Shown piece after piece: positions 1 through 64,000 of a stretch of 64,000 nt of DNA (its first letter is position 1; the number at the start of each line of letters is the position of its first letter). The notes under the pieces are model-generated. The model was not told where the DNA came from and ran no database searches. It saw only the letters and a list, made by a program, of their open reading frames with translations. The DNA lies in assembly GCF_039543225.1 (NCBI RefSeq), contig NZ_BAABJI010000001.1:771193-835192 (forward strand), written 5' to 3'. The translations under genes were made by a program, and so were the position numbers. Source of the DNA: Mucilaginibacter defluvii (lineage in GTDB: Bacteria; Bacteroidota; Bacteroidia; Sphingobacteriales; Sphingobacteriaceae).

Positions 1-1
1 T

Positions 2-418
2 GGTGCCGCCATTACGTACACAGACGAGGACGGCGAACAAAAAACTAAACACTATAAAACTTTTGTGGACTGCATTGGCCAGCCACACCTGGCTTTTAAG
101 GATATTCCTTACAAAAGTTTGATAGATGAGCGTATACTTACCCCTGCCAGGCTCAAATTCAGGGATGCTGAAGCCGGGCAAAAGGCGCTTGAAAAAGCGG
201 ACGGCAAGGTGCTGGCTGATGGCTCGGGTAATTACTATCTGAACGTGCCGGGTGTTGCCATTAATGATGATTTTCAGGCAGTTGACGGGTACGGTGCGCT
301 TAACGAGCGTGTATATATTTTAGCGGTACCCTACATAGGCGGCTTCAACCCCGACTATTCAGGCCTTGATTTTGGGGAGGCGGCATCTTTATTAGTAAAA
401 AATGCCATGCTAAGGTAA
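2..418 (+). CDS. C-terminal part of a putative FAD/NAD(P)-binding protein (5' end outside window)
   Basis: The frame is open from the first base to a TAA at 416-418, so this is the 3' end of a longer gene; the only in-window start is a GTG at 65, which I do not believe. The visible part has a 'FVDCIGQ' stretch, as at the end of a dinucleotide-binding fold, and a conserved tail with 'GYGALNERVYILAVPYIGGFNPDYSGLDF'-like spacing ending in a helix rich in Ala/Leu. This resembles the C-terminus of COG4529-type FAD/NAD(P)-binding proteins of Bacteroidota. The nucleotide-binding N-terminus is not visible, so the assignment is by resemblance only. The next gene on the same strand starts 46 bp later. 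Confidence 0.5.
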   Translation, partial: GAAITYTDEDGEQKTKHYKTFVDCIGQPHLAFKDIPYKSLIDERILTPARLKFRDAEAGQKALEKADGKVLADGSGNYYLNVPGVAINDDFQAVDGYGALNERVYILAVPYIGGFNPDYSGLDFGEAASLLVKNAMLR

Positions 419-464
419 TGGTGGCACAGCTATTGTAAAACATTTATCCAAACATCTAAAAACT

Positions 465-920
465 ATGGAAACGACAGAAAAATTAAATGACGTATTAAAC
501 GATTTGATCGAAATCAATAACGACCGTATAGCCGGTTTTGAGAAAGCTATTGCTGATATCAACGATGAAAATATCGACCTGAAAGAGTTATTTCAGACTT
601 ATGCTGCGCAAAGCCGCAAATTTAGCCAGGAGCTTACCGCCCTTACTGCCGCACGTGGTGGTGATGTTGAAACCGGTAACAGCGTAAGCGGTACTTTACA
701 CCGAGCCTGGATCGATGTAAAATCGTTATTTGGCGGTACCGACCGTGCAAGTATACTTAGTGAAGCTGAAAGAGGTGAGGATGCTATTAAAAAAGCGTAT
801 ACAACCGCACTTACTGAAGGTGGCCTGAGCGGTGAAGCTTTGCAAACCGTAACTGCACAATCACAAGATATTAATGCTGCCCACGATAGCATTAAAGCAC
901 TGCGTGATGCTGCGAAATAA
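465..920 (+). CDS. DUF2383 / PA2169-family four-helix-bundle protein
   Basis: 151 aa, no signal peptide, mostly helical, acidic and rich in Ala/Glu. The N-terminus 'LNDLIEINNDRIAGFEKA', the central 'W.DVKSLFGG..RASILSEAERGED' and the C-terminal 'SIKALRDAA' match the DUF2383 family, which folds as a ferritin-like four-helix bundle, is usually about 150 aa and is often stress-associated. Its biochemical function is not known. The ATG follows an A-rich stretch with no Shine-Dalgarno. A hairpin terminator follows the stop. Confidence 0.85.
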   Translation: METTEKLNDVLNDLIEINNDRIAGFEKAIADINDENIDLKELFQTYAAQSRKFSQELTALTAARGGDVETGNSVSGTLHRAWIDVKSLFGGTDRASILSEAERGEDAIKKAYTTALTEGGLSGEALQTVTAQSQDINAAHDSIKALRDAAK

Positions 921-942
921 TATCAAACTGATAGATATTAAT

Positions 943-973
943 AAAAATGCCCGGCAAAATCCGGGTATTTTTG
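943..973 (+). terminator. Intrinsic terminator after the DUF2383 gene
   Basis: Inverted repeat AAAATGCCCGG / CCGGGTATTTTT around a CAAAAT loop, ending in a T-run, 22 bp after the stop of the plus-strand gene. The A-rich 5' arm means it could also stop transcription on the minus strand. Confidence 0.8.
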
Positions 974-1092
974 GTTAAAAATATAGGCTACTGCTGTTGA
1001 GTAAGCATTTGATTATAGGTATTAACTGCGCACTAACTGTAAAAATGCTTCCGGGTTGTAAAAATGAAAAGATTTCATTGTGTTATAAATGA

Positions 1093-1449
1093 TTAAACAG
1101 CCTGCTTATTTTGCAGGGTGTCTCTAAGTTCCTGTAGCTCTTGCTCATAAGCGCGCATGCGGGCGTGTAGTATATCCACCTCTGTGCGCAGCATTTGTAT
1201 CTCGGTAATGAGCTTTGCGCCGTCGGGCTTGTTTATTTTTTTGTCGCCCGTGCCCAAAATGAGCCATTCAGGTGAGTATTTTAAGGTAAAGCAAAGTTTG
1301 CTGATGAGGTAGTAGCTCATGTCCTGCTTGCGATTGATCACTTTGCTGATGAAGCCCTGGTCAACCCCAATGGCCGCCGCAAGCCCAACCTGCCCGCCGT
1401 GATCTTTAACAATAACCTTAAGCCGTTTAACTATACCGTCATCAATCAT
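1093..1449 (-). CDS. XRE-family transcriptional regulator with C-terminal coiled coil
   Basis: 118 aa. Residues 8-60 form an HTH of the XRE/lambda-repressor type: 'GGQVGLAAAIGVDQGFISKVINRKQ' gives the two DNA-binding helices, followed by 'SPEWLILGTG', typical of phage-like XRE proteins. Residues 78-112 are a heptad-like coiled coil ('LRTEVDILHARMRAYEQELQELRDTL'), which suggests dimerisation through the tail. A near-match to the -7 box (TATACTTG) lies just upstream of the ATG, so the leader is short. Target genes are unknown; a stand-alone local regulator is the simplest reading. Confidence 0.8.
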   Translation of the reverse strand: MIDDGIVKRLKVIVKDHGGQVGLAAAIGVDQGFISKVINRKQDMSYYLISKLCFTLKYSPEWLILGTGDKKINKPDGAKLITEIQMLRTEVDILHARMRAYEQELQELRDTLQNKQAV

Positions 1450-1512
1450 GATGATGCAAGTATAAACAATTTGATAATGAGGCCAAGGTTAATAAAAAGT
1501 TTTTCTGGTGGT

Positions 1513-1854
1513 TTAAACCTTAACGTTGGCGTGTTTTTTTATGTAGTTAAGTATCAGGTCGAGCTTGTGCGCGTATTCGGGCAGGGGCATTTTGCCGCTG
1601 TTATAATCGCGCATGGTTTCGTCGAGCTTTTGGCTCACCTTTTGGTAAAGCGCTGCATTGGCACCCCGTATAGCTGTTAAGGTTTGCTGTACTTTGGTGA
1701 GTTTTGACGCAGTAGCCTGTTTCATAAACAGCGGGTCAACGTCCCGGCTTTGCTTTAATACATTGCCAAACTTTTTACGCTGCCGTATCTCAAATATCAG
1801 TATCAGCAATAAAATAACAACGCCGCCGTAGGCGTAAGGTAATAACTCACTCAT
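1513..1854 (-). CDS. Small membrane-anchored protein of unknown function
   Basis: 113 aa with one N-terminal membrane helix (residues 7-22, 'AYGGVVILLLILIFEI') followed by a basic stretch and a helical cytoplasmic domain ending in 'LDLILNYIKKHANVKV'. I do not recognise the family. Transcribed towards the XRE gene on the same strand, 63 bp from its start, so the two could be cotranscribed. Coding likelihood is supported by length, a clean ATG and membrane topology. Confidence 0.6.
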   Translation of the reverse strand: MSELLPYAYGGVVILLLILIFEIRQRKKFGNVLKQSRDVDPLFMKQATASKLTKVQQTLTAIRGANAALYQKVSQKLDETMRDYNSGKMPLPEYAHKLDLILNYIKKHANVKV

Positions 1855-1924
1855 TTTAAAACAGGGGTGCTTTATTACGTTTACGATTAAAGCGGCGTCG
1901 TGGTTTTACACCGTGCGGGATTTT

Positions 1925-2437
1925 TTAAACAGCCTGATGGATATCTTTCTCGTAGCAGTAAAAACTCAATCCGGGCTTATGGGCGAGGCTTATTTCGCCA
2001 ACGTTTTTATAACCGGCTTTAATGAGCAGGCGTTGCATAGCTGCATTGCTGGTATTGGTATCGGCGCGGGCTTTTGTCAAAGCATTTCGGCGGGCAACCT
2101 CATCGGCGTGATCAAGCAGTGCTACTGCAATACCCAAACCCTGAAAGCGCGGACTAACCGCCATGCGGTGTGTAACCACGGCAGGTATATTAATGTCAAT
2201 ATCTGCCTGGGCGTAATCAGGCTCCGGGGCGGTTGTTATAGCGGTTACACCGGCTATCCGTCCGTTGTGTTCAGCAATCCATAGTTGTTTAAGTTCAATA
2301 TCTTTTGTAAATACTTCAATGTTCGGGTAAGTATTGTTCCATTGCCGGTTGCCGGCCGCCTGCATAAGCGGTACAACTTCGGCAACTATCCGCATAATCT
2401 CCGGTATATCGGTAAGCATTGCTTCGCGTATGGTCAT
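1925..2437 (-). CDS. GNAT-family N-acetyltransferase
   Basis: 170 aa, the usual length of a single-domain GNAT enzyme. The acetyl-CoA-binding motif A is visible as 'RMAVSPRFQGLGIAVALLDHA' (residues about 91-111), and a C-terminal beta strand 'GLSFYCYEKDI' closes the fold. The substrate cannot be told from sequence. It lies 16 bp downstream of the S24 repressor-like gene on the same strand and may share its transcript. Confidence 0.85.
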   Translation of the reverse strand: MTIREAMLTDIPEIMRIVAEVVPLMQAAGNRQWNNTYPNIEVFTKDIELKQLWIAEHNGRIAGVTAITTAPEPDYAQADIDINIPAVVTHRMAVSPRFQGLGIAVALLDHADEVARRNALTKARADTNTSNAAMQRLLIKAGYKNVGEISLAHKPGLSFYCYEKDIHQAV

Positions 2438-2453
2438 CCTTAATAATTAGCTG

Positions 2454-3158
2454 TTAATGATTATGTTTTTTGTGGATATCCTTTACCAGACATAGCTTTT
2501 TTATATCCGCAATTTTTATCGGGAACGGCGCGTACTTAAGCCGGCTGCCCACCATCTCGGTTGTATTGTCTGAGTGTGCTATCACTTCATCAGGTTCATC
2601 GCCGGCCAGCAGGCGTTTATACATACGGTAATCGCCCCATTCAATATAGTAAACCTCTCCGGGCAAGATCTTCATGTCATGTATAACCTTCAGGGCTACC
2701 CAGCAGCCATTTTCCAGGTAAGGGTACATGCTATGCCCCCAAACTGGCAAGGCGAAGTCGCAATCTTCAATGCCCGGAAAATTCATGTGCCCTACCGGGT
2801 TACTGTCGTTTATGTCATTATAAACTTCAACACCCGTAGCGGTGGCAATAACCTCGTACATCGGTATGCCTTCAAAAGTTTTTCGCGTGGGTGCAGGTAA
2901 ACTGCTGTTTTCTTTATTCTTTATCGGTGAAAGATGTTCTTGGTATATTTCTTTAAATAGTTTTAGTTTTTCTGGATCAATATTTTGCCTGCTTTTTACA
3001 ATCTCTGTAATTGTGCTGGCCGAGTTGTAGCCAAGCGCTTCCGCAAGCTGGGTGTTATTATAAAAAGCCTTGCCCCGTAACTGTGTATACAGTATGATGA
3101 ACTCCAAAGTTTCGGGGCGGATGGTTTTAATTTTATTGGGTTTTGCAGATTGATCCAT
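2454..3158 (-). CDS. S24-family LexA/CI-like repressor
   Basis: 234 aa. An HTH spans about residues 33-62 ('NNTQLAEALGYNSASTITEIVKS'), and a C-terminal S24 peptidase-like domain has the Ser of 'GHSMYP' (Ser143) and a Lys in 'YRMYKRLL' (Lys181) as candidate Ser-Lys dyad. I see no obvious Ala-Gly or Cys-Gly cleavage site in the hinge, so RecA-stimulated self-cleavage is not certain. The length and architecture fit phage-type or SOS-type repressors. A perfect 16-bp palindrome just upstream of its start and a promoter firing the other way suggest autoregulation and control of the divergent genes. Confidence 0.85.
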   Translation of the reverse strand: MDQSAKPNKIKTIRPETLEFIILYTQLRGKAFYNNTQLAEALGYNSASTITEIVKSRQNIDPEKLKLFKEIYQEHLSPIKNKENSSLPAPTRKTFEGIPMYEVIATATGVEVYNDINDSNPVGHMNFPGIEDCDFALPVWGHSMYPYLENGCWVALKVIHDMKILPGEVYYIEWGDYRMYKRLLAGDEPDEVIAHSDNTTEMVGSRLKYAPFPIKIADIKKLCLVKDIHKKHNH

Positions 3159-3164
3159 AAAGAA

Positions 3165-3180
3165 AATATTTATAAATATT
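3165..3180. promoter_or_regulatory. Candidate repressor operator (16-bp palindrome)
   Basis: AATATTTATAAATATT is a perfect palindrome 6 bp upstream of the S24 repressor start codon. A half-site (GAAAATATTT) recurs at 3240-3249. The position between two divergent genes is where an autoregulatory operator is expected; binding is inferred. Confidence 0.5.
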
Positions 3181-3181
3181 C

Positions 3182-3213
3182 TTGATTTAAATACAGAAAT
3201 ATCTTTATATTTG
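3182..3213 (+). promoter_or_regulatory. Bacteroidota-type promoter reading away from the S24 repressor
   Basis: -33 TTG at 3182-3184 and -7 box TATATTTG (TAnnTTTG consensus) at 3206-3213, separated by 21 bp. It would drive the 67-aa gene at 3300 and perhaps the following small genes. It adjoins the palindromic operator. Confidence 0.6.
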
Positions 3214-3299
3214 TTTCGTTGATTGATGCTAAGCTAAGAGAAAATATTTGAACTGCAAAGTGTCCTATCAAGAATTTACAGTAATTAAAGAATTGCAGC

Positions 3300-3503
3300 A
3301 TGTATATCGCCTACTTATCACCGGATTTTATTGCGGCTCAAGCCTGTAACATACAGCAGCCGGATATTACACCCGAAGACCTGACCATCTACAACGCGCG
3401 TATTGATGGTTATTCAGCGGCTTGTGCTAAGCTGAGCGAGGAGATTGCTGCAATTCAACGTTACCTGCCAGGCTGGCTTCCGGAACGGCCCGGCATCATA
3501 TAA
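3300..3503 (+). CDS. 67-aa protein divergent from the S24 repressor, function unknown
   Basis: Small, mixed-charge protein with no membrane segment; a Tyr/Ala-rich N-terminus and a short helical region ('YSAACAKLSEEIAAIQRYL'). The leader from the predicted promoter is about 80 nt. It sits where phage cro- or cII-like genes sit relative to a CI-like repressor, but no HTH is visible, so I do not assign such a role. Confidence 0.5.
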   Translation: MYIAYLSPDFIAAQACNIQQPDITPEDLTIYNARIDGYSAACAKLSEEIAAIQRYLPGWLPERPGII

Positions 3504-3587
3504 CCAATTAACCGCCCCGTAAAGGGCAGTCATCAAATTAATGTCTAATCCCTGTAGCTGCTGCATGCCGCTACCGATTTAAACAAA

Positions 3588-3613
3588 GCTCCCCCTAAAG
3601 GGGGTTGGGGGGC
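3588..3613. repeat. Short G/C-palindromic extragenic repeat, copy 1
   Basis: CCCCCT-aaa-GGGGG hairpin followed by TTGGGGGG. The same design (C-rich/G-rich palindrome with a purine tail) recurs at 12001, 27455, 47801, 47868 and 54115 in this window. It ends 7 bp before the start of the next gene. Confidence 0.6.
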
Positions 3614-3620
3614 ATATGTC

Positions 3621-4031
3621 ATGATCAAATTATCGCAAAAACTAAAACAGCAGCTATGGTGGTTAATTATTTCAGTTGATTATAACTATAGCCGGATTGC
3701 CATTGCAGACAACGACCTGAATGATGAAAATATAACCCTGTGGCTTGAAGATAAGCAGGATTATAAAAACACGCTCGACGAATGCCTACGCATTGACCTG
3801 CCCATAGCGCGCTTTGCCCGCCTGATAAAAAGCGAAGGCTTTAATAGTTACGAAGGCACCAAAATGCACGCAAAGAAAGGCTACCTATATAAAGCGCGCA
3901 TTGAAATAAATGAGCCGCTTACCTGGTACCGCGATGATGCTACCGTAACCGAACAGCTATGGGCGCGTGAGGCTTTGCTTAAAGCTATACTCACGCAGTT
4001 GGTTGAAAATGAGGTTTATGATGGTGTTTAG
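3621..4031 (+). CDS. Conserved-looking protein of unknown function (136 aa)
   Basis: 136 aa, soluble, Trp/Tyr-rich, with an N-terminal amphipathic stretch ('LKQQLWWLIISVDYNYSRIAIADND') and a helical C-terminus ('LWAREALLKAILTQLVENE'). No family recognised and no catalytic motif seen. It follows the 67-aa gene on the same strand after 117 bp that contain a palindromic repeat. Confidence 0.55.
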   Translation: MIKLSQKLKQQLWWLIISVDYNYSRIAIADNDLNDENITLWLEDKQDYKNTLDECLRIDLPIARFARLIKSEGFNSYEGTKMHAKKGYLYKARIEINEPLTWYRDDATVTEQLWAREALLKAILTQLVENEVYDGV

Positions 4032-4079
4032 TTACGCAGTGGCATAGTATATGTTTTATATAGTTTAAACTTATACATT

Positions 4080-4271
4080 ATGGAAACGAGATACATCAAT
4101 ACGCAAAACCCGGAAATAAAAACAAGACAGGGAAGCAATTTTTGGGAGGTGATAAAGCCTTTCGCAAAATTTGGTTTAAAAAGTTTGGGTATTATGGCCG
4201 GGGCAATGTGGGCCATTATCAAGATCATTCCCAAACCGTCAGAATTTAAACCGGAAAAAAAGCCCTATTAG
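4080..4271 (+). CDS. 63-aa small protein with one possible membrane helix
   Basis: Charged N-terminus, a hydrophobic segment at about residues 34-50 ('LKSLGIMAGAMWAIIKII') and a Lys/Pro-rich tail. No homolog recognised. An antisense frame of similar size covers the same DNA; this strand is preferred because it continues the direction of the two genes before it and has an A-rich start region. Confidence 0.4.
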   Translation: METRYINTQNPEIKTRQGSNFWEVIKPFAKFGLKSLGIMAGAMWAIIKIIPKPSEFKPEKKPY

Positions 4272-4504
4272 TGGCATTATTAGCCACTTTGGGTAATAAG
4301 TCTACATAGTTTGGTTGTAAGAGTGTGAGTATTTAGATACGCCAAATAATAATGATTTTTTTATTAACAATCTGATTTTAAATTATTTAATTAAAAGTTA
4401 GTATCGATTAAATTGTATTTGGCAAGGTGTAGAGTAAAGAGTGGTAACCTTCTTGTATAGTAATCAGTAATTGTTTGGTATTTTAAAATTTAAATCTGAA
4501 AACT

Positions 4505-4645
4505 ATGAAAAAGCTATTAAGCGTGCTGGTATTATCAGCCTTTACTTTAGGTTCATTCGCTCAAACCGCTCCTAAAGACTCTACAAAAAGCACAACCAAA
4601 ACAGACACAGTTAAAAAAGACACTACCAAAAAGAACAAGAAATAA
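4505..4645 (+). CDS. 46-aa secreted Lys/Thr-rich peptide
   Basis: ATG at 4505 encodes a textbook signal peptide (MKKLLSVLVLSAFTLGSFAQ, cleavage near residue 20) followed by 26 residues made almost only of Thr, Lys, Ser and Asp (repeats of 'DxxKKDTTKK' type). Such tiny secreted Lys/Thr/Asp-rich proteins are common in Bacteroidota and have no assigned role. A strong bidirectional terminator follows 49 bp after the stop. Confidence 0.7.
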   Translation: MKKLLSVLVLSAFTLGSFAQTAPKDSTKSTTKTDTVKKDTTKKNKK

Positions 4646-4694
4646 TCTGTCTTTTTTAGTCGATATAAATACGACCTTTTGTCTGGACAAAAGT

Positions 4695-4733
4695 AAAAAC
4701 CCACTGTATATTTGCAGTGGGTTTTTATTTTTT
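4695..4733. terminator. Bidirectional intrinsic terminator
   Basis: AAAACCCACTG / CAGTGGGTTTT stem with a tatattt loop and T-runs on both sides, placed between the convergent 46-aa peptide gene and the MBL-fold gene. It serves both. Confidence 0.85.
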
Positions 4734-4741
4734 ATGCCTTT

Positions 4742-5401
4742 TTACAAGTTTACAGAGGCGCCAACTTCATATACTTCATGGAATTTAATGCCCTGCTTTT
4801 CAAAATGTTTTTTATAGTTGGCATACCGCTGTTGAATAAAAAAATCTCGCGCGTAGCCATCATGTACCGGTAATATTTGTTTGGGCTGCATCTTATCGGC
4901 AAAGGCGGCAATGCCACGTTCGGTAGCAAATGGCGCCGTGGTTATCATCAATAATAATTCAATTCCTTTATAGCCAATTAGTTCATCGCTCAATGTGTCA
5001 ACCGGGTAAAGCACCTTATTGTTGATCACGAACGCTGTCATTTGTGGTGTCGGATTATCCAGCAATGCCTCATGCGTAACCGGCACTGCGTTTAATATAA
5101 ACGGGCCGATATTAATTTCACCTTCTTCAATTAATATAAACGTTAAGCCTGCTTTAGTAAGTTGCTCGCCCACCTGGCTGTTGGTATACAGTTGGGCATC
5201 GGTAACAGCTAAAATGCTTTGGGTGATCTCCAAGTCAAAATGATCGGGATGGATGTGGGTAATTACAATGCTGTTTACGCCCTTAAACATGTCGGCGGTT
5301 ACGCGCTCTTCGGTAAAGGAGAATTGGCCGGGGTCGAACAATAATTTATGCCCATCAAACTCAAACAGCAGGCAGGAGTGCAGGTATTTACTAATTTTCA
5401 T
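4742..5401 (-). CDS. MBL-fold metallohydrolase (UlaG-like)
   Basis: 219 aa. The metal-binding signature 'THIHPDHFD' (HxHxDH, about residues 49-57) is present, with an N-terminal 'LLFDPGQF' strand and later His residues in 'VTHEA' and 'PVHDGY' that would complete the di-metal site. Substrate unknown; UlaG-like members are lactonases or phosphodiesterases. The start lies 7 bp after the stop of the Fpg/Nei-family gene, so the two form an operon on the minus strand. Confidence 0.85.
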   Translation of the reverse strand: MKISKYLHSCLLFEFDGHKLLFDPGQFSFTEERVTADMFKGVNSIVITHIHPDHFDLEITQSILAVTDAQLYTNSQVGEQLTKAGLTFILIEEGEINIGPFILNAVPVTHEALLDNPTPQMTAFVINNKVLYPVDTLSDELIGYKGIELLLMITTAPFATERGIAAFADKMQPKQILPVHDGYARDFFIQQRYANYKKHFEKQGIKFHEVYEVGASVNL

Positions 5402-5408
5402 GGTGTGG

Positions 5409-6182
5409 CTATTTATAAAGTTCCTGTTCGTCGGTATAATAAGTTTTGCGTGTTCCGGCTTTTATTTTGATCTCGGCACCGTCAGGACTATGCGTTTTCC
5501 TGGGATTATGGATCAGCATAAAATCTCTAACCTCGCCGTTTATAATATCCGGGTGGGTTTTCCGTATCTGCTTTTCGGCATCCGTCAAAACATTTTTGAT
5601 GGCTTTAGCCAATGCTTTAACTTTATCAGCGGGTATTTTGTTACTCGCCGAAAATGGTGAAATGCGTGCATGCCATAATATTTCATCTGCATAAGCATTA
5701 CCTATTCCCCTGATCATCTTTTGATCCAGCAAAACGTTCTTAACAGCCGACTTGGTTTTACCAAGCAATTCTTCACAGTAGGCTTCGTCCGCCTCTTTCG
5801 CCAGCGCGTCTAAAGCGTCCTTTGGCTCAGGGTTTAGGGTGGTGGTTGCCGCTTTCTGAAAATCTGTAAGGGTTAGGCCGGTGCCATCGGTAAATAGTAT
5901 TTCAATCAACGGGTATTTGTTGGCGTTTTTGCCTTCAAATAAAAACAGCTTGCCGTGCAGCATCATGTGCAGGCCAAGCACATCGCCTTTTGAAAATTGA
6001 ATGTGCAATTCTTTACCATCGCGATAAACTGCCGTTACTTTTTGATGCTGAAGGGTATCATTCAATTCTTCGGCGCTAACATTCAGTTTGCCGCCATGTG
6101 TAATAACCTGTTTTACGGTTTTACCTTTTAGCTTTTTGTTGAGATTGTGGCTGAATGCCTGCAGGTCGGGTAATTCGGGCAT
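5409..6182 (-). CDS. Fpg/Nei-family DNA glycosylase with a zinc-less finger
   Basis: 257 aa. The N-terminus MPELPD places the catalytic Pro directly after Met, as in all bifunctional Fpg/Nei glycosylases that excise oxidised bases and nick abasic sites. The H2TH region is seen as 'LLDQKMIRGIGNAYADEILW' (residues about 152-171, with the conserved Asn). The C-terminal region that normally holds four zinc-binding Cys has none: 'VRDFMLIHNPRKTHSPDG..IKI..GTRKTYYTDEQELYK'. It keeps the beta-hairpin length and an Arg/Lys-rich tip, as in the zinc-less finger of NEIL1 and some bacterial and plant relatives. First gene of an operon with the MBL-fold protein. Confidence 0.88.
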   Translation of the reverse strand: MPELPDLQAFSHNLNKKLKGKTVKQVITHGGKLNVSAEELNDTLQHQKVTAVYRDGKELHIQFSKGDVLGLHMMLHGKLFLFEGKNANKYPLIEILFTDGTGLTLTDFQKAATTTLNPEPKDALDALAKEADEAYCEELLGKTKSAVKNVLLDQKMIRGIGNAYADEILWHARISPFSASNKIPADKVKALAKAIKNVLTDAEKQIRKTHPDIINGEVRDFMLIHNPRKTHSPDGAEIKIKAGTRKTYYTDEQELYK

Positions 6183-6201
6183 AATGGTGAAATTTATCTG
6201 T

Positions 6202-6240
6202 AAAAAACAAAGGCGCTGAAATTATGTTCAGCGCCTTTAA
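6202..6240 (-). terminator. Terminator of the RemB/Wzi-like gene
   Basis: Stem AAAGGCGCTGAA / TTCAGCGCCTTT with a short loop, followed on the minus strand by TTTTTT. It lies between the barrel-protein stop and the glycosylase start, so it insulates the downstream operon. Confidence 0.85.
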
Positions 6241-6257
6241 TGTTTATATAATATCGA

Positions 6258-7865
6258 TTAGAAATCAGAATATAAGTTGCGGAACGAGCTGCGCAACCCA
6301 ATGCTGAGCATTGCTGTGTTTGAGGTGCCTAAACGGTTGCTGCGCTGGCGATAGATGCCGCCAACTTCCAGTTTTAAGTTATAACGCGGGTTGAGTATAA
6401 AGCCCACAGTACCCTCAGCATATTTTAGGGTGGTGTTGATGCCCTGGCCGGTTTCGGTGCCCGGTATCAGGTCGCCGTTGAAACCGCGTAATATGTTTTT
6501 ACCGAAGTTATCATCGGTGCCGGCTTCGTCAACACCGTATTTAGCATATATCATTTTACCTTGCAGGTCAAAACGGCCAACGGAATAGTTGATAATACCC
6601 AACGCCTCTTTAAAATTAGCGCCGAAAGGATGTGCCAGCGGTTCGCTGAAGGCGGTATAGCCGCTCATGCGCTGGGCTCCGGTATACATATAGGGCTGGG
6701 CGGTATTGTACTCGGCCAAATAATTCAAATTTTGAATGCCAAACAGGTCGGCACCGCGAACACCTGCCTGCCAGCCTTTGCTGGTTATCGCCTTGCCTTC
6801 GCGGCCCTGCACACGGTCGAGCACCAACTGGGCGTAAACGGCATGCTTGTTAAGGAATTTATATTTACCGTTAAACCCAGCTATGGAGTTGCCCGGCTGG
6901 CCTGATGGCCCAATTGAGCTGGCGAAGAATACCGGGTTAATAAAGTTTACATCAAAACCACGGCGGTTGCCTTCATCATCAGCTTCGGATGCTATGTAGG
7001 CGTTGAAAAACCCTAACGACGCACGCTTGCTGATGGTCCAGTCGATGTAATGGAACGCGGCCCACTTGCGGCGGTTATCGCCATAGGTATCAAACTTAGG
7101 CGCCTGCCTGTCCTGCATGTAAGCCCACATGGCGGTATACTGCACCGGGCCCAGCGTTAATGTACCGCGAAAGAAGGGGTAATTAGTGGCGTAATCCGAA
7201 AGCAGCAGCGAGCGGTAGCCATCACCTATAAAATTTTTATCCTGGCCTAAAGTAAAATTCAGCTGCTTGATGGGCGTGTATGATATTACGGCGGTTACGT
7301 ACGACCAATCTTTGGTTTGTTCCAACCCACCCTTACGGTCATACGCCTGGCCGGGTATCATACGGGTTGAGCGTACATACTCGTCAATATACGGCGCAAA
7401 GCGTCCCTGGTTTTCAAAACCGCTGGTGTAAAAGGAGAATTTGGTGCCTATGGTACCGCCAAATTGAAAACCGCGGGTGTTAAGCCAGGTGCTTTCCTTG
7501 CTTTTAAAGTCGCGGCCTATGGCAAGGTCGGGCAGGTAATCAGCATAAAATGTATAATCGGCTTTGCGTACATCAAACAAATGCTCCCTGAAGAGTTTGC
7601 GGTAAACCCATCCCCTGCGGTTAGTATCGGCGCCATAGTTCATCAGCGAATCATACCTTGCGGTAAGCGAGCTATCAATCAGCAGCGGTTTAAAGGCCGT
7701 GTGTATATCGTTTGATGTGGAGTACACATCAGCATTAAATTTTTGATAGAACTGGTACTGATAGGGGAGCTGAACTGATTGCGCGCGCGCAAATGTTGCA
7801 CACAGTAACGCACCGGCCGTGGCCAATATCAGTTTACAGCGTTTAGCAGCGTAGATGTTTTGCAT
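6258..7865 (-). CDS. Outer-membrane beta-barrel protein, gliding-motility RemB / Wzi-like
   Basis: 535 aa. A signal peptide with a hydrophobic core 'LILATAGALLCATFARAQ' precedes a mature protein made of alternating aromatic strands ('FQFGGTIGTKFSFYTSGF', 'LNFTLGQDKNFIGDGYRSLLLSDYATNYPFFRGTL') ending in Phe. The 'GQDKNFIGDGYRSLLLSD' motif and the overall pattern resemble Bacteroidota proteins annotated as gliding-motility protein RemB or capsule-assembly Wzi-family barrels. Precise role here is unknown; no motility or capsule genes are adjacent. Confidence 0.6.
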   Translation of the reverse strand: MQNIYAAKRCKLILATAGALLCATFARAQSVQLPYQYQFYQKFNADVYSTSNDIHTAFKPLLIDSSLTARYDSLMNYGADTNRRGWVYRKLFREHLFDVRKADYTFYADYLPDLAIGRDFKSKESTWLNTRGFQFGGTIGTKFSFYTSGFENQGRFAPYIDEYVRSTRMIPGQAYDRKGGLEQTKDWSYVTAVISYTPIKQLNFTLGQDKNFIGDGYRSLLLSDYATNYPFFRGTLTLGPVQYTAMWAYMQDRQAPKFDTYGDNRRKWAAFHYIDWTISKRASLGFFNAYIASEADDEGNRRGFDVNFINPVFFASSIGPSGQPGNSIAGFNGKYKFLNKHAVYAQLVLDRVQGREGKAITSKGWQAGVRGADLFGIQNLNYLAEYNTAQPYMYTGAQRMSGYTAFSEPLAHPFGANFKEALGIINYSVGRFDLQGKMIYAKYGVDEAGTDDNFGKNILRGFNGDLIPGTETGQGINTTLKYAEGTVGFILNPRYNLKLEVGGIYRQRSNRLGTSNTAMLSIGLRSSFRNLYSDF

Positions 7866-8047
7866 TTACAGTAATTATGGTACAAGATATAAATTATCTA
7901 CGCAGTAACGTATAAAAAGGTAATGGGTTTTTTACAATTGTATTTAGCATAAATTAACACCTCCTGTTAAAAAAAGTTAATGCCTGTGGTACTCCCTATA
8001 AAAAGCGGATATTTACGGCATTGAAGAAACTTTTACATCACTCCACC

Positions 8048-11000
8048 ATGCCTTATAATAAAATTAATAACCTGCTGGGTTGGCTGTGCTTTACAATAGC
8101 CGCTATTACCTACACGCTCACCCTCGAGCAATCAGTAAGCTTTTGGGATTGCGGCGAATTCATCTCTTGCGCTTATCGTTTGCAGGTATCGCACCAGCCG
8201 GGTTATCCGCTTTTCGCCATGATCGGTAAGGTGTTCTCCCTGCTGTCTTTTGGTGATCGTACCAAGGTGGCGTACTTTACCAATCTCTGCTCGGCCATTG
8301 CAAGCGCAGCCACGGTTATGTTTTTATTTTGGACGATAACTGCGTTAGCTAAAAAGCTAACCGCCAAAACCTATACGGATGCCATGCCGCGCCAAAGGCT
8401 CATCAGCATAATGGGAGCCGGACTGGTGGGGGCGCTGGCCTTCGCCTTTTCTGATACGTTTTGGTTTTCAGCGGTCGAAACTATCGTGTTTGCCCTGTCG
8501 GCGTTATGTATCGCCTTGGTATTCTGGGCCATATTAAAGTGGGATGCCCACGCCGATGAAGCCGGTGCCGATCGCTGGCTGGTGTTCATTGCTTATGTAA
8601 TGGGATTATCTATCGGTATACACCTGCTTAACCTGCTTACCATACCGGCACTAACCATGGTGTATTACTTCAGGCGGTATAAAAACGTCACCTTTAAAAA
8701 AGCCTTTGTGGTGTTTTTATTAGGCGTTACGCTGCTGGCCTTTGTGCAGTATGGCATTATTCAGTACACGGTTAAGTTTGCCGGCTGGTTCGATTTCTTT
8801 TTCGTAAACTCCCTGGGCTTGGGCTTTAACAGCGGCGCTATCGTGTTTTTTATTATATTGATAAGTGCAATTGTATGGGGGATTTTGTACAGCATCAAAC
8901 ACAAAAAATATTTCGTGCATCTGGCGCTGATGTGCCTCTCCTTTTTGTACCTGGGCTACAGCTGTTTTATGTATGTGCCTATAAGGGCAACAGCTAACCC
9001 GACACTAAACAATACCCATCCCGATAACGCATTTACCTTAGCCAGCTACCTTAACCGCGATCAGTATTCGCCAAGCCCGCTGCTGTACGGCCCGTATTTT
9101 GACGGTAAGCCAATCGACCAAAAAAATGGCGCGGCACGCTACCGCAAGGGCGAAACAAAATATGAGAAAACGGGCTACAAGCAAAGGCTGGTTTACGATC
9201 ATAACACCTTCTTTCCGCGCATGTTTAGCGATGACGGCGACGATCCGCAGTTTTACCGCCAGTGGATGCAGATGGATGAAGGCCACACGCCGAATTTTAT
9301 TGATAACATGGGCTTTATGTTCAGCTGGCAGATATACCAGATGTACGCCCGCTACTTTTTATGGAATTTTGTTGGCCGGTATAATGATATGGACGGTCAG
9401 CAGAGCATGACCTCATTAGATGGTAACTGGACAAGCGGTATATTAGACGGCGGCAAGCATCTGCCTAAATCAGTAACCGAAAGCCCGTCGTACGCGCCTT
9501 TATACGGCCTGCCGCTTATCATCGGGTTGCTGGGCATGTATTACCATTTTAAGCGCCGCCGGCGCGATGCCCTGGTGATTGCCCTTTTGTGGTTTTTTAC
9601 CGGTATTGCGATTGTGCTATATGTCAATCAGCCATCCATACAGCCGCGCGAGCGCGATTACTCCTACGTAGGCTCATTCTATGCTTTCGCCATTTGGATA
9701 GGTTTGGGCGTGGTGGCCATCAGCGAGATGTTGCAGCAGCGTTTTAAACTAAAACAAGCATCGGTATTGGCAATGGCGCTTTGCCTGCTTTGTGCCCCGG
9801 TACTAATGGCTGCAAAAGAATGGCGCGGGCACGACCGTTCAACCAAACTTACCGCGCACGATATGGCGTATAACTACCTGATATCATGCCCGCCCAACGC
9901 TATCTTGTTTAATTATGGCGATAACGATACCTACTCATTATGGTACGCGCAGGAGGTAGAGAACATCAGGCCCGATGTGCGCCTGGTTAACCTGAGCCTG
10001 TTTACCAGCGACTGGTTAATTAAGCAAATGCAGCACAAGGTGAACGAGTCGGCACCGCTACCTATTACCATGCCTTTTGATAAGTATAAAGAAGGCGTGC
10101 GCGATGTGATCTATTATAACGATGAGCACATCCCGGGGCATGTTGAGGTTAAGGAAGTATTTGATTTTATCACATCTGACGATCCAAGCACGCATGTGGA
10201 ATATCAGAGCGGCATGGTATCTAATTATCTGCCTACAAAAAACTTTAAGATAACCGTAAAGCCTGACGACGTTATCAAAAACAAGGTTTTAACGGCCGGT
10301 CAAACTAAAAACATGGCTGATAGCCTTACCTGGCAGTATAACTCAAACCTGATTATAAAAAACAACCTGGCCATGCTGGATATACTGGCTCATAACAACT
10401 GGAAACGGCCAATATGTTTCACCGTTACCGCCGGTACGCGTAACATGATAGGTTTGGATGATTATATGTACCGCGAGGGATTTACTTACCGCCTGTTACC
10501 GTTAAAGCCTGATACCTCGCTGCAGGATCAGAGTGCCAAAGTGAATACCGCGGTGATGTTTGATAACGTGATGAATAAGTTCAGATTCGGAAACTTTAAA
10601 CACGCGCGGTTTTTGGATGAGCAATCGGTAACGATGTTTTACCCTGCGTTAACTACTACATTTTTAACCCTGGCCGATGGCCTGATTGCCGAGGGTAAAA
10701 CAGATAAGGCACGTAAGGTGCTCAACCGGTTTGACGAGGTGATGCCAAACCTGAATCCGTTTGTGGATGTGGCCAACCGTAAATCGCACATGGCGGAGAT
10801 GGCTTATCATGTAGGTGATGTTAAGTTAGGTAATAAGCTTACTGGTGATATCTATGATTACCTTACAGATGAACTAAATCACAATGCCTCCGTTTACGAT
10901 GACAGCCCCGGCCGGGTTGACTTGCGGATGGTGAATTTTGGCGTTTACATTTTGCAGAATATGGTGCGCTATACTAAAGCTGCCCACCAGGATGCGCTTA

Positions 11001-11071
11001 CCGCGAAGATGGAAAAACAACTTAAGATCTACGAGCGAAAATTCGCGGCCGTACTTCAACCGGTAGAATAA
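8048..11071 (+). CDS. DUF2723 multi-pass membrane protein, putative GT-C protein glycosyltransferase
   Basis: About 1007 aa from ATG 8048; the open frame extends to a TTG at 8021, but ATG with 'MPYNKINNLLGWLCF' matches the family start. The N-terminal half holds about 10 membrane helices and the DUF2723 signature 'SFWDCGEFI' followed by 'HQPGYPLFAMIGK', analogous to the acidic motif in the first periplasmic loop of GT-C mannosyltransferases. The C-terminal ~450 residues form a soluble, mostly periplasmic domain with a helical repeat-like end. Likely role: lipid-linked sugar transfer to secreted proteins in the inner membrane; inferred from fold class. Monocistronic by context. Confidence 0.85.
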   Translation: MPYNKINNLLGWLCFTIAAITYTLTLEQSVSFWDCGEFISCAYRLQVSHQPGYPLFAMIGKVFSLLSFGDRTKVAYFTNLCSAIASAATVMFLFWTITALAKKLTAKTYTDAMPRQRLISIMGAGLVGALAFAFSDTFWFSAVETIVFALSALCIALVFWAILKWDAHADEAGADRWLVFIAYVMGLSIGIHLLNLLTIPALTMVYYFRRYKNVTFKKAFVVFLLGVTLLAFVQYGIIQYTVKFAGWFDFFFVNSLGLGFNSGAIVFFIILISAIVWGILYSIKHKKYFVHLALMCLSFLYLGYSCFMYVPIRATANPTLNNTHPDNAFTLASYLNRDQYSPSPLLYGPYFDGKPIDQKNGAARYRKGETKYEKTGYKQRLVYDHNTFFPRMFSDDGDDPQFYRQWMQMDEGHTPNFIDNMGFMFSWQIYQMYARYFLWNFVGRYNDMDGQQSMTSLDGNWTSGILDGGKHLPKSVTESPSYAPLYGLPLIIGLLGMYYHFKRRRRDALVIALLWFFTGIAIVLYVNQPSIQPRERDYSYVGSFYAFAIWIGLGVVAISEMLQQRFKLKQASVLAMALCLLCAPVLMAAKEWRGHDRSTKLTAHDMAYNYLISCPPNAILFNYGDNDTYSLWYAQEVENIRPDVRLVNLSLFTSDWLIKQMQHKVNESAPLPITMPFDKYKEGVRDVIYYNDEHIPGHVEVKEVFDFITSDDPSTHVEYQSGMVSNYLPTKNFKITVKPDDVIKNKVLTAGQTKNMADSLTWQYNSNLIIKNNLAMLDILAHNNWKRPICFTVTAGTRNMIGLDDYMYREGFTYRLLPLKPDTSLQDQSAKVNTAVMFDNVMNKFRFGNFKHARFLDEQSVTMFYPALTTTFLTLADGLIAEGKTDKARKVLNRFDEVMPNLNPFVDVANRKSHMAEMAYHVGDVKLGNKLTGDIYDYLTDELNHNASVYDDSPGRVDLRMVNFGVYILQNMVRYTKAAHQDALTAKMEKQLKIYERKFAAVLQPVE

Positions 11072-11130
11072 TAAAAGCAAAAGCAGGTAGTGATTTGCAC
11101 TGCCCGCTTTCCATATTTTTTAATTTTGCC

Positions 11131-11784
11131 TTACAGGATTTCTGCCAGTTCGCCAAAGCTTGATATGGTGGCTACCTGTCCGCGCTCCACCTTGCCGAAG
11201 CCGTAGTTGCAAAAAATAAACGGAACACCCGCTTTAACGGTGGCTTCGTAATCGCCTTGTGTATCGCCTACGTAAACCGTCGCTTTCAGCCCAAAGTCAT
11301 TTACTACGTCCACTATATTTTCGGCTTTTGGCTGGCCCTTGGTGCCGTAACACTGAAATCCCTCAAAATAATCGCGCAGTTTGCTGTGGTTAAAAAAGGT
11401 TTCGGCATAACCGTTCTGGCAATTACTTACAATAAACAGGCGATAACGCGCCTTCAGGTATTGCAGGGTTTCTTCCAGTTGCGGGTAAAGTTCGCCGCCA
11501 AGCTCATTAAGTATTTCCAGTTCAGTTACCGAGCAATGCGCCTTAAACTCGTTACGTTTTTCATCATCCAGGTAAGGCAACAGCTTAACAAATATGGCAT
11601 CGTAAGCCATACCGGTAATGGAGCGAACGTCTGCCTGGGTAATATCATCTTTTATAAAATCAACCTTTTGCTTGGCCGTTTGCCAGGCCACGGCTACGTT
11701 AGCGGTGCTATCCCAAAGGGTGCCGTCGAGGTCAAAAATTATGCTGTCGTATTTATTTTTCAATGATGCTGAAGTATCTGCCAT
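11131..11784 (-). CDS. HAD-superfamily hydrolase (phosphoglycolate phosphatase-like)
   Basis: 217 aa from the ATG at 11784. Motif I 'IIFDLDGTLWDS' (nucleophile Asp), motif II 'FIVSNCQNG', motif III Lys in 'TKGQPKAENI', and motif IV 'VYVGDTQGDYEAT' are all present with a helical cap after motif I, as in subfamily IA phosphatases. The open frame continues 17 codons upstream, but a -7 box (TACCTTTG) lies 7 bp before ATG 11784, so the longer start would not be transcribed. Substrate unknown. Confidence 0.88.
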   Translation of the reverse strand: MADTSASLKNKYDSIIFDLDGTLWDSTANVAVAWQTAKQKVDFIKDDITQADVRSITGMAYDAIFVKLLPYLDDEKRNEFKAHCSVTELEILNELGGELYPQLEETLQYLKARYRLFIVSNCQNGYAETFFNHSKLRDYFEGFQCYGTKGQPKAENIVDVVNDFGLKATVYVGDTQGDYEATVKAGVPFIFCNYGFGKVERGQVATISSFGELAEIL

Positions 11785-11791
11785 AGGTTGG

Positions 11792-11799
11792 CAAAGGTA
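11792..11799 (-). promoter_or_regulatory. -7 box of the HAD hydrolase promoter
   Basis: TACCTTTG on the minus strand (TAnnTTTG consensus). The expected transcription start falls at or within a few bases of ATG 11784, giving a near-leaderless mRNA and fixing that start codon. No clear -33 box was found. Confidence 0.55.
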
Positions 11800-11859
11800 A
11801 TAAAAGCAAGGGTGCTTATTGTCTGAAAAATGCAATGGTGTTGTTGATGCATTTTGTCA

Positions 11860-11990
11860 TTCGACGAGGAAAAAATGACAACTTTCGATTGATTACTATC
11901 TTGTCATATCGAGCGATAGCGAGATATCTGCCTGCGTTCATAATCAGACGACAGATTTTTCGTTGTACCTTGTTCAAAATGACCACTTTT
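11860..11990. repeat. GTCATnTCGAGCGATAGCGAGA dispersed repeat, copy 1
   Basis: Contains TGTCATATCGAGCGATAGCG followed by AGATATCTG at about 11902-11931. The other copy lies inverted near 54160-54213. The arms ATATC/GATAT here are ATTTC/GAAAT there, a compensatory change that keeps a hairpin around GCgataGC. Nothing coding was seen here. Confidence 0.6.
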
Positions 11991-12000
11991 TTCTTTTCAA

Positions 12001-12034
12001 GTCCTCCCACTCGGGGAGGATTTAGGAGGGGTCA
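12001..12034. repeat. Short G/C-palindromic extragenic repeat, copy 2
   Basis: CCTCCC-actc-GGGGAGG followed by ATTTAGGAGGGG. It abuts the 5' edge of the structured repeat copy A. Confidence 0.55.
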
Positions 12035-12041
12035 AACAAGC

Positions 12042-12340
12042 GTAGGCCTGCCGGAAAACCGGGCCGGGGGTATAGCCTGTGCGGCTGAAGGTTTTTTCCG
12101 GCTTGATGTTTGGTTACTTTGTATCTAAGATAAAGTAACTGGCCTCTGCGGTCAAGAGCAGACTGACAATGGTAATAGCATTAGCTCTTGATCTTCGCAG
12201 TACCATTCGTAAAAGCACAGTTTATTACCTGTCCTGAATTTCTTTTGAGCGATCAAAAGAAGCAAAAATCGCCGGCTTTTTAATTTTCTATTAAAGGCAA
12301 TGCATCATCAGTGCTACCCGAAAATTAAGAGGCCGGTATT
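12042..12340. repeat. Structured dispersed repeat, full copy A
   Basis: About 295 bp, no supportable gene. Module 1 (12042-12170): GGCCTGCCGGaaaaCCGG start, then a hairpin GTTACTTT / AAAGTAAC (12115-12139), then GGCCTCTGCGGTCAAGAGCAG. Module 2 (about 12218-12336): hairpin TTCTTTTGA / TCAAAAGAA with gcga loop (12240-12261), then nested arms GCCGGC...GCCGG and TTAATTTTC / GAAAATTAA enclosing GCATCATCAGTGCTACC. Copies B to E of the same family lie at 30.1-30.95 kb. The intergenic stretch 11785-12406 therefore holds three repeat types and no gene. Confidence 0.8.
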
Positions 12341-12406
12341 ATGATTATTAGCGGTTTGTGCCTTTGTTTGATCGTTATTTGTATAGTCAGTTAAAGATTT
12401 TTTGAT

Positions 12407-13663
12407 TTACCCTTTCTTCAACGTCAGCACCGTAATTTCCGGCCAAATACCCAGTCTGCCGGTGAAAGCCAGGAAGCCGAAGCCGCGGTTGACGTACAAT
12501 TTGCGGTCGTGCTGTTTGGCAAAGCCTGCCCATTGCAGGTAGCGGTATTTAACCGGGCTCCAGCGGAAGCCGGGCGCCTCGATACCAAACTGCGCCCCAT
12601 GCGTATGTCCCGAAAGGGTTAAATGTACCGGGTTTTCGTGATAACGCACTACATGTTCCCAGTGGGTTGGGTCGTGGGAGAGAAGTACTTTGAAATCATC
12701 TTTGCTCAAATCCTTAAGCGCCTTATCCAAATCACCCACCTTTATAAAATCATGCCCCCAGTTTTGTACACCTACAAGGTGCAGCTTTTGTCCGTCCTTT
12801 TCAAGGGTAATGTTTTCGTCCAGCATCAGGCGGAAGCCCATTTCTTTATGATGCTGTTTTAGGGTATCCAGGTTTTCTTCTTTAGCTTTCGGGCTGTCCC
12901 ACTGTATGTAATCCGCATAATCATGATTACCCAAAATAGAGTATTGGCCATATTTAGCTTTGATTTTGCCAAAGCGGCCAATGTAAGGCTCAATCTCGTT
13001 AGCAGTATTATTTACTAAGTCCCCGGTGAAAACAAACAGGTCGCTGTTTAACTCAATTACTTTATCAATGCCTTTTTGCACAGCATCAGCGTTATCAAAA
13101 CTGCCTGCATGAATATCAGATAGCTGCGTGATGGTAAAGCCGTCAAACGCTTCAGGCAGACCCTTAAAATAAACGTTATGGCGATGTACCTTATAATCGT
13201 ACTTGCCCTTAAACATGGCGTAGAAAAACCCGCTGAACGGTAGCGCCGCTAACAGCACCGCTATTTCGCTGATGAATTTGCGCCTTTCGGGGAAGTACGG
13301 CCGGCTCTGTTCGATACCTGTTTTACCTGCGTTAGAGGCTATACCCACCACAAAACGACCAAGGTCGCCAAGCGACAGTACCATTACAAACACTATTTTA
13401 CTCACAAAAAAGGCCATAAACACACTAAGCGACCACATGTGGAACTGGGATAGCCCGCGGGAAGTGTCGGTAAATGAAATACCGATCACAAAAGTGAGCG
13501 TTACACCGATGGACAATATCAGGAAGGTTGATAGCAAAGCCACGCGCCAGCGCGATTGCCAATCGGCAGACAGGGTGCGTAAACCTGAAAATACATACCA
13601 GTCAAGCAATAAACTTATTGCCGCGAATATTAGAAAGAAAAGAAAAAAGCCGCCTCTACGCAT
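12407..13663 (-). CDS. Membrane-anchored calcineurin-like metallophosphoesterase (YaeI-type)
   Basis: 418 aa. Four or so membrane helices occupy residues 5-115; the catalytic domain (about 165-418) has the metallophosphoesterase blocks 'LSDIHAGS', 'FTGDLVNN', 'LGNHDYADY', 'LLSHDPTHW' and 'SGHTHGAQFG' in order. These supply the Asp, His and Asn ligands of a di-metal centre. Relatives hydrolyse phosphodiesters of membrane lipids or nucleotides, but the substrate here is unknown. It is the only gene between two regions of repeats and hairpins on the minus strand. Confidence 0.88.
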   Translation of the reverse strand: MRRGGFFLFFLIFAAISLLLDWYVFSGLRTLSADWQSRWRVALLSTFLILSIGVTLTFVIGISFTDTSRGLSQFHMWSLSVFMAFFVSKIVFVMVLSLGDLGRFVVGIASNAGKTGIEQSRPYFPERRKFISEIAVLLAALPFSGFFYAMFKGKYDYKVHRHNVYFKGLPEAFDGFTITQLSDIHAGSFDNADAVQKGIDKVIELNSDLFVFTGDLVNNTANEIEPYIGRFGKIKAKYGQYSILGNHDYADYIQWDSPKAKEENLDTLKQHHKEMGFRLMLDENITLEKDGQKLHLVGVQNWGHDFIKVGDLDKALKDLSKDDFKVLLSHDPTHWEHVVRYHENPVHLTLSGHTHGAQFGIEAPGFRWSPVKYRYLQWAGFAKQHDRKLYVNRGFGFLAFTGRLGIWPEITVLTLKKG

Positions 13664-13748
13664 ATAATATATTTAACGCAATTTACCTAAGCATTAGTAA
13701 TTAAAGCGTAAAAATAGTTGCGTATTACGCTGTTAATGTACGCTTAAC

Positions 13749-13788
13749 AAAAAACGAGCCCCGCTGTTTAAAGCGGAGCTCGTTTTTA
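13749..13788. terminator. Intrinsic terminator after the VYERP-repeat gene
   Basis: AAAAACGAGCnCCGCT / AGCGGnGCTCGTTTTT hairpin 26 bp downstream of the minus-strand stop, with T/A runs on both sides. Confidence 0.85.
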
Positions 13789-13814
13789 AAAGGGGTTTTC
13801 AACAGTTAGTATGA

Positions 13815-14162
13815 TTAATGGCGGTGATGACGGCCATGTTTATAGTGCCCCCAGGCATGGCCACGACCAGGGCCATAGTATTTAACTGCACGGTAGCGTA
13901 CCGGGCGTTCGTAAATAACGGTACGAGGAGCGTAAACCACTGCCGGCCTACGGTAATATACCGGCCTTTCAACAACAACCGGGCGCGGGTGGTAAACTAT
14001 AGGGCGTTCATACACCACCGGGCGTTCGTAAACTACCGGCGGAGCGTAATATCTAACAGGTGTGCCAAAATTTGCACTAACGCTAACCTGAACCTGCGCG
14101 TTAGCTGCTGATACGGCTCCCAAGGTTAAAACAGCAATGGCAAATAATTTTAAAGTTTTCAT
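13815..14162 (-). CDS. Small secreted VYERP-repeat protein with His-rich tail
   Basis: 115 aa: signal peptide 'LKLFAIAVLTLGAVSAANAQ', then a low-complexity region built from a degenerate 'VVYERP' unit (VVYERPVVYERPIVYHPRPV and variants, residues about 42-92), ending in Gly/His/Lys-rich 'GRGHAWGHYKHGRHHRH'. The repeats predict an extended beta or PPII structure; the tail could bind metal. The type is common in Bacteroidota but uncharacterised. Its leader holds a long inverted repeat (14188-14263). Confidence 0.75.
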   Translation of the reverse strand: MKTLKLFAIAVLTLGAVSAANAQVQVSVSANFGTPVRYYAPPVVYERPVVYERPIVYHPRPVVVERPVYYRRPAVVYAPRTVIYERPVRYRAVKYYGPGRGHAWGHYKHGRHHRH

Positions 14163-14187
14163 CTCTCAAAGTTTTAGTTCAACATAA

Positions 14188-14263
14188 GTAAACAGCCGCC
14201 GGTCTCTTAAAAAAATATCAATCATTATCGGCAAAAATTATAAACCTGCCGACGGCTGTTTAA
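14188..14263 (-). promoter_or_regulatory. Inverted repeat in the leader of the VYERP-repeat gene
   Basis: TAAACAGCCGCCGG (14188-14202) and CCGACGGCTGTTTA (about 14249-14262) pair over 14 positions with one mismatch, separated by about 46 bp. It could be a transcript hairpin upstream of the small secreted protein or a terminator-like barrier behind the DUF983 gene. No T-run follows directly, so a terminator is less likely. Confidence 0.4.
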
Positions 14264-14424
14264 ATATTAAACTCACTAAAAAGGCGAGGGTTTAATCAAA
14301 TCCGTTTTTTACAACCTGGCGTTTTAATTTTTTTTGAGATAGTGGCGTTCGCTTATTGTGCTAATTATTTGATAATAAATGAAATGCTTGAATTGAAGCT
14401 ATTGGGCGAAAAATTGAAAATTTT

Positions 14425-14874
14425 TTAATGCTGATGCATATGTTGTTCGTGATTATGCGGCAGATCTCCGGATAGTTCGGGGCGATATTTGGCGCCGGGG
14501 GTCATCCAGTAAAGTAAGATCAACCTTGAAAAGCGCAGGTTAAACGGAGCCAGCACAAGTATGGAGCCGAGCAGCAAACCCAGGTATAGCCACGGCGACT
14601 CAGAGCCGGTTAGTATAATGGTTGCCACGGTTATGGTAACCATCTCTGCAACGTTCATGGCATAGCTTACATACATGGCCACGTAAAAATATCCCGGTTC
14701 GCGTTCAAAGGTAAGCCCGCAGTGGGGGCATCTTTGATACATGTTTTGGCCGGTAAGGTTATACATGCTGTTGGCAAACATGTTACCACGGCGGCATCTC
14801 GGGCATTTAGCTTTTAAAAATGCGCCAAACTGAGGTATATATTTAGTATCGTTTTTTGATGTTTGGGTTGCCAT
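14425..14874 (-). CDS. DUF983 membrane protein with two CxxC pairs
   Basis: 149 aa. 'AKCPRCRRGNMF' and 'QRCPHCGLTFER' (residues about 22-57) form a probable zinc ribbon, followed by two membrane helices ('YVSYAMNVAEMVTITVATIIL', 'LYLGLLLGSILVLAPFNLRF') and a His-rich tail 'HNHEQHMHQH'. This is the DUF983 layout; function unknown. Start codon is 5 bp from the AraC regulator stop, so both are one transcript. The His-rich tail suggests metal binding. Confidence 0.85.
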   Translation of the reverse strand: MATQTSKNDTKYIPQFGAFLKAKCPRCRRGNMFANSMYNLTGQNMYQRCPHCGLTFEREPGYFYVAMYVSYAMNVAEMVTITVATIILTGSESPWLYLGLLLGSILVLAPFNLRFSRLILLYWMTPGAKYRPELSGDLPHNHEQHMHQH

Positions 14875-14879
14875 GGTAT

Positions 14880-15752
14880 CTAGTTTTTAAAGTTTTTACG
14901 AAATTCTTCGGGTGTTAGGCCGGCTTGTTTTTTAAAAAAACGGGTAAAGTATGAGTTGTCAGCAAACCCAAGCCTGCCGCCAATATCGGCAACGGTAAGC
15001 TTGGGGTTAATCAGCATACGCTTAGCCTCCAATACTACCCTGTTACGTATTACCTCACCTGCGGATATACCCAGCATATCGTTACACAAAGCATTAAGGT
15101 GGTTAGGCGTAATGTACAGCATGGCCGCGTAATCTTTGGGTAGTTTAAGCATGTTGTAATGCTGCTCAATCAGCCGTTTAAAGTTAGCCAGCAGGGTTTT
15201 GTTATAGGTAGGCGTTGCGGCTTCGGCGTGTTTTTTATGCTCGCGTGCTACCAATGTAAAAATACGAATCATCGCTGTGCGTATCATATCAAAACGGTAG
15301 CGGTCGGTACCGGCGCCCTCGTTCACCACGTTTTCAAACAAGGCCTCAACAGTACTTTTTGTTTGTGGAGTAAGCTGTAATACCGCATCATCGGGGTTGC
15401 CGCTTAAAAAAGGTAACTGTTCCAGGTAATCCGGCCTGAGTAAATATGAGGTGAAAAATGCCTGCGAAAAATTGATGATATAACCGTCTATCTCCCCCTC
15501 AAAAAACCAGCTATGTACCTGGCCGGGCACCATAAAATATATCTGGCCGGGTTTTACGTCATAGGTTTCAAAGTCGATAACATGGGTGCCGCCGCCTTTA
15601 GTAAAGTATACCAAATGATAAAAGCTGTGCTTATGCGGAAAATGCAGCTTGTCGTGCTTTTTGAGGTAACCGGCAAAACGGTCAGCCAGCAAATCATGCT
15701 CCTGGTGGCCGCTCAATGTACAAATGTCATATATGGGGTAGCCGCTAATCAT
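14880..15752 (-). CDS. AraC-family transcriptional regulator
   Basis: 290 aa. N-terminal cupin sensor ('HFPHKHSFYHLVYFTKGGGTHVIDFETYDVKPGQIYFMVPGQVHSW', residues about 37-83) and two C-terminal HTHs, the second with 'VADIGGRLGFADNSYFTRFFKKQAGLTPEEFRK'. The open frame runs 11 codons further upstream, but a TTG-N18-TACTTTTG promoter (15757-15785) ends 4 bp before ATG 15752, so this is the start and the mRNA is essentially leaderless. Cotranscribed with the DUF983 gene. Ligand unknown; cupin-type sensors usually bind sugars or aromatic compounds. Confidence 0.9.
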   Translation of the reverse strand: MISGYPIYDICTLSGHQEHDLLADRFAGYLKKHDKLHFPHKHSFYHLVYFTKGGGTHVIDFETYDVKPGQIYFMVPGQVHSWFFEGEIDGYIINFSQAFFTSYLLRPDYLEQLPFLSGNPDDAVLQLTPQTKSTVEALFENVVNEGAGTDRYRFDMIRTAMIRIFTLVAREHKKHAEAATPTYNKTLLANFKRLIEQHYNMLKLPKDYAAMLYITPNHLNALCNDMLGISAGEVIRNRVVLEAKRMLINPKLTVADIGGRLGFADNSYFTRFFKKQAGLTPEEFRKNFKN

Positions 15753-15756
15753 ACTA

Positions 15757-15785
15757 CAAAAGTAGCGGTTATATGCCACCTGCAA
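15757..15785 (-). promoter_or_regulatory. Promoter of the AraC-DUF983 operon
   Basis: -33 TTG (15785-15783) and -7 TACTTTTG (15764-15757) with 18 bp between them. The expected start point falls at or within one or two bases of ATG 15752. Confidence 0.7.
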
Positions 15786-15838
15786 TGGTGATAAATAACT
15801 AAGGTGTGGTACTTTTTACAGATAAGTAAAATGTTCCA

Positions 15839-16405
15839 TTATTTTTTGATCTCCATTACCTGCATATTAAAGTCAATACCGGCCACAGGTATCTTCTCCC
15901 AGTCACTCGTTGCAGAATCTTTATGATAGGTACCGCCGTTAAACAAGCCGATAGAGAAAGCTGTTTCCATACCCGGCGAGGTCTTTAACCATTCTATGCT
16001 AACCAATATATCGCCGCTTACCTGAATGTCATAAGGTGCCAGATCGATAACCGGGCGTGATTTGCCTGGTGCCATTGCGCTGGTTATTTCCTGCTTAACC
16101 AGGTTTTCGCCAGCTTTTTCATCGGTAAACGGGTAAACGTTTACCTTAAAAGGCAGACTGTCCTGCTGGCGATTATCTACATTAAAAGTAAGCTTGAGCA
16201 GTTTTACAGGTTTTTTACCGGCTTTCATTTTTATGCCTACTTCGCCGCCTTTAACGGCGCCAAACGTGTTGTTTGATGAACCTGATCGTAATTTATTACC
16301 TATCGTTTTTATTTTCTGTGCTTGCGCTGATAAGGTAACAGAGACGATCAGCATCATCAAAAAGGTTTTAAAGAATAAAGTGGTATTGTAAGTTTTAAAT
16401 TGCAT
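15839..16405 (-). CDS. Secreted protein of unknown function (188 aa)
   Basis: Signal peptide 'FFKTFLMMLIVSVTLSAQAQ' (residues 11-30), then a beta-rich domain with 'KLLKLTFNVDNRQQDSLPFKVNVYPF' and 'GDILVSIEWLKTS'. It looks like a beta-sandwich such as those found as modules in Bacteroidota surface proteins. No catalytic motif seen. It faces the AraC gene on the same strand 86 bp upstream, likely a separate transcript. Confidence 0.65.
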   Translation of the reverse strand: MQFKTYNTTLFFKTFLMMLIVSVTLSAQAQKIKTIGNKLRSGSSNNTFGAVKGGEVGIKMKAGKKPVKLLKLTFNVDNRQQDSLPFKVNVYPFTDEKAGENLVKQEITSAMAPGKSRPVIDLAPYDIQVSGDILVSIEWLKTSPGMETAFSIGLFNGGTYHKDSATSDWEKIPVAGIDFNMQVMEIKK

Positions 16406-16554
16406 TTTACCGGGTTTTTGGTTTGTACATCATCAAGACGATGTTAATTCTATGATGGTTGCAAATACAGCCATTTTTTTTGACATTTAATAAATAATCG
16501 GCCTAAACAAGTGCATGTGCACACTGTTGTTACATTAGTTAGATTATAAAGATC

Positions 16555-16851
16555 ATGGCAAACTTTCAAGACATCATCGCATCAGATAAACCGGTGCTCA
16601 TTGATTTTTCAGCCGAGTGGTGCGGCCCGTGTAAAATGATGCCGCCGATATTACAACAATTAAAAAACGCCATGGGCGAGAAGGTAACCATCATTAAAAT
16701 TGATGTGGACAAGAATCCTTCGGTAGCCAATGCCTACAACATTCAAAGTGTGCCTACGCTGATGGTATTTAAAAACAGCGAAAGCAAATGGCGCCAGTCA
16801 GGCGTTGTACAGGCCAGCCAGCTGGAGCAGGTACTTAATCAGTTTATTTGA
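16555..16851 (+). CDS. trxA: Thioredoxin
   Basis: 98 aa. Active site WCGPC at residues 22-26, cis-Pro loop 'SVPTLMVF', and the usual beta-alpha arrangement of a cytoplasmic thioredoxin. It would reduce protein disulfides with electrons from thioredoxin reductase. A GTGCA-tg-TGCAC inverted repeat lies about 35 bp upstream of the start. Whether it is the main trxA or one of several copies cannot be told from this window. Confidence 0.9.
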
Positions 16852-16941
16852 TTAATTATCAGCGTTGTAATTAAACAGTTACTTAGCCTGCTTAAACCTT
16901 TGTAGGCAGCGTGCCTCTATTGTGTATAAAACTTACACAAT

Positions 16942-17088
16942 ATGAAAGCTAAATTCAATATGATACGCACTGACCTTTACAATGTATTGGTTGAGGGCAA
17001 CGGCAACAAACAGCAAATGGCAAGGGTGTTTTTTTTGTTGTTTGTGCCGTTATATACACTTTACGCATCCTTTGGTCACTTCAACTAA
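16942..17088 (+). CDS. 48-aa small membrane protein
   Basis: ATG at 16942; a basic N-terminal half ('MKAKFNMIRTDLYNVLVEGNGNK') and one hydrophobic segment 'VFFLLFVPLYTLYASF' at the C-terminus. An inverted repeat ATTGTGTA / TACACAAT (16919-16926, 16934-16941) sits immediately before the start codon and may be an operator or an mRNA hairpin. No homolog recognised. Supported by topology and clean start only. Confidence 0.4.
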   Translation: MKAKFNMIRTDLYNVLVEGNGNKQQMARVFFLLFVPLYTLYASFGHFN

Positions 17089-17102
17089 ACCTCAATAACA
17101 GT

Positions 17103-19979
17103 TTAATTTGTTTTAATTACCCGTTTAACTACCGTTTTATCATCCTGTTTAATCATCACCAGGCAAACACCTAAGGGCATTTTACTGATGTCAATAGTCT
17201 GCGAAAAGTCGCTACCTGTCTTATTAAATTCATGATTACTGTACACTCTTCCGCTAACGGCATCGGCAAGGCTGATATTTACCTTGTTGTTGCTGTTGTT
17301 GCTAAAGCTTACGTTTACATAATTAACCGACGGATTGGGAAACAGGTTAATCGTATAGCCCTGTTGAGTGACTGCAGTATCAGGTTTAGATGCGGCGCCA
17401 ATTCCCTGTTTTAACGACATAAGCGCGTTACCCGTAACGTTAGGTTTAGGTACCGGAACCACAAAAATCGGTGTTTCGCTGATGTTCAGGATGCACTGCC
17501 CATTGGTTATTTTACGCTTGGCGATACCGAGGCCGCCCGCCTGTGGTGTATAAATGCGCACTGAATCAACGCCGGGCAGGTTAAGCGTATCTTTACCGGT
17601 AAGGCCCTTTTCGTCGGGTATGTACAATACGTAGGCCGATTCGCCGTCTGCCTCGTAACGGTCAACCACCGGCTTGCTGCTTAACGATTCGGCATAAGTA
17701 TATTTACCAAAAGCTTTGTTAAACTGATTGATGTATTCAGCGGCCAATTTACGCGAGCGGTTAGGGTTAAGCAGGCCCGACGAACTGTATTGCACCGGGC
17801 TTTCAATATTGTCATCATAAGCCTGGTAAAAAAACAGCCGTTCAACTCCACTGCGGGCGTACAAAAAAGCGGTGCGTAAAATCCAGTCGGCCTGGGTTTG
17901 CTCAATGGTTTTGTTGCCGATAGGAATGGCGCGTATCGGGCTGTTTGGGTGAACATCATAACCTGCCTCGGTAACCCAAACGGGCATATTGTTGCAATAT
18001 TTTTTAGCGATGTTAACAAAGTCTCTGGCTTTTTGCAGGGTGTTGTTCACCTCAGGTGCCATGCCGCGTGTAGGTACCGAATTGGGTATCATCTCTGCAT
18101 CGTGTGAGTACCAGTGATAGTTGATAATGTCCCAGCAAAGGTTTACGGAGCCGTCAGCCTTGTAGCCACGGTTTATGCGGCACCACTCAATCATGCCCAT
18201 CACATACTCGGGGTTGGCCGATGCGAGGCCTCCCATTACTACCTTCATGTTCGGATCAGCATTTTTTACACCTACACCGGGGCCCATTGTATTTTTGTGC
18301 CCATCATAAAATGCTGATAAGTTGGCAGCATACTCATAGGCGGTTTGGTAGGCTTTGCGGCCTTTCCACCATTTATCGCGCTCGTTATCACACTCAATGT
18401 ATTTAATATAGTTAAGGCCCACGCGCACGGTGTTGACCGGGTCGTCCGTCCAGCGGGGAGAGCTGTTAACCGATAGCAGACTTTTGTTTACAGAGCGGTT
18501 ACCACCGTACCTTGCCGCGTATTGAAACGCCACCCGTGCCTGCTCGATATATGATTTTGGATCAGAATAGTTAGCGCCGAATTTTACCGGTATGTTTTCG
18601 GTATCGCGCTGATCCTCAGGGTACGATTGCAGCAGCCAGTTTGGTAAAGTTTTCAGGTCAGCCAGTACCATAATATTATTTTCGTAGCAGGCTTTATACA
18701 TGGCGTCATAATTCCAGCCGCCGCTGTGGGTTGGGGCATAGGTAAAGCCACCCTGCTGTGATTCGAGTTTTTCCCAATCCATATAATGCCTGATTTGCGA
18801 GAAGGTGCGCATGGCCGCAAGACGCTTGCTTTCTACCACGAAAGGATTAACCGGATCCTCAAAATCCCACTCAAAGGCGTTAACTCCCATAAAATTTTTG
18901 AGCGGATAACCGGCGATTGCGGGATTTTCCGGGTCGGTAGGTTGCGATACAGGGGCAGAAGGGCCAGCGGTGTAATTACCGTAAAACTCAATCTCGGTAG
19001 GGAACTGGTACCAGCAGTTAAGCACGATATATTTTACGTTGGTAGCAATGGTATCCAGCAAAAACTGGTCGGCGCGTTCAGGGTAGGGGCCAACCCAACG
19101 GTTCCAGTATCCGCCACGGTAAGTACCGATGGTTTTGCGTTGCCCCAGGCTATCAATTACGGATACGGTTAACGGGTAGTCGCCAAGGCCACCGGTGTAG
19201 TTAAAAAACTTTAGCTTGGCAATATCAATATGCTGCCCTTCAGGCACCGGGTAATAAGCATCGTAATTATTAAATAATTTACCCCAGCCGGTAGTTACTT
19301 CGGCATCTGTAATACCGTCAAATAACCGGTTCAATCCGTCGCTTACATTATTTAACTGGTACCAGCGGCTTAGCTCTAAAGGTATTTTTACGTAGCCGTC
19401 GGCGGGTTCAGTAACGGGTGGATTACTTGGTGTAGTCGGGTTGCTGCCAATATTTTCGGCCACCAGCTCAATAGCGGGTGATGTTGCGCGGGTACTGTCT
19501 TCAACGCCGTAAGCAAATACCTTTTGCGGTATATTATTGCTGTATTTATGTACAATTATGGCATCAGCCTCAACTTCGGCAGGCAAATCAATGGTTTGAA
19601 AAATGCCATAAGCAGGCCCGGTAAAGTAGCCCAGCAGTGTGCGTTCGGTGCCGTTTAGCGCATATATCTCGGCGGGTTTATCTTCAAATACGCCCGTAAA
19701 ATCGTACAGTTTTATTTGCGATATGCGGCTGTGGTATTTAAACCTCAGCATTACATCGGCATAAACAAAGTTGTTTTCCCAGGCTTCGGGCACAAGCACG
19801 TCAAGGCTGTCACTTAACCAGGCCGAATAATTTTGACCGGTATTTTTATTTGTCGATACGGATGATACCTGTATGCGCCCGGCAGTAATTTGGGCTGATA
19901 CCGAAAGAGAAAATGAAAGCAATATTACGGTTAAAATTGCCTTTACATTTTTACAAGCAGAGAATACACACCAATTCAT
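17103..19979 (-). CDS. Secreted glycoside-hydrolase-like protein with T9SS sorting domain
   Basis: 958 aa from ATG 19979; the frame opens two codons earlier at a TTG. A signal peptide (core 'AILTVILLSFSLSVSAQ') is followed by two beta-sandwich regions (about 30-350) that look like carbohydrate-binding modules, a TIM-barrel (about 365-790), and a C-terminal type A sorting domain 'NLFPNPSVNYVNVSF...GVCLVMIKQDDKTVVKRVIK'. In the barrel, 'IECDNERD' (Glu near 532) and 'WVTEAGYD' (Glu near 670) are good candidates for acid/base and nucleophile, as in GH clan A. The polysaccharide target is unknown. It should be exported by T9SS and attached to the surface. Confidence 0.75.
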   Translation of the reverse strand: MNWCVFSACKNVKAILTVILLSFSLSVSAQITAGRIQVSSVSTNKNTGQNYSAWLSDSLDVLVPEAWENNFVYADVMLRFKYHSRISQIKLYDFTGVFEDKPAEIYALNGTERTLLGYFTGPAYGIFQTIDLPAEVEADAIIVHKYSNNIPQKVFAYGVEDSTRATSPAIELVAENIGSNPTTPSNPPVTEPADGYVKIPLELSRWYQLNNVSDGLNRLFDGITDAEVTTGWGKLFNNYDAYYPVPEGQHIDIAKLKFFNYTGGLGDYPLTVSVIDSLGQRKTIGTYRGGYWNRWVGPYPERADQFLLDTIATNVKYIVLNCWYQFPTEIEFYGNYTAGPSAPVSQPTDPENPAIAGYPLKNFMGVNAFEWDFEDPVNPFVVESKRLAAMRTFSQIRHYMDWEKLESQQGGFTYAPTHSGGWNYDAMYKACYENNIMVLADLKTLPNWLLQSYPEDQRDTENIPVKFGANYSDPKSYIEQARVAFQYAARYGGNRSVNKSLLSVNSSPRWTDDPVNTVRVGLNYIKYIECDNERDKWWKGRKAYQTAYEYAANLSAFYDGHKNTMGPGVGVKNADPNMKVVMGGLASANPEYVMGMIEWCRINRGYKADGSVNLCWDIINYHWYSHDAEMIPNSVPTRGMAPEVNNTLQKARDFVNIAKKYCNNMPVWVTEAGYDVHPNSPIRAIPIGNKTIEQTQADWILRTAFLYARSGVERLFFYQAYDDNIESPVQYSSSGLLNPNRSRKLAAEYINQFNKAFGKYTYAESLSSKPVVDRYEADGESAYVLYIPDEKGLTGKDTLNLPGVDSVRIYTPQAGGLGIAKRKITNGQCILNISETPIFVVPVPKPNVTGNALMSLKQGIGAASKPDTAVTQQGYTINLFPNPSVNYVNVSFSNNSNNKVNISLADAVSGRVYSNHEFNKTGSDFSQTIDISKMPLGVCLVMIKQDDKTVVKRVIKTN

Positions 19980-20244
19980 AACCAATACTTTATCTGGCGC
20001 CGGGCAAGCGTTTATGCCGGTTAGCCAATTATTAATTAGGGATATGCACTTATACGATGTTAAAACACAAAGGTTGTAGGATTTTATGATTGCGATAATT
20101 ATTTTTTACAAGGTATTTTATATTGCTTACAAATTAATATTTGCTCATTGGTTCTTGTGCTCAAAATGCGTTAAATTGAATATCATCAATTTGTAATATA
20201 ATACATGTTTAAACAAATGTTTTTACAAAGCTTAAACCTATTGC

Positions 20245-20252
20245 TACATTTG
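20245..20252 (+). promoter_or_regulatory. -7 box upstream of the YceI gene
   Basis: TACATTTG matches TAnnTTTG 43 bp before the YceI start. The stretch 19980-20294 otherwise holds no gene; it contains the divergent promoter region for the glycoside hydrolase and YceI and is AT-rich. Confidence 0.5.
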
Positions 20253-20294
20253 TGCATCAAAACAAGTAATTAACACCATAACAATATTAACACG

Positions 20295-20864
20295 ATGAAA
20301 AAAACAATGATCCTTTTAGCAGCCGTTTTAATGCAAACTGCTGTTTTTGCGCAATCAACCTGGAAACTTGACAAATCGCACGCTAACCTGAAATTCAGCA
20401 CTACGCACATGATGCTTTCAGACGTTGACGGCCGTTTTAAAGATTTTGATGCTACCATCACTTCGTCAAAAGCCGACTTTAGCGATGCTAAGTTTGATTT
20501 TACCGCCCAGGTAGCGTCAGTTGACACGGATAACGAAAAACGTGATGGCCACCTGAAAAGCGCCGACTTTTTTGACGCGGAGAAATACCCTACGATATCA
20601 TTCAAGAGCACTAAAATTACGCCTGCAGGTGCCGGTAAATTTAAAGTAGCCGGTAACTTAACTATGCACGGTGTTACCAAACCGGTTACGCTTGACCTTT
20701 GGTTCCGTGGTGCAAAAGTTAGCCCGATGACCAAGAAAGATGTTGCCGGTTTTCAGGTTAGTGGTACCATTAAACGTACCGACTTTGGTGTAGGTTCAGT
20801 ACCTGCAGCCGTAGTAAGCGAAGAAGTTGAATTTAAAGGTAACGGCGAGTTTGGCAAAGCCTAA
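20295..20864 (+). CDS. YceI-family secreted protein
   Basis: 189 aa. Signal peptide 'MILLAAVLMQTAVFAQ', then the YceI lipocalin-like barrel with 'WKLDKSHANLKFSTTHMMLSDVDGRFKDFDATI', 'DTDNEKRDGHLKSADFFDAEKYPTISF' and 'KRTDFGVG'. YceI proteins bind isoprenoid chains in the periplasm; here the ligand is inferred from the family. A strong terminator follows. Confidence 0.92.
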   Translation: MKKTMILLAAVLMQTAVFAQSTWKLDKSHANLKFSTTHMMLSDVDGRFKDFDATITSSKADFSDAKFDFTAQVASVDTDNEKRDGHLKSADFFDAEKYPTISFKSTKITPAGAGKFKVAGNLTMHGVTKPVTLDLWFRGAKVSPMTKKDVAGFQVSGTIKRTDFGVGSVPAAVVSEEVEFKGNGEFGKA

Positions 20865-20891
20865 TTTGCCGGTTATCTTAATAATATATAA

Positions 20892-20929
20892 CAAAAGCGC
20901 CGCGTGAGTTAATCATGCGGCGCTTTTTG
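20892..20929. terminator. Bidirectional terminator between YceI and DUF2147 genes
   Basis: AAAAGCGCCGC / GCGGCGCTTTTT hairpin between the two convergent genes, with A and T runs. Confidence 0.9.
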
Positions 20930-20957
20930 TTTGTTTTTAAATTTTTAGTTTCGGCGT

Positions 20958-21413
20958 TTACTTCATCCGCTTAAAGATCATAGTGCGCCCGATAAATTTC
21001 ATGTGCCAATAGCCTTTAACTTTCAATACATCGTTGCCGGCGAGTTTGGCAGTGGCGTTCCATGTTTTACCGCTTTTGGCTTCGTAAATGTGGCCTTCAT
21101 CGTAGCTTTTATCTTCGGGATCATATTTTAAACCGGTAACTACATCCATGCCTAATAACTTGCGGCCGCGTAGTTTTTCATCCGGGTTATGCTTATCGGT
21201 CCACTCGTTCATCGGTTTGCTCTCGTCGTCCTTAAACCAAACCATCTTGCCGCGGTACTCCTCGCCTGAGCGGTACATTTCCACCACCAATTTCTGATCT
21301 TCCGACGTCCACTTACCTAAAATGGCGTCGCCATCAGCCTGTACGGCTTTAATTGCCGGTTTATGGGGTGCAGCCAGCAGCAACAAACTTGTTATTAAAA
21401 AGGCTTTTAACAT
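20958..21413 (-). CDS. DUF2147 secreted protein
   Basis: 151 aa. Signal peptide 'FLITSLLLLAAPHKPA', then the DUF2147 pattern 'ILGKWTSEDQKLVVEMYRSGEEYRGKMVWFKDDE' and 'DVVTGLKYDPEDKSYDEGHIYEAKSGKTWNATAKL'. The family forms a small lipocalin-like barrel and its function is not known. Encoded alone on the minus strand. Confidence 0.88.
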   Translation of the reverse strand: MLKAFLITSLLLLAAPHKPAIKAVQADGDAILGKWTSEDQKLVVEMYRSGEEYRGKMVWFKDDESKPMNEWTDKHNPDEKLRGRKLLGMDVVTGLKYDPEDKSYDEGHIYEAKSGKTWNATAKLAGNDVLKVKGYWHMKFIGRTMIFKRMK

Positions 21414-21457
21414 GCGGTAGGTATTAAACCTGCAATAATAAGCATCAGTAAGTACGG

Positions 21458-21826
21458 TTACTTAATAAGCGCTTCAATTTTCCCGAGCAGATCATTCATC
21501 TCAAAAGGCTTTGCCAGAAAATCATCGGCACCGGCCTCAAGCGCCGAATCCTTAATATCCTTACTAGCCGATATCATGATCACCGGGATATGCTTCTTGA
21601 TAACGTCGGCTTTAAGGCTGCGGCAAATGTCGCGTCCGTCCTCACCGCTCATCCATATATCAAGTAACAACAGGTCGGGCAGGTTTTCATGGAGTGCAAG
21701 TACCGATGAACCCTCAACGGTTGATGTAACGGTATATCCTTCAAATTCAAGCAGCATCTCAACGGCGTCTACAATGCCCGGATCATCGTCTGCTATCATT
21801 ATCTTTTTATGCTTAAGGTCAGTCAT
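21458..21826 (-). CDS. Stand-alone response-regulator receiver protein
   Basis: 122 aa, a single receiver domain without output domain. Acidic pocket 'IADDDPG' (near residues 10-16), phospho-acceptor in 'LLLLDIWMSGEDG' (Asp near 56), Ser/Thr 'MISAS', and Lys in 'FLAKPFE' are all present. It starts 20 bp after the stop of the PAS-histidine kinase on the same strand, so it is its likely partner in a CheY/Spo0F-like relay. Confidence 0.92.
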   Translation of the reverse strand: MTDLKHKKIMIADDDPGIVDAVEMLLEFEGYTVTSTVEGSSVLALHENLPDLLLLDIWMSGEDGRDICRSLKADVIKKHIPVIMISASKDIKDSALEAGADDFLAKPFEMNDLLGKIEALIK

Positions 21827-21846
21827 CTAAAAATATCGTAAGTATC

Positions 21847-24492
21847 TTATAAAAAATCATTGTTCACAGGCTCAGCGGGAAGGCTAAAATGAAAGGTTGA
21901 ACCTTCGCCTTCAATACTGTTTACCCACATTTTACCGCCCTCGCGTTTAATAATTTCTGAGGAGATATATAAGCCGAGCCCCAGCCCCGGAAAAGTATGT
22001 TGTTTGCTGCCGCTAACGCGATAAAACTGCTCAAACACCCTCTTGTGTTTATCGGGCGCAATACCGATACCAAAATCCTCAACACTCACCGTAAACTCGT
22101 TATTTTGGCGTTGTGTGCGTATAATTACCTCACCCTCAGCCGGAGAATATTTTATAGCGTTGCTGATGAGGTTCACCAAAACCTGGCTGATGCGTTCACG
22201 GTCCGAGAATATTTCGCCTGTGTCTGCAAAATCATGCACAAGGGTATGTTTTACGGTGGTATGTTGCAGGTCGTCTATCACCTCTCTAACCAGGCTGTTC
22301 AGGCTGAACCAGGTTTTGTTGAATTGTAGTTTACCGGAATTGATCTTGGTAACATCAAGCAGATCGCCAATCAGGTTGGTAAGGCGGTTAATCTGGTTAT
22401 CCATACGGGTAACCATTGCCGCCTTGTTAAGCTCGCCGTCTTTAGTTAACATCGCACCAAGCACCTGCGCGTAGGCTTTTATGCTGGTAACGGGTGTTTT
22501 AAGTTCATGGCTGGCAATACCCAGAAAATCATCCTTTTGGCGTTGCAGCTGTTTATGCTCATCAATATCAGTATTGGTGCCAAACCACTTTACAATATGC
22601 CCCTCGTTGTAAAACGGTAGCGCACGCGAAAGGTGCCATTTGTAAGCACCGCCGGCGTCGCGCATTCTGAACTCTACCTGAAAAGTGCCGCCCGAGGACA
22701 AAGCATCCTGCCATGCCTTGAGCGTACCCTGCAGATCATCCGGGTGAACATAAAAATTCCATTGCCGGTTGTCGGGGTTCGAACCATCAACCCCAAGGTA
22801 GTCAATCAATCGGCGGTTCACATAATCAATATCGCCGTTCAGGCTGGCGGTCCATAACTGCACCGGCATAAAATCGGTCACAAAATCAAACTGGTTTATC
22901 TGCTCATGCAGTTCTGTATTGGTTTGCTGTAATTTTTTGCCGATGAGTGTTTCCTCCGTAATGTCCGTACAGGAGCCGATATACCCCGCAAAGTTGCCAT
23001 CATTATAATACTGCGGGTTACCCTTGGCAACACACCAAATTTCTTTACCGTTTTTACCCTTAAGCCTGAAGTTGGTTTCGTAAGACACACGCCGTTTCAG
23101 GGCGCTCTGAAAAGTTTTTGCTAAATGGGTCCGATCGTCATCCGCTACGGCGTTTAGCCAACCATCTTTCAGTACTTCGTCATGCGTTTGGCCGGTCCAG
23201 TCAAGCCAGGTTTTATTTACATAGGTAATGTTGCCGTCCTTATCAGCCATCCAGAGCGAGGTAGGCGAGGCGGAGGTGATATTATGCAGCAAATGCTGGC
23301 TTTCCTGCAGGGCCTGCTTATCGGCCAGTTCCTGCCGCAGATCGCGCGCGATGGTTGCCCGGCCGCTGGGCTCGCCGGTAATAGGGTCGTAAACTATAAT
23401 GGTTTTTGCGTCAACCGGGATGGCTTCGCCGGTTTTAAAATGGCGATAATTTACCCTGCCGGTCCACGTTCCGGTTGCGGCAAGGTCGCGGGTGTAATCG
23501 TCAGTAATCCTTTCCATCTCGCCGGGCATTACATAGTCGGTATTTACGCGGCGGGCTTGCTCCATACCGTCAATACCCACCATCTCGCGGCCAAAGGTAT
23601 TTACGTAAGTAATATATCCGGCCATAGTGGACAGCGCTACAAAAACGCTGCTGTTGTCAATAAGCGCAAGCAGTTTGGCATTCTCGCTGTTGGTCAGTAT
23701 TTCACCACTGATGTCAACGGCGGTTCCCGCGAAGCGGTATACTACATTATGGTCATCAAAATAGGCCTTGCCCTTGCAGCGGAGCCAGCGTATTTTACCG
23801 TCCGAAGCGCCAATGGTTCGAAACTCGCAGAAGTATTCGCCGTCAGCTCCTGACTCCGGGTCGAGGGCGCGTTGTACCGCTTCATTGACTAAGCCGGAAT
23901 CATCCGGATGTATGTTACTCAATACTTTATCGTAAGTGGTTACATCATCCTTTGGGAAGCCGTATAACTCCTTACAGCGTTCATCCCAGGTAATGGTGTT
24001 ATTGAGCGGATCAAGATCCCAGGTGCCTAACTCGCCCGCATATAGCGCGAACCGGGTGCTCTCTTCACTTAGGCGCAGCTTTTGGCGGGTAAGTACCAGC
24101 TCGGTTACGTCAGTAGCGGTATTTAAAATACCCCATACCACGCCTATTGAAGTTTTTAACGGCTTGTAGGTAAAAGTGTAATAAAAGCTTTGCAAACGGC
24201 CATCAACAATAAGGTCGGCACGGTCTTCGGTGGCCTCATAGGGCAGGCCCGACGTGTATACATTGTCCAGCAGATCATGAAAAGGCTGTCCTTCAAGTTC
24301 GGGCAGGGCATCACGCAAAATTTTACCGATTACCTCGGGGCCTTTGCCCCAAAGCCGTAGCATGGCATCATTAGCGATGTGTATGCGCATCTCGCGGCCG
24401 GTATAAAGAGCAACCGCCGTTGGCGATTGCTCTACAAGCGTACGGAAAATGTCGTTATCAACAGGTGGTTCAGGTGTAGTTGAGCCGGTCAT
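21847..24492 (-). CDS. Five-PAS-domain sensor histidine kinase
   Basis: 881 aa, no membrane helix. About five PAS/PAC units fill residues 12-645, with 'LGTWDLDPLNNTITWDERCKELYGF' and 'TSLWMADKDGNITYVNKTWLDWTG' typical of PAS_3/PAS_4. The HisKA box has the phosphate-accepting His in 'GIASHELKTPVTS' (near residue 660), followed by HATPase blocks 'LVNLISNAIKYSP', 'VEDFGIGIAP' and 'FPGLGLGLYIS'. A cytosolic sensor of unknown signals. In an operon with the receiver protein just downstream. Confidence 0.92.
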   Translation of the reverse strand: MTGSTTPEPPVDNDIFRTLVEQSPTAVALYTGREMRIHIANDAMLRLWGKGPEVIGKILRDALPELEGQPFHDLLDNVYTSGLPYEATEDRADLIVDGRLQSFYYTFTYKPLKTSIGVVWGILNTATDVTELVLTRQKLRLSEESTRFALYAGELGTWDLDPLNNTITWDERCKELYGFPKDDVTTYDKVLSNIHPDDSGLVNEAVQRALDPESGADGEYFCEFRTIGASDGKIRWLRCKGKAYFDDHNVVYRFAGTAVDISGEILTNSENAKLLALIDNSSVFVALSTMAGYITYVNTFGREMVGIDGMEQARRVNTDYVMPGEMERITDDYTRDLAATGTWTGRVNYRHFKTGEAIPVDAKTIIVYDPITGEPSGRATIARDLRQELADKQALQESQHLLHNITSASPTSLWMADKDGNITYVNKTWLDWTGQTHDEVLKDGWLNAVADDDRTHLAKTFQSALKRRVSYETNFRLKGKNGKEIWCVAKGNPQYYNDGNFAGYIGSCTDITEETLIGKKLQQTNTELHEQINQFDFVTDFMPVQLWTASLNGDIDYVNRRLIDYLGVDGSNPDNRQWNFYVHPDDLQGTLKAWQDALSSGGTFQVEFRMRDAGGAYKWHLSRALPFYNEGHIVKWFGTNTDIDEHKQLQRQKDDFLGIASHELKTPVTSIKAYAQVLGAMLTKDGELNKAAMVTRMDNQINRLTNLIGDLLDVTKINSGKLQFNKTWFSLNSLVREVIDDLQHTTVKHTLVHDFADTGEIFSDRERISQVLVNLISNAIKYSPAEGEVIIRTQRQNNEFTVSVEDFGIGIAPDKHKRVFEQFYRVSGSKQHTFPGLGLGLYISSEIIKREGGKMWVNSIEGEGSTFHFSLPAEPVNNDFL

Positions 24493-24688
24493 TTTTTAAT
24501 CTGAAGCTTGTAAATATATGGCATAGTAGCTAACTTGTTTAGCTTATTATAATACTGTAGCACGCGCATTTGTTTTATTAAAATTGAATTAACGATGTGT
24601 TTAAAATTAACCAAAGGGTAAGCATTAAAAAGTAACCTAAAAAGGCAAATAGCCGTATAACGTATAATCCATAGAAAATTTTCATTAA

Positions 24689-25864
24689 ATGAATATTGCG
24701 CAACTCCCGGCCAATGAGATGTCCCGGCTTGAGGCTTTGTATAATACTGAATTGCTTGACTCGCCATGCGAGCAGGAGTTTGACGACATTGTTAGGCTGG
24801 CATCCGAACTTTGCAGCATGCCTATCTCCCTGATTAGTTTGGTTGACGCTAACCGGCAATGGTTTAAGGCGCGGGTTGGGCTCGAAGCTACCGAAACGCA
24901 TCGTGATATATCTTTTTGCAGCCATGCCATTTTGCAGGACAATATATTTGAGATACCCGATGCGCGGCAGGATAACCGTTTTTTTGATAACCCATTGGTA
25001 ACGCACGACCCTTCCATACGCTATTACGCCGGGGTGCCACTGGTAACCAGCACGGGCGACAGGCTCGGTACCCTTTGCGTGATTGACCGTATACCCAGGC
25101 ATTTGAATGAGCGCCAGCGCTTCGCGCTTAAGGTTTTGGCCGATAATGTAATTAAGGTGGCCGAGCTGCGCATTAAAAACAAGCACCTCAACTATTTAAC
25201 GCAAACCCAAAAACGGATTATCTCCATATTGGCGCATGATGTACGTAATCCCCTGGCCTCGCTGAAGTCGGTAATTGAATTCAGGAACAGCGACTTGCTT
25301 GACGAGGCCGAAACTAACAGCATGATGGGTTCCATCAGTTTGCAACTGGACAGTACCATAGATATGATAGAGAACGTGGTGAACTGGGGCGAAATGCAAC
25401 TCAAGTTTGACAAGTTTAATTATGATAACATCGATCTAAATGATTTGGTGCAGCGCATTATCGGTTCGCAGGTACTGAACAACCGCGATAAGGGCAATAC
25501 GATAGTTAATGCCATCGATCAGGATTTTTTCATTAATACAGATAAGCGGGTGCTGGAGTTTATTCTGCGCAACTTAATGAGCAATGCCAATAAGTTTACT
25601 GAGAATGGCACAATTACCATCAGCGTAGCAAAAGAAGATAAGCAAACTGAGATTAAGGTTACCGATACCGGCGTAGGTATGCCTGCAAGTAAGGCTGAAC
25701 AACTTTTTAAAGGCAATGGCAATGAGTCGACACATGGCACGCAGCAAGAAAGAGGGAACGGGCTTGGCTTATTGCTGGTTAAAGAGTTTATTGACAGGAT
25801 GAACGGCAGTATATCTGTAACGAGCTCTCCGGGCGAGGGATCGTGTTTTAAAGTAGCGCTGTAA
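24689..25864 (+). CDS. GAF-domain sensor histidine kinase
   Basis: 391 aa. N-terminal GAF domain (about 20-165: 'FDDIVRLASELCSMPISLISLVDANRQWFKARVGL'; 'FCSHAIL', 'YAGVPLVTSTGDRLGTLCVID'), then HisKA with 'ILAHDVRNPLASLK' (His near 178) and HATPase with 'NLMSNANKFT', 'VTDTGVGMP' and 'GNGLGLLLVKEF'. No receiver follows; it ends 1 bp from the convergent PspC gene. The start region is divergent from the PAS-kinase operon, so both kinases could act on the same stand-alone receiver; this is inference. Confidence 0.9.
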   Translation: MNIAQLPANEMSRLEALYNTELLDSPCEQEFDDIVRLASELCSMPISLISLVDANRQWFKARVGLEATETHRDISFCSHAILQDNIFEIPDARQDNRFFDNPLVTHDPSIRYYAGVPLVTSTGDRLGTLCVIDRIPRHLNERQRFALKVLADNVIKVAELRIKNKHLNYLTQTQKRIISILAHDVRNPLASLKSVIEFRNSDLLDEAETNSMMGSISLQLDSTIDMIENVVNWGEMQLKFDKFNYDNIDLNDLVQRIIGSQVLNNRDKGNTIVNAIDQDFFINTDKRVLEFILRNLMSNANKFTENGTITISVAKEDKQTEIKVTDTGVGMPASKAEQLFKGNGNESTHGTQQERGNGLGLLLVKEFIDRMNGSISVTSSPGEGSCFKVAL

Positions 25865-25865
25865 A

Positions 25866-26087
25866 TTACAGGTCGGTAAGGCGTGTACGCGTACGTTTAA
25901 CATAGTTACGTATATCAAGCACAATACCGGCAAAAAAGTAAAATATCAGCGGAAAGCCTACCGCCAGGAATGATGAGTAGATGAAGAACAAACGTATTTT
26001 GGCTATCGATACATTAAAGCGGTCGCCAAGGTAAGTACAAACCCCGAAAGAGTAACGCTCAAAAAAGGTGATTATCCTCTGCAACAT
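25866..26087 (-). CDS. PspC-domain small membrane protein
   Basis: 73 aa. 'FGVCTYLGDRFNVSIAKIRLFFIYSSFLAVGFPLIFYFFAGIVL' is the PspC signature with one or two membrane helices, followed by a basic tail. PspC-family proteins act at the inner membrane in envelope-stress responses. It begins one base after the stop of the DUF2851 gene, so they are one operon. Confidence 0.85.
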   Translation of the reverse strand: MLQRIITFFERYSFGVCTYLGDRFNVSIAKIRLFFIYSSFLAVGFPLIFYFFAGIVLDIRNYVKRTRTRLTDL

Positions 26088-26088
26088 A

Positions 26089-27375
26089 TCAGCTTAACTT
26101 TAATATCTTATTACCAACGGCGCAGTCAAGGCATTTCTTATGATCGCAGTAATTATTTTTTAACTCAAGCAATGCCTGGCTTTCAAACGCCGTTTTAATC
26201 TTCAACCCTAAATTAACAAAATCCGCTATAATGTTGTTTGTTTCGGCAGGTAAACTTTCTAACAACTTTAGCGCACGGTTAATGTGGTACTGCTGCCGGT
26301 GTTGCTTGCCGTAAGTAAATAAAAATAAAGCTACCGTATTCAGCAGTAAAACGTTTGTTGAAGCCTTGCCCAGGTTTTTTGGCGACGGCTTGCTTTCGGC
26401 ATCAAAGCGGTAATGGTTTTCCCAATAAGGGTTTATGCTGATGTTGTCAAATAATCCACGTAAAATTTCAACTTCCCGTATCTCCAGTACTTTGCTCAAC
26501 AGATGGTTTGATTGCATAACGAGCCCCGCAAACTGCGCCAGCCTGATGGTAGGGAAATTCTGCGGGCGCATGCGCATAAACTTCCATAAGTGATTATCAA
26601 CAGGAGTGAGGTTGTGTTTATGTTTAAGATATTGATACTCATCTTTTAATTTCTGCGGATAATCATCAACCACATCGCCATCCAGAAACCCGGCTTGCCC
26701 GAATATCAATGCCTCAATTTGCAGCGCATTGTTTTTGTGTTTGGCCAGCGTGATCTGCGGTAACGACCGTGCCAGCAGCTCAAAAGGCAGGGCATTGGTT
26801 TTAAAGCCAAAGTTGGCTGCCAAAAACTGGTAAAAAGTTTCTTCCCAGTCGCCGCGGTTGGTGGCCAATGTAGTTAACACTGCTTCCGAGCGTTTTTCGA
26901 GCCGCTCCACCAATATGCGTGATAGCCAGTTGCTCATGGTAAGCTCTTCAACCAGCGTAATGTTCGCCTCGCAGGGAATAAATTGCCGCTCGCCAAAAAT
27001 GAGGTTATGGTAACGGCCAAACAGATCGGGCGAAATACGGTTATGCAGCTCAAGCGTAGGTAAACGGCGGCCGTTGGGCAGGGTAACCGGGGCATCATCA
27101 CGATAAACTACGTGTAATATTACATTCTCGTATGCCTTATCTGTAATGTGGTTGTGGCGTTGCCAGTCGGCCGAGGAAATATGCAGTTCCACATTGCCCG
27201 CCCAGGTAGTGTCGCCAATGCGCAGGCGTGCGTTTTGAAAATCGGGCCCGGCATGTTTGTTATGCATACCTGCCGAATATACCTCGATCTCGTCACCCTC
27301 AACTGTTTTTAGCGCGGTACGGTCAAACAGCCGGAACTTCCATACGTAGTGCAAAAAATCCTCGGTGATAAGCAT
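26089..27375 (-). CDS. DUF2851 family protein
   Basis: 428 aa from ATG 27375; the open frame reaches 27441, but 'MLITEDFLHYVWKFRLFD' is the family start and the extra 22 codons are low complexity. The protein has conserved blocks 'VYSAGMHNKHAGPDFQNARLRIG', 'WAGNVELHISSADWQRHNH' and 'VYRDDAPV', and a C-terminal 'NNYCDHKKCLDCAVGNKIL' that could bind zinc. DUF2851 is widespread in Bacteroidota with unknown role. First gene of an operon with PspC. Confidence 0.85.
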   Translation of the reverse strand: MLITEDFLHYVWKFRLFDRTALKTVEGDEIEVYSAGMHNKHAGPDFQNARLRIGDTTWAGNVELHISSADWQRHNHITDKAYENVILHVVYRDDAPVTLPNGRRLPTLELHNRISPDLFGRYHNLIFGERQFIPCEANITLVEELTMSNWLSRILVERLEKRSEAVLTTLATNRGDWEETFYQFLAANFGFKTNALPFELLARSLPQITLAKHKNNALQIEALIFGQAGFLDGDVVDDYPQKLKDEYQYLKHKHNLTPVDNHLWKFMRMRPQNFPTIRLAQFAGLVMQSNHLLSKVLEIREVEILRGLFDNISINPYWENHYRFDAESKPSPKNLGKASTNVLLLNTVALFLFTYGKQHRQQYHINRALKLLESLPAETNNIIADFVNLGLKIKTAFESQALLELKNNYCDHKKCLDCAVGNKILKLS

Positions 27376-27454
27376 GCTGCAAAATAATGGTTTTGGTTGG
27401 GATTGGTGTAGTTGGATTTGAATTTTCGTTACCTGACTCACCCTGTCAACGCTT

Positions 27455-27534
27455 CGCTCGACGTCCCTCTCTTCGCGAGCGAAAAGAGGGAAGGGGCAAT
27501 AACCCTCTTTCCGCCAAAGGCGAAGAGAGGGAGT
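27455..27534. repeat. Short G/C-palindromic extragenic repeats, copy 3 (double)
   Basis: Two adjacent hairpins: CCCTCTCTTCGC with AGAGGG, then CCCTCTTTCCGCC with GGCGAAGAGAGGG. They fill most of the gap between the DUF2851 start and the transporter gene and share the C-rich/G-rich palindrome design of the other copies. Confidence 0.6.
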
Positions 27535-27625
27535 TAATTAAATATAGGATTGATGTTTGACCTTTTACCTTTTTCCTTTCGGCTTTCACCTAAAATGTCC
27601 CCTTAAAAAGAACTACTTTTAAATT

Positions 27626-28939
27626 ATGAATCAAACAGTAACCCCGCCTACTACTGCCGAACGCCTGCGATCCATCATTGGCGGCTCTATGGGTAATCTG
27701 GTGGAGTGGTACGATTGGTATGCCTATTCATCTTTTTCGCTCTATTTTTCTGATTCCTTTTTTAAGGATAGCAACCCTACGGTGCGTTTGCTGAATACTG
27801 CCGGCATATTCGCTATCGGTTTTTTAATGCGGCCTATCGGCGGTTGGCTTATGGGTATGTTTGCCGACAAAAAGGGACGTAAAACGGCGCTTACATTTTC
27901 GGTATTACTAATGAGTTTGGGTTCGCTGATTATCGCCGTTATCCCATCGTATGATAGTATTGGCGTTTTCGCGCCGTTGTTGTTGCTGCTGGCCCGTATG
28001 CTGCAAGGCATCAGCGTAGGCGGGGAGTACGGTACCAGCGCTACCTACCTTAGCGAGATGGCCGATAAAAAGCACCGCGGTTTTTATTCCAGTTTTCAAT
28101 ACGTTACGCTAATTATGGGGCAGTTGCTTGCCATGGGGGTACTGGTGCTGCTACAAAGGGTATTTTTATCAGAGGAGCAGCTACATGCCTGGGGTTGGCG
28201 CATCCCATTTGTAATAGGCGCTATACTGGCTGTTATTACCATGTACCTGCGCCGCAGTTTAAAGGAATCATCATCCTACCAAAACCAAAAAAACAGCGCC
28301 AACCCGTTAAAAGGCACATTACGTGCGTTGGCGCAGCACCCACGGGCGGTGTTCACTGTAATTGGTTTAACATTGGGCGGTACGGTAGCCTTTTATACGT
28401 TTACTACCTATATGCAAAAGTTTTTGGTTGATACCAGTAAGTTTACCAAGCCCGAGGCCTCGTTGATATCAACTGTATCGCTGGTTTTCTTTATGCTGCT
28501 GCAGCCCTTATTTGGTTTACTGAGCGATAAAATTGGGCGTAAACCATTACTGGTAGCTTTTGGTATACTTGGTACGCTGGTAACCATACCCGTGCTTAAG
28601 GCATTGAGCTATACCCACCAGGCCGCACCTGCTTTTATGCTGATTATGCTGGCGCTGGTGGTAGTAAGCTGCTATACTTCTATCAATGCCGTGGTAAAAG
28701 CTGAACTGTTCCCGGCCAATGTACGGGCATTGGGTGTTGGGTTTCCGTATGCTATAGCGGTATCCATTTTTGGCGGCACGGCCGAGTATATCGCGCTATA
28801 TCTTAAAAGTGAAGGACATCCCGAGTGGTTCTTTTACTATGTTACGGCATGTATATTTATATCCTTACTGATATACGGCACCATGAGCGATACCCGCAAG
28901 TCATCAAAAATTGAGAATGAATACATCAGCGAGGTATAG
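27626..28939 (+). CDS. MFS transporter, metabolite:H+ symporter (KgtP-like)
   Basis: 437 aa with 12 predicted membrane helices. 'IGGSMGNLVEWYDWYAYSSFSLYFS' at the N-terminus and 'GWLMGMFADKKGRKTAL', 'ARMLQGISVGGEYGTSATYLSEMADKKHRGFYSSF' are hallmarks of the MHS subfamily (alpha-ketoglutarate, proline/betaine, shikimate or citrate symporters). The substrate cannot be fixed; dicarboxylate or alpha-ketoglutarate is the best guess. Inner membrane, monocistronic by spacing. Confidence 0.85.
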   Translation: MNQTVTPPTTAERLRSIIGGSMGNLVEWYDWYAYSSFSLYFSDSFFKDSNPTVRLLNTAGIFAIGFLMRPIGGWLMGMFADKKGRKTALTFSVLLMSLGSLIIAVIPSYDSIGVFAPLLLLLARMLQGISVGGEYGTSATYLSEMADKKHRGFYSSFQYVTLIMGQLLAMGVLVLLQRVFLSEEQLHAWGWRIPFVIGAILAVITMYLRRSLKESSSYQNQKNSANPLKGTLRALAQHPRAVFTVIGLTLGGTVAFYTFTTYMQKFLVDTSKFTKPEASLISTVSLVFFMLLQPLFGLLSDKIGRKPLLVAFGILGTLVTIPVLKALSYTHQAAPAFMLIMLALVVVSCYTSINAVVKAELFPANVRALGVGFPYAIAVSIFGGTAEYIALYLKSEGHPEWFFYYVTACIFISLLIYGTMSDTRKSSKIENEYISEV

Positions 28940-28972
28940 CTTTTCAAAAAATCAATAATCAGCAAAAAAGCT

Positions 28973-29009
28973 TATTTTTGCGCCTTACCAAACGGGTTCG
29001 TCCCGGTTT
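28973..29009 (+). promoter_or_regulatory. Promoter and leader hairpin of the M20 deacetylase gene
   Basis: -7 box TATTTTTG at 28973-28980, then a 32-nt leader containing AACGGG-ttcgt-CCCGGTT (28991-29009), a hairpin with a bulged G ending 3 bp before the start codon. Confidence 0.45.
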
Positions 29010-29012
29010 TAT

Positions 29013-30077
29013 ATGACCGATAAACAGCACCTTTTTCAGCAGGCGGTACAATTGCTACAGCAGTTGATCGCTACGCCCTCATTCAGCAAAGAGGAAGACC
29101 GCACTGCCGACCTTATAGAACAGTTTTTAAAGCAGCATGGCATCGATGTTCACCGTAAACTGAACAACCTTTGGGCATGGAATAAGCACTTCGACCCGGC
29201 CAAACCTACCATCCTGCTTAACTCGCACCACGATACGGTAAAACCTAATTCAGGCTACACCCGCGATCCGTTTGATGCTAAGATAGAGGATGGCAAGTTA
29301 TACGGTTTGGGTAGTAATGATGCCGGCGGTTGCCTGGTATCGCTCATAGCCGTATTCCTGTACTTTTATGAGCAGGAGGGTTTGAAATACAACTTTTGCC
29401 TGGCTACTACTGCTGAAGAGGAAATATCTGGTGTTAACGGGCTGGAGCTGATCATCCCTGATTTGGGCGAATTGAGTTTTGGCATAGTAGGCGAACCCAC
29501 CCAGATGCACCTGGCCATTGCCGAAAAGGGCCTGATGGTGCTGGATTGTGCCAGCCACGGCAAAGCCGGCCACGCTGCCCGCGAGGAAGGGGACAATGCT
29601 ATCTATAAAGCCCTGACGGATATTGAGTGGTTCCGTAACTTCAGGTTTCCTAAGGAGTCGGAAGTGTTTGGGCCGGTAAAAATGTCGGTTACCATTATCA
29701 ATGCCGGTTCGCAGCACAACGTGGTACCCGCAAGTTGTACTTTTACCGTTGACGTGCGCGTTACGGACGCTTATCGTAATGAGGAAGTGCTGGAGATCAT
29801 CCGTGAGCATGTAAGCTGCGAAGTTAAGCCGCGTTCTATTCGCTTAAAACCGTCATCAATTGATAAAACCCACCCGATAGTGCAGGCCGGTATTGCCCTG
29901 GGCAGAGATACCTACGGTTCGCCCACAACGTCCGACCAATCATTGCTGGATATTCCATCATTAAAAATCGGTCCCGGCGATTCAGCACGTTCACATACTG
30001 CTGATGAGTTTATTTTTGTGGATGAGATACGTGATGGTATAGAGATTTATATTGATATGTTAGAGCAGATTTGTTAA
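29013..30077 (+). CDS. argE: M20-family deacetylase, probably acetylornithine deacetylase
   Basis: 354 aa. M20 metallopeptidase-type motifs are complete: 'LNSHHDTVKP' (metal His and Asp), 'GLGSNDAGGC' (bridging Asp), 'ATTAEEEISG' (catalytic Glu pair), 'GEPTQMHLAIAEKGLM', and a C-terminal 'SARSHTADEFI' with the last His ligand. Length and order fit the short ArgE/DapE-type enzyme of Bacteroidota, which removes the acyl group from N-acyl-ornithine in arginine synthesis. argH lies 16 kb away in this window. Acetyl versus succinyl donor specificity cannot be read from sequence. Confidence 0.78.
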   Translation: MTDKQHLFQQAVQLLQQLIATPSFSKEEDRTADLIEQFLKQHGIDVHRKLNNLWAWNKHFDPAKPTILLNSHHDTVKPNSGYTRDPFDAKIEDGKLYGLGSNDAGGCLVSLIAVFLYFYEQEGLKYNFCLATTAEEEISGVNGLELIIPDLGELSFGIVGEPTQMHLAIAEKGLMVLDCASHGKAGHAAREEGDNAIYKALTDIEWFRNFRFPKESEVFGPVKMSVTIINAGSQHNVVPASCTFTVDVRVTDAYRNEEVLEIIREHVSCEVKPRSIRLKPSSIDKTHPIVQAGIALGRDTYGSPTTSDQSLLDIPSLKIGPGDSARSHTADEFIFVDEIRDGIEIYIDMLEQIC

Positions 30078-30103
30078 GTTGATTCTTAGATAAGTCACTT
30101 CAT

Positions 30104-30220
30104 TACCTGTCTTAAAACTTCTTTTGTGCGAACAAAAGAAGCAAAAGTCGCCGGCTGTTTAATTTTCTGTGAAGGGTAGTGCATCATCAGTGCTACCCGA
30201 AAATTAAGAGACCGGAATTA
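30104..30220. repeat. Structured dispersed repeat, copy B (module 2 only)
   Basis: Hairpin CTTCTTTTGT / ACAAAAGAAG with loop gcga (30118-30141), then GCCGGC arm, TTAATTTTC / GAAAATTAA outer stem and GGGTAGTGC / GTGCTACCC inner stem. The loop-closing pair is T-A here and A-T in the other copies, which is compensatory. It begins 27 bp after the deacetylase stop. Confidence 0.75.
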
Positions 30221-30251
30221 TAGTTTATGCTTGTTTAGTAGTAAATCTGAA

Positions 30252-30545
30252 GCGTTGACCTGCCGGAAAACCGGGCCGGGAGTATGGCCTGTGGATGGAA
30301 GGATTTTTTCGGCTTGACTATTGGTTATTTTGTGTACAAGACAAAGTAACTGGTCTCTACGGCCAAGAGCAGGCTGACGATAATTTTGGCAGAAACTCTT
30401 AATAAAAGCAAATAGTTCATCATTTGTCCTAAATTTCTTTTGAGCGATCAAAAGAAACAAAAATCGCCGGCTACGTCCTGCCCGGTGAAAGGTTGTGCTT
30501 TGGCAGAGTTTGTGCTACTCCGGGCATTACTGATGCCGGTTGTTA
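30252..30545. repeat. Structured dispersed repeat, copy C (diverged module 2)
   Basis: Module 1 (30252-30385) with hairpin GTTATTTTGT / ACAAAGTAAC, then the TTCTTTTGA / TCAAAAGAA hairpin. After GCCGGC the usual arms are replaced by unrelated bases that still pair: GCCCGG (30479-30484) with CCGGGC (30520-30525), closed again by GCCGG. The region 30078-30953 therefore contains repeats only and no supportable gene; two antisense frames across it are rejected. Confidence 0.75.
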
Positions 30546-30608
30546 GGCTATTTACGGTTGGTACTCGAATATATTTGTCAATTTCTAATAACATAATTTC
30601 CAAATGAG

Positions 30609-30895
30609 CGTTGGCCTGCCGGAAAACCGGACCGGGAGTATGGCCTGTGGGTGGAAGGATTTTTTCGGCTTGACTTTTGGTTACATTGTGTCCAAGACAA
30701 AGTAACTGGCCTCTGCGGCCTAAGAGCAGGCTGACGATGATTAAATCACGATTACTTAAATAAAGCACTAACAGTTTATTACTTGTCTTAAATTTCTTTT
30801 GAGCGATCAAAAGAAGCAGAAGTCGCCGGCTGTTTAATTTTCTGTGAAGGGCAGTGCATCATCAGTGCTACCTGAAAATTAAGAGGCCGGAGGAG
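30609..30895. repeat. Structured dispersed repeat, full copy D
   Basis: About 285 bp: GGCCTGCCGGaaaaCCGG, hairpin GTTACATTGT / ACAAAGTAAC, linker, TTCTTTTGA / TCAAAAGAA, then TTAATTTTC / GAAAATTAA with inner GGCAGTGC / GTGCTACC. Same orientation as copies B and C. Confidence 0.8.
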
Positions 30896-30936
30896 TCGGT
30901 TATGAGAGGTTTATGCGTTTTTAATAATTAAAAGAA

Positions 30937-30955
30937 ACGTCGGCCCGCCGGAATC
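30937..30955. repeat. Structured dispersed repeat, truncated copy E
   Basis: Only the first 19 bases of module 1 (CGTCGGCCCGCCGGAA) remain. It supplies the stop region of the following minus-strand gene. Confidence 0.4.
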
Positions 30956-31520
30956 AACCAGCTAAATAGCTTTCGCCTGTCAGCTTTTTAAATTTTCTTT
31001 CTTTATTATTCCATCTCATCAGGTAAATCAGCGCGCCCGCCGTGTAGCATAACGGAAATAAAAGTAACAGAAACATCACATCGGCATTCATTGACGGGAA
31101 AGTGCCGCTTATTGAAGTGATAAGTAATGCTATGAAAGACATCGGTACGATCAGCATCATGCCCATAACAACGCCGCCATTTTGTAGGCAATATCGGGTG
31201 CGGCCTACAAGCCGGTCTTTGTCCCAGGTTTTAACAAATTCAATCCGATTAAGGTCTTCTTCAATAAGGCCTGATTGTTTAAGCTTTTCTATCTTTTTGA
31301 GCTGTGAAATCGCATTTTCGTAAAAACTTGATGCAGACAGGGCAAATAATCCTATATATAACATAGAAGGTGACCATAGCTTAGCATCGGCTTTAAAAAC
31401 TGTGTACAATCCTTCAATTAACAGAAAACATGAAGTAATACAGACAAAATAGTAAACGTTAGCTTTTAGCCTGCCTTTTTTTATAAACCACCGTAAAAGC
31501 TTTTCGTTTTTGATTATCAT
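30954..31520 (-). CDS. Four-helix membrane protein of unknown function
   Basis: 188 aa: basic N-terminus, membrane segments at about residues 20-40, 50-65, 115-135 and 145-168, and a cytosolic helix with 'KKIEKLKQSGLIEEDLNRIEFVKTWDKDRLVGRTRYCLQNGG' between the second and third. No family recognised. It starts 4 bp after the pyrB stop on the same strand, so it is probably read from the pyrR-pyrB transcript, but a link to pyrimidine metabolism is not shown. Its stop codon lies at the edge of repeat fragment E. Confidence 0.6.
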   Translation of the reverse strand: MIIKNEKLLRWFIKKGRLKANVYYFVCITSCFLLIEGLYTVFKADAKLWSPSMLYIGLFALSASSFYENAISQLKKIEKLKQSGLIEEDLNRIEFVKTWDKDRLVGRTRYCLQNGGVVMGMMLIVPMSFIALLITSISGTFPSMNADVMFLLLLFPLCYTAGALIYLMRWNNKERKFKKLTGESYLAG

Positions 31521-31524
31521 GGCA

Positions 31525-32451
31525 TTATACCGTTTGCCCGGCTAACAAATACAGTACCGCCATACGCACGGCTACGCCGTTTTCCACCTGGTCAAGTATA
31601 ACGGATTGTTTGCTGTCAGCCACATCGCTGGTTATTTCAACGCCGCGGTTAATGGGGCCGGGGTGCATCACCATGATCTCTTTATCCAGGCTATCCAGTA
31701 TTTGCTTGTTTAAACCGTAAAGCATGGTATACTCGCGCAGGGATGGAAAGTATTTTATATCCTGACGCTCTAACTGTATACGCAGCATGTTGGCCACATC
31801 GCACCAGTTAAGCGCTTTGATAAGGTTATGTTCCACTTTTACACCCAGTGTGCCAATGTATTTAGGTATAAGCGTAGTGGGGCCGCAAACCATTACTTCG
31901 GCACCCAGTTGTTTAAGGCAAAGTATGTTAGATAATGCTACGCGCGAGTGCAATATATCACCCACGATCACCACTTTTTTACCGGCAACATCGCCATATT
32001 TTTCGCGGATAGAATAAGCGTCCAACAGAGCTTGGGTAGGATGCTCGTGCGCGCCATCGCCGGCGTTTACAATTTGAGCATTTACGTGTTTTGACAGGAA
32101 GATGCCCGCACCGGCATAAGGGTGGCGCATCACCACCATATCCACCTTCATGGCTAAAATGTTGTTCACGGTATCAATCAGCGTTTCGCCTTTGCTTACT
32201 GATGATGACGACGCCGCGAAGTTTACCACATCGGCCGAAAGGCGCTTCTCAGCCAGTTCAAACGACAGGCGGGTACGGGTGGAGTTCTCAAAAAATATGT
32301 TGGCGATGGTAACATCCCTAAGCGAGGGCACTTTCTTTATCGGCCTGTTTAAAACAGCTTTAAAAGTGTCGGCTGTTTGCAATATCAGTTCAATATCTGC
32401 CTGAGTCAGATCCTTAATGCCTAAAAGGTGCCTTGTGCTTAATCCTGCCAT
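31525..32451 (-). CDS. pyrB: Aspartate carbamoyltransferase catalytic subunit
   Basis: 308 aa. Carbamoyl-phosphate loop 'FFENSTRTRLSFE' (near residues 52-64), 'HPTQALLDAYSI', 'VVIVGDILHSRVALSN' and 'MHPGPINRGVEI' identify the catalytic chain that joins carbamoyl phosphate and aspartate in pyrimidine synthesis. 'SKGETLIDT' holds the aspartate-side loop. It follows pyrR by 78 bp on the same strand; no pyrI is adjacent. Confidence 0.95.
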   Translation of the reverse strand: MAGLSTRHLLGIKDLTQADIELILQTADTFKAVLNRPIKKVPSLRDVTIANIFFENSTRTRLSFELAEKRLSADVVNFAASSSSVSKGETLIDTVNNILAMKVDMVVMRHPYAGAGIFLSKHVNAQIVNAGDGAHEHPTQALLDAYSIREKYGDVAGKKVVIVGDILHSRVALSNILCLKQLGAEVMVCGPTTLIPKYIGTLGVKVEHNLIKALNWCDVANMLRIQLERQDIKYFPSLREYTMLYGLNKQILDSLDKEIMVMHPGPINRGVEITSDVADSKQSVILDQVENGVAVRMAVLYLLAGQTV

Positions 32452-32460
32452 ATTATGTTG

Positions 32461-32494
32461 ATTTCGAAATTCGGAAGTTCGATTTCGAATTTTA
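32461..32494. promoter_or_regulatory. Interrupted palindrome between pyrR and pyrB
   Basis: GATTTCGAAATTCGG and GTTCGATTTCGAATTT: two TTCGAA cores around a central GGAAG, within the 78-bp pyrR-pyrB gap and 10 bp from the pyrB start. It could be an operator, a transcript hairpin or another dispersed repeat; no T-run makes an attenuator unlikely. Confidence 0.35.
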
Positions 32495-32529
32495 TTTAAA
32501 TCTTACTATATACAACTGAGCCGGTAATT

Positions 32530-33075
32530 TTACTTTACCTCGCTCAACAGCTCTATTTTATCCTCGCCGTCCGTCTCTTTCCAGCTTACTACTACGCGTT
32601 GCGATGCTATCGAATCCACCTCGATACCTACATAATCAGCAGCCACCGGTATATGCCTTGAGTAGCGGCGGTCAACCAGGGTAAGCAGTTCCACTTTTTC
32701 GGGGCGGCCAAAGGCCTGCATGGCATCCATAGCGGCGCGTATGGTGCGGCCGGTCCACAACACATCGTCCATCATCACCACTTTTTTACCCTCAATAATA
32801 AAATCAATACGGGTTTGGTTAGGCACCAGCGGATTTTCGCGCCTGCGAAAATCATCCCGGTAAAAGGTAATGTCCAGGTCGCCCTGTAAAATGGTATCGT
32901 TGGGTAATATTTTGCGGAGTTCTTCGGCCACGCGCTTGGCTAAAAATATGCCGCGCGGCTGAATGCCTATAAGTACGGTGTTTGAAAAATCGTTATGATT
33001 CTCGATCAACTGACGACACAATCGCTGTATTGTTATCTGAAATTTCTGACCGTCGAGCAGTGTTAGATTTAGCAT
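32530..33075 (-). CDS. pyrR: PyrR bifunctional regulator / uracil phosphoribosyltransferase
   Basis: 181 aa from ATG 33075. The PRPP-binding loop 'VVMMDDVLWTGRTIRAAMDA' (about residues 93-112) and 'IGIQPRGIFLAKRVAEEL' near the N-terminus are characteristic of PyrR, followed by 'LVDRRYSRHIPVAADYVGIEV'. PyrR binds pyr mRNA in Firmicutes; whether it does so here is unknown. The open frame extends 19 codons upstream, but a TATTTTTG box at 33094-33101 puts the transcript start between, so ATG 33075 is used. Confidence 0.9.
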   Translation of the reverse strand: MLNLTLLDGQKFQITIQRLCRQLIENHNDFSNTVLIGIQPRGIFLAKRVAEELRKILPNDTILQGDLDITFYRDDFRRRENPLVPNQTRIDFIIEGKKVVMMDDVLWTGRTIRAAMDAMQAFGRPEKVELLTLVDRRYSRHIPVAADYVGIEVDSIASQRVVVSWKETDGEDKIELLSEVK

Positions 33076-33093
33076 CGCTGGGATAGATTTGGG

Positions 33094-33101
33094 CAAAAAT
33101 A
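33094..33101 (-). promoter_or_regulatory. -7 box of the pyrR-pyrB operon
   Basis: TATTTTTG on the minus strand, 18 bp before the pyrR start. Leader of about 12 nt, too short for a classical PyrR attenuator upstream of pyrR. Confidence 0.55.
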
Positions 33102-33199
33102 TGAAAAAGTTTGATTTTAATACCAGCCCCACGGTATGTTAAGTTAAACTTGCTTATATTGACATTGAATTTACCTGAGAGACCTTACAACTTACCTCC

Positions 33200-36004
33200 A
33201 TGCTATATATCAAGCGATTTATTTTTTGTGCAGCGCTGATAACATTTTTCACAAATGCCTTTTGCCAGACAGATACCGGCGGAGTTAAAAAAATAATAAA
33301 GGACGCCGAAGCTTATCAAAACAAATATCCCGCAGAAAAACTTTATCTGCACTTTGATAAACCTTATTACGCGGCGGGTGATACCATCTGGTTTAAGGCT
33401 TATCTGGTTATGGCGTCTAACGGGGCGCCTTCCGTAAAAAGTTCAAAGCTGTATGTTTCCTTGTTAAATGGCGCACGTGCGGAAGTAGTCAAAATAGCGG
33501 TCCCGGTATCGTCAGGCCTCGCACAAGGGTACTTGGTATTGGATGATAGTAATATTCCCGATGGTAGCTACACAGTAAGAGCCTATACCAATTGGATGGG
33601 GAATTTTAATAAGGATCATTTTTTTCATAAGCAGTTTTACATCGGGCGGCCTGCTGCAGATTCATGGCTCATATCTTCATCGCACACTCTAAAAAAGGTA
33701 GCAAACGGCACCGAGATAAGGCTATCAGTGCAAATTAAGGATTTGCAGCAACGGCCTGAAGGCTATAAGGACGTAGAACTGCGGGTACTTGATGGCAATA
33801 AGCCGCTATTTAAAAGTATCAGCGTAACGCCTGATAACGGTATTATTAACACCGCTTTTACTATCCCGCAAAGCAGCGATACGGGTAGTTTTAGCATCAG
33901 CCTGGTTAACCTTAAAAATAAGCAACAAAACATAACTTTCCCTTTTTACAGCGGCATGGCGCAAAATATTGATGTGCAGTTTATGCCCGAGGGCGGCAGT
34001 TTAATTGCCGGGCTATATAACCGCGTAGCATTTAAAGCCATTGGCGAAGAGGGCTTAGGCGTAAACATAAGAGGCAGTGTTTTTAATTCTAAAAATGAAG
34101 AAGTTAGCGTATTTACATCCCTGCATAATGGTATGGGCATGTTCGCCATATCGCCGCAAGCGGGCGAAATTTATACGGCCAAAATCTGGCTGAATGATAG
34201 CACGCAAATTAACAGGAAATTACCGCCGGTTAAAACGTCAGGCCTGTCTTTACGGGTTGATAACATATCTAAAGCAGATTCGGTAGTGGTGCAAATTACG
34301 GGTACGCCTGATATGGCGGGAAAGCCATTCTCGCTGATCGCCCAGTCGCGCGATGTGATGTATTTTGGATTGCCGTTAACGCTTAACAATGGGATGTATA
34401 ATCGATCCGTAAGTAAAAAGCTTTTTCCGACCGGCGTAGTGCAGGTTGGCTTATTCAATGCTCAAAACCAGCCGCTTAATGAGCGCCGTTTTTTTGTTGA
34501 CCACAACGATACCTTGCAGGTTTCAATGGATAAAACGCCAGGCTATTTGCCTCAGGATAGCATCGGGGTGAATTTAAATGTAACAGACCGTGAGGGGAAA
34601 CCGTTAGCAGGCGCTTTTTCTGCATCGGTTACTGATGATGCGCAGGTAAAGCAAAAAGAATATGCTGAAAACATAATGAGCCGGATGCTGCTGACTGCTG
34701 ATCTGAAAGGAAATATTGAACAGCCCGGCTGGTATTTTAAAGACGATTCGGTAACAACCCGCCGCGCGCTTGATGTTTTATTGCTTACCCAGGGTTGGAC
34801 AAATTATACTGTGCAGGATATGCTTAAAGCTGACATTGAACCAAAGTATATTGCCGAGGCAAATAACAGCATAGCAGGCAAGGTGATCAATTTTTTCAAA
34901 AAACCGATGAAGAACGCTAAGGTCACTATCATGTCTACCCTGAGCGGCGACCTGTTTGTTGAGGACACGCAAACCGATGATAACGGTTTATTTGCTTTTA
35001 CCGATTTGCCGGCGGCCGATACCGTGGCTTACACCTTAAAGATACATAACGCCAAAGGCAAAGTACCCAACGGCAGCATACAGGTATTTGAACCATTGGC
35101 TATGTGGCCAATGGCTGCTCAAAAACAGCGGCCTGCTCCTTGGTTTTACAAAAGCGACCCTACATTGCTGAATTATCTGCAAGCCAATAAGCAGCATGTA
35201 GCAGATAATCGGAAGCTAAATGCCGGTAATGTTAAGGGCGCTCTGCTCGATGAAGTAAACATAAAAGGTAAAAAGGCCGCTAAACGGATTGGCATGGTTT
35301 GGGCTACGCCGGTAAAGCAGATAGATGAAAAGGAGTTGATCGAGGCCAGGCGCACAACGCTTAAGGATTTGTTATACAGCAAGCTGAAACGTTTCCGGAT
35401 ATCGAGTACATATTCTCAAACTATATTTACCAAAATAGGCCTTCAGCGCCAGGAGAACTATGTTTATGAGTCGACCCTGATAGGCGACGTGGTAGTTGAC
35501 GGTATGAGCTTCAGGCGGTTATTAGGCGACGCTATACCCGGCGATCCAACAGGGAGCGGATTTAGCTCCGCAGCTCCCGATGAATTTTTTACTAATATAA
35601 ATTCGTTTTTCACCCGTTTAAGTGCCGAGGACGTTAAGGATATCCAGATGATGCGCTCAGATGTAAGTTATATTCTATCCATTAGCACCCGTGGGGGGGC
35701 AGGGCCTACCCTTAGCGGCAGCAGTTTTGGTAGTTACGTATATCGCCCTATGCCTCTACAGCCACGTAAGGATTTTTATCGCCCGCGTTATCTGGTGCGT
35801 AACACTTCGGTATCTGATCTGCGTTCAACCATACACTGGGAACCTAATATAATTACCGATGACAAGGGCAAGGCAAGTTTTTCATTTTTCGCGGCGGCAA
35901 AACCGGGCACTTATACGCTGGTAATTGAAGGAACTTCGTTAGACGGGCGTTACGGCCGGAAGATTGAAAAGATCATTATTAACGGGCAGCAAAAGTCAAA
36001 GTAA
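33200..36004 (+). CDS. Secreted MG2 / macroglobulin-like domain protein
   Basis: 934 aa. Signal peptide 'FIFCAALITFFTNAFCQ', then 'AEKLYLHFDKPYYAAGDTIWFKAYLVMAS' (residues about 44-75), the MG2-type strand pattern shared with alpha-2-macroglobulins. Further Ig-like repeats follow, with a central carboxypeptidase-regulatory-like beta-sandwich ('GKVINFFKKPMKNAKVTIMSTLSGDLFVEDTQTDDNGLFAFTDLP') and C-terminal 'NIITDDKGKASFSFFAAAKPGTYTLVIEG'. It resembles large Bacteroidota envelope proteins that accompany TonB-type receptors; no beta-barrel is present. Function unknown. Confidence 0.75.
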   Translation: MLYIKRFIFCAALITFFTNAFCQTDTGGVKKIIKDAEAYQNKYPAEKLYLHFDKPYYAAGDTIWFKAYLVMASNGAPSVKSSKLYVSLLNGARAEVVKIAVPVSSGLAQGYLVLDDSNIPDGSYTVRAYTNWMGNFNKDHFFHKQFYIGRPAADSWLISSSHTLKKVANGTEIRLSVQIKDLQQRPEGYKDVELRVLDGNKPLFKSISVTPDNGIINTAFTIPQSSDTGSFSISLVNLKNKQQNITFPFYSGMAQNIDVQFMPEGGSLIAGLYNRVAFKAIGEEGLGVNIRGSVFNSKNEEVSVFTSLHNGMGMFAISPQAGEIYTAKIWLNDSTQINRKLPPVKTSGLSLRVDNISKADSVVVQITGTPDMAGKPFSLIAQSRDVMYFGLPLTLNNGMYNRSVSKKLFPTGVVQVGLFNAQNQPLNERRFFVDHNDTLQVSMDKTPGYLPQDSIGVNLNVTDREGKPLAGAFSASVTDDAQVKQKEYAENIMSRMLLTADLKGNIEQPGWYFKDDSVTTRRALDVLLLTQGWTNYTVQDMLKADIEPKYIAEANNSIAGKVINFFKKPMKNAKVTIMSTLSGDLFVEDTQTDDNGLFAFTDLPAADTVAYTLKIHNAKGKVPNGSIQVFEPLAMWPMAAQKQRPAPWFYKSDPTLLNYLQANKQHVADNRKLNAGNVKGALLDEVNIKGKKAAKRIGMVWATPVKQIDEKELIEARRTTLKDLLYSKLKRFRISSTYSQTIFTKIGLQRQENYVYESTLIGDVVVDGMSFRRLLGDAIPGDPTGSGFSSAAPDEFFTNINSFFTRLSAEDVKDIQMMRSDVSYILSISTRGGAGPTLSGSSFGSYVYRPMPLQPRKDFYRPRYLVRNTSVSDLRSTIHWEPNIITDDKGKASFSFFAAAKPGTYTLVIEGTSLDGRYGRKIEKIIINGQQKSK

Positions 36005-36025
36005 ATCCGGTTATAGTATTGTTTA

Positions 36026-36121
36026 TTAACATTGAAAAGATACTGCATGCAATAAAAACAGCATAAGCAAAGCCATAGGCAGCAGGCAAAGCGCAACTAT
36101 TATATTAACGGTTTTAGTCAT
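36026..36121 (-). CDS. 31-aa hydrophobic small ORF
   Basis: Minus-strand ATG at 36121: 'MTKTVNIIVALCLLPMALLM' then a short hydrophobic tail ending at TAA 36026-36028. The whole length is one membrane helix. It lies just beyond the rpsA terminator, so its expression is uncertain; coding support is only topology. Confidence 0.3.
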   Translation of the reverse strand: MTKTVNIIVALCLLPMALLMLFLLHAVSFQC

Positions 36122-36134
36122 GACGCGAATACAA

Positions 36135-36171
36135 ATAAAAAAAGCCGCTGTACCTAAGTACAGCGGCTTTG
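36135..36171 (-). terminator. Terminator of rpsA
   Basis: AAAGCCGCTGTAC / GTACAGCGGCTTT perfect 13-bp stem with a 4-nt loop, followed on the minus strand by a T-run, 26 bp after the rpsA stop. Confidence 0.93.
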
Positions 36172-36196
36172 CTATGAAGATTAAATTTACTAATGC

Positions 36197-38143
36197 TTAT
36201 TTTGAATCTTCCTGAGATTTGCGGGCTTCGCTTTCAGCGCCTTCCATCTGTTGTTTTAATTGTGCAAGTACGCTAAGATCACCTAAAGTAGATTTCTCAA
36301 CAGAGTCTTTCACTTTTTTAACAGCGTTGCTGGCAGCTTTAGCTTCCTTCTTGCGGTTCTCAAAGTCCTGAACGCGTGCTTCAGCGCGTGCTTCTTCCCA
36401 GATGCGTGAGTGAGAGATAACGATACGTTTGTTCTCTTTGTTAAACTCAATGATCTTGAATTCGGCAGTTTCGTCAGCTTTAACGCTTGTGCCGTCCTCT
36501 TTAACCAGGTGTTTGGTTGGCGCAAAGCCTTCAACACCGTAAGGTAAAGCTACGATAGCACCTTTGTCAGTTACTTTCAAAACGGTACCTTCATGTATCG
36601 AGTCGATAGTGAATACAGTTTCGAAGGTATCCCAAGGGTTTTCTTCAAGCTGTTTGTGGCCTAAGCTCAGCTTACGGTTGTCGGTATCAAGTTCCAGAAC
36701 TACAACGTTCAGTTTCTCGCCAACTTTAGTAAACTCGTTAGGGTGATTCACCTTTTTAGACCATGAAAGGTCAGAAATGTGGATCAAACCGTCGATGCCG
36801 TCTTCCAGTTCAACAAACACACCAAAGTTGGTCATGTTTTTAACTGTAGCTACGTGTTGAGTACCAACAGCGTATCTTTCGGCAGCTTGTTGCCATGGAT
36901 CAGGCGTTAATTGCTTAATACCTAATGACATTTTTCGCTCTTCGCGGTCTAAAGTAAGTACTTGTGCTTCAACCTCGTCACCTACTTTCAGGAATTCCTG
37001 AGGGTTACGCAGGTTTTGTGACCATGACATTTCTGATACGTGGATCAAACCTTCAACACCAGGGGTGATTTCAAGGAATGCGCCGTAATCAGCAACGGTA
37101 ACAATTTTACCTTTAACTTTTGAACCGATCTGGATGTTTTCATCCAAATTTTGCCAAGGGTGCGGGGTAAGTTGTTTTAAGCCAAGGGCGATACGTTTTT
37201 TCTCGTCATCAAAGTCAAGTACCACAACGTTGATCTTTTGATCAAGTGCAAGTACCTCACGCGGATGCTCGATACGGCCCCAAGATATATCGGTGATGTG
37301 CAGTAAGCCGTCAACGCCACCAAGGTCGATGAATACACCGAAGTCAGTGATGTTTTTAACGGTACCTTCCAATACCTGTCCTTTTTCAAGGCGGGCAACA
37401 ATCTCAGTTTTTTGGTTCTCCAGGTCGTCCTCAATAAGAACTTTGTGAGATACCACAACGTTTTTGAATTCGTGGTTGATTTTAACAACTTTGAATTCCA
37501 TAGTTTTACCAACGTACACATCGTAATCACGGATAGGTTTGATATCGATTTGTGAACCTGGTAAGAAGGCTTCAACGCCCATTATATCAACAATTAAACC
37601 ACCTTTAGTACGGCTCTTAACAAAACCGGTGATGATTTCATCGTTATCTAAAGCAGCATTAATGCGCTCCCATGATTGTTGTGTTTTTGCGCGTTTGCGT
37701 GAAAGTACTAACTGGCCGTTAGCATCTTCCTGCGATTCAACAAAAACTTCAACTTTATCGCCTACTTTAAGGTCAGGCATATCACGGAATTCAGAAGCCG
37801 ACACTAAACCGTCTGACTTGAACCCTACGTTTAACACAACATCTTTACTGTTGATGTTTACTACAGTACCTGTAATGATCTCGCCTTTAGTAATTGAGCT
37901 GAAAGTACCATCGTACAGTTGCTCAAATTTCTGGCGGTCTTCGTCATTGTAGTTACCGAATTTTTTGTCATCAGCATCCCAGTCAAAATCTGCTGATGGG
38001 GTTGCCAGTTGTAGTTTGATGTCGTCAATAGAAAATGAATCAGCTTCTGATTCAATTGTTTCTTTTTGCGCAGAGGCATTTACTGAATCAAGTTCAGCTT
38101 GCTTCGCTTTTAATTCTTTTTCTGCTTCTTGTTTTTTTGCCAT
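36197..38143 (-). CDS. rpsA: 30S ribosomal protein S1
   Basis: 648 aa with six S1 RNA-binding domains, visible as repeated 'G..V.G.V..I.D.GAFVE/FLPGSQID/GVDGLLHITDISW' blocks (for example 'VKNITDFGVFIDLGGVDGLLHITDISWGRIEHP', 'VKNMTNFGVFVELEDGIDGLIHISDLSWS'). Acidic N-terminal and Lys/Glu-rich C-terminal extensions make it longer than the 557-aa E. coli protein, as usual in Bacteroidota. It helps mRNA bind the 30S subunit. Its promoter and structured leader are described separately. Confidence 0.96.
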   Translation of the reverse strand: MAKKQEAEKELKAKQAELDSVNASAQKETIESEADSFSIDDIKLQLATPSADFDWDADDKKFGNYNDEDRQKFEQLYDGTFSSITKGEIITGTVVNINSKDVVLNVGFKSDGLVSASEFRDMPDLKVGDKVEVFVESQEDANGQLVLSRKRAKTQQSWERINAALDNDEIITGFVKSRTKGGLIVDIMGVEAFLPGSQIDIKPIRDYDVYVGKTMEFKVVKINHEFKNVVVSHKVLIEDDLENQKTEIVARLEKGQVLEGTVKNITDFGVFIDLGGVDGLLHITDISWGRIEHPREVLALDQKINVVVLDFDDEKKRIALGLKQLTPHPWQNLDENIQIGSKVKGKIVTVADYGAFLEITPGVEGLIHVSEMSWSQNLRNPQEFLKVGDEVEAQVLTLDREERKMSLGIKQLTPDPWQQAAERYAVGTQHVATVKNMTNFGVFVELEDGIDGLIHISDLSWSKKVNHPNEFTKVGEKLNVVVLELDTDNRKLSLGHKQLEENPWDTFETVFTIDSIHEGTVLKVTDKGAIVALPYGVEGFAPTKHLVKEDGTSVKADETAEFKIIEFNKENKRIVISHSRIWEEARAEARVQDFENRKKEAKAASNAVKKVKDSVEKSTLGDLSVLAQLKQQMEGAESEARKSQEDSK

Positions 38144-38150
38144 TAAATAA

Positions 38151-38181
38151 ATTTTCTCCTTTTCCCAATTATAAATTGGGA
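38151..38181 (-). promoter_or_regulatory. rpsA leader: 5' hairpin and Shine-Dalgarno-like GGAG
   Basis: The transcript is expected to begin near 38180 with the hairpin TCCCAATT / AATTGGGA (38163-38181, loop TAT), followed by AAAAGGAG. GGAG ends 12 nt before the start codon. Shine-Dalgarno-like motifs are rare in this phylum, which makes this leader a candidate site for S1 autoregulation. Confidence 0.5.
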
Positions 38182-38184
38182 CTG

Positions 38185-38213
38185 CAAAGGTAAGGATATA
38201 TTTTTAGTACAAA
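38185..38213 (-). promoter_or_regulatory. rpsA promoter
   Basis: -33 TTTG (38213-38210) and -7 TACCTTTG (38192-38185) with 17 bp between, an excellent match to the Bacteroidota consensus. Confidence 0.8.
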
Positions 38214-38262
38214 AAAATTTATTTAACGTTAAATGTTGATTTTTAGATAGTTTTTATTAACA

Positions 38263-38949
38263 TCAGATGATCTTTTCGGCATTGGAAGCCAATCCTTCGC
38301 CTACAGCGTCAAACACCGTTATGTAATTATCATTGATTTTTTGGCGGTAGTCGATAAGCACATGGTCAATGGCCGTTTCCTGCGCCGGGGTAAAGGGCGT
38401 AGGCCATACGCGCATGCATATACGTTTAAGCGCGTAGGCTATCTGATGAGTTTCGGCATAGGTGTGCAGGTAGCGTTCGCTTTTAAATCGCTTAAAAAAG
38501 TTTAAAAAAACTTCGGGGCGTTCCATTCCGCTGAACGTTAAAAAGCCGGCTATCGTATTGTCAGTGCAGGAGTCCAGGTGGTCATAAAAATCATCAGGGT
38601 TTACCTCGCCAGTGGTTATCAGCAGGCTATCTAACAATAGTTCAATGGCGATATGCCCTAAAAAAAAAGGCTTTACGGCCGTGCCCTCAACTATTGGGGC
38701 GAGCTCGAGCTTGAGTGCGTGCGAGTGTTCCAGGAAGAAAGCGGATGAGTGAAAAAAACGGTCAACCTCCAAGTGTTTCTTCCAGCCGGCTATAAGCGAA
38801 CTGATATTTGCATCCGGGTGATCGAGTTTTTCGGGATGGATAATTACATTTTTATCGGCATTCTTGAGCAGGTCGGGGAGTACGGTACCCAGCACAAAGT
38901 AGCAGTTTGTGTTATCTCGCTCGTAATAATAATGCGACAAAAAATTCAT
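38263..38949 (-). CDS. ACP-phosphodiesterase-like (AcpH/DUF479-like) protein
   Basis: 228 aa. The N-terminus 'MNFLSHYYYERDNTNCYFVLGTVLPDLLKNADK' and 'GWKKHLEVDRFFHSSAFF' recall the AcpH layout (N-terminal 'MNFLAH...GNLLPD' and 'GI.LHR.ID.F.D'), with His/Asp residues 'HLEVDRFFH' that could bind metal as in HD-like hydrolases. The match is distant, so the enzymatic role is uncertain. Encoded divergently from tyrS. Confidence 0.5.
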   Translation of the reverse strand: MNFLSHYYYERDNTNCYFVLGTVLPDLLKNADKNVIIHPEKLDHPDANISSLIAGWKKHLEVDRFFHSSAFFLEHSHALKLELAPIVEGTAVKPFFLGHIAIELLLDSLLITTGEVNPDDFYDHLDSCTDNTIAGFLTFSGMERPEVFLNFFKRFKSERYLHTYAETHQIAYALKRICMRVWPTPFTPAQETAIDHVLIDYRQKINDNYITVFDAVGEGLASNAEKII

Positions 38950-39031
38950 AGGTGGCGTTTGAATTAAACTTTACGCAATCATCCCAATTTACTAATTTTT
39001 AATGAGAACGGTGGCAATAATGTTATTATTT

Positions 39032-39039
39032 TATCTTTG
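39032..39039 (+). promoter_or_regulatory. -7 box of tyrS
   Basis: TATCTTTG 22 bp before the tyrS start. No T-box-like leader is possible in this short distance. Confidence 0.55.
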
Positions 39040-39061
39040 CAGCTTTTGAAAATCAAGTACA

Positions 39062-40345
39062 ATGAACTTTGTTGAAGAATTACGCTGGCGGGGCATGCTG
39101 CATGATATTATGCCCGGAACTGAGGAAGAACTTAATAAGGGAATGGCCTCGGGCTATATCGGTTTTGACCCTACCGCCGACTCGCTGCACGTGGGGCACC
39201 TTACCCAGATCATGACGCTGATCCATTTTCAGCGCGCCGGGCATAAGCCTTATGCGCTGGTAGGAGGCGCTACCGGTATGGTGGGCGACCCATCAGGCAA
39301 ATCGCAGGAGCGTAATTTACTTTCAGAGGATGTGCTGCAGCATAACCTGGAATGTGTAAAAAAGCAACTGGAGCAGTTTCTGAATTTTAACAGCGGCGCC
39401 AACAGCGCGCAAATGGTTAACAATTACGATTGGTTCAAGAATTTTACTTTCCTGGATTTTATCCGCGACGTAGGCAAGCACATTACCGTAAACTATATGA
39501 TGGCCAAAGATTCGGTTAAAAAACGCTTAGAGGGCGATACCGGCATGTCGTTCACGGAGTTTACTTACCAGTTGGTGCAGGGTTATGATTTTTACTATCT
39601 CTGGAAAAACCATAACTGTATATTGCAGATGGGTGGCAGCGATCAGTGGGGTAATATAGTTACCGGTACTGAGTTTATACGCCGTAAGGATGCAGGTTCG
39701 GCCTTTGCTTTAACTACGCAATTAATTAAAAAGGCCGATGGTACTAAATTCGGTAAAACCGAAAGCGGCGCGGTGTGGCTTGACCCGGCACGCACATCGC
39801 CTTATCAGTTTTACCAGTTCTGGCTTAACAGTACCGATGCCGATGCCAAAAGCTACATCCGCATATTTACTTTATTAGATAGGGGAACTATAGAGGCCCT
39901 GGATGCCGAACATGATGCAGCACCGCACTTGCGCACATTGCAAAAAGCATTGGCGAAGGATATTACTATACGAGTACACGGTGAAACTGCTTATGAAAAA
40001 GCCATAAAATCGTCGGACTTTTTATTCGGTAATGTAGGTATAGAATTTTTGAATGAACTTACTGACGCTGAAGTAAAAGGCATATTTGAGGGTGTGCCTA
40101 ACTTTAACATTTCACTTAACGAGCTTAACGAAGGTATTAACGCTACGGAGTTATTAGCCGGAAAAACCACCGTATTTCCATCAAAAGGTGAAGCTAAAAA
40201 GATGATACAGGGTGGCGGTGTAGCGGTTAACAAAAACAAGATAGCTACGCCTGACGATATTTTCAATGCTGAAAACTTAATTAATGGCAAATACTTGGTT
40301 GCTCAAAAAGGGAAGAAAAATTATTTTTTAATTATTGCTGAATAA
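39062..40345 (+). CDS. tyrS: Tyrosyl-tRNA synthetase
   Basis: 427 aa. Class I signature 'HVGHLTQI' (HIGH, residues about 43-50), '[13 protein letters not shown]' tyrosine pocket, '[14 protein letters not shown]', and the KMSKS-type loop 'KFGKTESG'. A C-terminal S4-like RNA-binding region has '[17 protein letters not shown]'. It charges tRNA-Tyr in the cytoplasm. Typical bacterial length. Confidence 0.96.
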
Positions 40346-40355
40346 ACATAAATTT

Positions 40356-40388
40356 CGACATTTTGTATTTATATTTGTATGAATGTCG
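40356..40388 (+). promoter_or_regulatory. Promoter and candidate operator of the Xre-RES module
   Basis: The -7 box TATATTTG (40370-40377) is framed by a 7-bp inverted repeat CGACATT (40356-40362) and AATGTCG (40382-40388). The right arm overlaps the first possible start codon (40379), which is therefore unlikely to be used. The arrangement fits autorepression by the antitoxin. Confidence 0.55.
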
Positions 40389-40393
40389 GAGTT

Positions 40394-40870
40394 ATGAAAA
40401 AGGATACAAAAAATGAATTGAATGAGCCGATGGTAGCGTACCTGCCAACGCCTACGCCATACTATAATTTATTGGGTAGCAGTAAATCATTAAAATTCAA
40501 TACCGAATTTGATATTATTACACTGGCAAGGCAGGGTTTCCCTAAACATGTGTTGCTTAGCCTTGCCAAAAAAATATCGCTGAGCATTCAGGAGTTAGCC
40601 AACATACTGCACATCTCTGAGCGTACGCTGCAACGCTACGAAGATGATGCCATCATTAAAAAGGAATACGCCGAAAAGGCGGTTGAGCTTGCCCGCCTGT
40701 ACAAACGCGGTGAAGAGGTTTTTGGCTCCGCCGATAAATTCAGGCAATGGGTAAAAACACCATCTTATGTGTTTAAAGGTGAAACCCCGGTTTCGTTACT
40801 GGACACCTCAGCAGGTTTTGATATGGTGTTCCGTGAGTTGGGCCGCATTGAGCACGGTATATTCGCTTAA
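40394..40870 (+). CDS. Xre/MbcA/ParS-type antitoxin
   Basis: 158 aa from ATG 40394; an ATG at 40379 lies 1 bp after the -7 box and cannot be the start of a transcript from it. Residues about 60-95 form an HTH ('LSIQELANILHISERTLQRYEDD'), and the C-terminus 'VSLLDTSAGFDMVFRELGRIEHGIFA' is the MbcA/ParS toxin-binding domain (DUF2384). It would bind the RES toxin and the promoter. The toxin gene begins 8 bp after its stop. Confidence 0.88.
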   Translation: MKKDTKNELNEPMVAYLPTPTPYYNLLGSSKSLKFNTEFDIITLARQGFPKHVLLSLAKKISLSIQELANILHISERTLQRYEDDAIIKKEYAEKAVELARLYKRGEEVFGSADKFRQWVKTPSYVFKGETPVSLLDTSAGFDMVFRELGRIEHGIFA

Positions 40871-40878
40871 AACTGTAA

Positions 40879-41334
40879 ATGATAGTTTACCGCATTACAA
40901 GCTGCGATTACGGGCGCGACCTTGCCGGTACCGGCGCACGCCTCTATGGCGGCCGCTGGAACAGCGAAGGCAGGCCGATGCTGTACACCGCATCATCACG
41001 ATCATTAGCTATGTTAGAGGTGTTGGTGCACTTACCACCACTTTTAGTGCCTGATAATTATTGCCTGGTCGAAATTGAATTACCCGGTAACAGCATTTTG
41101 CAGGTAGCTGTTCAAACATTGCCTAATAACTGGCACGATGATATATCGGTATCAAATTTCACCAGGCGTATGGGCGATGAGTTTTTGAAAAAGCAGGAAT
41201 ATTTAATTATGGCGGTGCCATCCATCATTGTTCCGGCAGAGTTTAATTATCTGATCAACCCACGCCATGCCGACATGGAAAAAGCCCGGATTATACATGT
41301 TTCTCCTTTCAGGTTTGACGACAGGTTGTTATAG
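40879..41334 (+). CDS. RES-domain toxin
   Basis: 151 aa. 'MIVYRITSCDYGRDLAGTGARLYGGRWNSEGRPMLYTASSRSLAMLEVLVHL' and 'VPSIIVPAEFNYLINPRH' contain the conserved Arg, Glu and Ser of the RES family. Known RES toxins degrade NAD+ (by hydrolysis or phosphorolysis) and stop growth when not held by their Xre partner. Downstream partner in a type II toxin-antitoxin operon. Confidence 0.9.
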   Translation: MIVYRITSCDYGRDLAGTGARLYGGRWNSEGRPMLYTASSRSLAMLEVLVHLPPLLVPDNYCLVEIELPGNSILQVAVQTLPNNWHDDISVSNFTRRMGDEFLKKQEYLIMAVPSIIVPAEFNYLINPRHADMEKARIIHVSPFRFDDRLL

Positions 41335-41337
41335 CTG

Positions 41338-42504
41338 TTAGCTCCTATAATCTGAATTAATCAACACGTTCGGTTTCAGGTACAACTGATCGTGCTGAAA
41401 ATCAAATACCAGGTTAAACCGCTTGAGCAGATCGTTGCCTAAATAATTTATTTCAAACCCAACCGGGTTTTTGCCGCTTAGCATTAGCGCAGGTACGTTA
41501 TTGAGCCTGAACTTTCCTAATTGATATAAGGGTGCAACAACTGCTTTTACGGGATATTTCACGCCCCGCGGATCTAAGGCCTCTAACTGTTTAGCTACTT
41601 TTAAATTTTGCGGAAAATTATTGCGGGCTACCCAACTGCTGTCCAATATCATGGCACGGTCGGCACCGGTATCCATCAAAAAATCACCCGTATAGCGCTT
41701 GCCATTGATGAGGAAACTACCGCCAACGCATACAAACGAGCGGATAAATTTGAGTTTCAGCTTATCATATCCCTTTAAATAAGCCGGTAGTTGTGTATGG
41801 ATCAGTAAGAGGTGCTTGTCGTAATTCACTTCAACAACCTTGCCTTCAAACAGGTTCCAGCCAAAGCGGCCATCCATTTCATGCGCGGTTTGGTTGTTTA
41901 TGGCTACCTCGGGATTGTTCCATATCGTATTGCCCATTTGTATTTTACTGATCTTATCCGCCTTACTGAAATCAGGCTTAGTCTGGCCGCGCTGACCGGT
42001 AAGCAGGTGCGTTTTATTAAGCATAGCATCACGTATAATGCGGAAATCAAATGAGCCAACATCAAAATGCATGTTTAAGGTATCAATGTTATTTAATATG
42101 CATTTTACCTTAATGGCGTTAAATGCCGTCAGCTCAAACGGAATGGTATCAGTAGCGGCGGCAACCTTCTGTTTTGTTTGCGGCGAAATGGCGCTGGCTA
42201 TCTGCGTATAACACGAATCAATACCATTAAGTAAAACCACAAAATTAAAACGGCTGCCGGGTGTAACCTTTACCCTGATGGAATCGATATCGGTATAAAA
42301 GGTAACCCACTTGGTTTCGCGGGTGCGTTCGGCTGTATAAACGTCGGGCCTTATTTGGGGCGACAGGTTCCAGGCATCTTTGTCCAGAAAGCCGCCGTCC
42401 CTTATACTTGCCTTTTTTGAGGTCGCTTTTATAACAGGCAGCTTTTGTTGCGCTAAGACCGGGTTAAGGTAGAGTGCTATAAAAAGCAGATAAATATATT
42501 TCAT
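41338..42504 (-). CDS. Secreted retropepsin-like aspartyl protease homolog
   Basis: 388 aa. Signal peptide 'YIYLLFIALYLNPVLAQ'. 'GDFLMDTGADRAMILDSSW' (residues about 273-291) is a DTGA active-site loop as in clan AA aspartic proteases, preceded by 'GGSFLINGKRYTG' and followed by 'YLGNDLLKRFNLVFDFQHDQLYLKP'. One DTG per chain implies a dimer. The N-terminal half is a beta-rich domain of unknown role. It lies 26 bp after the PH/SHOCT gene. Confidence 0.7.
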   Translation of the reverse strand: MKYIYLLFIALYLNPVLAQQKLPVIKATSKKASIRDGGFLDKDAWNLSPQIRPDVYTAERTRETKWVTFYTDIDSIRVKVTPGSRFNFVVLLNGIDSCYTQIASAISPQTKQKVAAATDTIPFELTAFNAIKVKCILNNIDTLNMHFDVGSFDFRIIRDAMLNKTHLLTGQRGQTKPDFSKADKISKIQMGNTIWNNPEVAINNQTAHEMDGRFGWNLFEGKVVEVNYDKHLLLIHTQLPAYLKGYDKLKLKFIRSFVCVGGSFLINGKRYTGDFLMDTGADRAMILDSSWVARNNFPQNLKVAKQLEALDPRGVKYPVKAVVAPLYQLGKFRLNNVPALMLSGKNPVGFEINYLGNDLLKRFNLVFDFQHDQLYLKPNVLINSDYRS

Positions 42505-42530
42505 GCTTACTCCGGGCTTAGCTGCTGCTA

Positions 42531-43193
42531 TTACAAATCTTTAAGTAGTTCCAGCTTTTTTTGGTTATACTCTTCCTGCGAGATCAGGCTGTTGTCAAAA
42601 AGCATTTTCAGCTTCTTGAGCTTTTCGGTCAGCTCATCGGGTTTGGCAACCGGTTCTTCCTTAACAGGCTCCGGTACCAGTATAGGTTCGGGAGCAGGGG
42701 CAACCGGGGCTGGTACAGGCGGCTGTATAGCCACATGGCCGGGGTTATCAATATTAACTGAACCTGATTCGGCGCGTTTTTCTTCCAACTCGCGCAGGCG
42801 GCGGGCTTCACGTTCGGCCTCTTTGCGTTCCTGTGAGTACTGATAAAGTTTGCGCGCCTGTACTTTAGGCAGGTAATCAACACCCATTTCGGCACCGTTA
42901 ACCGTTTTTACGGTGAATACCGCGCCAATGATCTCTTCCTTGGTGTATACATCCACAATATCCTTCCAAACAAAATCGATAAACTTTATGGAAAGGCCTA
43001 GGTTAGCGGGGGTAAAAAATAGTACCCGCTTATTGGTAAGCGCGATACAATCAGGAAACAGGTTTACCAGCGGTTTTTTTTGTACGGCTATGTACAATAT
43101 TTCTTCGCCGGTTGTAAGCAGGTCAACCAGGCGCGTATATACTTTTTCAACGGCAGCGGCATCCTGCTGATCGTTAAGATACTTTTCAATCAT
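42531..43193 (-). CDS. PH-like domain protein with coiled coil, Pro-rich linker and SHOCT tail
   Basis: 220 aa. Residues 20-110 ('LLTTGEEILYIAVQKKPLVNLFPDCIALTNKRVLFFTP') look like a bacterial PH domain (YokE/bPH_2 type). A charged coiled coil (about 118-145) and a Pro/Val/Glu-rich linker precede a SHOCT motif ('LKKLKMLFDNSLISQEEYNQKKLELLKDL'). SHOCT motifs oligomerise proteins near membranes. A strong promoter (43217-43246) lies upstream; the retropepsin-like gene follows in the same unit. Confidence 0.8.
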   Translation of the reverse strand: MIEKYLNDQQDAAAVEKVYTRLVDLLTTGEEILYIAVQKKPLVNLFPDCIALTNKRVLFFTPANLGLSIKFIDFVWKDIVDVYTKEEIIGAVFTVKTVNGAEMGVDYLPKVQARKLYQYSQERKEAEREARRLRELEEKRAESGSVNIDNPGHVAIQPPVPAPVAPAPEPILVPEPVKEEPVAKPDELTEKLKKLKMLFDNSLISQEEYNQKKLELLKDL

Positions 43194-43216
43194 AAATTTA
43201 GCTTTGGGCTTTAACG

Positions 43217-43246
43217 CAAAAATAGTAAAATACTAATATGCGCAAA
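43217..43246 (-). promoter_or_regulatory. Promoter of the PH/SHOCT-retropepsin unit
   Basis: -33 TTTG (43246-43243) and -7 TATTTTTG (43224-43217) separated by 18 bp; leader of about 20 nt. Confidence 0.75.
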
Positions 43247-43253
43247 TTAAGTT

Positions 43254-44240
43254 TTAGGCTATCAGTAAATTACAGCCGCGAATGTCCGAATTATCAAAGC
43301 GTCCAAGTATCTCAAAGGAGCCGTCGGCATAAACCTTACCCAAATCCTGCGTGGCAATAAAAGAACAGGAGTTGATATTAGCCAGATCAATAATGTTAAC
43401 GCCGCCCGTTTTGCCCGTTTCCATTAAACTTAACGGGTCATTTGGGTCGCGGGTGATGATGCGCATCCAGGGCGGGCAGTTAAATACACCCTCGCCTTTT
43501 GAATAAGCCTGCGAGAGCAGTTCCGTCATGCCGTATTCCGAATGTATCGCACTAACGCCAAAGCCCTGGCAAAGCGTAGCGTGCAGTTCATCACGGATCA
43601 TTTCCTTACGGCGGCCTTTCATGCCCCCGGTTTCCATCACAATCAGCTCCGGGAAATCTATCGGGTAGAGCTCAATGAAATTGAGCAGGGCAAAGGTTAC
43701 GCCTAATAATAATGTTGGCCTTTTAAGCTCCTGCTGTTTTTTAAGCTGATGAAACAGGTCGGCATGATTGTACAGGTAAAAACCGCTGTCGGGATTGTTT
43801 GATTGTTTGATCAGATCCTCAGCCATATAAATAAGCGATGAACCTTCTCGCTCCAGGTAGGAGGGCAGCAGGGCCAGTACCGTATAATTCTTTATATCGC
43901 CATAAAATAAACCAAATGCCTTGCGAAAACTCTCCACATACCAGCTTACATCGGCAACATGGTGGCAGCTGGTAATTATGCCGGTAGTGCCCGAACTGGT
44001 AAAGGTAACCTCAATATCATCGTGCGAGGTAACTACCGCCTGCGATTTAAAGAACTCCACCGGCAAAAACGGAATGCTGCTAACCTTGTTTACCGAAGCT
44101 GCATCAACATTTAATCCGCTTAAAAACTCCTTGTAAACAATGTTATGCTCAGCCTGGTAACTGAACACATCAATTACGGCGCGGTTAAACTCAGCATCAT
44201 TGTTGATAGAAAATATTTGTTCTTTACCGGGTTTGTTCAT
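43254..44240 (-). CDS. LuxE/acyl-protein synthetase-like acyl-activating protein
   Basis: 328 aa from ATG 44240. 'VTFTSSGTTGIITSCHH' (near residues 82-98) is the adenylate-forming phosphate-binding loop, followed by 'GMTELLSQAYSKGEGVFNCPPWMRIITRD' and 'GRFDNSDIRGCN', the LuxE/PaaK pattern. LuxE-like enzymes activate fatty acids as acyl-AMP. No lux or fatty-acid reductase genes are near, so substrate and partner are unknown. The frame opens 10 codons earlier, but the promoter (44246-44275) sits there. Confidence 0.78.
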   Translation of the reverse strand: MNKPGKEQIFSINNDAEFNRAVIDVFSYQAEHNIVYKEFLSGLNVDAASVNKVSSIPFLPVEFFKSQAVVTSHDDIEVTFTSSGTTGIITSCHHVADVSWYVESFRKAFGLFYGDIKNYTVLALLPSYLEREGSSLIYMAEDLIKQSNNPDSGFYLYNHADLFHQLKKQQELKRPTLLLGVTFALLNFIELYPIDFPELIVMETGGMKGRRKEMIRDELHATLCQGFGVSAIHSEYGMTELLSQAYSKGEGVFNCPPWMRIITRDPNDPLSLMETGKTGGVNIIDLANINSCSFIATQDLGKVYADGSFEILGRFDNSDIRGCNLLIA

Positions 44241-44245
44241 CACTG

Positions 44246-44275
44246 CAAAGATAATTAAATGCCCGGCCATGCAAA
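44246..44275 (-). promoter_or_regulatory. Promoter of the LuxE-like gene
   Basis: -33 TTTG (44275-44272) and -7 TATCTTTG (44253-44246), 18 bp apart. The -7 box ends 5 bp before ATG 44240, so the transcript is leaderless or nearly so. Confidence 0.75.
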
Positions 44276-44397
44276 TTTAACGCCTGCCCGGCCTATCATA
44301 ATAAAGTAAAATGCGCGTTTAGGTAAACAAGCGTTATGCTTGTTGGTTGTAATATTGCAGCTAAATACTTAGACGATACCAAACATTTAAAGAGCTT

Positions 44398-45069
44398 ATG
44401 AAAACGTTAAAATTCTTAAAACTCCCGCTTTTGTTAAGCGTGTTTTTTATACTGACTTCGGCCGCTGACGCAGGCAAGGAAACTGAAAGAATAAACAAAT
44501 CAACCGAGGTGCTTACGGCATTTACCAAGATGAAAGAGAGCATACCGCACGAATTGTTGCAGGAATACCAGGGCCTTGTTGTAATACCCAAGTTGATTAA
44601 CGCGGGCTTTGGCATTGGAGGTAAACGCGGCAAAGGCGTGGCCATGGTAAAACTGGCCGACGGTAGCTGGAGCGACCCGGTATTTATAACCATGACCGGC
44701 GGTAGCATCGGTTTCCAGATTGGTGTTCAATCGGTGGATCTGGTGCTGGTGTTTAAAAGCAAAGGCGTGCTAACCAAGGTTAAAAACGGCGACTTTACCA
44801 TCGGTGGTGATGTGTCGGCAACGGCTGGTCCGGTTGGCCGCAGTTCGAGCGCCAGTACCGATCATGAGTTGGATGCCGAGATCTACTCTTACTCACGTAG
44901 TAAAGGATTGTTTGCCGGTATCAGCATTAATGGTTCAAACCTGGCAATAGACAAAACATCCATCGCTAATTTTTACGGCGCTAATGCTACCTCGCAGGAT
45001 ATATTCGCTTCATCAAAAAACAGCACAGAAGCGGTAAAAACCTTAAAAGCAACGTTGGCTAAAATGTAA
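44398..45069 (+). CDS. SYLF-domain (YSC84-like) lipid-binding protein
   Basis: 223 aa. Signal peptide 'LPLLLSVFFILTSAADA', then the SYLF domain: 'STEVLTAFTKMKESIPHELLQEYQGLVVIPKL', 'AGFGIGGKRGKGVAMVKLADGSWSDPVFITMTGGSIGFQIGVQSVDLVLVF'. SYLF proteins bind phosphoinositide-like lipids in eukaryotes; bacterial ones are envelope proteins of unknown role. A terminator follows the stop. Confidence 0.9.
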   Translation: MKTLKFLKLPLLLSVFFILTSAADAGKETERINKSTEVLTAFTKMKESIPHELLQEYQGLVVIPKLINAGFGIGGKRGKGVAMVKLADGSWSDPVFITMTGGSIGFQIGVQSVDLVLVFKSKGVLTKVKNGDFTIGGDVSATAGPVGRSSSASTDHELDAEIYSYSRSKGLFAGISINGSNLAIDKTSIANFYGANATSQDIFASSKNSTEAVKTLKATLAKM

Positions 45070-45090
45070 ATTATATAACAGGTTATTTTA

Positions 45091-45118
45091 GAGCCGGACT
45101 GAGAAGTCCGGCTTTTTA
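45091..45118 (+). terminator. Terminator after the SYLF gene
   Basis: AGCCGGACT / AGTCCGGCT stem with loop gaga, then TTTTT. It overlaps the last codons of the convergent DUF1345 gene. Confidence 0.88.
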
Positions 45119-45802
45119 GTTTGATATGAGGCTCGAAACAATATTGATGCTTAGCGCAACAATGGCGGTATTAAAAACAAAGGACACGAGGCTATGTACC
45201 AGCGCAAGCCGACGTATGCGGCGCGAGGATATTTCCACATCGGAGACCTGGAAAGTCATGCCAATAACAAAGGAGAAATACACAAAGTCCAGGTAATCGG
45301 GTTGTGATTCATCAGGAAATTGCAGGCCACGGTTGGTGGCGTGCAGTTGTGTATCATAATAAATATGTGCGTAGCGTAACGTAAAAATGGTATGCACCAG
45401 CCACCAGGATGTTATTACCGCGCCTAACGAAAGAAACACATGGGCCGCTATTTCATCATCGGTGTGCCATTTGGTTGATTTTAGCAGAATGTATATAGCG
45501 GCCAGACTGATGATGGCCGAGCACAAAACGATGATGAAGATCAATGTACGGCTCGAATCTTCAATGCTCGCTATCTTTCGTATCTCTCGCGGGTGAGCGC
45601 CGAATATCACTATCCAGTCCAAAATAATAATGCTGGCGGCAAAGCCGATCCAGGTAGTAAGTATAGTTGCCGGTACTGATTTATTATGGAAGATAAAATA
45701 CGTTCCGCCTGCTACCAATAGCGCGAAAAGGATACGGTAATGCGCGTCGATCCGCAGAAAGAAGCCTTTAGGTTTATGCAATTTGGGGTTGATACCGCTC
45801 AT
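45116..45802 (-). CDS. DUF1345 membrane protein
   Basis: 228 aa with about six membrane helices. 'HVFLSLGAVITSWWLVHTIFTLRYAHIYY' and 'YLDFVYFSFVIGMTFQVSDVEISSRRIRRLALVHSLVSFVFNTAIVALSINI' are the DUF1345 core, where the second stretch resembles an ion-channel pore region. Function unknown. Its 3' end overlaps the SYLF terminator. Confidence 0.88.
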   Translation of the reverse strand: MSGINPKLHKPKGFFLRIDAHYRILFALLVAGGTYFIFHNKSVPATILTTWIGFAASIIILDWIVIFGAHPREIRKIASIEDSSRTLIFIIVLCSAIISLAAIYILLKSTKWHTDDEIAAHVFLSLGAVITSWWLVHTIFTLRYAHIYYDTQLHATNRGLQFPDESQPDYLDFVYFSFVIGMTFQVSDVEISSRRIRRLALVHSLVSFVFNTAIVALSINIVSSLISN

Positions 45803-45854
45803 GTATCAAATATGAATAAACGCCGGTAAATAATACAGTTGCCGGCAACGAATT

Positions 45855-46097
45855 TTAGTCGCCGATGATTTCGGCAACACGACCAACCTGCCCATCCTCT
45901 AACCTTACTTTTATACCGCGCGAATGATAGGCCGCGCTGGTGAGCAGTTTTTCAACAATGCCGCGGGTGCGTTTGCCGCTGCGCTGATCTTTTTTCAGGA
46001 TGATATCAACCTCAAGGCCGGGGTAAATATCCTCGCGGCGCTGGCCGTTATTGCCGCCGCCTTCGCTGGTGAGCCTGAATGTGGGTATGCCTGCCAT
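45855..46097 (-). CDS. ywbE: YwbE family protein
   Basis: 80 aa. 'NGQRREDIYPGLEVDIILKKDQRSGKRTRGIVEKLLTSAAYHSRGIKVRLEDGQVGRV' is the YwbE signature, a small basic beta-rich protein whose function is not known. An upstream ATG at 46133 would overlap the SMR gene by 32 bp; the ATG at 46097 gives a 4-bp gap and is preferred. Last gene of the argH operon. Confidence 0.88.
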   Translation of the reverse strand: MAGIPTFRLTSEGGGNNGQRREDIYPGLEVDIILKKDQRSGKRTRGIVEKLLTSAAYHSRGIKVRLEDGQVGRVAEIIGD

Positions 46098-46101
46098 AAT
46101 A

Positions 46102-46431
46102 TTAATGTGAGGATACAAATTTAAGCCCAACAATTGAACTTATCAGCGTGGCGATAAAAAATAAACGCCAGAAGCTGGCCGGCTCTTTAAAAAACAGGAT
46201 ACCTATAATTACCGTGCCTACCGCGCCAATGCCCGTCCATACGGCGTAGGCTGTGCCCAGCGGCAGCGTTTGGGTAGCTTTGTATAGCAGGATCATGCTC
46301 ACAGTTAAAAAAAACAAAAAGCCGCCGATCCACGACCAATACAGGCTGCCCGAAGCTTCTTTGGCTTTACCCAAACAGGTGGTAAAGCCAACCTCGCAAA
46401 GGCCGGCTAAAATGAGTATAAACCAGTTCAT
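46102..46431 (-). CDS. SMR-family efflux protein (SugE/Gdx-like)
   Basis: 109 aa, four membrane helices. 'FILILAGLCEVGFTTCL' has the conserved Glu near residue 13, and 'LPLGTAYAVWTGIGAVGTVIIGILFFKEPAS' is the SMR signature. The SugE/Gdx subgroup exports guanidinium or quaternary ammonium ions as a dimer. It sits 2 bp after argH. Guanidine efflux beside an arginine gene is suggestive but not proven. Confidence 0.85.
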   Translation of the reverse strand: MNWFILILAGLCEVGFTTCLGKAKEASGSLYWSWIGGFLFFLTVSMILLYKATQTLPLGTAYAVWTGIGAVGTVIIGILFFKEPASFWRLFFIATLISSIVGLKFVSSH

Positions 46432-46433
46432 CG

Positions 46434-47768
46434 TTATCGTATTAAACCCGCTACCGCCTGCTCAACTTTATCAAAATTAAAGCTTGATAATAATTCATTG
46501 AACGCCGCGCTGATGTGCTCATTGCCGAGGTTGCCAATGCTACCTTCGTGAGTATGATTTACTGTTTTTTCGGGGTTAAAGTTACCTTGCTCAATAGCTA
46601 AACCTACCTGCTTGTAAGCATCACGGAAAGGTACGCCGCTTAATACCTGTTTATTCACTTCTTCTACGCTGAAGAGGTAGGTGTACTTGGCATCATCCAG
46701 AATATTGGTTTTTACCTCGATGTTTTGCAGCATAAAGGTGGCCATGTGCAGGCAATTTTTTAGTTCCGTAAAGGCCGGGAACAATAGCTCTTTTAGCAGT
46801 TGCAGTTCGCGGTGATAGCCTGATGGCAGGTTGGTGGTCATCATGGCTACATCATTGGGCAGGGCTTGCAGGCGGTTACATTTACCGCGCATAATTTCCC
46901 ATACATCCGGATTTTTTTTATGCGGCATTATGCTGCTGCCGGTGGTCAGGTTTTCCGGGTAGCTTACAAAGGCGAAGTTCTGGCTGAGGTACAGGCATTG
47001 GTCCATTGCCATTTTAGCCAGCGTTGCCGCTATGGATGATAGCGCCTGTGCGATAATGCGCTCGGTTTTACCCCGGCCCATTTGTGCGTAAACTACGTTA
47101 TAGTTAAGGCGATCAAACCCCAGCAACTGGGTGGTAAGCGTGCGGTTAAGCGGGAACGATGAACCATAACCCGCCGCCGAACCTAATGGATTTTTATTGG
47201 TGATCTTGTAAGCGGCCAGCACCAGTTCCAGGTCATCGGCCAGGCTTTCGGCATAAGCGCCAAACCACAGGCCGAACGATGACGGCATAGCCACCTGCAA
47301 ATGGGTATAACCAGGCAGTAAAACATCCTTATGCTTTTCGCTCAATGCTATTAATTGCTTGAACAAACTTTCGGTTTCAGTAACCACCTGCTGTAACTCA
47401 TGGCGAAAAAATAATTTCAGGTCAACCAGTACCTGGTCGTTACGTGAACGGCCGCTGTGAATTTTTTTGCCGGCCTCGCCAATGCGGCGGGTAAGCAGCA
47501 GTTCTACCTGCGAGTGTACATCCTCAACATGGTCCTCTATTACAAAATCGCCGTTGGCAATCTCTTTATAGATGTTTTTCAGCTCGCCCTGTACCAGCTT
47601 AAGATCCTCAGCACTCATCAGGTTGATGCTTTGCAGCATGCGCGTATGCGCCAGCGAACCTAATACATCAAAAGCGGCCATCTGGCGGTCAAACTCGCGG
47701 TCGCGGCCTACGGTAAAATCTTCTACTAACTGGTTAACGTTGGTGGTTTTTTGCCAAAGTTTGCTCAT
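46434..47768 (-). CDS. argH: Argininosuccinate lyase
   Basis: 444 aa. The fumarase/lyase signature 'GSSIMPHKKNPDVWE' and 'IHSGRSRNDQVLVDLKL', 'LPGYTHLQVAMPSSFGLW' identify ArgH, which splits argininosuccinate into arginine and fumarate, the last step of arginine synthesis. First gene of an operon with the SMR and ywbE genes. A near-consensus -7 box (CATATTTG) lies just upstream of the ATG. Confidence 0.95.
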   Translation of the reverse strand: MSKLWQKTTNVNQLVEDFTVGRDREFDRQMAAFDVLGSLAHTRMLQSINLMSAEDLKLVQGELKNIYKEIANGDFVIEDHVEDVHSQVELLLTRRIGEAGKKIHSGRSRNDQVLVDLKLFFRHELQQVVTETESLFKQLIALSEKHKDVLLPGYTHLQVAMPSSFGLWFGAYAESLADDLELVLAAYKITNKNPLGSAAGYGSSFPLNRTLTTQLLGFDRLNYNVVYAQMGRGKTERIIAQALSSIAATLAKMAMDQCLYLSQNFAFVSYPENLTTGSSIMPHKKNPDVWEIMRGKCNRLQALPNDVAMMTTNLPSGYHRELQLLKELLFPAFTELKNCLHMATFMLQNIEVKTNILDDAKYTYLFSVEEVNKQVLSGVPFRDAYKQVGLAIEQGNFNPEKTVNHTHEGSIGNLGNEHISAAFNELLSSFNFDKVEQAVAGLIR

Positions 47769-47800
47769 GCTGCAAATATGGTAATTTATAGGGAATGTAT

Positions 47801-47834
47801 ACCCCTCCTAAATCGTCCCCAAGGGGGAGGACTT
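47801..47834. repeat. Short G/C-palindromic extragenic repeat, copy 4
   Basis: ACCCCTCCTAAATCGTCCCC followed by AAGGGGGAGGAC, upstream of argH. Confidence 0.55.
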
Positions 47835-47867
47835 AAAAAAATCTTATTAGGTCAAAGTATTAAAATG

Positions 47868-47900
47868 CTCCCTCTCCTTTAGGAGAGGGATGGGGTGAGG
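47868..47900. repeat. Short G/C-palindromic extragenic repeat, copy 5
   Basis: CTCCCTCTCC / GGAGAGGGA hairpin with tail TGGGGTGAGG. It contains the stop codon and the last six codons of the amine oxidase gene. Confidence 0.65.
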
Positions 47901-49195
47901 TTTATGCGCTCTACCACATTTTTCCCACTGCTTAGCGCCGCCTCAACGGTGCCCATGGCGGTACCGTCGTACAGGTATTCGCCGCAAAAATACAGGGTGT
48001 CATCAACCGGTTGATCGAGTATCTTTCGCGCCTTGTCGCTGCCAACCATGTCATAAGCGTATGATCCGAGGGTGAAAGGGTCGGCGGTCCAGTTGGCAAT
48101 GTTCCAGGCTATCAGTTTGCTTTTTAATACTTGGGGCGCAATCTTAAAGATATGGCTTAATGATGTTAGGGCGAGTTGCAGCATATCATCATTGCTTGCA
48201 TCCTTTTTATCAAACGCTGCCGGGCCTCCCAGCCAGCCCGTAAGTACCGGCGTAGCATTTGGGGCTTGCGTCCACCAGGTAGGTACAGCTTCGTTGCTCA
48301 GCAAAAATCCCATGGTTTTCAGATTGGCGCCTGCCAATCGAGCCACCACTTCACTATGCCAAAAAGCTTCATCAAACTCAAGCAGTATTTTTATAATAGC
48401 GCCAAATCCTATATCTCGTATAGCATCTAAATGGGCGGGAATACCCGGATTGAACCTTACCGCACTCGATGCCGACGCAGGCGCTTTTAAAACACCCAGC
48501 GGCAGCGCAATGATAGCTTTCTCTGCTGAATAATGATTTCCATCAGCGCATATCGCCGTAACATTGCCCGCCTGCCAACGTAATTCCTTAACTAAGGTGT
48601 TTAACACAATGCTGCTCCCAGCCGACTTGCATGCATCTGCCAGGTATTTTATCATGCGGCAATAACCCTGTGCAACACGGTATTGGTCATCCTCTTCGTT
48701 AGTCCACTCGTTGCCAAGGGCTTTGGCGCTGGCCAGGGCAGGGTCGGCAGTATCATAGCCGGATACAAAACGAATGGCACTTTTACGCAGATCGGCATAA
48801 CGCTCACTGGCAAAGTGTTTATTCAGAAACTCGAGCAGGGGCATATCGTTGTCAAGCTCATTTAATTTATCCAGCATTTCGTCCCAGCCCGCGGTTATCT
48901 CGTCATTTTGCGAAAAGCGGCCGTTATCATACCGCCACATCTCAAACCCGGCTTGCCGGTATTTTAAACCGGCTTCATCCAGTAATTGAAGGGTTACGGG
49001 CAGGTTGCCATGCACAAACTCAGCGCCTAATTCGGCCTGCTGAAAAAACAGTTCGTTATAAATGGTTTGAATACGCCCACCCGTGCGGTTGCGCGCCTCG
49101 AGCACGGTTACCGTTTTGCCGGCTTTAGTTAATTGATAAGCCGCCATTAAACCTGATGCACCGGCGCCAATAATCAGTACGTCTGTTTTTTTCAT
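47879..49195 (-). CDS. Flavin-dependent amine oxidase
   Basis: 438 aa. FAD-binding 'DVLIIGAGASGLMAAYQLTKAGKTVTVLEARNRTGGRIQT' at the N-terminus and 'FCGEYLYDGTAMGTVEAALSSG' near the C-terminus are the monoamine-oxidase/phytoene-desaturase family ends. The substrate could be a polyamine, an amino acid or a carotenoid precursor; the sequence does not decide. The last residues (LTPSLS) are encoded inside a dispersed repeat. Confidence 0.85.
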   Translation of the reverse strand: MKKTDVLIIGAGASGLMAAYQLTKAGKTVTVLEARNRTGGRIQTIYNELFFQQAELGAEFVHGNLPVTLQLLDEAGLKYRQAGFEMWRYDNGRFSQNDEITAGWDEMLDKLNELDNDMPLLEFLNKHFASERYADLRKSAIRFVSGYDTADPALASAKALGNEWTNEEDDQYRVAQGYCRMIKYLADACKSAGSSIVLNTLVKELRWQAGNVTAICADGNHYSAEKAIIALPLGVLKAPASASSAVRFNPGIPAHLDAIRDIGFGAIIKILLEFDEAFWHSEVVARLAGANLKTMGFLLSNEAVPTWWTQAPNATPVLTGWLGGPAAFDKKDASNDDMLQLALTSLSHIFKIAPQVLKSKLIAWNIANWTADPFTLGSYAYDMVGSDKARKILDQPVDDTLYFCGEYLYDGTAMGTVEAALSSGKNVVERINLTPSLS

Positions 49196-49288
49196 AAGGT
49201 GAAGAGATCGAGGCCAATAAACAAAACCTCTTTACTAACAACAATCATAACGCCTATGGGTTGTTACAGTTGATAAATAATTATGCAA

Positions 49289-50023
49289 ATGCCCGAAGGC
49301 CCAACCATCATCATCGCCAAAAATAACCTGCAAAAATTCATAAACAAGCGGGTTATGGCAGCACAAGGTTATACCCCTGCGTTTGAGCCTGCTATACTGG
49401 AGGGTAAGGTGCTTACCGATATTAAATCCTGGGGAAAGCACCTGCTGTTATGTTTTGGTAAGATTACCGTACGCGTGCATTTTATGCTGTTTGGCTCCTA
49501 TAAAATTGATGAGCGCGGTAAAAATAACGCCGTGTTGCAACTGGAGTTCACCAATGGCACGCTATACTTCTATGTAGCCAAATTGCTTTTGATTGAGGAT
49601 GACCTTGACAAGATATATGACTGGCAGGCCGATATCATGAATGATGATTTTAATCCTGATAAAGTCATTGAAAAAATAAAAGCCAAACCCAACCGTATGA
49701 TCTGCGATGTGCTGATGGATCAGCAGGTATTTTCGGGCGTGGGCAATATCATCAAGAACGAGGCGCTGTTCCGCTCAAAGGTACATCCGGAAAGTATAGC
49801 CGGTTCCATTCCCGCTGCTAAGCTAAAGCAGTTAATCAACCAAACGGTGACTTACACCTTTGAGTTTCTCGACCAAAAACAAGCCGGAACGTTGAGCCGC
49901 AACTGGCAAGCCTATGAGCAGGATGAATGCCCGCGCAACCAGGTGCCCTTTATAAAGCAGGAACTGGGCAAAACCAAACGCTGGTGCTATTATTGCAACA
50001 AATGCCAGAAGCTGTATAAATAG
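49289..50023 (+). CDS. Second Fpg/Nei-family DNA glycosylase (endonuclease VIII-like)
   Basis: 244 aa. The reading frame opens at ATG 49283, but the catalytic Pro must be residue 2, so MPEGPT starting at 49289 is the true start. 'VLMDQQVFSGVGNIIKNEALF' is the H2TH region. The C-terminus has Cys in 'DECPRNQ' and 'RWCYYCNKC', a variant zinc finger, unlike the zinc-less paralog at 5409. It would remove oxidised pyrimidines and cleave the abasic site. The beta-lactamase-like gene ends 5 bp away, convergent. Confidence 0.87.
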   Translation: MPEGPTIIIAKNNLQKFINKRVMAAQGYTPAFEPAILEGKVLTDIKSWGKHLLLCFGKITVRVHFMLFGSYKIDERGKNNAVLQLEFTNGTLYFYVAKLLLIEDDLDKIYDWQADIMNDDFNPDKVIEKIKAKPNRMICDVLMDQQVFSGVGNIIKNEALFRSKVHPESIAGSIPAAKLKQLINQTVTYTFEFLDQKQAGTLSRNWQAYEQDECPRNQVPFIKQELGKTKRWCYYCNKCQKLYK

Positions 50024-50027
50024 GCGT

Positions 50028-51347
50028 TTATTCTTTTTTAAATATGGTGCCCCTGCTGCCCTGTTCAATGTTCAGCTCGCCTTTCGCGGTATCAAAGGTA
50101 ATCACGATGCCTGCCGGATCGAAGCCGAATTTATCCGTGCCGATAGGTTCCAGCGGGAAATCGCTTTGGCCGGTTGCCTGCGCGGTAAGTACGCCATCCT
50201 TTTTTGCGATGGTGATTTTCATGGCGGCCTGTACTATACCATAAATGCCGGTATACTTTGTCAGTTCAGCATCCGTCAGTTTTACATTGCTGAATACGGG
50301 TAGCTGGTAAGCTTGCCCAAAGTAAATTTTCAAACTCGCCAAAAGCAGGTTGTCAACAGAAAATGTTCCGCCGTTACTGCAAATAGCTACGGTAAACTTT
50401 TCATCCGGAAAATAAACCAAGGCTGAATTGAAGGCATCGATGCTGCCGTTATGGCCAAAGGCAGTTTTATTATCAAAGCGGTAAGCAAACATGCCAGAGC
50501 CGAAGTTGCCATTAAGTCTTTTCATTACCTTCAGGCTGCTATCGCTAACCAGTTTGCCGTTAAATAATCCCTCTATAAAACGGGTGAGCTCGGCGGGTGT
50601 GGAAACAATGGCGCCTGCACCGCCCGGTATGCTCATATCGGTAGCGGTTTCCGGTTGCCATCCGTTGCGGTATTTAAAAGACTGCGCTTCGCCTTTCTTT
50701 GTATTAATGGCACCGCCAGCATAGGTTTTATCAAGGCCGAGTTTACCGGTTATACGTTCTTTTATCAGCTGTGCGTAGCTTTTGCCGGTAACTTTTTGCG
50801 CTATAAAACCCAGCAGCACATAGTTGGTGTTGCTATAAGCTGATTTCGTATCCGGATCAAACGCTTTTGGTAATTTTTCGAACCGGGCAATCTGCTGCTG
50901 CTCTGTTTGCGTTTGTTTATAGTAGGTAAGGTAAGTACTATCATTAGTAAAGTTGAACAGACCGCTGCGGTGCTTTAACATCAGGCCGATGGTTGTTTTA
51001 TCCGCCCCGGGTATTTTAGGGTACCATTTAGATAATGGATCGTTCAACTGAAGTTTACCTTCATCAATCAATTGAAAAACGAGGGTAGCCGTAAACATTT
51101 TACTGATAGAGCCAATACGGTATTTGGTTTCTACAGTAGCCGGCATATCGGTTGCCGCAATGCCGGTAGCTTTTTGATAGATCACTTTGCCGTTTTGGGA
51201 GATGGCCACACTTGCCATTCTGCGGTTGTTTGTTGCCAACACCTCCAGCAGGTTATCGAGCTTCGCTTTATTAAAGGTGTTTTGTGCGAACGCGTTTATG
51301 GTTAACGTGATAATGCATGTTAAGGCCAGTAGTGTTTTCTTCATCAT
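50028..51347 (-). CDS. Secreted class C beta-lactamase-like serine hydrolase
   Basis: 439 aa. Signal peptide 'LLALTCIITLTINAFAQ'. Catalytic 'YRIGSISKMFT' gives the S-x-x-K (Ser near residue 82), 'YSNTNY' the Tyr, and 'FGHNGSID' the His-x-Gly motif. A C-terminal beta-sandwich follows. This is the D-aminopeptidase/esterase branch rather than a proven antibiotic-resistance enzyme. Two in-frame ATGs (51347, 51344) are equivalent. Confidence 0.85.
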   Translation of the reverse strand: MMKKTLLALTCIITLTINAFAQNTFNKAKLDNLLEVLATNNRRMASVAISQNGKVIYQKATGIAATDMPATVETKYRIGSISKMFTATLVFQLIDEGKLQLNDPLSKWYPKIPGADKTTIGLMLKHRSGLFNFTNDSTYLTYYKQTQTEQQQIARFEKLPKAFDPDTKSAYSNTNYVLLGFIAQKVTGKSYAQLIKERITGKLGLDKTYAGGAINTKKGEAQSFKYRNGWQPETATDMSIPGGAGAIVSTPAELTRFIEGLFNGKLVSDSSLKVMKRLNGNFGSGMFAYRFDNKTAFGHNGSIDAFNSALVYFPDEKFTVAICSNGGTFSVDNLLLASLKIYFGQAYQLPVFSNVKLTDAELTKYTGIYGIVQAAMKITIAKKDGVLTAQATGQSDFPLEPIGTDKFGFDPAGIVITFDTAKGELNIEQGSRGTIFKKE

Positions 51348-51489
51348 GTGATAATTTTCAGTTATGAGACTACATGGCCGCGAGATAAGTTACAGCCTGT
51401 TAGGCAAAAGTTTTATATGCCGAATTTTTATACCGGTTTCTAACAAATTTTAAAAACTACCGTCAAATAAGTTGTTAACTAATTAACTT

Positions 51490-51497
51490 TATATTTG
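51490..51497 (+). promoter_or_regulatory. -7 box of ftsK
   Basis: TATATTTG 23 bp before the ftsK start. A TTG at 51472-51474 is spaced only 15 bp, so the -33 box is uncertain. Confidence 0.5.
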
Positions 51498-51520
51498 AAG
51501 ATTATTATAGGATATCGCAG

Positions 51521-54106
51521 ATGCCGCCAAGAGGAAATCAGTTTAAAACCAATACTATAAGGGACGAAAACAAACCCCGAAACCCAGGCACGAAGCCCGA
51601 AAAAGGGAGGGTGTTTAAGGTAAATCCCGAACATTTACCTACGTTCGACCTTAAGAATGGCCGTGTTATAAAGGTTGCCGGTTTGTTTTTTTTGATCCTC
51701 TCTATCTTTTTCTTAACGGCCTTTACCTCGTATCTTTTTACCTGGCAAGAAGATCAGAGTTATGTATCAAAAGCCAATGGCGGATGGGACAACCTGTTTA
51801 AAACCACGCAGGAACTCGCCCTTAAAAACATTGACCCGGTGGTTGATAACTGGCTGGGCAAATTTGGCGCGCTGCTGGCCAATCAATTCATTTTCGAGTG
51901 GTTTGGCGTGGCATCGTTCCTGTTCGTTTTTGTGTTTTTTGTGATGGGTTACCGTATGCTTTTTAAGGTGCGGCTGTTCTCCACAAGTAAAATGCTGGCC
52001 TATACGCTGTTTTGCATTGTATTTCTGTCTGTAGCGTTTGGCTTTTTCCATTCATTTATCAGGGATACGCCGCATTACCTGGAAGGGCAGTTTGGCTTTT
52101 GGAGCAATCGCTTACTGGAAGCGCAGATAGGGCAGACCGGTGTTTTGGGGATATTGGTATTTGCCGCGTTAACGGTATTGATAATTGCTTATAACCTTGA
52201 TTTTAAGCTACCGGAGCGCAAAGTGAAAGTGAAGCCGGAGGCTGTGCCGGATGTAGTGCCCGAACCGGTAGATTTGATAGACGAAGAGCCATCAGCGCCG
52301 GTTGAATGGCCGCGCGCCAATAACCATGGCACCCTGCGCGATAAATTGGCGGCCAACGTACCGAAAACCGAGCCTGTAAGGCCGCAGCCGGTGGTTCAGG
52401 AAGTGCCTGTTTTCCATGAACCCGTGGTACTTACACCCGATCCGGTGTTGAACGAACGCGTGATACATGAACCGGAAGAAGAAGAGGAGATACCTTTAAC
52501 CGTTGAAACAGAACGCCCCACGGCCATCCTGAATATCGAGAAAAGCGATTCGGACAAGGCCAATGACCTTGTGGAGCAGTTCGGTACGTTCGACCCGACG
52601 CTTGATCTGGCCAGCTATAAATATCCGCCGCTGGAACTGCTGGAGAACTATGGTACCAATAAAATAGCCGTAAATGCCGAGGAACTCGAAGCGAATAAGA
52701 ACAAGATTGTTGAAACACTCAATCATTATAACATTGAGATTGATAAGATAAAGGCGACCATCGGGCCAACCGTTACGCTGTATGAGATCATCCCGGCGCC
52801 GGGGGTGCGTATCTCCAAGATCAAGAACCTGGAGGATGATATCGCCCTTAGCCTTGCCGCCCTGGGCATCCGTATTATTGCACCAATGCCGGGCAAGGGT
52901 ACCATTGGTATCGAGGTGCCTAATCAGCACCCTGAAATGGTGTCGATGCGTTCAGTACTCGCTACCGAGAAGTTTCAGAACACCACGATGGATCTGCCTA
53001 TCGCCTTGGGTAAAACCATCTCTAACGAAGTATTTATTGCCGATCTGGCCAAGATGCCTCACTTGCTGGTGGCGGGTGCTACCGGTCAGGGTAAGTCTGT
53101 TGGTATTAATGCCATCCTGGTATCGTTGCTATACAAACGCCATCCGGCTGAGCTGAAATTCGTATTGGTCGATCCGAAGAAAGTGGAGTTAACGCTTTTC
53201 CGCCGCATTGAGCGACACTTTTTGGCTAAACTGCCTGACGAGGCGGATGCTATTATTACTGATACTAAAAAGGTGATTAATACGCTGAACTCGTTATGTA
53301 TCGAGATGGATCAGCGGTATGATTTGTTGAAGGATGCACAGGTACGTAACTTGAAGGAGTATAATGCCAAATTCATCAACCGTAAAATACCTAACCCGGA
53401 GAAGCACCGCTTTTTGCCGTTTATAGTACTGATAGTGGACGAGTTTGCCGACCTGATGATGACCGCCGGTAAGGAGGTGGAGATGCCGATTGCCCGTTTG
53501 GCACAGCTGGCCCGTGCGGTGGGTATTCACCTGGTTATTGCCACGCAAAGGCCATCAGTAAATATTATTACGGGTACCATCAAGGCAAACTTCCCCGCGA
53601 GGCTGGCGTTCAGGGTACTGTCAAAGATCGATTCGCGTACCATTCTGGATGCAGGCGGTGCCGATCAGTTGATCGGTCGTGGTGATATGCTGCTGTCAAC
53701 CGGCAGCGATCTGATCCGTTTGCAGTGTGCTTTTGTGGATACGCCTGAGGTGGAAAAAATATCATCATACATTGGCGATCAGCGGGGTTACCCAACGGCG
53801 CACATGTTGCCTGAATATGTGGGCGATGGCGATGACAACAGCGGCCCTAAAGATTTTAATCCGGACGACCGCGACCCGATGTTTGAGGATGCCGCAAGGC
53901 TGATCGTACTGCATCAGCAGGGCTCAACCTCGCTGATACAGCGCAAGCTTAAACTGGGGTATAACCGCGCCGGCCGTATTATCGACCAGTTGGAAGCTGC
54001 AGGCATAGTCGGTCCGTTTGAGGGCAGCAAAGCACGTGATGTGCTTTACCCGGATGAGTACAGCCTGGAGCGCCATTTAGAGGCGTTATCGGGCAAGGGG
54101 GAGTAA
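51521..54106 (+). CDS. ftsK: DNA translocase FtsK
   Basis: 861 aa. N-terminal membrane region with about four helices (about 50-225), an acidic/Pro-rich linker (about 230-345), then the motor: Walker A 'GATGQGKSVGINAI' and Walker B 'LIVDEFADLMM', and a C-terminal winged-helix gamma domain 'GSTSLIQRKLKLGYNRAGRIIDQLEAAGIVG' that reads orienting sequences. It pumps chromosomal DNA at the septum and helps resolve dimers. Confidence 0.96.
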   Translation: MPPRGNQFKTNTIRDENKPRNPGTKPEKGRVFKVNPEHLPTFDLKNGRVIKVAGLFFLILSIFFLTAFTSYLFTWQEDQSYVSKANGGWDNLFKTTQELALKNIDPVVDNWLGKFGALLANQFIFEWFGVASFLFVFVFFVMGYRMLFKVRLFSTSKMLAYTLFCIVFLSVAFGFFHSFIRDTPHYLEGQFGFWSNRLLEAQIGQTGVLGILVFAALTVLIIAYNLDFKLPERKVKVKPEAVPDVVPEPVDLIDEEPSAPVEWPRANNHGTLRDKLAANVPKTEPVRPQPVVQEVPVFHEPVVLTPDPVLNERVIHEPEEEEEIPLTVETERPTAILNIEKSDSDKANDLVEQFGTFDPTLDLASYKYPPLELLENYGTNKIAVNAEELEANKNKIVETLNHYNIEIDKIKATIGPTVTLYEIIPAPGVRISKIKNLEDDIALSLAALGIRIIAPMPGKGTIGIEVPNQHPEMVSMRSVLATEKFQNTTMDLPIALGKTISNEVFIADLAKMPHLLVAGATGQGKSVGINAILVSLLYKRHPAELKFVLVDPKKVELTLFRRIERHFLAKLPDEADAIITDTKKVINTLNSLCIEMDQRYDLLKDAQVRNLKEYNAKFINRKIPNPEKHRFLPFIVLIVDEFADLMMTAGKEVEMPIARLAQLARAVGIHLVIATQRPSVNIITGTIKANFPARLAFRVLSKIDSRTILDAGGADQLIGRGDMLLSTGSDLIRLQCAFVDTPEVEKISSYIGDQRGYPTAHMLPEYVGDGDDNSGPKDFNPDDRDPMFEDAARLIVLHQQGSTSLIQRKLKLGYNRAGRIIDQLEAAGIVGPFEGSKARDVLYPDEYSLERHLEALSGKGE

Positions 54107-54114
54107 CCAATCCA

Positions 54115-54137
54115 ACCCTCCCGAAGGGAGGGCTTTA
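54115..54137. repeat. Short G/C-palindromic extragenic repeat, copy 6
   Basis: ACCCTCCC-gaa-GGGAGGGCTTT hairpin just downstream of ftsK; it may also serve as a terminator because T residues follow. Confidence 0.5.
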
Positions 54138-54144
54138 AATCGAG

Positions 54145-54213
54145 GTGAAATCCGTCTGCGTTTATAGCTAAGCTACAGATTTCTCGCTATCGCTCGAAAT
54201 GACATTGAAAATT
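54145..54213. repeat. GTCATnTCGAGCGATAGCGAGA dispersed repeat, copy 2 (inverted)
   Basis: AGATTTCTCGCTATCGCTCG then AAATGACA (54175-54205), the reverse complement of the copy near 11902, with arms ATTTC/GAAAT instead of ATATC/GATAT. Confidence 0.6.
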
Positions 54214-54226
54214 AAGAAATCAACTT

Positions 54227-54574
54227 ATGTTGCTATTTGCCATCATACTCGCATTAACCTTTATCAGCGGCTTATTTTTGCCCTGGTGGGTAGCCGTGCT
54301 TATTGCTTTAGTAGTAGCCTATTTTGTAAAAACTACAGGTAGCGCATTTTGGTCGGGGTTTGCAGGGGTAGGGCTGGCCTGGCTGGCATTCGCGTTACTT
54401 AAAACCCTGCCGAATGATAATATTTTAGCCACCCGCATGGCAACGTTGTTCCATCTGCCGCACTGGCTGTATTTGTTGCTGGTAACTGTGGTAATAGGCG
54501 GGTTACTGGGTGGTTTTGCGGCGCTTACCGGTAGGCTGATGAGTAAAGCGGTGGAACGCCCGCAATCAGCTTAA
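54227..54574 (+). CDS. Small membrane protein of unknown function
   Basis: 115 aa, three or four membrane helices ('LLFAIILALTFISGLFLPWWVAVLIALVVAYFV', 'FWSGFAGVGLAWLAFALL', 'WLYLLLVTVVIGGLLGGFAALTG'). No family recognised. Its stop overlaps the convergent DUF72 stop by 4 bp. 119 bp after ftsK, on the far side of repeats. Confidence 0.65.
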   Translation: MLLFAIILALTFISGLFLPWWVAVLIALVVAYFVKTTGSAFWSGFAGVGLAWLAFALLKTLPNDNILATRMATLFHLPHWLYLLLVTVVIGGLLGGFAALTGRLMSKAVERPQSA

Positions 54575-55488
54575 TCAAACAATCCCTTTTCCTTGCCGAT
54601 AAATTTTGGCCGCATCAGGTTTAATCCCAGTTTTTTGTTGAATTGATCCGATACATAATCGCTCAGCTCAGGCGAGTAACGTTCATCGTGCTGGTGCATA
54701 AAAAACCAAACGGATTGCAGCCCCTTATCAGCCCATTTTTTTATGCGGTCAATCCATTCGTCAACCCGCAGGTAGTCGGTACGGTCAAGGCTGTTGCCTA
54801 CAAAACGGATAAACGCATGCGGCGTTGGCAGGTGCATGTGCACACAATCTCGTCGGCCGCTGGCATCGGTAATTACCGCGCCTATGTTGAGTTGCTTAAA
54901 TAAGTTGAAAACCTTTTCGTTGTTCTCGGGCACTGCAAACCACTCCTTGTGCCGCAGTTCTACAAATACAGGTACATCAGTTGGCAGGTGTTCCAGGTAT
55001 GCCTTTAACTCGGAGAAGCTTTTGGGGGTAAAGTTATCGCTCAGTTGCAAAAACAGCGGCCCCAGCTTATCGCCAAAGGCGGTTATGCCCTCGTAGAAGC
55101 TGGTAGTAATTTCTTCGGCGTTCTTTAACCGGCGGATATGACTGATGCTCTGAGAAAACTTGGGGCAAAACCTGAAATCAGGGTTGATAGCCGCCTTATC
55201 ACGCCATTTGGCGATGGTTTCGGCACCGTAAACCTGGTAAAAGGTGGCGTTAAGCTCGATACAGTCAAAATGCTTAACGTATTCATCTAAAAAGTTAGCG
55301 TCTTTAGTTTTGGACGGATATATTTTACCAACCCACTCCTTACGGCCCCACTTGGCGCAACCTACGTGTACCTGCAAGCCGCCCTGCCGGTTTGATGCCG
55401 CAAGGGTATCAATGGTGATCTGCGGATCAGCAGGCAACGAGAAGTCTACTAATGCCAGTTCTTCGGGGGCTACACGACCAAATTCCAT
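54571..55488 (-). CDS. DUF72 (YecE-like) TIM-barrel protein
   Basis: 305 aa. 'QVHVGCAKWGRKEWVGKIYPSKTKDANFLDEYVKHFDCIELNATFYQ' and 'FVELRHKEWF', 'YLRVDEWIDRIKKWADKGLQSVWFFMHQHDE' are the DUF72 blocks, a TIM barrel with unknown biochemical role. It follows the EVE gene by 21 bp on the same strand and forms an operon with it. Confidence 0.9.
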   Translation of the reverse strand: MEFGRVAPEELALVDFSLPADPQITIDTLAASNRQGGLQVHVGCAKWGRKEWVGKIYPSKTKDANFLDEYVKHFDCIELNATFYQVYGAETIAKWRDKAAINPDFRFCPKFSQSISHIRRLKNAEEITTSFYEGITAFGDKLGPLFLQLSDNFTPKSFSELKAYLEHLPTDVPVFVELRHKEWFAVPENNEKVFNLFKQLNIGAVITDASGRRDCVHMHLPTPHAFIRFVGNSLDRTDYLRVDEWIDRIKKWADKGLQSVWFFMHQHDERYSPELSDYVSDQFNKKLGLNLMRPKFIGKEKGLFD

Positions 55489-55509
55489 AAGGGTAGGGGT
55501 GTGAATAAA

Positions 55510-55923
55510 TTAACTGCCTAATTCAACAATACGGTCAAACTCCTCGGGTTTTAATGACATAACCGACAAGCGGCCCTGACGTATTAATCCTATATCTTTC
55601 AGGCGCTCGTCCGCCTTGATCTGCTCCAGCGTAACCGGTTTCTTCAGCGCCTCAACCGGCGACAGATCAACCACCACCCAGTTGGCATCATCCGTAGTAG
55701 GGTCCTGGTAAAACTCCTTAACCACTTTGGCAATGCCCACAATCTCTTTACCCTCATTGCTGTGGTAAAACATCACCAGGTCGCCCTCTTTCATGCCCTT
55801 TAGGTTGTTACGTGCCTGGTAATTACGCACGCCATCCCAAAAAGTGCGGCCATCCTCATTAAATTTTTCCCAGCTATATTTAAACGGTTCGGATTTTACT
55901 AACCAATATTGTGCTTTTTTCAT
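55510..55923 (-). CDS. EVE-domain protein
   Basis: 137 aa. 'AQYWLVKSEPFKYSWEKFNEDGRTFWDGVRNYQARNNLKGMKEGDLVMFYHSNEGKEIVGIAKVVKEFYQDPTTD' is the EVE/thymocyte-nuclear-protein-1 pattern, a PUA-like fold thought to bind modified nucleic-acid bases. The 5' end adjoins the mobile element; its promoter would lie inside element DNA. A truncated second start of this gene sits 133 bp upstream. Confidence 0.92.
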   Translation of the reverse strand: MKKAQYWLVKSEPFKYSWEKFNEDGRTFWDGVRNYQARNNLKGMKEGDLVMFYHSNEGKEIVGIAKVVKEFYQDPTTDDANWVVVDLSPVEALKKPVTLEQIKADERLKDIGLIRQGRLSVMSLKPEEFDRIVELGS

Positions 55924-56106
55924 ACTAAAAACAGGGTTTTTGTGCTATCAGGTGCCAAAATAGGTGCCAAAAAAAGGTGAAATTCTACACGTCTAAAAAA
56001 GGGCAGAAAACCACCAAAGGTTATCTTTTTACTAACCAATACTGTGTGTTTTTGCTAATGTCTGACGTGTTTTTCATCCTAAAGGTGCCAAAATAGGTGC
56101 CAAAAA
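55894..56106. mobile_element. Tandem att-like direct repeat at the element boundary
   Basis: Segments 55894-55973 and 56027-56106 align without gaps at an offset of exactly 133 bp. They share ACTAACCAATAyTGTG at one end and two tandem AGGTGCCAAAA half-sites at the other, with a diverged middle. These are the likely left attachment site of the element and a second att or deletion scar. The stretch 55924-56274 contains no gene except the EVE fragment. Confidence 0.6.
56021..56077 (-). pseudogene. Truncated EVE-gene 5' fragment
   Basis: Minus strand ATG at 56077 encodes MKNTSDISKNTQYWLVKR and then a stop; 'QYWLVK' equals residues of the intact EVE protein (MKKAQYWLVKSEP), with a synonymous CAA/CAG change. 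It is a relic of another copy of the gene's 5' end, as expected when elements integrate there. Confidence 0.55.
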
Positions 56107-56153
56107 TAACTAAAAAACAGGAACAAAATTCCAGCTTTTTAGGTGTAGTTGTT

Positions 56154-56185
56154 TTTGGTCAAGCGGTCGGATTTTGCTATATTTG
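56154..56185 (+). promoter_or_regulatory. Integrase promoter
   Basis: -33 TTTG (56154-56157) and -7 TATATTTG (56178-56185), 20 bp apart. The ~85-nt leader carries a hairpin (56216-56263). Confidence 0.7.
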
Positions 56186-56215
56186 GGCTGTGTTTCGGAA
56201 GAACGCTTTTTAAAA

Positions 56216-56263
56216 AAGCCCAAAAAGAAAATCTGAATTTAGATTTTACCTAAAGGGCTGGTT
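56216..56263 (+). promoter_or_regulatory. Nested hairpin in the integrase leader
   Basis: Outer arms AGCCC / GGGCT and inner arms AAAATCT / AGATTTT around gaattt, upstream of the start codon. May control integrase translation or mRNA stability. Confidence 0.4.
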
Positions 56264-56274
56264 TTAAAAAAGTT

Positions 56275-57468
56275 ATGGAAAGCACAAAGACAACCTACAA
56301 ATCATTACTTGTTCAATCTTGGGATAAGTATGAGTTCAAGCTCTACCCCGGTAAAAAGCCTTACATCTATTTCAATTTCTTAAACCCTGAAACGGGCAAA
56401 GAAGTACGTATCAAGAAGCTCACAGGTTTAAAACCCGGTTCATCAAAAACGGAATTAAAGAAACAAGCCCATGTTACAGTTCAAGGAATCATTGAACTAT
56501 TAGCTGAAGGTTGGAATCCTGTCACTGATACTTTCAATGATTTACCGATAACACCACTATCACCAATAACCGAATGCCTTGATTACTGGTTACGGGAGCG
56601 TGAACGCAAGCGTGACAACAAAGCGATGAAAGATAAGGCACTTACAATGAATCAGTACTTAGTGACATATTTCAAGAAGTGGTTATCAGCTAAATCTTAC
56701 CTATATCGTAAGCCTAACACATTCACTAAAATTGATGTTGATACTTTTTTACAGACTACAGCAAGTGAGCGCAATTGGGGCAAGGTTAGTTATAACTGTT
56801 ACCGTACTGATTTAGGTACTTTTTTCAACTTCTTAAAAACGCTGAAGATAATTTCTGAAAATCCGGTTGAATCATCGGCAAAAAAAAACACAAAAAAGGA
56901 CTCATCACGATTCAAGATTTTTGAGGCTGATGAATTAACAGAGGTAGTAAAGTTAATGGCGGGTGATAAGGCTTATTTGGGGCTGTATGTGGCATCCAAA
57001 CTGATTTTTCACTATAATATACGTCCAGTGGAAATAACACGCATACAAGTAGCGGATATTGATTTTGAGAAAGGGCAATTAGTATTACCTCCATCAAAAA
57101 CGAAGAATGGTAATGAGGCAATATTTAAGCTGAACACTGAAATGTTTAATCTGTTGGATGATTTAACCTCTAATTGTCCTAATTCTTATTTTGTTTTCGG
57201 TCATAGGTGTGAGCCGGGAGCAGAACAAATACACCAAGATTACTTTGGGCAAAAGTGGCGTATGTTTAGGAATAAATATAAACTGCCAAAACATCTAAAG
57301 CTATATGCGTTAAAGCATTCATCAAACTATTACGATATAGAAAATGGTGCCTCTTATGAAGAAATAAGGCAACGTAACCGTCACGCCAATTTGCAGGTAA
57401 CTACGCTATATGTTAGAGAAAGATTGTTGAAGAACATCATTCAACCCTCGGCAAACAAAATGTTTTAA
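56275..57468 (+). CDS. Tyrosine recombinase (integrase)
   Basis: 397 aa. N-terminal arm-binding-like and SAM-like core-binding domains (about 20-205), catalytic domain with 'YNIRPVEITRIQVADIDFEKGQLVLPPSKTKNG' (Arg in 'NIRPVE'), Lys in the beta hairpin, 'YALKHSSNYYDIENGASYEEIRQRNRHANLQVTTLYV' supplying the His/Arg-like and final Tyr. Some catalytic positions (HxxR as 'KHSS') deviate slightly. It would integrate and excise the element at the EVE gene. AT-rich compared with the genes to its left. Confidence 0.88.
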   Translation: MESTKTTYKSLLVQSWDKYEFKLYPGKKPYIYFNFLNPETGKEVRIKKLTGLKPGSSKTELKKQAHVTVQGIIELLAEGWNPVTDTFNDLPITPLSPITECLDYWLRERERKRDNKAMKDKALTMNQYLVTYFKKWLSAKSYLYRKPNTFTKIDVDTFLQTTASERNWGKVSYNCYRTDLGTFFNFLKTLKIISENPVESSAKKNTKKDSSRFKIFEADELTEVVKLMAGDKAYLGLYVASKLIFHYNIRPVEITRIQVADIDFEKGQLVLPPSKTKNGNEAIFKLNTEMFNLLDDLTSNCPNSYFVFGHRCEPGAEQIHQDYFGQKWRMFRNKYKLPKHLKLYALKHSSNYYDIENGASYEEIRQRNRHANLQVTTLYVRERLLKNIIQPSANKMF

Positions 57469-57498
57469 TATTAGACAGGGGGCATGGAAAATGCCCCT

Positions 57499-57867
57499 TT
57501 ATTTTTTACGATTCTTTTTTAGCAAACCAGCCTTCACATTTTCAATTTTTTCTCTGTTGCTTAAATCAGATTTCTTAGCCGTATCCGGGTTGTGTGTGTA
57601 TTTTGATTTTACAAACTGTACAGCCTCTTTGATGTCGGTAAGGTCTTGGTTTCTCATTTGCCTAATTTCATCAATAATAGCTTGCTGGTTGAATAACTCA
57701 GACTTGTAAATGATAATCTGTGTATCAGGATTAAAGTTAGCTACAGCCGCTTTAATCGCATCATTGCGGATTGATTCTAATTTGCTTTGATAGGCATCTT
57801 CAGCAAGTTCTTTTTTAATTCTGAATATTTGTTTAGCTAATTGTTGTAACTGTTGCTGCTCAGTCAT
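57499..57867 (-). CDS. Helical element protein of unknown function
   Basis: 122 aa from ATG 57867 (two earlier codons begin at TTG). Predicted helices with Gln/Lys/Glu-rich composition ('QQQLQQLAKQIFRIKKELAEDAYQSKLESIRNDAIKAAV') and a Lys-rich tail. No family recognised. Third gene of a minus-strand unit; its start overlaps the stop of the 81-aa gene by 8 bp. Confidence 0.55.
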   Translation of the reverse strand: MTEQQQLQQLAKQIFRIKKELAEDAYQSKLESIRNDAIKAAVANFNPDTQIIIYKSELFNQQAIIDEIRQMRNQDLTDIKEAVQFVKSKYTHNPDTAKKSDLSNREKIENVKAGLLKKNRKK

Positions 57868-58105
57868 TCTCAAACTTTACGTAAAGATAATTCCCTGTTT
57901 GATTAGTATTAATTGACAGTTTATATAAATCACAGATATTGTTATAGATTTCTTTATTTTTAATAGGTTCAGTACCATACCAAAAATAGGTACTTAGATT
58001 TTCACTCTTCACACCTATTTTACTTGTTATGCCGAACTCAAAACACCCGTTTATATGATTACCTATCACATGTAATATTTCCGTATATATTTGATTTAAG
58101 TTCAT
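57860..58105 (-). CDS. 81-aa element protein of unknown function
   Basis: Soluble, mixed alpha/beta ('YTEILHVIGNHINGCFEFGITSKIGV', 'NICDLYKLSINTNQTGNYLYVKF'). The pattern could be a small antitoxin- or immunity-like fold, but nothing decides this. Its ATG directly follows the stop of the 86-aa gene without a gap and its stop overlaps the next start, so translation is probably coupled. Confidence 0.5.
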   Translation of the reverse strand: MNLNQIYTEILHVIGNHINGCFEFGITSKIGVKSENLSTYFWYGTEPIKNKEIYNNICDLYKLSINTNQTGNYLYVKFEND

Positions 58106-58366
58106 TTAAAACCGTGGCTGATGTTGAATAATCAATTCTTGAATTTGTCTCAAGTTTTCGATAGAAATTCCATTTGCTTCGATTCTTAGATTAGCTGCAA
58201 AATTTTCAGCATCTGGATAATTTTCAAACGTAAATTCATAAAATCGATTAAGTATAATTTGGACATCAAATCTTTGATAATGGTTGACAATGTCATTATT
58301 AAACCCTTCAAAATATCTTATTGGAATGTGAACTCTAATCATATTACTTAATTGAATGCTAACCAT
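58106..58366 (-). CDS. 86-aa element protein of unknown function
   Basis: First gene of the minus-strand trio. Beta-rich N-terminus ('LSNMIRVHIPIRYFEGFNNDIVNHYQRFDVQIILNRFYEFTFENYPDAENF') and a C-terminal helix. A TATCTTTG promoter box lies about 18 bp upstream (58384-58391). No family recognised. Confidence 0.55.
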   Translation of the reverse strand: MVSIQLSNMIRVHIPIRYFEGFNNDIVNHYQRFDVQIILNRFYEFTFENYPDAENFAANLRIEANGISIENLRQIQELIIQHQPRF

Positions 58367-58383
58367 ACTTTATAAATCTTACA

Positions 58384-58391
58384 CAAAGATA
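58384..58391 (-). promoter_or_regulatory. -7 box of the minus-strand trio
   Basis: TATCTTTG on the minus strand, 18 bp before the 86-aa gene start. Confidence 0.5.
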
Positions 58392-58742
58392 TTGAAAAGT
58401 GAGCAAATTTCCAAATATTTTTTTACATAACTAATTGATAATCAAACAAATGTATAAAATATTTTTTATATCTTCGTTTATGGTAGTTGAGTTATAATTG
58501 ATTCAAAATAAGTGGTTAAGGCTATAAGAGCATGGCGATTCGCCATGTGCTATTCAAGAGGTTTTTTGCCCAAAAGAAAAATGAAAATTGTACATAAACT
58601 GCTTTGCAAGTTGAGATATTTTACCTTTTAACATTAGTAATTTTAAGATGATGCTGGAACGGCATATATGGTAAATCATTGAAGTTAAGAAGTGCTTTGC
58701 ACATTAAGATTACTTAAAATAAATAATGTACTTATACATCAA

Positions 58743-58898
58743 GGTGGTACAAATTCATAAATACCACCATTTCATTGATTTATAATATCTTTTATCTTTT
58801 AACTATTAAATTATTATCTATATATCAAAGTATCATTTGTGGTACAGGAATAAACTATCAAAAGAGGTATGATTAGTGGTACTTATGGATTTGTACCA
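58743..58898. repeat. GTGGTAC site cluster (candidate iterons or operators)
   Basis: Five GTGGTAC-like sites in about 155 bp: palindrome GGTGGTA...TACCACC (58743-58768), a single site at 58839-58845, and palindrome TGGTAC...GTACCA (58877-58898). The DNA around is very AT-rich. This is the typical layout of an initiator- or repressor-binding region; 58367-59104 otherwise shows no gene but a 7-bp hairpin CATGGCG/CGCCATG at 58531-58547. Confidence 0.5.
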
Positions 58899-58971
58899 TC
58901 TTGAAAATATATATCAAGTCTGAACTTGACAAACAAGATTCTTAATCTATATATGTATTAATCATTCTTTT

Positions 58972-59090
58972 GATACTTTTTATTTTTTCAAAGTATTTAT
59001 AGAAAAAAACATTTAATTCCCGGTAGCAGGTTTCCATATTTCAATGCTATCGGGATTATCCCATTGGAAACGGGATTAGGAAATATGATT
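58972..59090 (+). promoter_or_regulatory. Leader with mutually exclusive hairpins before the winged-helix gene
   Basis: Stem 1 CCCGGTAGCA / TGCTATCGGG (59019-59028, 59045-59054, one G-U). Stem 2 GGGAT-t-ATCCC (59052-59062) shares the GGG of stem 1. TTTCCA (59031-59036) can pair with TGGAAA (about 59065-59070) and CATATTTC (59034-59041) with GAAATATG. An ATACTTT / AAAGTAT repeat precedes (58973-58996). Looks like a switchable leader. Confidence 0.45.
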
Positions 59091-59104
59091 TAAGGGATAA
59101 AACA

Positions 59105-60034
59105 ATGTTAAATGAATTAAAAGATGATAATCTAATTATCTTCAACACTCCTGTAGGTTTCAATGTATCAGATGTTTTTTGTGATTTCACAAAGAAAGAC
59201 TTACCAAAAATTGAATATTTACTCAACCAAATTAATTGGTGTAAAGACATAAGGGGCTATCAAGTCCATATAGGTAATCACGCTTGGTCGCTATGTATGA
59301 GCCGGGGTGAAGTATCTAAAATACTTTCACGTTTAGTTGAACACAAAATCATAACTAAAGCTTCAAACCATAATGCCGGAGTTAATAGTAATGGTTACGT
59401 GATGGTTAAGCCTTATACTAATGATAATTCAGTTAAGAAATTCTACCATGTTCAAGATTATCTGTTTCTACAAAAGCTACAAGCCGATAAATGGATTGCG
59501 AAAGGCAAAGAACATTCAGCTTATATTAAACCAGCTTCAACCAATACAGAATCAGTTGTCAACTTACAAGCCCGGATAAATCAATTAGAGGCATTATTAA
59601 TTGAAAATGGTATCTCAATTCCACCAGCGATGGAACTGGTTAAGAATAGTTCAACAAGCAAAAAAATATTGCAAATTCAAAAGCTGGAAGTAATTAGTGA
59701 AGCAAGAGATGAACCTGTAGTTGTTAATCAACCTAATCTAATTATCGATGAATTAAACAATCTTAATCCATACCTGAAATTCACTGATGTTGGTAACGAT
59801 ATGGTGGAGTATAGCTATCATTCAAAGCAGGGCTTGATTACGGACTTTAGCGAGCTATCACCTATCCTAAATAGATTAACTATACATACCAAATTTAAAT
59901 TACTCTCAGACGTGTTAAACAATACCAGTCCTGTGTTTACTTTTCCGCTTATTGGTACTGGTGGTAGGTTATCATTGGAAACCGTTAATCAAGGAGGATA
60001 TACAATTATAAGTTTCAAACAATTGGCAGCATAA
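59105..60034 (+). CDS. Winged-helix element protein, possible replication or control protein
   Basis: 309 aa. Residues about 40-105 ('WCKDIRGYQVHIGNHAWSLCMSRGEVSKILSRLVEHKIITKASNHNAGVNSNGYVMV') read as a winged-helix DNA-binding domain of the phage replication-organiser type. A coiled coil follows (about 155-175: 'NLQARINQLEALLIENG') and a beta-rich C-terminus. It is preceded by the GTGGTAC cluster and the switchable leader, so it may bind these. No helicase or nuclease motif is visible; an initiator or regulator are both possible. Confidence 0.55.
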   Translation: MLNELKDDNLIIFNTPVGFNVSDVFCDFTKKDLPKIEYLLNQINWCKDIRGYQVHIGNHAWSLCMSRGEVSKILSRLVEHKIITKASNHNAGVNSNGYVMVKPYTNDNSVKKFYHVQDYLFLQKLQADKWIAKGKEHSAYIKPASTNTESVVNLQARINQLEALLIENGISIPPAMELVKNSSTSKKILQIQKLEVISEARDEPVVVNQPNLIIDELNNLNPYLKFTDVGNDMVEYSYHSKQGLITDFSELSPILNRLTIHTKFKLLSDVLNNTSPVFTFPLIGTGGRLSLETVNQGGYTIISFKQLAA

Positions 60035-60094
60035 CCATTGTAAGAAGTTGAGTAAATTTATATTTTCGCCCTCAAATTTATTACTTATCACAAT

Positions 60095-60763
60095 ATGAAA
60101 AGACTTTTACTGTCATTAACGGCAATACTTGCCTACTTCAACTCATTTTCTCAGGAGAAATTTACCGGTATCGGTGTTTTCAAAATAGGGTCTGATTCCT
60201 CAGTAGTATATAACTATGCTGAAGAAAAATGTAAAAAGGTTAAGGTGATTTCATCTATACCCGTTTTCGACAAAAAATACATCGCAAAAATTAGTAAAGG
60301 TGCAGCAGATATTATTGTTGACCCTTGCCCGGATGTATCTGAATACAGATTGGCGTTATATGAAGTTGCCGGAATGAAACTTAAAAACGTTGAATTGACT
60401 TTTTATAAAAATAAGCTAATCAAGTTCAGGAGCGATTATAGTACCGAAGTGGTAAATGCGCTTGACCAAAAATATGGAAAGTCTGAATCAACCATCAAAT
60501 ATGATACTGCATCTTGTGTATATCAATTAACCGGCATTACAAGAAAATTAGTTGCAAAAACGTATCATAACAACCGTGAATCTGATGATATACATTTTTC
60601 AGCATTTGTGGGCAGTTACTATGATGATAAATGTAATGAGCAATATTATTCAGGTTTATCTTATTCGATACAGGTCTTGGAACAGCTAAAATGTTCAAAT
60701 GAGGCATCAAAAAATAAGTACACTCCAAAACTTAAAGATGAAAAACAGTTAAAAGATTTATAA
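60095..60763 (+). CDS. Secreted element protein of unknown function
   Basis: 222 aa. Signal peptide 'LLLSLTAILAYFNSFSQ' then a beta-rich domain with 'FTGIGVFKIGSDSSVVYNYAEE' and a pair of 'C' residues near 'DPCPDV' and 'DDKCNEQY'. A terminator follows its stop. No family recognised; on a mobile element it could be cargo acting at the envelope. Confidence 0.55.
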   Translation: MKRLLLSLTAILAYFNSFSQEKFTGIGVFKIGSDSSVVYNYAEEKCKKVKVISSIPVFDKKYIAKISKGAADIIVDPCPDVSEYRLALYEVAGMKLKNVELTFYKNKLIKFRSDYSTEVVNALDQKYGKSESTIKYDTASCVYQLTGITRKLVAKTYHNNRESDDIHFSAFVGSYYDDKCNEQYYSGLSYSIQVLEQLKCSNEASKNKYTPKLKDEKQLKDL

Positions 60764-60780
60764 AAGCGTTTCAACAATTT

Positions 60781-60817
60781 AAAGCCTCTCAGATTAATTT
60801 TTGAGGGGCTTTTTTTA
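60781..60817 (+). terminator. Intrinsic terminator
   Basis: AAAGCCnCTCA / TGAGnGGCTTTTTTT hairpin after the 222-aa gene. Confidence 0.85.
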
Positions 60818-60886
60818 TGAAAAAAAATATTTGAAAAAAGTTTATTAAAAATGTGACTTCTATTTTTTATCGATGTATTTATAGAT

Positions 60887-61060
60887 ATGGAAGCAGTTAA
60901 AATAATTAAGTTTTATGGGTGCTATTTCATAGCAGACCTCCCGGCAGACTACTATCTGATGATAGACACTCAAAATGATAAAGTAAGATTGATAGACAGT
61001 GATTGCTATGGCATCATTGAAATCCTTGATGAGTTAAAATATGATATTAAGAAAATATGA
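60887..61060 (+). CDS. 57-aa element protein of unknown function
   Basis: 'MEAVKIIKFYGCYFIADLPA' and 'YYLMIDTQNDKVRLIDSDCYGIIEILDEL' suggest a small beta-alpha fold. Its TGA overlaps the next ATG as ATGA, so translation is coupled to the nuclease-like gene. Supported by this overlap and by length, not by homology. Confidence 0.6.
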   Translation: MEAVKIIKFYGCYFIADLPADYYLMIDTQNDKVRLIDSDCYGIIEILDELKYDIKKI

Positions 61061-61506
61061 ATGAATTTGAATTAACAGAAAGCGTTGGCAGGAAAAAAGC
61101 CAAAAGATTATTCAACAAGTATGAGCTTGTTGAGAGCGATAACATATTTTCTTGCTGGGATTTTTCAGGCAGAACTCAATCAATAGCAGATGAAGCGGTG
61201 AATTATTTTATTGAGGTTAAAAATCGTGATTTAAAATCAACAACCTACGATACCACCTTTTTAGAAGTTGAAAAATTAAATGCTTTAAAGGCTGTAGCAG
61301 ATGCTAATGAGAAAGCGGCTATATTCTATTTATGTTTCTTCAACGATGATATAGCGTACATGTTCAACCTCCGTAAGATTGATATTACTAATGTAAGCAT
61401 ATTTCAAATGAATCTAAGGCATAAAACCGCCATTGATGTAGGTATCAAACAGAAGCTTTTGATTGAAATTCCGTTAGAATTAGGTAAGCGATACAAAGTC
61501 AATTAA
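61057..61506 (+). CDS. PD-(D/E)xK-like nuclease-fold protein (putative)
   Basis: 149 aa. 'EAVNYFIEVKNRDLKSTTYDTTFLEVEKLNALKAVAD' (residues about 47-83) has an E-x-K after a beta strand and the following helix with conserved Lys, as in PD-(D/E)xK enzymes, with the motif-I Asp perhaps in 'IADEA'. The rest 'AIFYLCFFNDDIAYMFNLRKI' continues the beta core. Assignment by pattern only; activity needs the metal-binding triad to be confirmed by structure prediction. Second gene of the element operon. Confidence 0.5.
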   Translation: MNEFELTESVGRKKAKRLFNKYELVESDNIFSCWDFSGRTQSIADEAVNYFIEVKNRDLKSTTYDTTFLEVEKLNALKAVADANEKAAIFYLCFFNDDIAYMFNLRKIDITNVSIFQMNLRHKTAIDVGIKQKLLIEIPLELGKRYKVN

Positions 61507-61507
61507 G

Positions 61508-61762
61508 ATGATTTTCACTAAAATACTCATAGTAGCATTAACAGTAAATTGGTTACATACGTTACCAGTTTTTCAAAATCTGCTTACATTGTTAAAGCCA
61601 TCAATAAAGCTAATGCTATCAGTAAATTCACTTGCTTGGTGGGTTTCAATAATCGCTTTTTTCTATACAAAAGAAGCCTCATATCTCATAGTTGCAGTAA
61701 CCGCCCCGGTGGTTGCTACTGCTATTAAACACCAATTGCGGGTGTTATCAACTAAATATTAA
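61508..61762 (+). CDS. 84-aa membrane protein of the element operon
   Basis: Two or three hydrophobic segments ('FTKILIVALTVNWLHTLPVF', 'LAWWVSIIAFFYTK', 'YLIVAVTAPVVATAI') and a basic tail. Its stop overlaps the next start (TAATG). Could be a holin-like or accessory membrane protein; nothing decides. Confidence 0.5.
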   Translation: MIFTKILIVALTVNWLHTLPVFQNLLTLLKPSIKLMLSVNSLAWWVSIIAFFYTKEASYLIVAVTAPVVATAIKHQLRVLSTKY

Positions 61763-62439
61763 TGACTAATCAACAACAAAAGGAACAGATAATAAATGAA
61801 TTTTACCGTACCGGACGTATAGACGGTTACTACTTAGGGATTAAATCCAAATCAAAAGAAAACCCCATAAAGCAATATATTAAAGGGTGCTTGTATAAAA
61901 GTTACCTACTGCAAAATAATGGTGTACAGGATAATGATTTCATAGAAGATATTTACCAAGAAGCATTCCTGCACTTATGGAATTACGATACTGATAATTT
62001 TATTGATGCTTATCAAAATTCAAAGGTAAAAGGCACTCGGATAATAGCCCTGTTAATGCGCATCATAGTATTAAAATGCTTTGCGATTGATAAGAGAACT
62101 AATAACCCGAAATCCTGCTTAGTATCAAGATTAGGTTTTGGTTCAGTGTTTAATACTACGAATTACAGCATACCACCGCTGGAATCGCTTAGTGACGATG
62201 ATGGACAGGAAAAGCAATTAATAATTTTTGATGATGCTGAAGCACAATCAGATTTTGAAGCTGAGTATGGTTTTACACCCGAACAGATAATTGAGCAGCT
62301 AAGTCCGGAGGCAAGATTTGTATTTTACCAACTGCTTGGTAAGCAAAAGCCAGGTTCACCATCTAAAGAGCGGAAGCAAGCCAAAGAAGATATGATAAGA
62401 GAGATGCAAGTGATTCAAAATCAAATTAAAAAACAATAA
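61762..62439 (+). CDS. Sigma-70-like element protein
   Basis: 225 aa. 'DFIEDIYQEAFLHLWNYDTDNFIDAYQNSKVKGTRIIALLMRIIVLKCFAIDKR' (residues about 58-112) matches sigma-70 region 2, the part that binds the -10/-7 DNA and the polymerase clamp. The C-terminus 'PEQIIEQLSPEARFVFYQLLGKQKPGSPSKERKQAKEDMIREM' is a weak region-4-like helical pair. Similar sigma-like proteins occur in Bacteroidota phages near packaging genes. It may redirect polymerase to element genes. Last gene of the 60887-62439 operon. Confidence 0.6.
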   Translation: MTNQQQKEQIINEFYRTGRIDGYYLGIKSKSKENPIKQYIKGCLYKSYLLQNNGVQDNDFIEDIYQEAFLHLWNYDTDNFIDAYQNSKVKGTRIIALLMRIIVLKCFAIDKRTNNPKSCLVSRLGFGSVFNTTNYSIPPLESLSDDDGQEKQLIIFDDAEAQSDFEAEYGFTPEQIIEQLSPEARFVFYQLLGKQKPGSPSKERKQAKEDMIREMQVIQNQIKKQ

Positions 62440-63204
62440 TTAGTTTTTCCTTTTTAGACTTAATTGTTTAATATCACTTTTATAGTATATGTCATTTTTG
62501 TTCTCTTTCTCATCATAAAATATTAAATAGCTATTAGTTTCTCCGATATAATAGTTGCTTGATGTAGATATGACCTTATTGGATGATGTAACTATAAACG
62601 TATTAACTGTAGTGTGATTGTAACGGACGTTAAGTGCATCATTATAAGCATATAATATATGTAATATGAAATAAATTGGTAATATCCAAAGTATTATAAA
62701 TGTGGTTCTACTAAATGATTTCAGGTTGTTTTTAAGGTAGTTTAATGGTATTTGCTGTGATGAGATAATAGCTAAGGATGCAGCGCACATAGATAACATT
62801 GTGCGTTTCGAATACATACTCCATTTACCATAAAAATACTTATACAAAGTAAGTATTGTAAGTATGCCTAATATGATATAGCACAAAATCTCAATTAATT
62901 TTATAAATGATTTCCCTTTTTCAAAAAGCCATTCCTGTGAACCTTTTGGGTGAATACTCGTGTCTGACGAAAACTTGTAAGGTGCTTTTATTGATAATCC
63001 AAAAAGAGTAGCAAAGGACATTCTAAATAAGTCAGTTAAAGCCTCAACTACGAAGTCGTTTAAATCCGTATATCTGAAGATGTTTAAATCAAACACCTGA
63101 TAGTAAGACCAAAACTTAACACAACTAAATGCTATTATAAACGCAGTAAAAGCAGGAATATACTCAATTACCTTTTTTATATTATCCGTTTTTTCGTCGC
63201 TCAT
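62440..63204 (-). CDS. Multi-pass membrane protein, element cargo of unknown function
   Basis: 254 aa with about four membrane segments ('IPAFTAFIIAFSCVKFW', 'LIEILCYIILGILTILTLYKY', 'TMLSMCAASLAIISS', 'TTFIILWILPIYFILHILYAY') and a C-terminal soluble tail with beta strands. It starts 3 bp after the stop of the 173-aa gene, so both are cotranscribed. Stops converge with the sigma-like gene. No family recognised. Confidence 0.55.
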   Translation of the reverse strand: MSDEKTDNIKKVIEYIPAFTAFIIAFSCVKFWSYYQVFDLNIFRYTDLNDFVVEALTDLFRMSFATLFGLSIKAPYKFSSDTSIHPKGSQEWLFEKGKSFIKLIEILCYIILGILTILTLYKYFYGKWSMYSKRTMLSMCAASLAIISSQQIPLNYLKNNLKSFSRTTFIILWILPIYFILHILYAYNDALNVRYNHTTVNTFIVTSSNKVISTSSNYYIGETNSYLIFYDEKENKNDIYYKSDIKQLSLKRKN

Positions 63205-63207
63205 AAT

Positions 63208-63729
63208 CTAAACTATCAATATTGGTAAATGTGGAATGTTTCCATGTTTGTTTTTCTCCAAAGTTTGGACAAATTGATTTCCATCTGAATTGTTAAATGA
63301 AATTTTTAACAGTAGATGTTCATATTCTCCACGAGAAATTTTTTCTTCTTCGATAGGATTCAAATCGATTTTTAAATCTTTGCCATCGTTTGATTTAAAA
63401 GTTTCTTTCCTTGTCGGAATAGATATAACCTTAATGCCTTTAAAATTGATTTCAATGACTTGGAATTCGTAAGCTGTTGAGCCAGAATTTCTTAAACTTA
63501 CTACGTTATTCCAATCATTTCCCACCCATATATTCCCTACTTCTATACTCGGCATTATATTATCACGTCTACTTAATTCATATAATTTAGCAAGTTTAGA
63601 GAGGGAGTTTACTTGTTGCTGGATTTTATCAGCATCCTTACGAGTGTCCCATAAAGTATAGACTGTTGCTAATAATGCAAGTCCCGAAATAATTGCTGAC
63701 ACCCAATTTGCATCAATAGTATTAAACAT
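63208..63729 (-). CDS. Membrane-anchored coiled-coil protein, element cargo
   Basis: 173 aa: one N-terminal helix ('WVSAIISGLALLATVYTLW'), a short coiled coil ('DADKIQQQVNSLSKLAKLYEL'), and a beta-rich C-terminal domain ('IEVGNIWVGNDWNNVVSLRNSGSTAYEFQVIEINFKGIKVI') resembling a sandwich. Partner of the 254-aa protein by gene order. Such pairs are seen as uncharacterised cargo; no function is claimed. Confidence 0.55.
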   Translation of the reverse strand: MFNTIDANWVSAIISGLALLATVYTLWDTRKDADKIQQQVNSLSKLAKLYELSRRDNIMPSIEVGNIWVGNDWNNVVSLRNSGSTAYEFQVIEINFKGIKVISIPTRKETFKSNDGKDLKIDLNPIEEEKISRGEYEHLLLKISFNNSDGNQFVQTLEKNKHGNIPHLPILIV

Positions 63730-63768
63730 AAGGTTGATTTTGTTGATAAGGTTAAAAAAGCCTAAACA

Positions 63769-64000
63769 TTATAAATCATCTATAGCTTTTGCTTTTATTT
63801 TGGCTGAATTTTCTTTGTCAAAATAGGCTAATTTGACATAACAACTGAAATTCTTATAAGCTATTGATAATTCTATGTCGCCATTTTTGGTAGTCCAAAT
63901 TGAATTATACCTGCATTTGTCATATTTAACATTACGAAATTTGGATTCGTCATCTTTCGGTTCAGAAATAAGACCATCAAATTTTTCTACGACATCAGAA
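63769..64000 (-). CDS. C-terminal part of an element protein (5' end outside window)
   Basis: Open frame on the minus strand entering from the window end and stopping at TAA (63769-63771 complement). The visible ~76 residues include 'KYDKCRYNSIWTTKNGDIELSIAYKNFSCYVKLAYFDKENSAKIKAKAIDDL', a beta-rich tail with no recognised family. It is cotranscribed in direction with the two membrane-protein genes downstream. Confidence 0.5.
   Translation of the reverse strand, partial: SDVVEKFDGLISEPKDDESKFRNVKYDKCRYNSIWTTKNGDIELSIAYKNFSCYVKLAYFDKENSAKIKAKAIDDL

Follow-up and report, generated by a model that had tools for sequence, protein, structure and literature searches.

A widespread family of structured intergenic repeats with an elaborate Watson-Crick-compensated fold in Mucilaginibacter and its relatives

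The dispersed element described here, first seen in a 64,000-nucleotide stretch of the Mucilaginibacter defluvii genome (the window), is a real and widespread structured DNA repeat, a more elaborate representative of the REP/BIME kind. Its copies lie between genes and join two modules in inverted orientation, and its helices have been preserved by Watson-Crick compensation without any preference for G.T pairs. On balance, we regard it as a REP/BIME-type family of structured DNA repeats that are intergenic and non-autonomous, and that would be mobile and served by an enzyme acting in trans. The mobility would be a reading from the dispersal, the composites and the presence or absence of copies at matching places, not from observed movement.

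Architecture of the repeat unit

The two modules follow a common plan but are inverted relative to each other, each being composed of a hairpin (H1), a linker and a second hairpin (H2). In each module, the H1 loop pairs with the linker beyond H1 in a pseudoknot-like contact, while a small outer pseudoknot, P0, is located outside H1 in module 1 only. Neither the shared inverted plan nor the two pseudoknot-like pairings had been part of the original prediction. On the minus strand, module 1 runs from P0 through H1 (GTTACTTTG..CAAAGTAAC) and the linker to H2 (GCCGGAAAA..TTTTCCGGC). P0 is a CTGC/GCAG hairpin, whose loop GGCC pairs with the GGCC just downstream, and the module 1 linker has a CTTGAT-like complement within the H1 loop. 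Module 2 shows the same order on the plus strand, H1'-CAAAA-linker-H2', and its commonest pairings join the loop sequences GCGAT, GCGA or GCAG with the linker sequences ATCGC, TCGC or CTGC.

Copies of both modules can carry an insert of ~50 bp (CTTAGCGT..GCGAATAA) at one point of the plan, between the 3' arm of H1 and the pairing linker. Given the shared inverted plan and the shared insertion point, the modules appear to be two forms of a single unit in head-to-head arrangement. The insert may itself represent a third small module (it is seen at L035 604-781, L024 1681-1858 and L028 1384-1564 and in module 2 copies), and a stretch resembling it follows H1 in L052 and L069. Units measure about 80-330 nt. 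H2 is variable in length, reaching up to about 220 nt in other genomes (by eye), where tail-to-tail composites of units, about 300-640 bp long, are also found. At L061 (1266-2512), a 407-bp unit with a long-H2 module forms 3.1 tandem repeats with 93% matches.

The copies in the window are listed in Table 1; the array of copies B, C, D and E spans 30.1-30.95 kb. As predicted, A and D are full copies, in which both modules and the linker can be read. The accompanying description of B, C and E as partial copies applies to B and E, whereas C, with both modules and a second inner-arm type, counts as a variant of the full form.

Table 1. Copies of the element in the window and their parts (window positions)
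Feature	Position	Strand	Basis
Copy A: module 1, linker, module 2	12042-12340	+	full copy
A module 1, hairpin H2 (GCCGGAAAA / TTTTCCGGC)	12050-12103		arm covariation
A linker pairing with the H1 loop, pseudoknot-like	12102-12108		loop-linker pairing tests
A module 1, hairpin H1 (GTTACTTT..AAAGTAAC)	12113-12139		helix 3 of the covariation test
A module 1, P0: two interlocked short helices, CTGC/GCAG and GGCC/GGTC	12141-12161		helices 1 and 2 of the covariation test
A module 2: H1', linker, H2' with type-a inner arms TTAATTTTC/GAAAATTAA	12221-12336	+	L001 1680-1795; loop-linker GCGAT/ATCGC
Copy B: module 2 alone, type a	30099-30225	+	sequence
Copy C: module 1, linker, module 2, type-b inner arms GCCCGG/CCGGGC	30247-30560	+	sequence
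Copy D: module 1, linker, module 2, type a	30609-30895	+	full copy
Copy E: 17-bp stub, truncated 5' end of module 1	30937-30953	+	by eye
R1 covariance-model match (P0, H1 and linker) in A	12095-12173	-	C1:783287-783365
R1 covariance-model match in C	30306-30384	-	C1:801498-801576
R1 covariance-model match in D	30662-30741	-	C1:801854-801933

Covariation and the nature of the fold

The module-1 structure with both interlocked helices was analysed in an alignment of 74 module-1 sequences, the hits that remained after length limits and duplicate removal. Its covariation was 0.181, as compared to 0.081 ± 0.005 in shuffled alignments (0 of 500 shuffles), and it fell to 0.03-0.07 when the partners of the same structure were slid, although these two controls do not fully allow for the kinship of the sequences. 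Changes on both sides were found in 14 of the 24 module-1 pairs, against a mean of 8.9 in the shuffles. The H2 arms gave a covariation of 0.366, as compared to 0.125 ± 0.010 when shuffled (0 of 500), and one H2 pair occurs as C-G 25 times, G-C 24 times, A-T 13 times and T-A 5 times. The loop-linker contact was assessed by swapping partners. In module 1, the true partners formed 5.33 bp on average and the swapped partners 4.72 bp (0 of 1000; 46 unique sequences of the 74). The corresponding values were 4.17 and 3.79 in module 2 (0 of 500), where 12 of the 60 unique H1 regions, those with the ~50-bp insert, had been set aside beforehand, and 5.96 and 5.20 in eight other genera (0 of 500; 69 unique sequences of 126 matches), for which the contact was absent from the model of the alignment. 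The outer contact of P0 was not significant in the other genera by the partner-swap metric (32 of 500).

The covariation expected by the original prediction is thus present in a larger alignment under shuffle and slide controls. Together with the recurrence of the contact in other genera and the lack of a shared open frame, it bears out the proposal that folding, and not a protein, has been kept. Two individual changes proposed within the window can also be read directly: the innermost pair of the TTCTTTTGA/TCAAAAGAA hairpin is changed from A-T to T-A between A, C and D on one side and B on the other, and the GTTAC stem of C shows a change from C-G to T-G.

The types of imperfect pairs bear on whether the fold acts in DNA or in RNA. 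When only pairs with at least two Watson-Crick types were counted (8/14 and 12/14 for the element, 48/92 for RNase P), P0 and H1 contained 2.4% G.T and 3.4% A.C near-pairs in Mucilaginibacter (other genera: 1.0% and 1.3%), whereas the RNase P control, taken from 30 of 41 genomes in the order, showed 9.1% G.T and 0.6% A.C, and 1.9% and 7.4% on its antisense strand. In this comparison, G.U was permitted when the RNase P structure was predicted, the A2 alignment had been made by fitting to the R1 model, and the H1 loop region is misaligned in some module-1 rows. The H2 arms lean slightly the other way, with 5 G.T and 2 A.C among 599 cells, the others being 590 Watson-Crick and 2 of other kinds. 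With respect to folding energy, the plus sense was favoured in 15 of 16 copies, and dinucleotide shuffles of 11 copies gave an equal gap; a strand preference on this ground was hence dropped. Watson-Crick pairing with no clear strand fits a DNA fold, or re-templating of the arms, better than an RNA fold, and argues for an element that would fold at the DNA rather than the RNA level.

A structured RNA, whether a 3'-end element, a regulator or a mobile RNA, would act through its fold in transcripts and would have spread by its usefulness or by retroposition. Contacts of the pseudoknot type are more familiar from RNA, which counts against the DNA repeat that we favour, and here two such contacts covary in Mucilaginibacter, the loop-linker one in other genera too. 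The location of copies near gene ends, often convergent ones, and the places shared with relatives (see below) would suit an RNA as well. We nevertheless consider an RNA rather unlikely, in view of the near-pair counts, the folding energies without strand preference beyond composition, and the alternating orientation of the units. Rfam likewise had no match over the element or elsewhere in the window; at gathering score, it returned three tRNAs only in L229-L237, L246 and L247, and at E values up to 1 in seven loci a single weak match outside the element. The original alternative of a non-coding RNA or a structured mobile DNA is therefore narrowed, its DNA half being the better one and its RNA half being weakened by the near-pair and folding-energy analyses.

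The pairing could also be mostly mutational, with palindrome arms re-templated by template switching and homogenised by gene conversion, without selection on the fold. The nearly pure Watson-Crick state of the H2 arms, with few intermediates, the difference of an entire inner-arm cassette at the A locus and the lack of a strand preference would all follow from such a process. On the other hand, the short loop-linker contacts, and the 4-bp P0 helices in Mucilaginibacter, also covary and are short for template switching, and eight other genera keep the same plan despite a different sequence, which makes a mostly mutational origin improbable.

Distribution, history and search for a mobiliser

In agreement with the prediction of a dispersed element, copy A and the B-E array are accompanied by many relatives in the same genome (4.66 Mb, 4 contigs), where copy A has at least 46 BLAST matches (best non-self E value 1.8e-79), a count that may be a lower bound, as 40 of 52 first-look candidates were scored. 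The matches were grouped into 31 intergenic places, none of which (0/31) is inside an ORF of at least 120 aa. The neighbouring genes are convergent at 15, tandem at 7 and divergent at 4 of 26 places, and adjacent gene pairs in the window are distributed 11/23/10, a rough comparison based on mechanical ORF calls with cut-offs of 120 and 150 aa, with 5 of the 31 places lacking a called neighbour on one side. Among eight full copies, comprising A, C, D and five more from other parts of the genome, identity is 72-87%, which gives no sign of recent movement in this genome.

The range of the family depends on the probe. BLAST with D matched 29 of 60 genomes (29/37 in the genus, 0/23 outside), and an element pattern had matches solely in four named Mucilaginibacter genomes. 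The R1 covariance model (P0 and H1) matched A, C and D, 38 of 41 genomes of the genus and, in a sample of 121 genomes across the order, 93 genomes in 9 of 11 genera. The R1-sampled genomes listed are all of one family, which we take to be Sphingobacteriaceae. No copy was found in plasmid, phage and IMG/VR collections by BLAST with D at an E value of 1e-5 and by one exact-pattern search.

In some genomes, copies are clustered within about 5-20 kb among ordinary-looking genes. Integron-like cassette arrays were considered and rejected, as the clusters in other genera have no common cassette gene (ORF lists, by eye). In G188, a genome of another genus, six tandem units are spaced ~370 bp apart (L232 1738-4050); they are nearly identical by eye, and this array has thus probably expanded recently. 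In G171, R1 copies are located between successive same-strand genes of an apparent TonB/SusCD-type cluster (L229 12756-18531; gene names by eye).

Comparison with strains JRF and UR6-1, M. roseus and M. polytrichastri showed that 5 of 24 element places match a copy of the M. defluvii genome with both flanks: A in UR6-1 (L076), C1:190291, C1:581786 and C1:1158549 in M. roseus, and C2:1873074 in JRF. These shared places would be as consistent with a local function as with old age, and to that extent they count against mobile repeats. The C1:190291 pair aligned poorly (223/447) and was excluded from the cassette comparison. At the A locus, UR6-1 has GCCCGG/CCGGGC inner arms in module 2, where M. 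defluvii has TTAATTTTC/GAAAATTAA, and a ~54-bp insert in module 1. Given that the other arm type is found at the orthologous locus, the arm replacement in C is an exchange between two standing cassette types, most simply by recombination or gene conversion. The GCCCGG/CCGGGC arms predicted for C are therefore present, but as a swapped cassette and not as pair-by-pair compensation.

Conversely, the copy at C1:616897-617179 is missing from the matching intergenic space of UR6-1, in which the flanks match and another palindromic repeat is present. No target-site duplication was found, the UR6-1 site without the element being occupied by that other repeat. In JRF, the element is absent after the peptidase gene that precedes B, and the sequence beyond this gene does not align; the JRF element of L079 has flank matches in the M. 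defluvii genome at two separate places only.

A composite is repeated in G026, where 14 of 20 fetched loci carry it in aligned form (alignment >350 bp), 13 of them 78-87% identical to L286 and 4 of the 14 reversed relative to L286. The 7-bp inverted ends CGCTCAT/ATGAGCG are present at both ends in 13/14, and a longer 12-bp end, GAAGCCGCTCAT and its complement with one mismatch allowed, in 4/14. The flanks are partly related, since 3/14 share outer sequence and 4/14 adjoin another repeat. In the modules of the window, a simple terminal inverted repeat was not seen by eye. A second palindromic repeat family (TGTCATTTCGA..GAAATCTG and CGTCATTGCGAGGAACGAAGCAATC), which is CGTC-REP-like, often adjoins the element: it occurs in the flanks of many M. 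defluvii copies (e.g. window 11880-11990; L006 1380-1485; L272, L273, L280, L284) and beside the ends of 4/14 of the G026 composites.

RAYT (Y1_Tnp) genes are present in 55 of 61 genomes of the genus. The domain search gave no Y1_Tnp match in the M. defluvii genome (G000) or in JRF, which has 39 R1 matches, and elements occur without such a match also in G002, G023, G032, G036 and G083, for example. Element modules flank 1 of 40 fetched Y1_Tnp loci of the genus, which comprise several Y1 types, and in ten genomes of other genera 1 of 18 Y1_Tnp places is within 500 bp of an R1 match, among the R1 matches listed. Within the 9 bases preceding the P0 stem, GTAG was found in 2 of 59 Mucilaginibacter units (1.3 expected), and in the other genera GTGG was found in 1/80 and GTAG in 0/80; CGTC precedes the stem in 22/59 Mucilaginibacter units and in 2/80 units of other genera (1.7 expected). 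With the tag at chance level and RAYT genes not flanking it, the element fails two defining features of RAYT-REPs. On the domain search, the module search in 40 loci and the positions in ten further genomes, RAYT was rejected as the cognate mover, and no transposase linked to the element was found in these Y1_Tnp searches.

A particular form of this idea is that the repeats are the REP elements of TnpA-REP subclass 2.6. PMC6006769 describes this subclass from Bacteroidetes, with atypical flanking structures and complex secondary structures that have copies elsewhere in the genome, and gives its motifs as NH[LIV]H, YIH[QN]NP or YLHNNP, and SS. Proteins bearing these motifs are present in the genus, one of them near module 1 in G021 (L116), and another is near R1 copies in G162. 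However, the 12 subclass-2.6-like genes listed are flanked by other palindromes (by eye), with module 1 as an additional neighbour at L116, and the element occurs in genomes without a Y1_Tnp match; together with the two counts of RAYT loci above, this renders the assignment very unlikely, the structures being compared by their description in words. The palindromes beside the Mucilaginibacter subclass-2.6-like RAYT genes of L116-L135 include CTTGCGCTCGTTTGCAACGAGTGCTTAA and ACCACGAGTTACGCTACGCTAAACTCGCGGCAGC.

Finally, a family of small minus-strand protein genes can be dismissed, as the 120-aa ORF across C and D (30448-30810, minus strand) is carried whole by no other copy among the first 40 tblastn matches, and the eight full copies share no open frame, the longest stop-free stretch covering 89 codons in C and 83 in D and, as the predicted lack of conservation implies, only 39-64 in A and the five other full copies.

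Relation to known repeats and significance

Like REP, BIME and REPIN sequences, the element is intergenic, multi-copy and palindromic, with alternating orientation, pairs and arrays, and often lies past gene ends. It differs from them in that its units, about 80-330 nt long, contain interlocked helices in place of one short hairpin, and in having neither a GTAG/GTGG tag nor a linked RAYT. PMC3733652 reports CGTC-tagged palindromic repeats, REP-like single stems of 8-9 bp without a dedicated transposase, with Bacteroidetes among the phyla. Unlike these, the element has several helices, including interlocked ones, and CGTC is common in its Mucilaginibacter units only. MITEs are similarly short and non-autonomous, and the G026 composites have partly inverted ends, but neither a parent IS nor a target-site duplication was found for the element, and its internal fold is conserved. 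The ends of IS200/IS605 elements and the attC sites of integrons are single-stranded folds recognised by their shape. The element differs from both in that no linked transposase or integrase gene was seen, and no cassette genes lie between its units (by eye); background on IS200/IS605 is given in PMC6006769. No earlier description of the element was found in the open-access literature searched.

If the element is a mobile DNA repeat of the REP/BIME type, its units, which occur in alternating orientation singly, in pairs or in arrays, would fold as single-stranded DNA, either in a cruciform or on the template of the lagging strand. The fold would be recognised by an enzyme acting in trans, which would copy or move the unit, and this recognition would maintain the fold while the sequence drifts. 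Copies would settle and persist where they are least damaging, in the spaces between genes and often past gene ends. More specifically, but only tentatively, the DNA-level pseudoknotted fold might define a class of mobile repeats recognised as single-stranded DNA in most of the sampled genomes of the family, with the loop-linker contact and the interlocked helices kept by Watson-Crick compensation, and with a mover that is not a RAYT, none having been found beside any copy examined.

The alignment and the covariance model are ready for use, and the count of G.T against A.C pairs with an RNase P control provides a simple test of whether other 'structured repeats' act at the DNA or the RNA level. 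The family poses the question of what recognises folded DNA with loop-linker contacts in copy-rich genomes in which the known REP mover was not found. REP-like biology would be extended to a large Bacteroidota family, with a fold far more elaborate than the textbook short hairpin.
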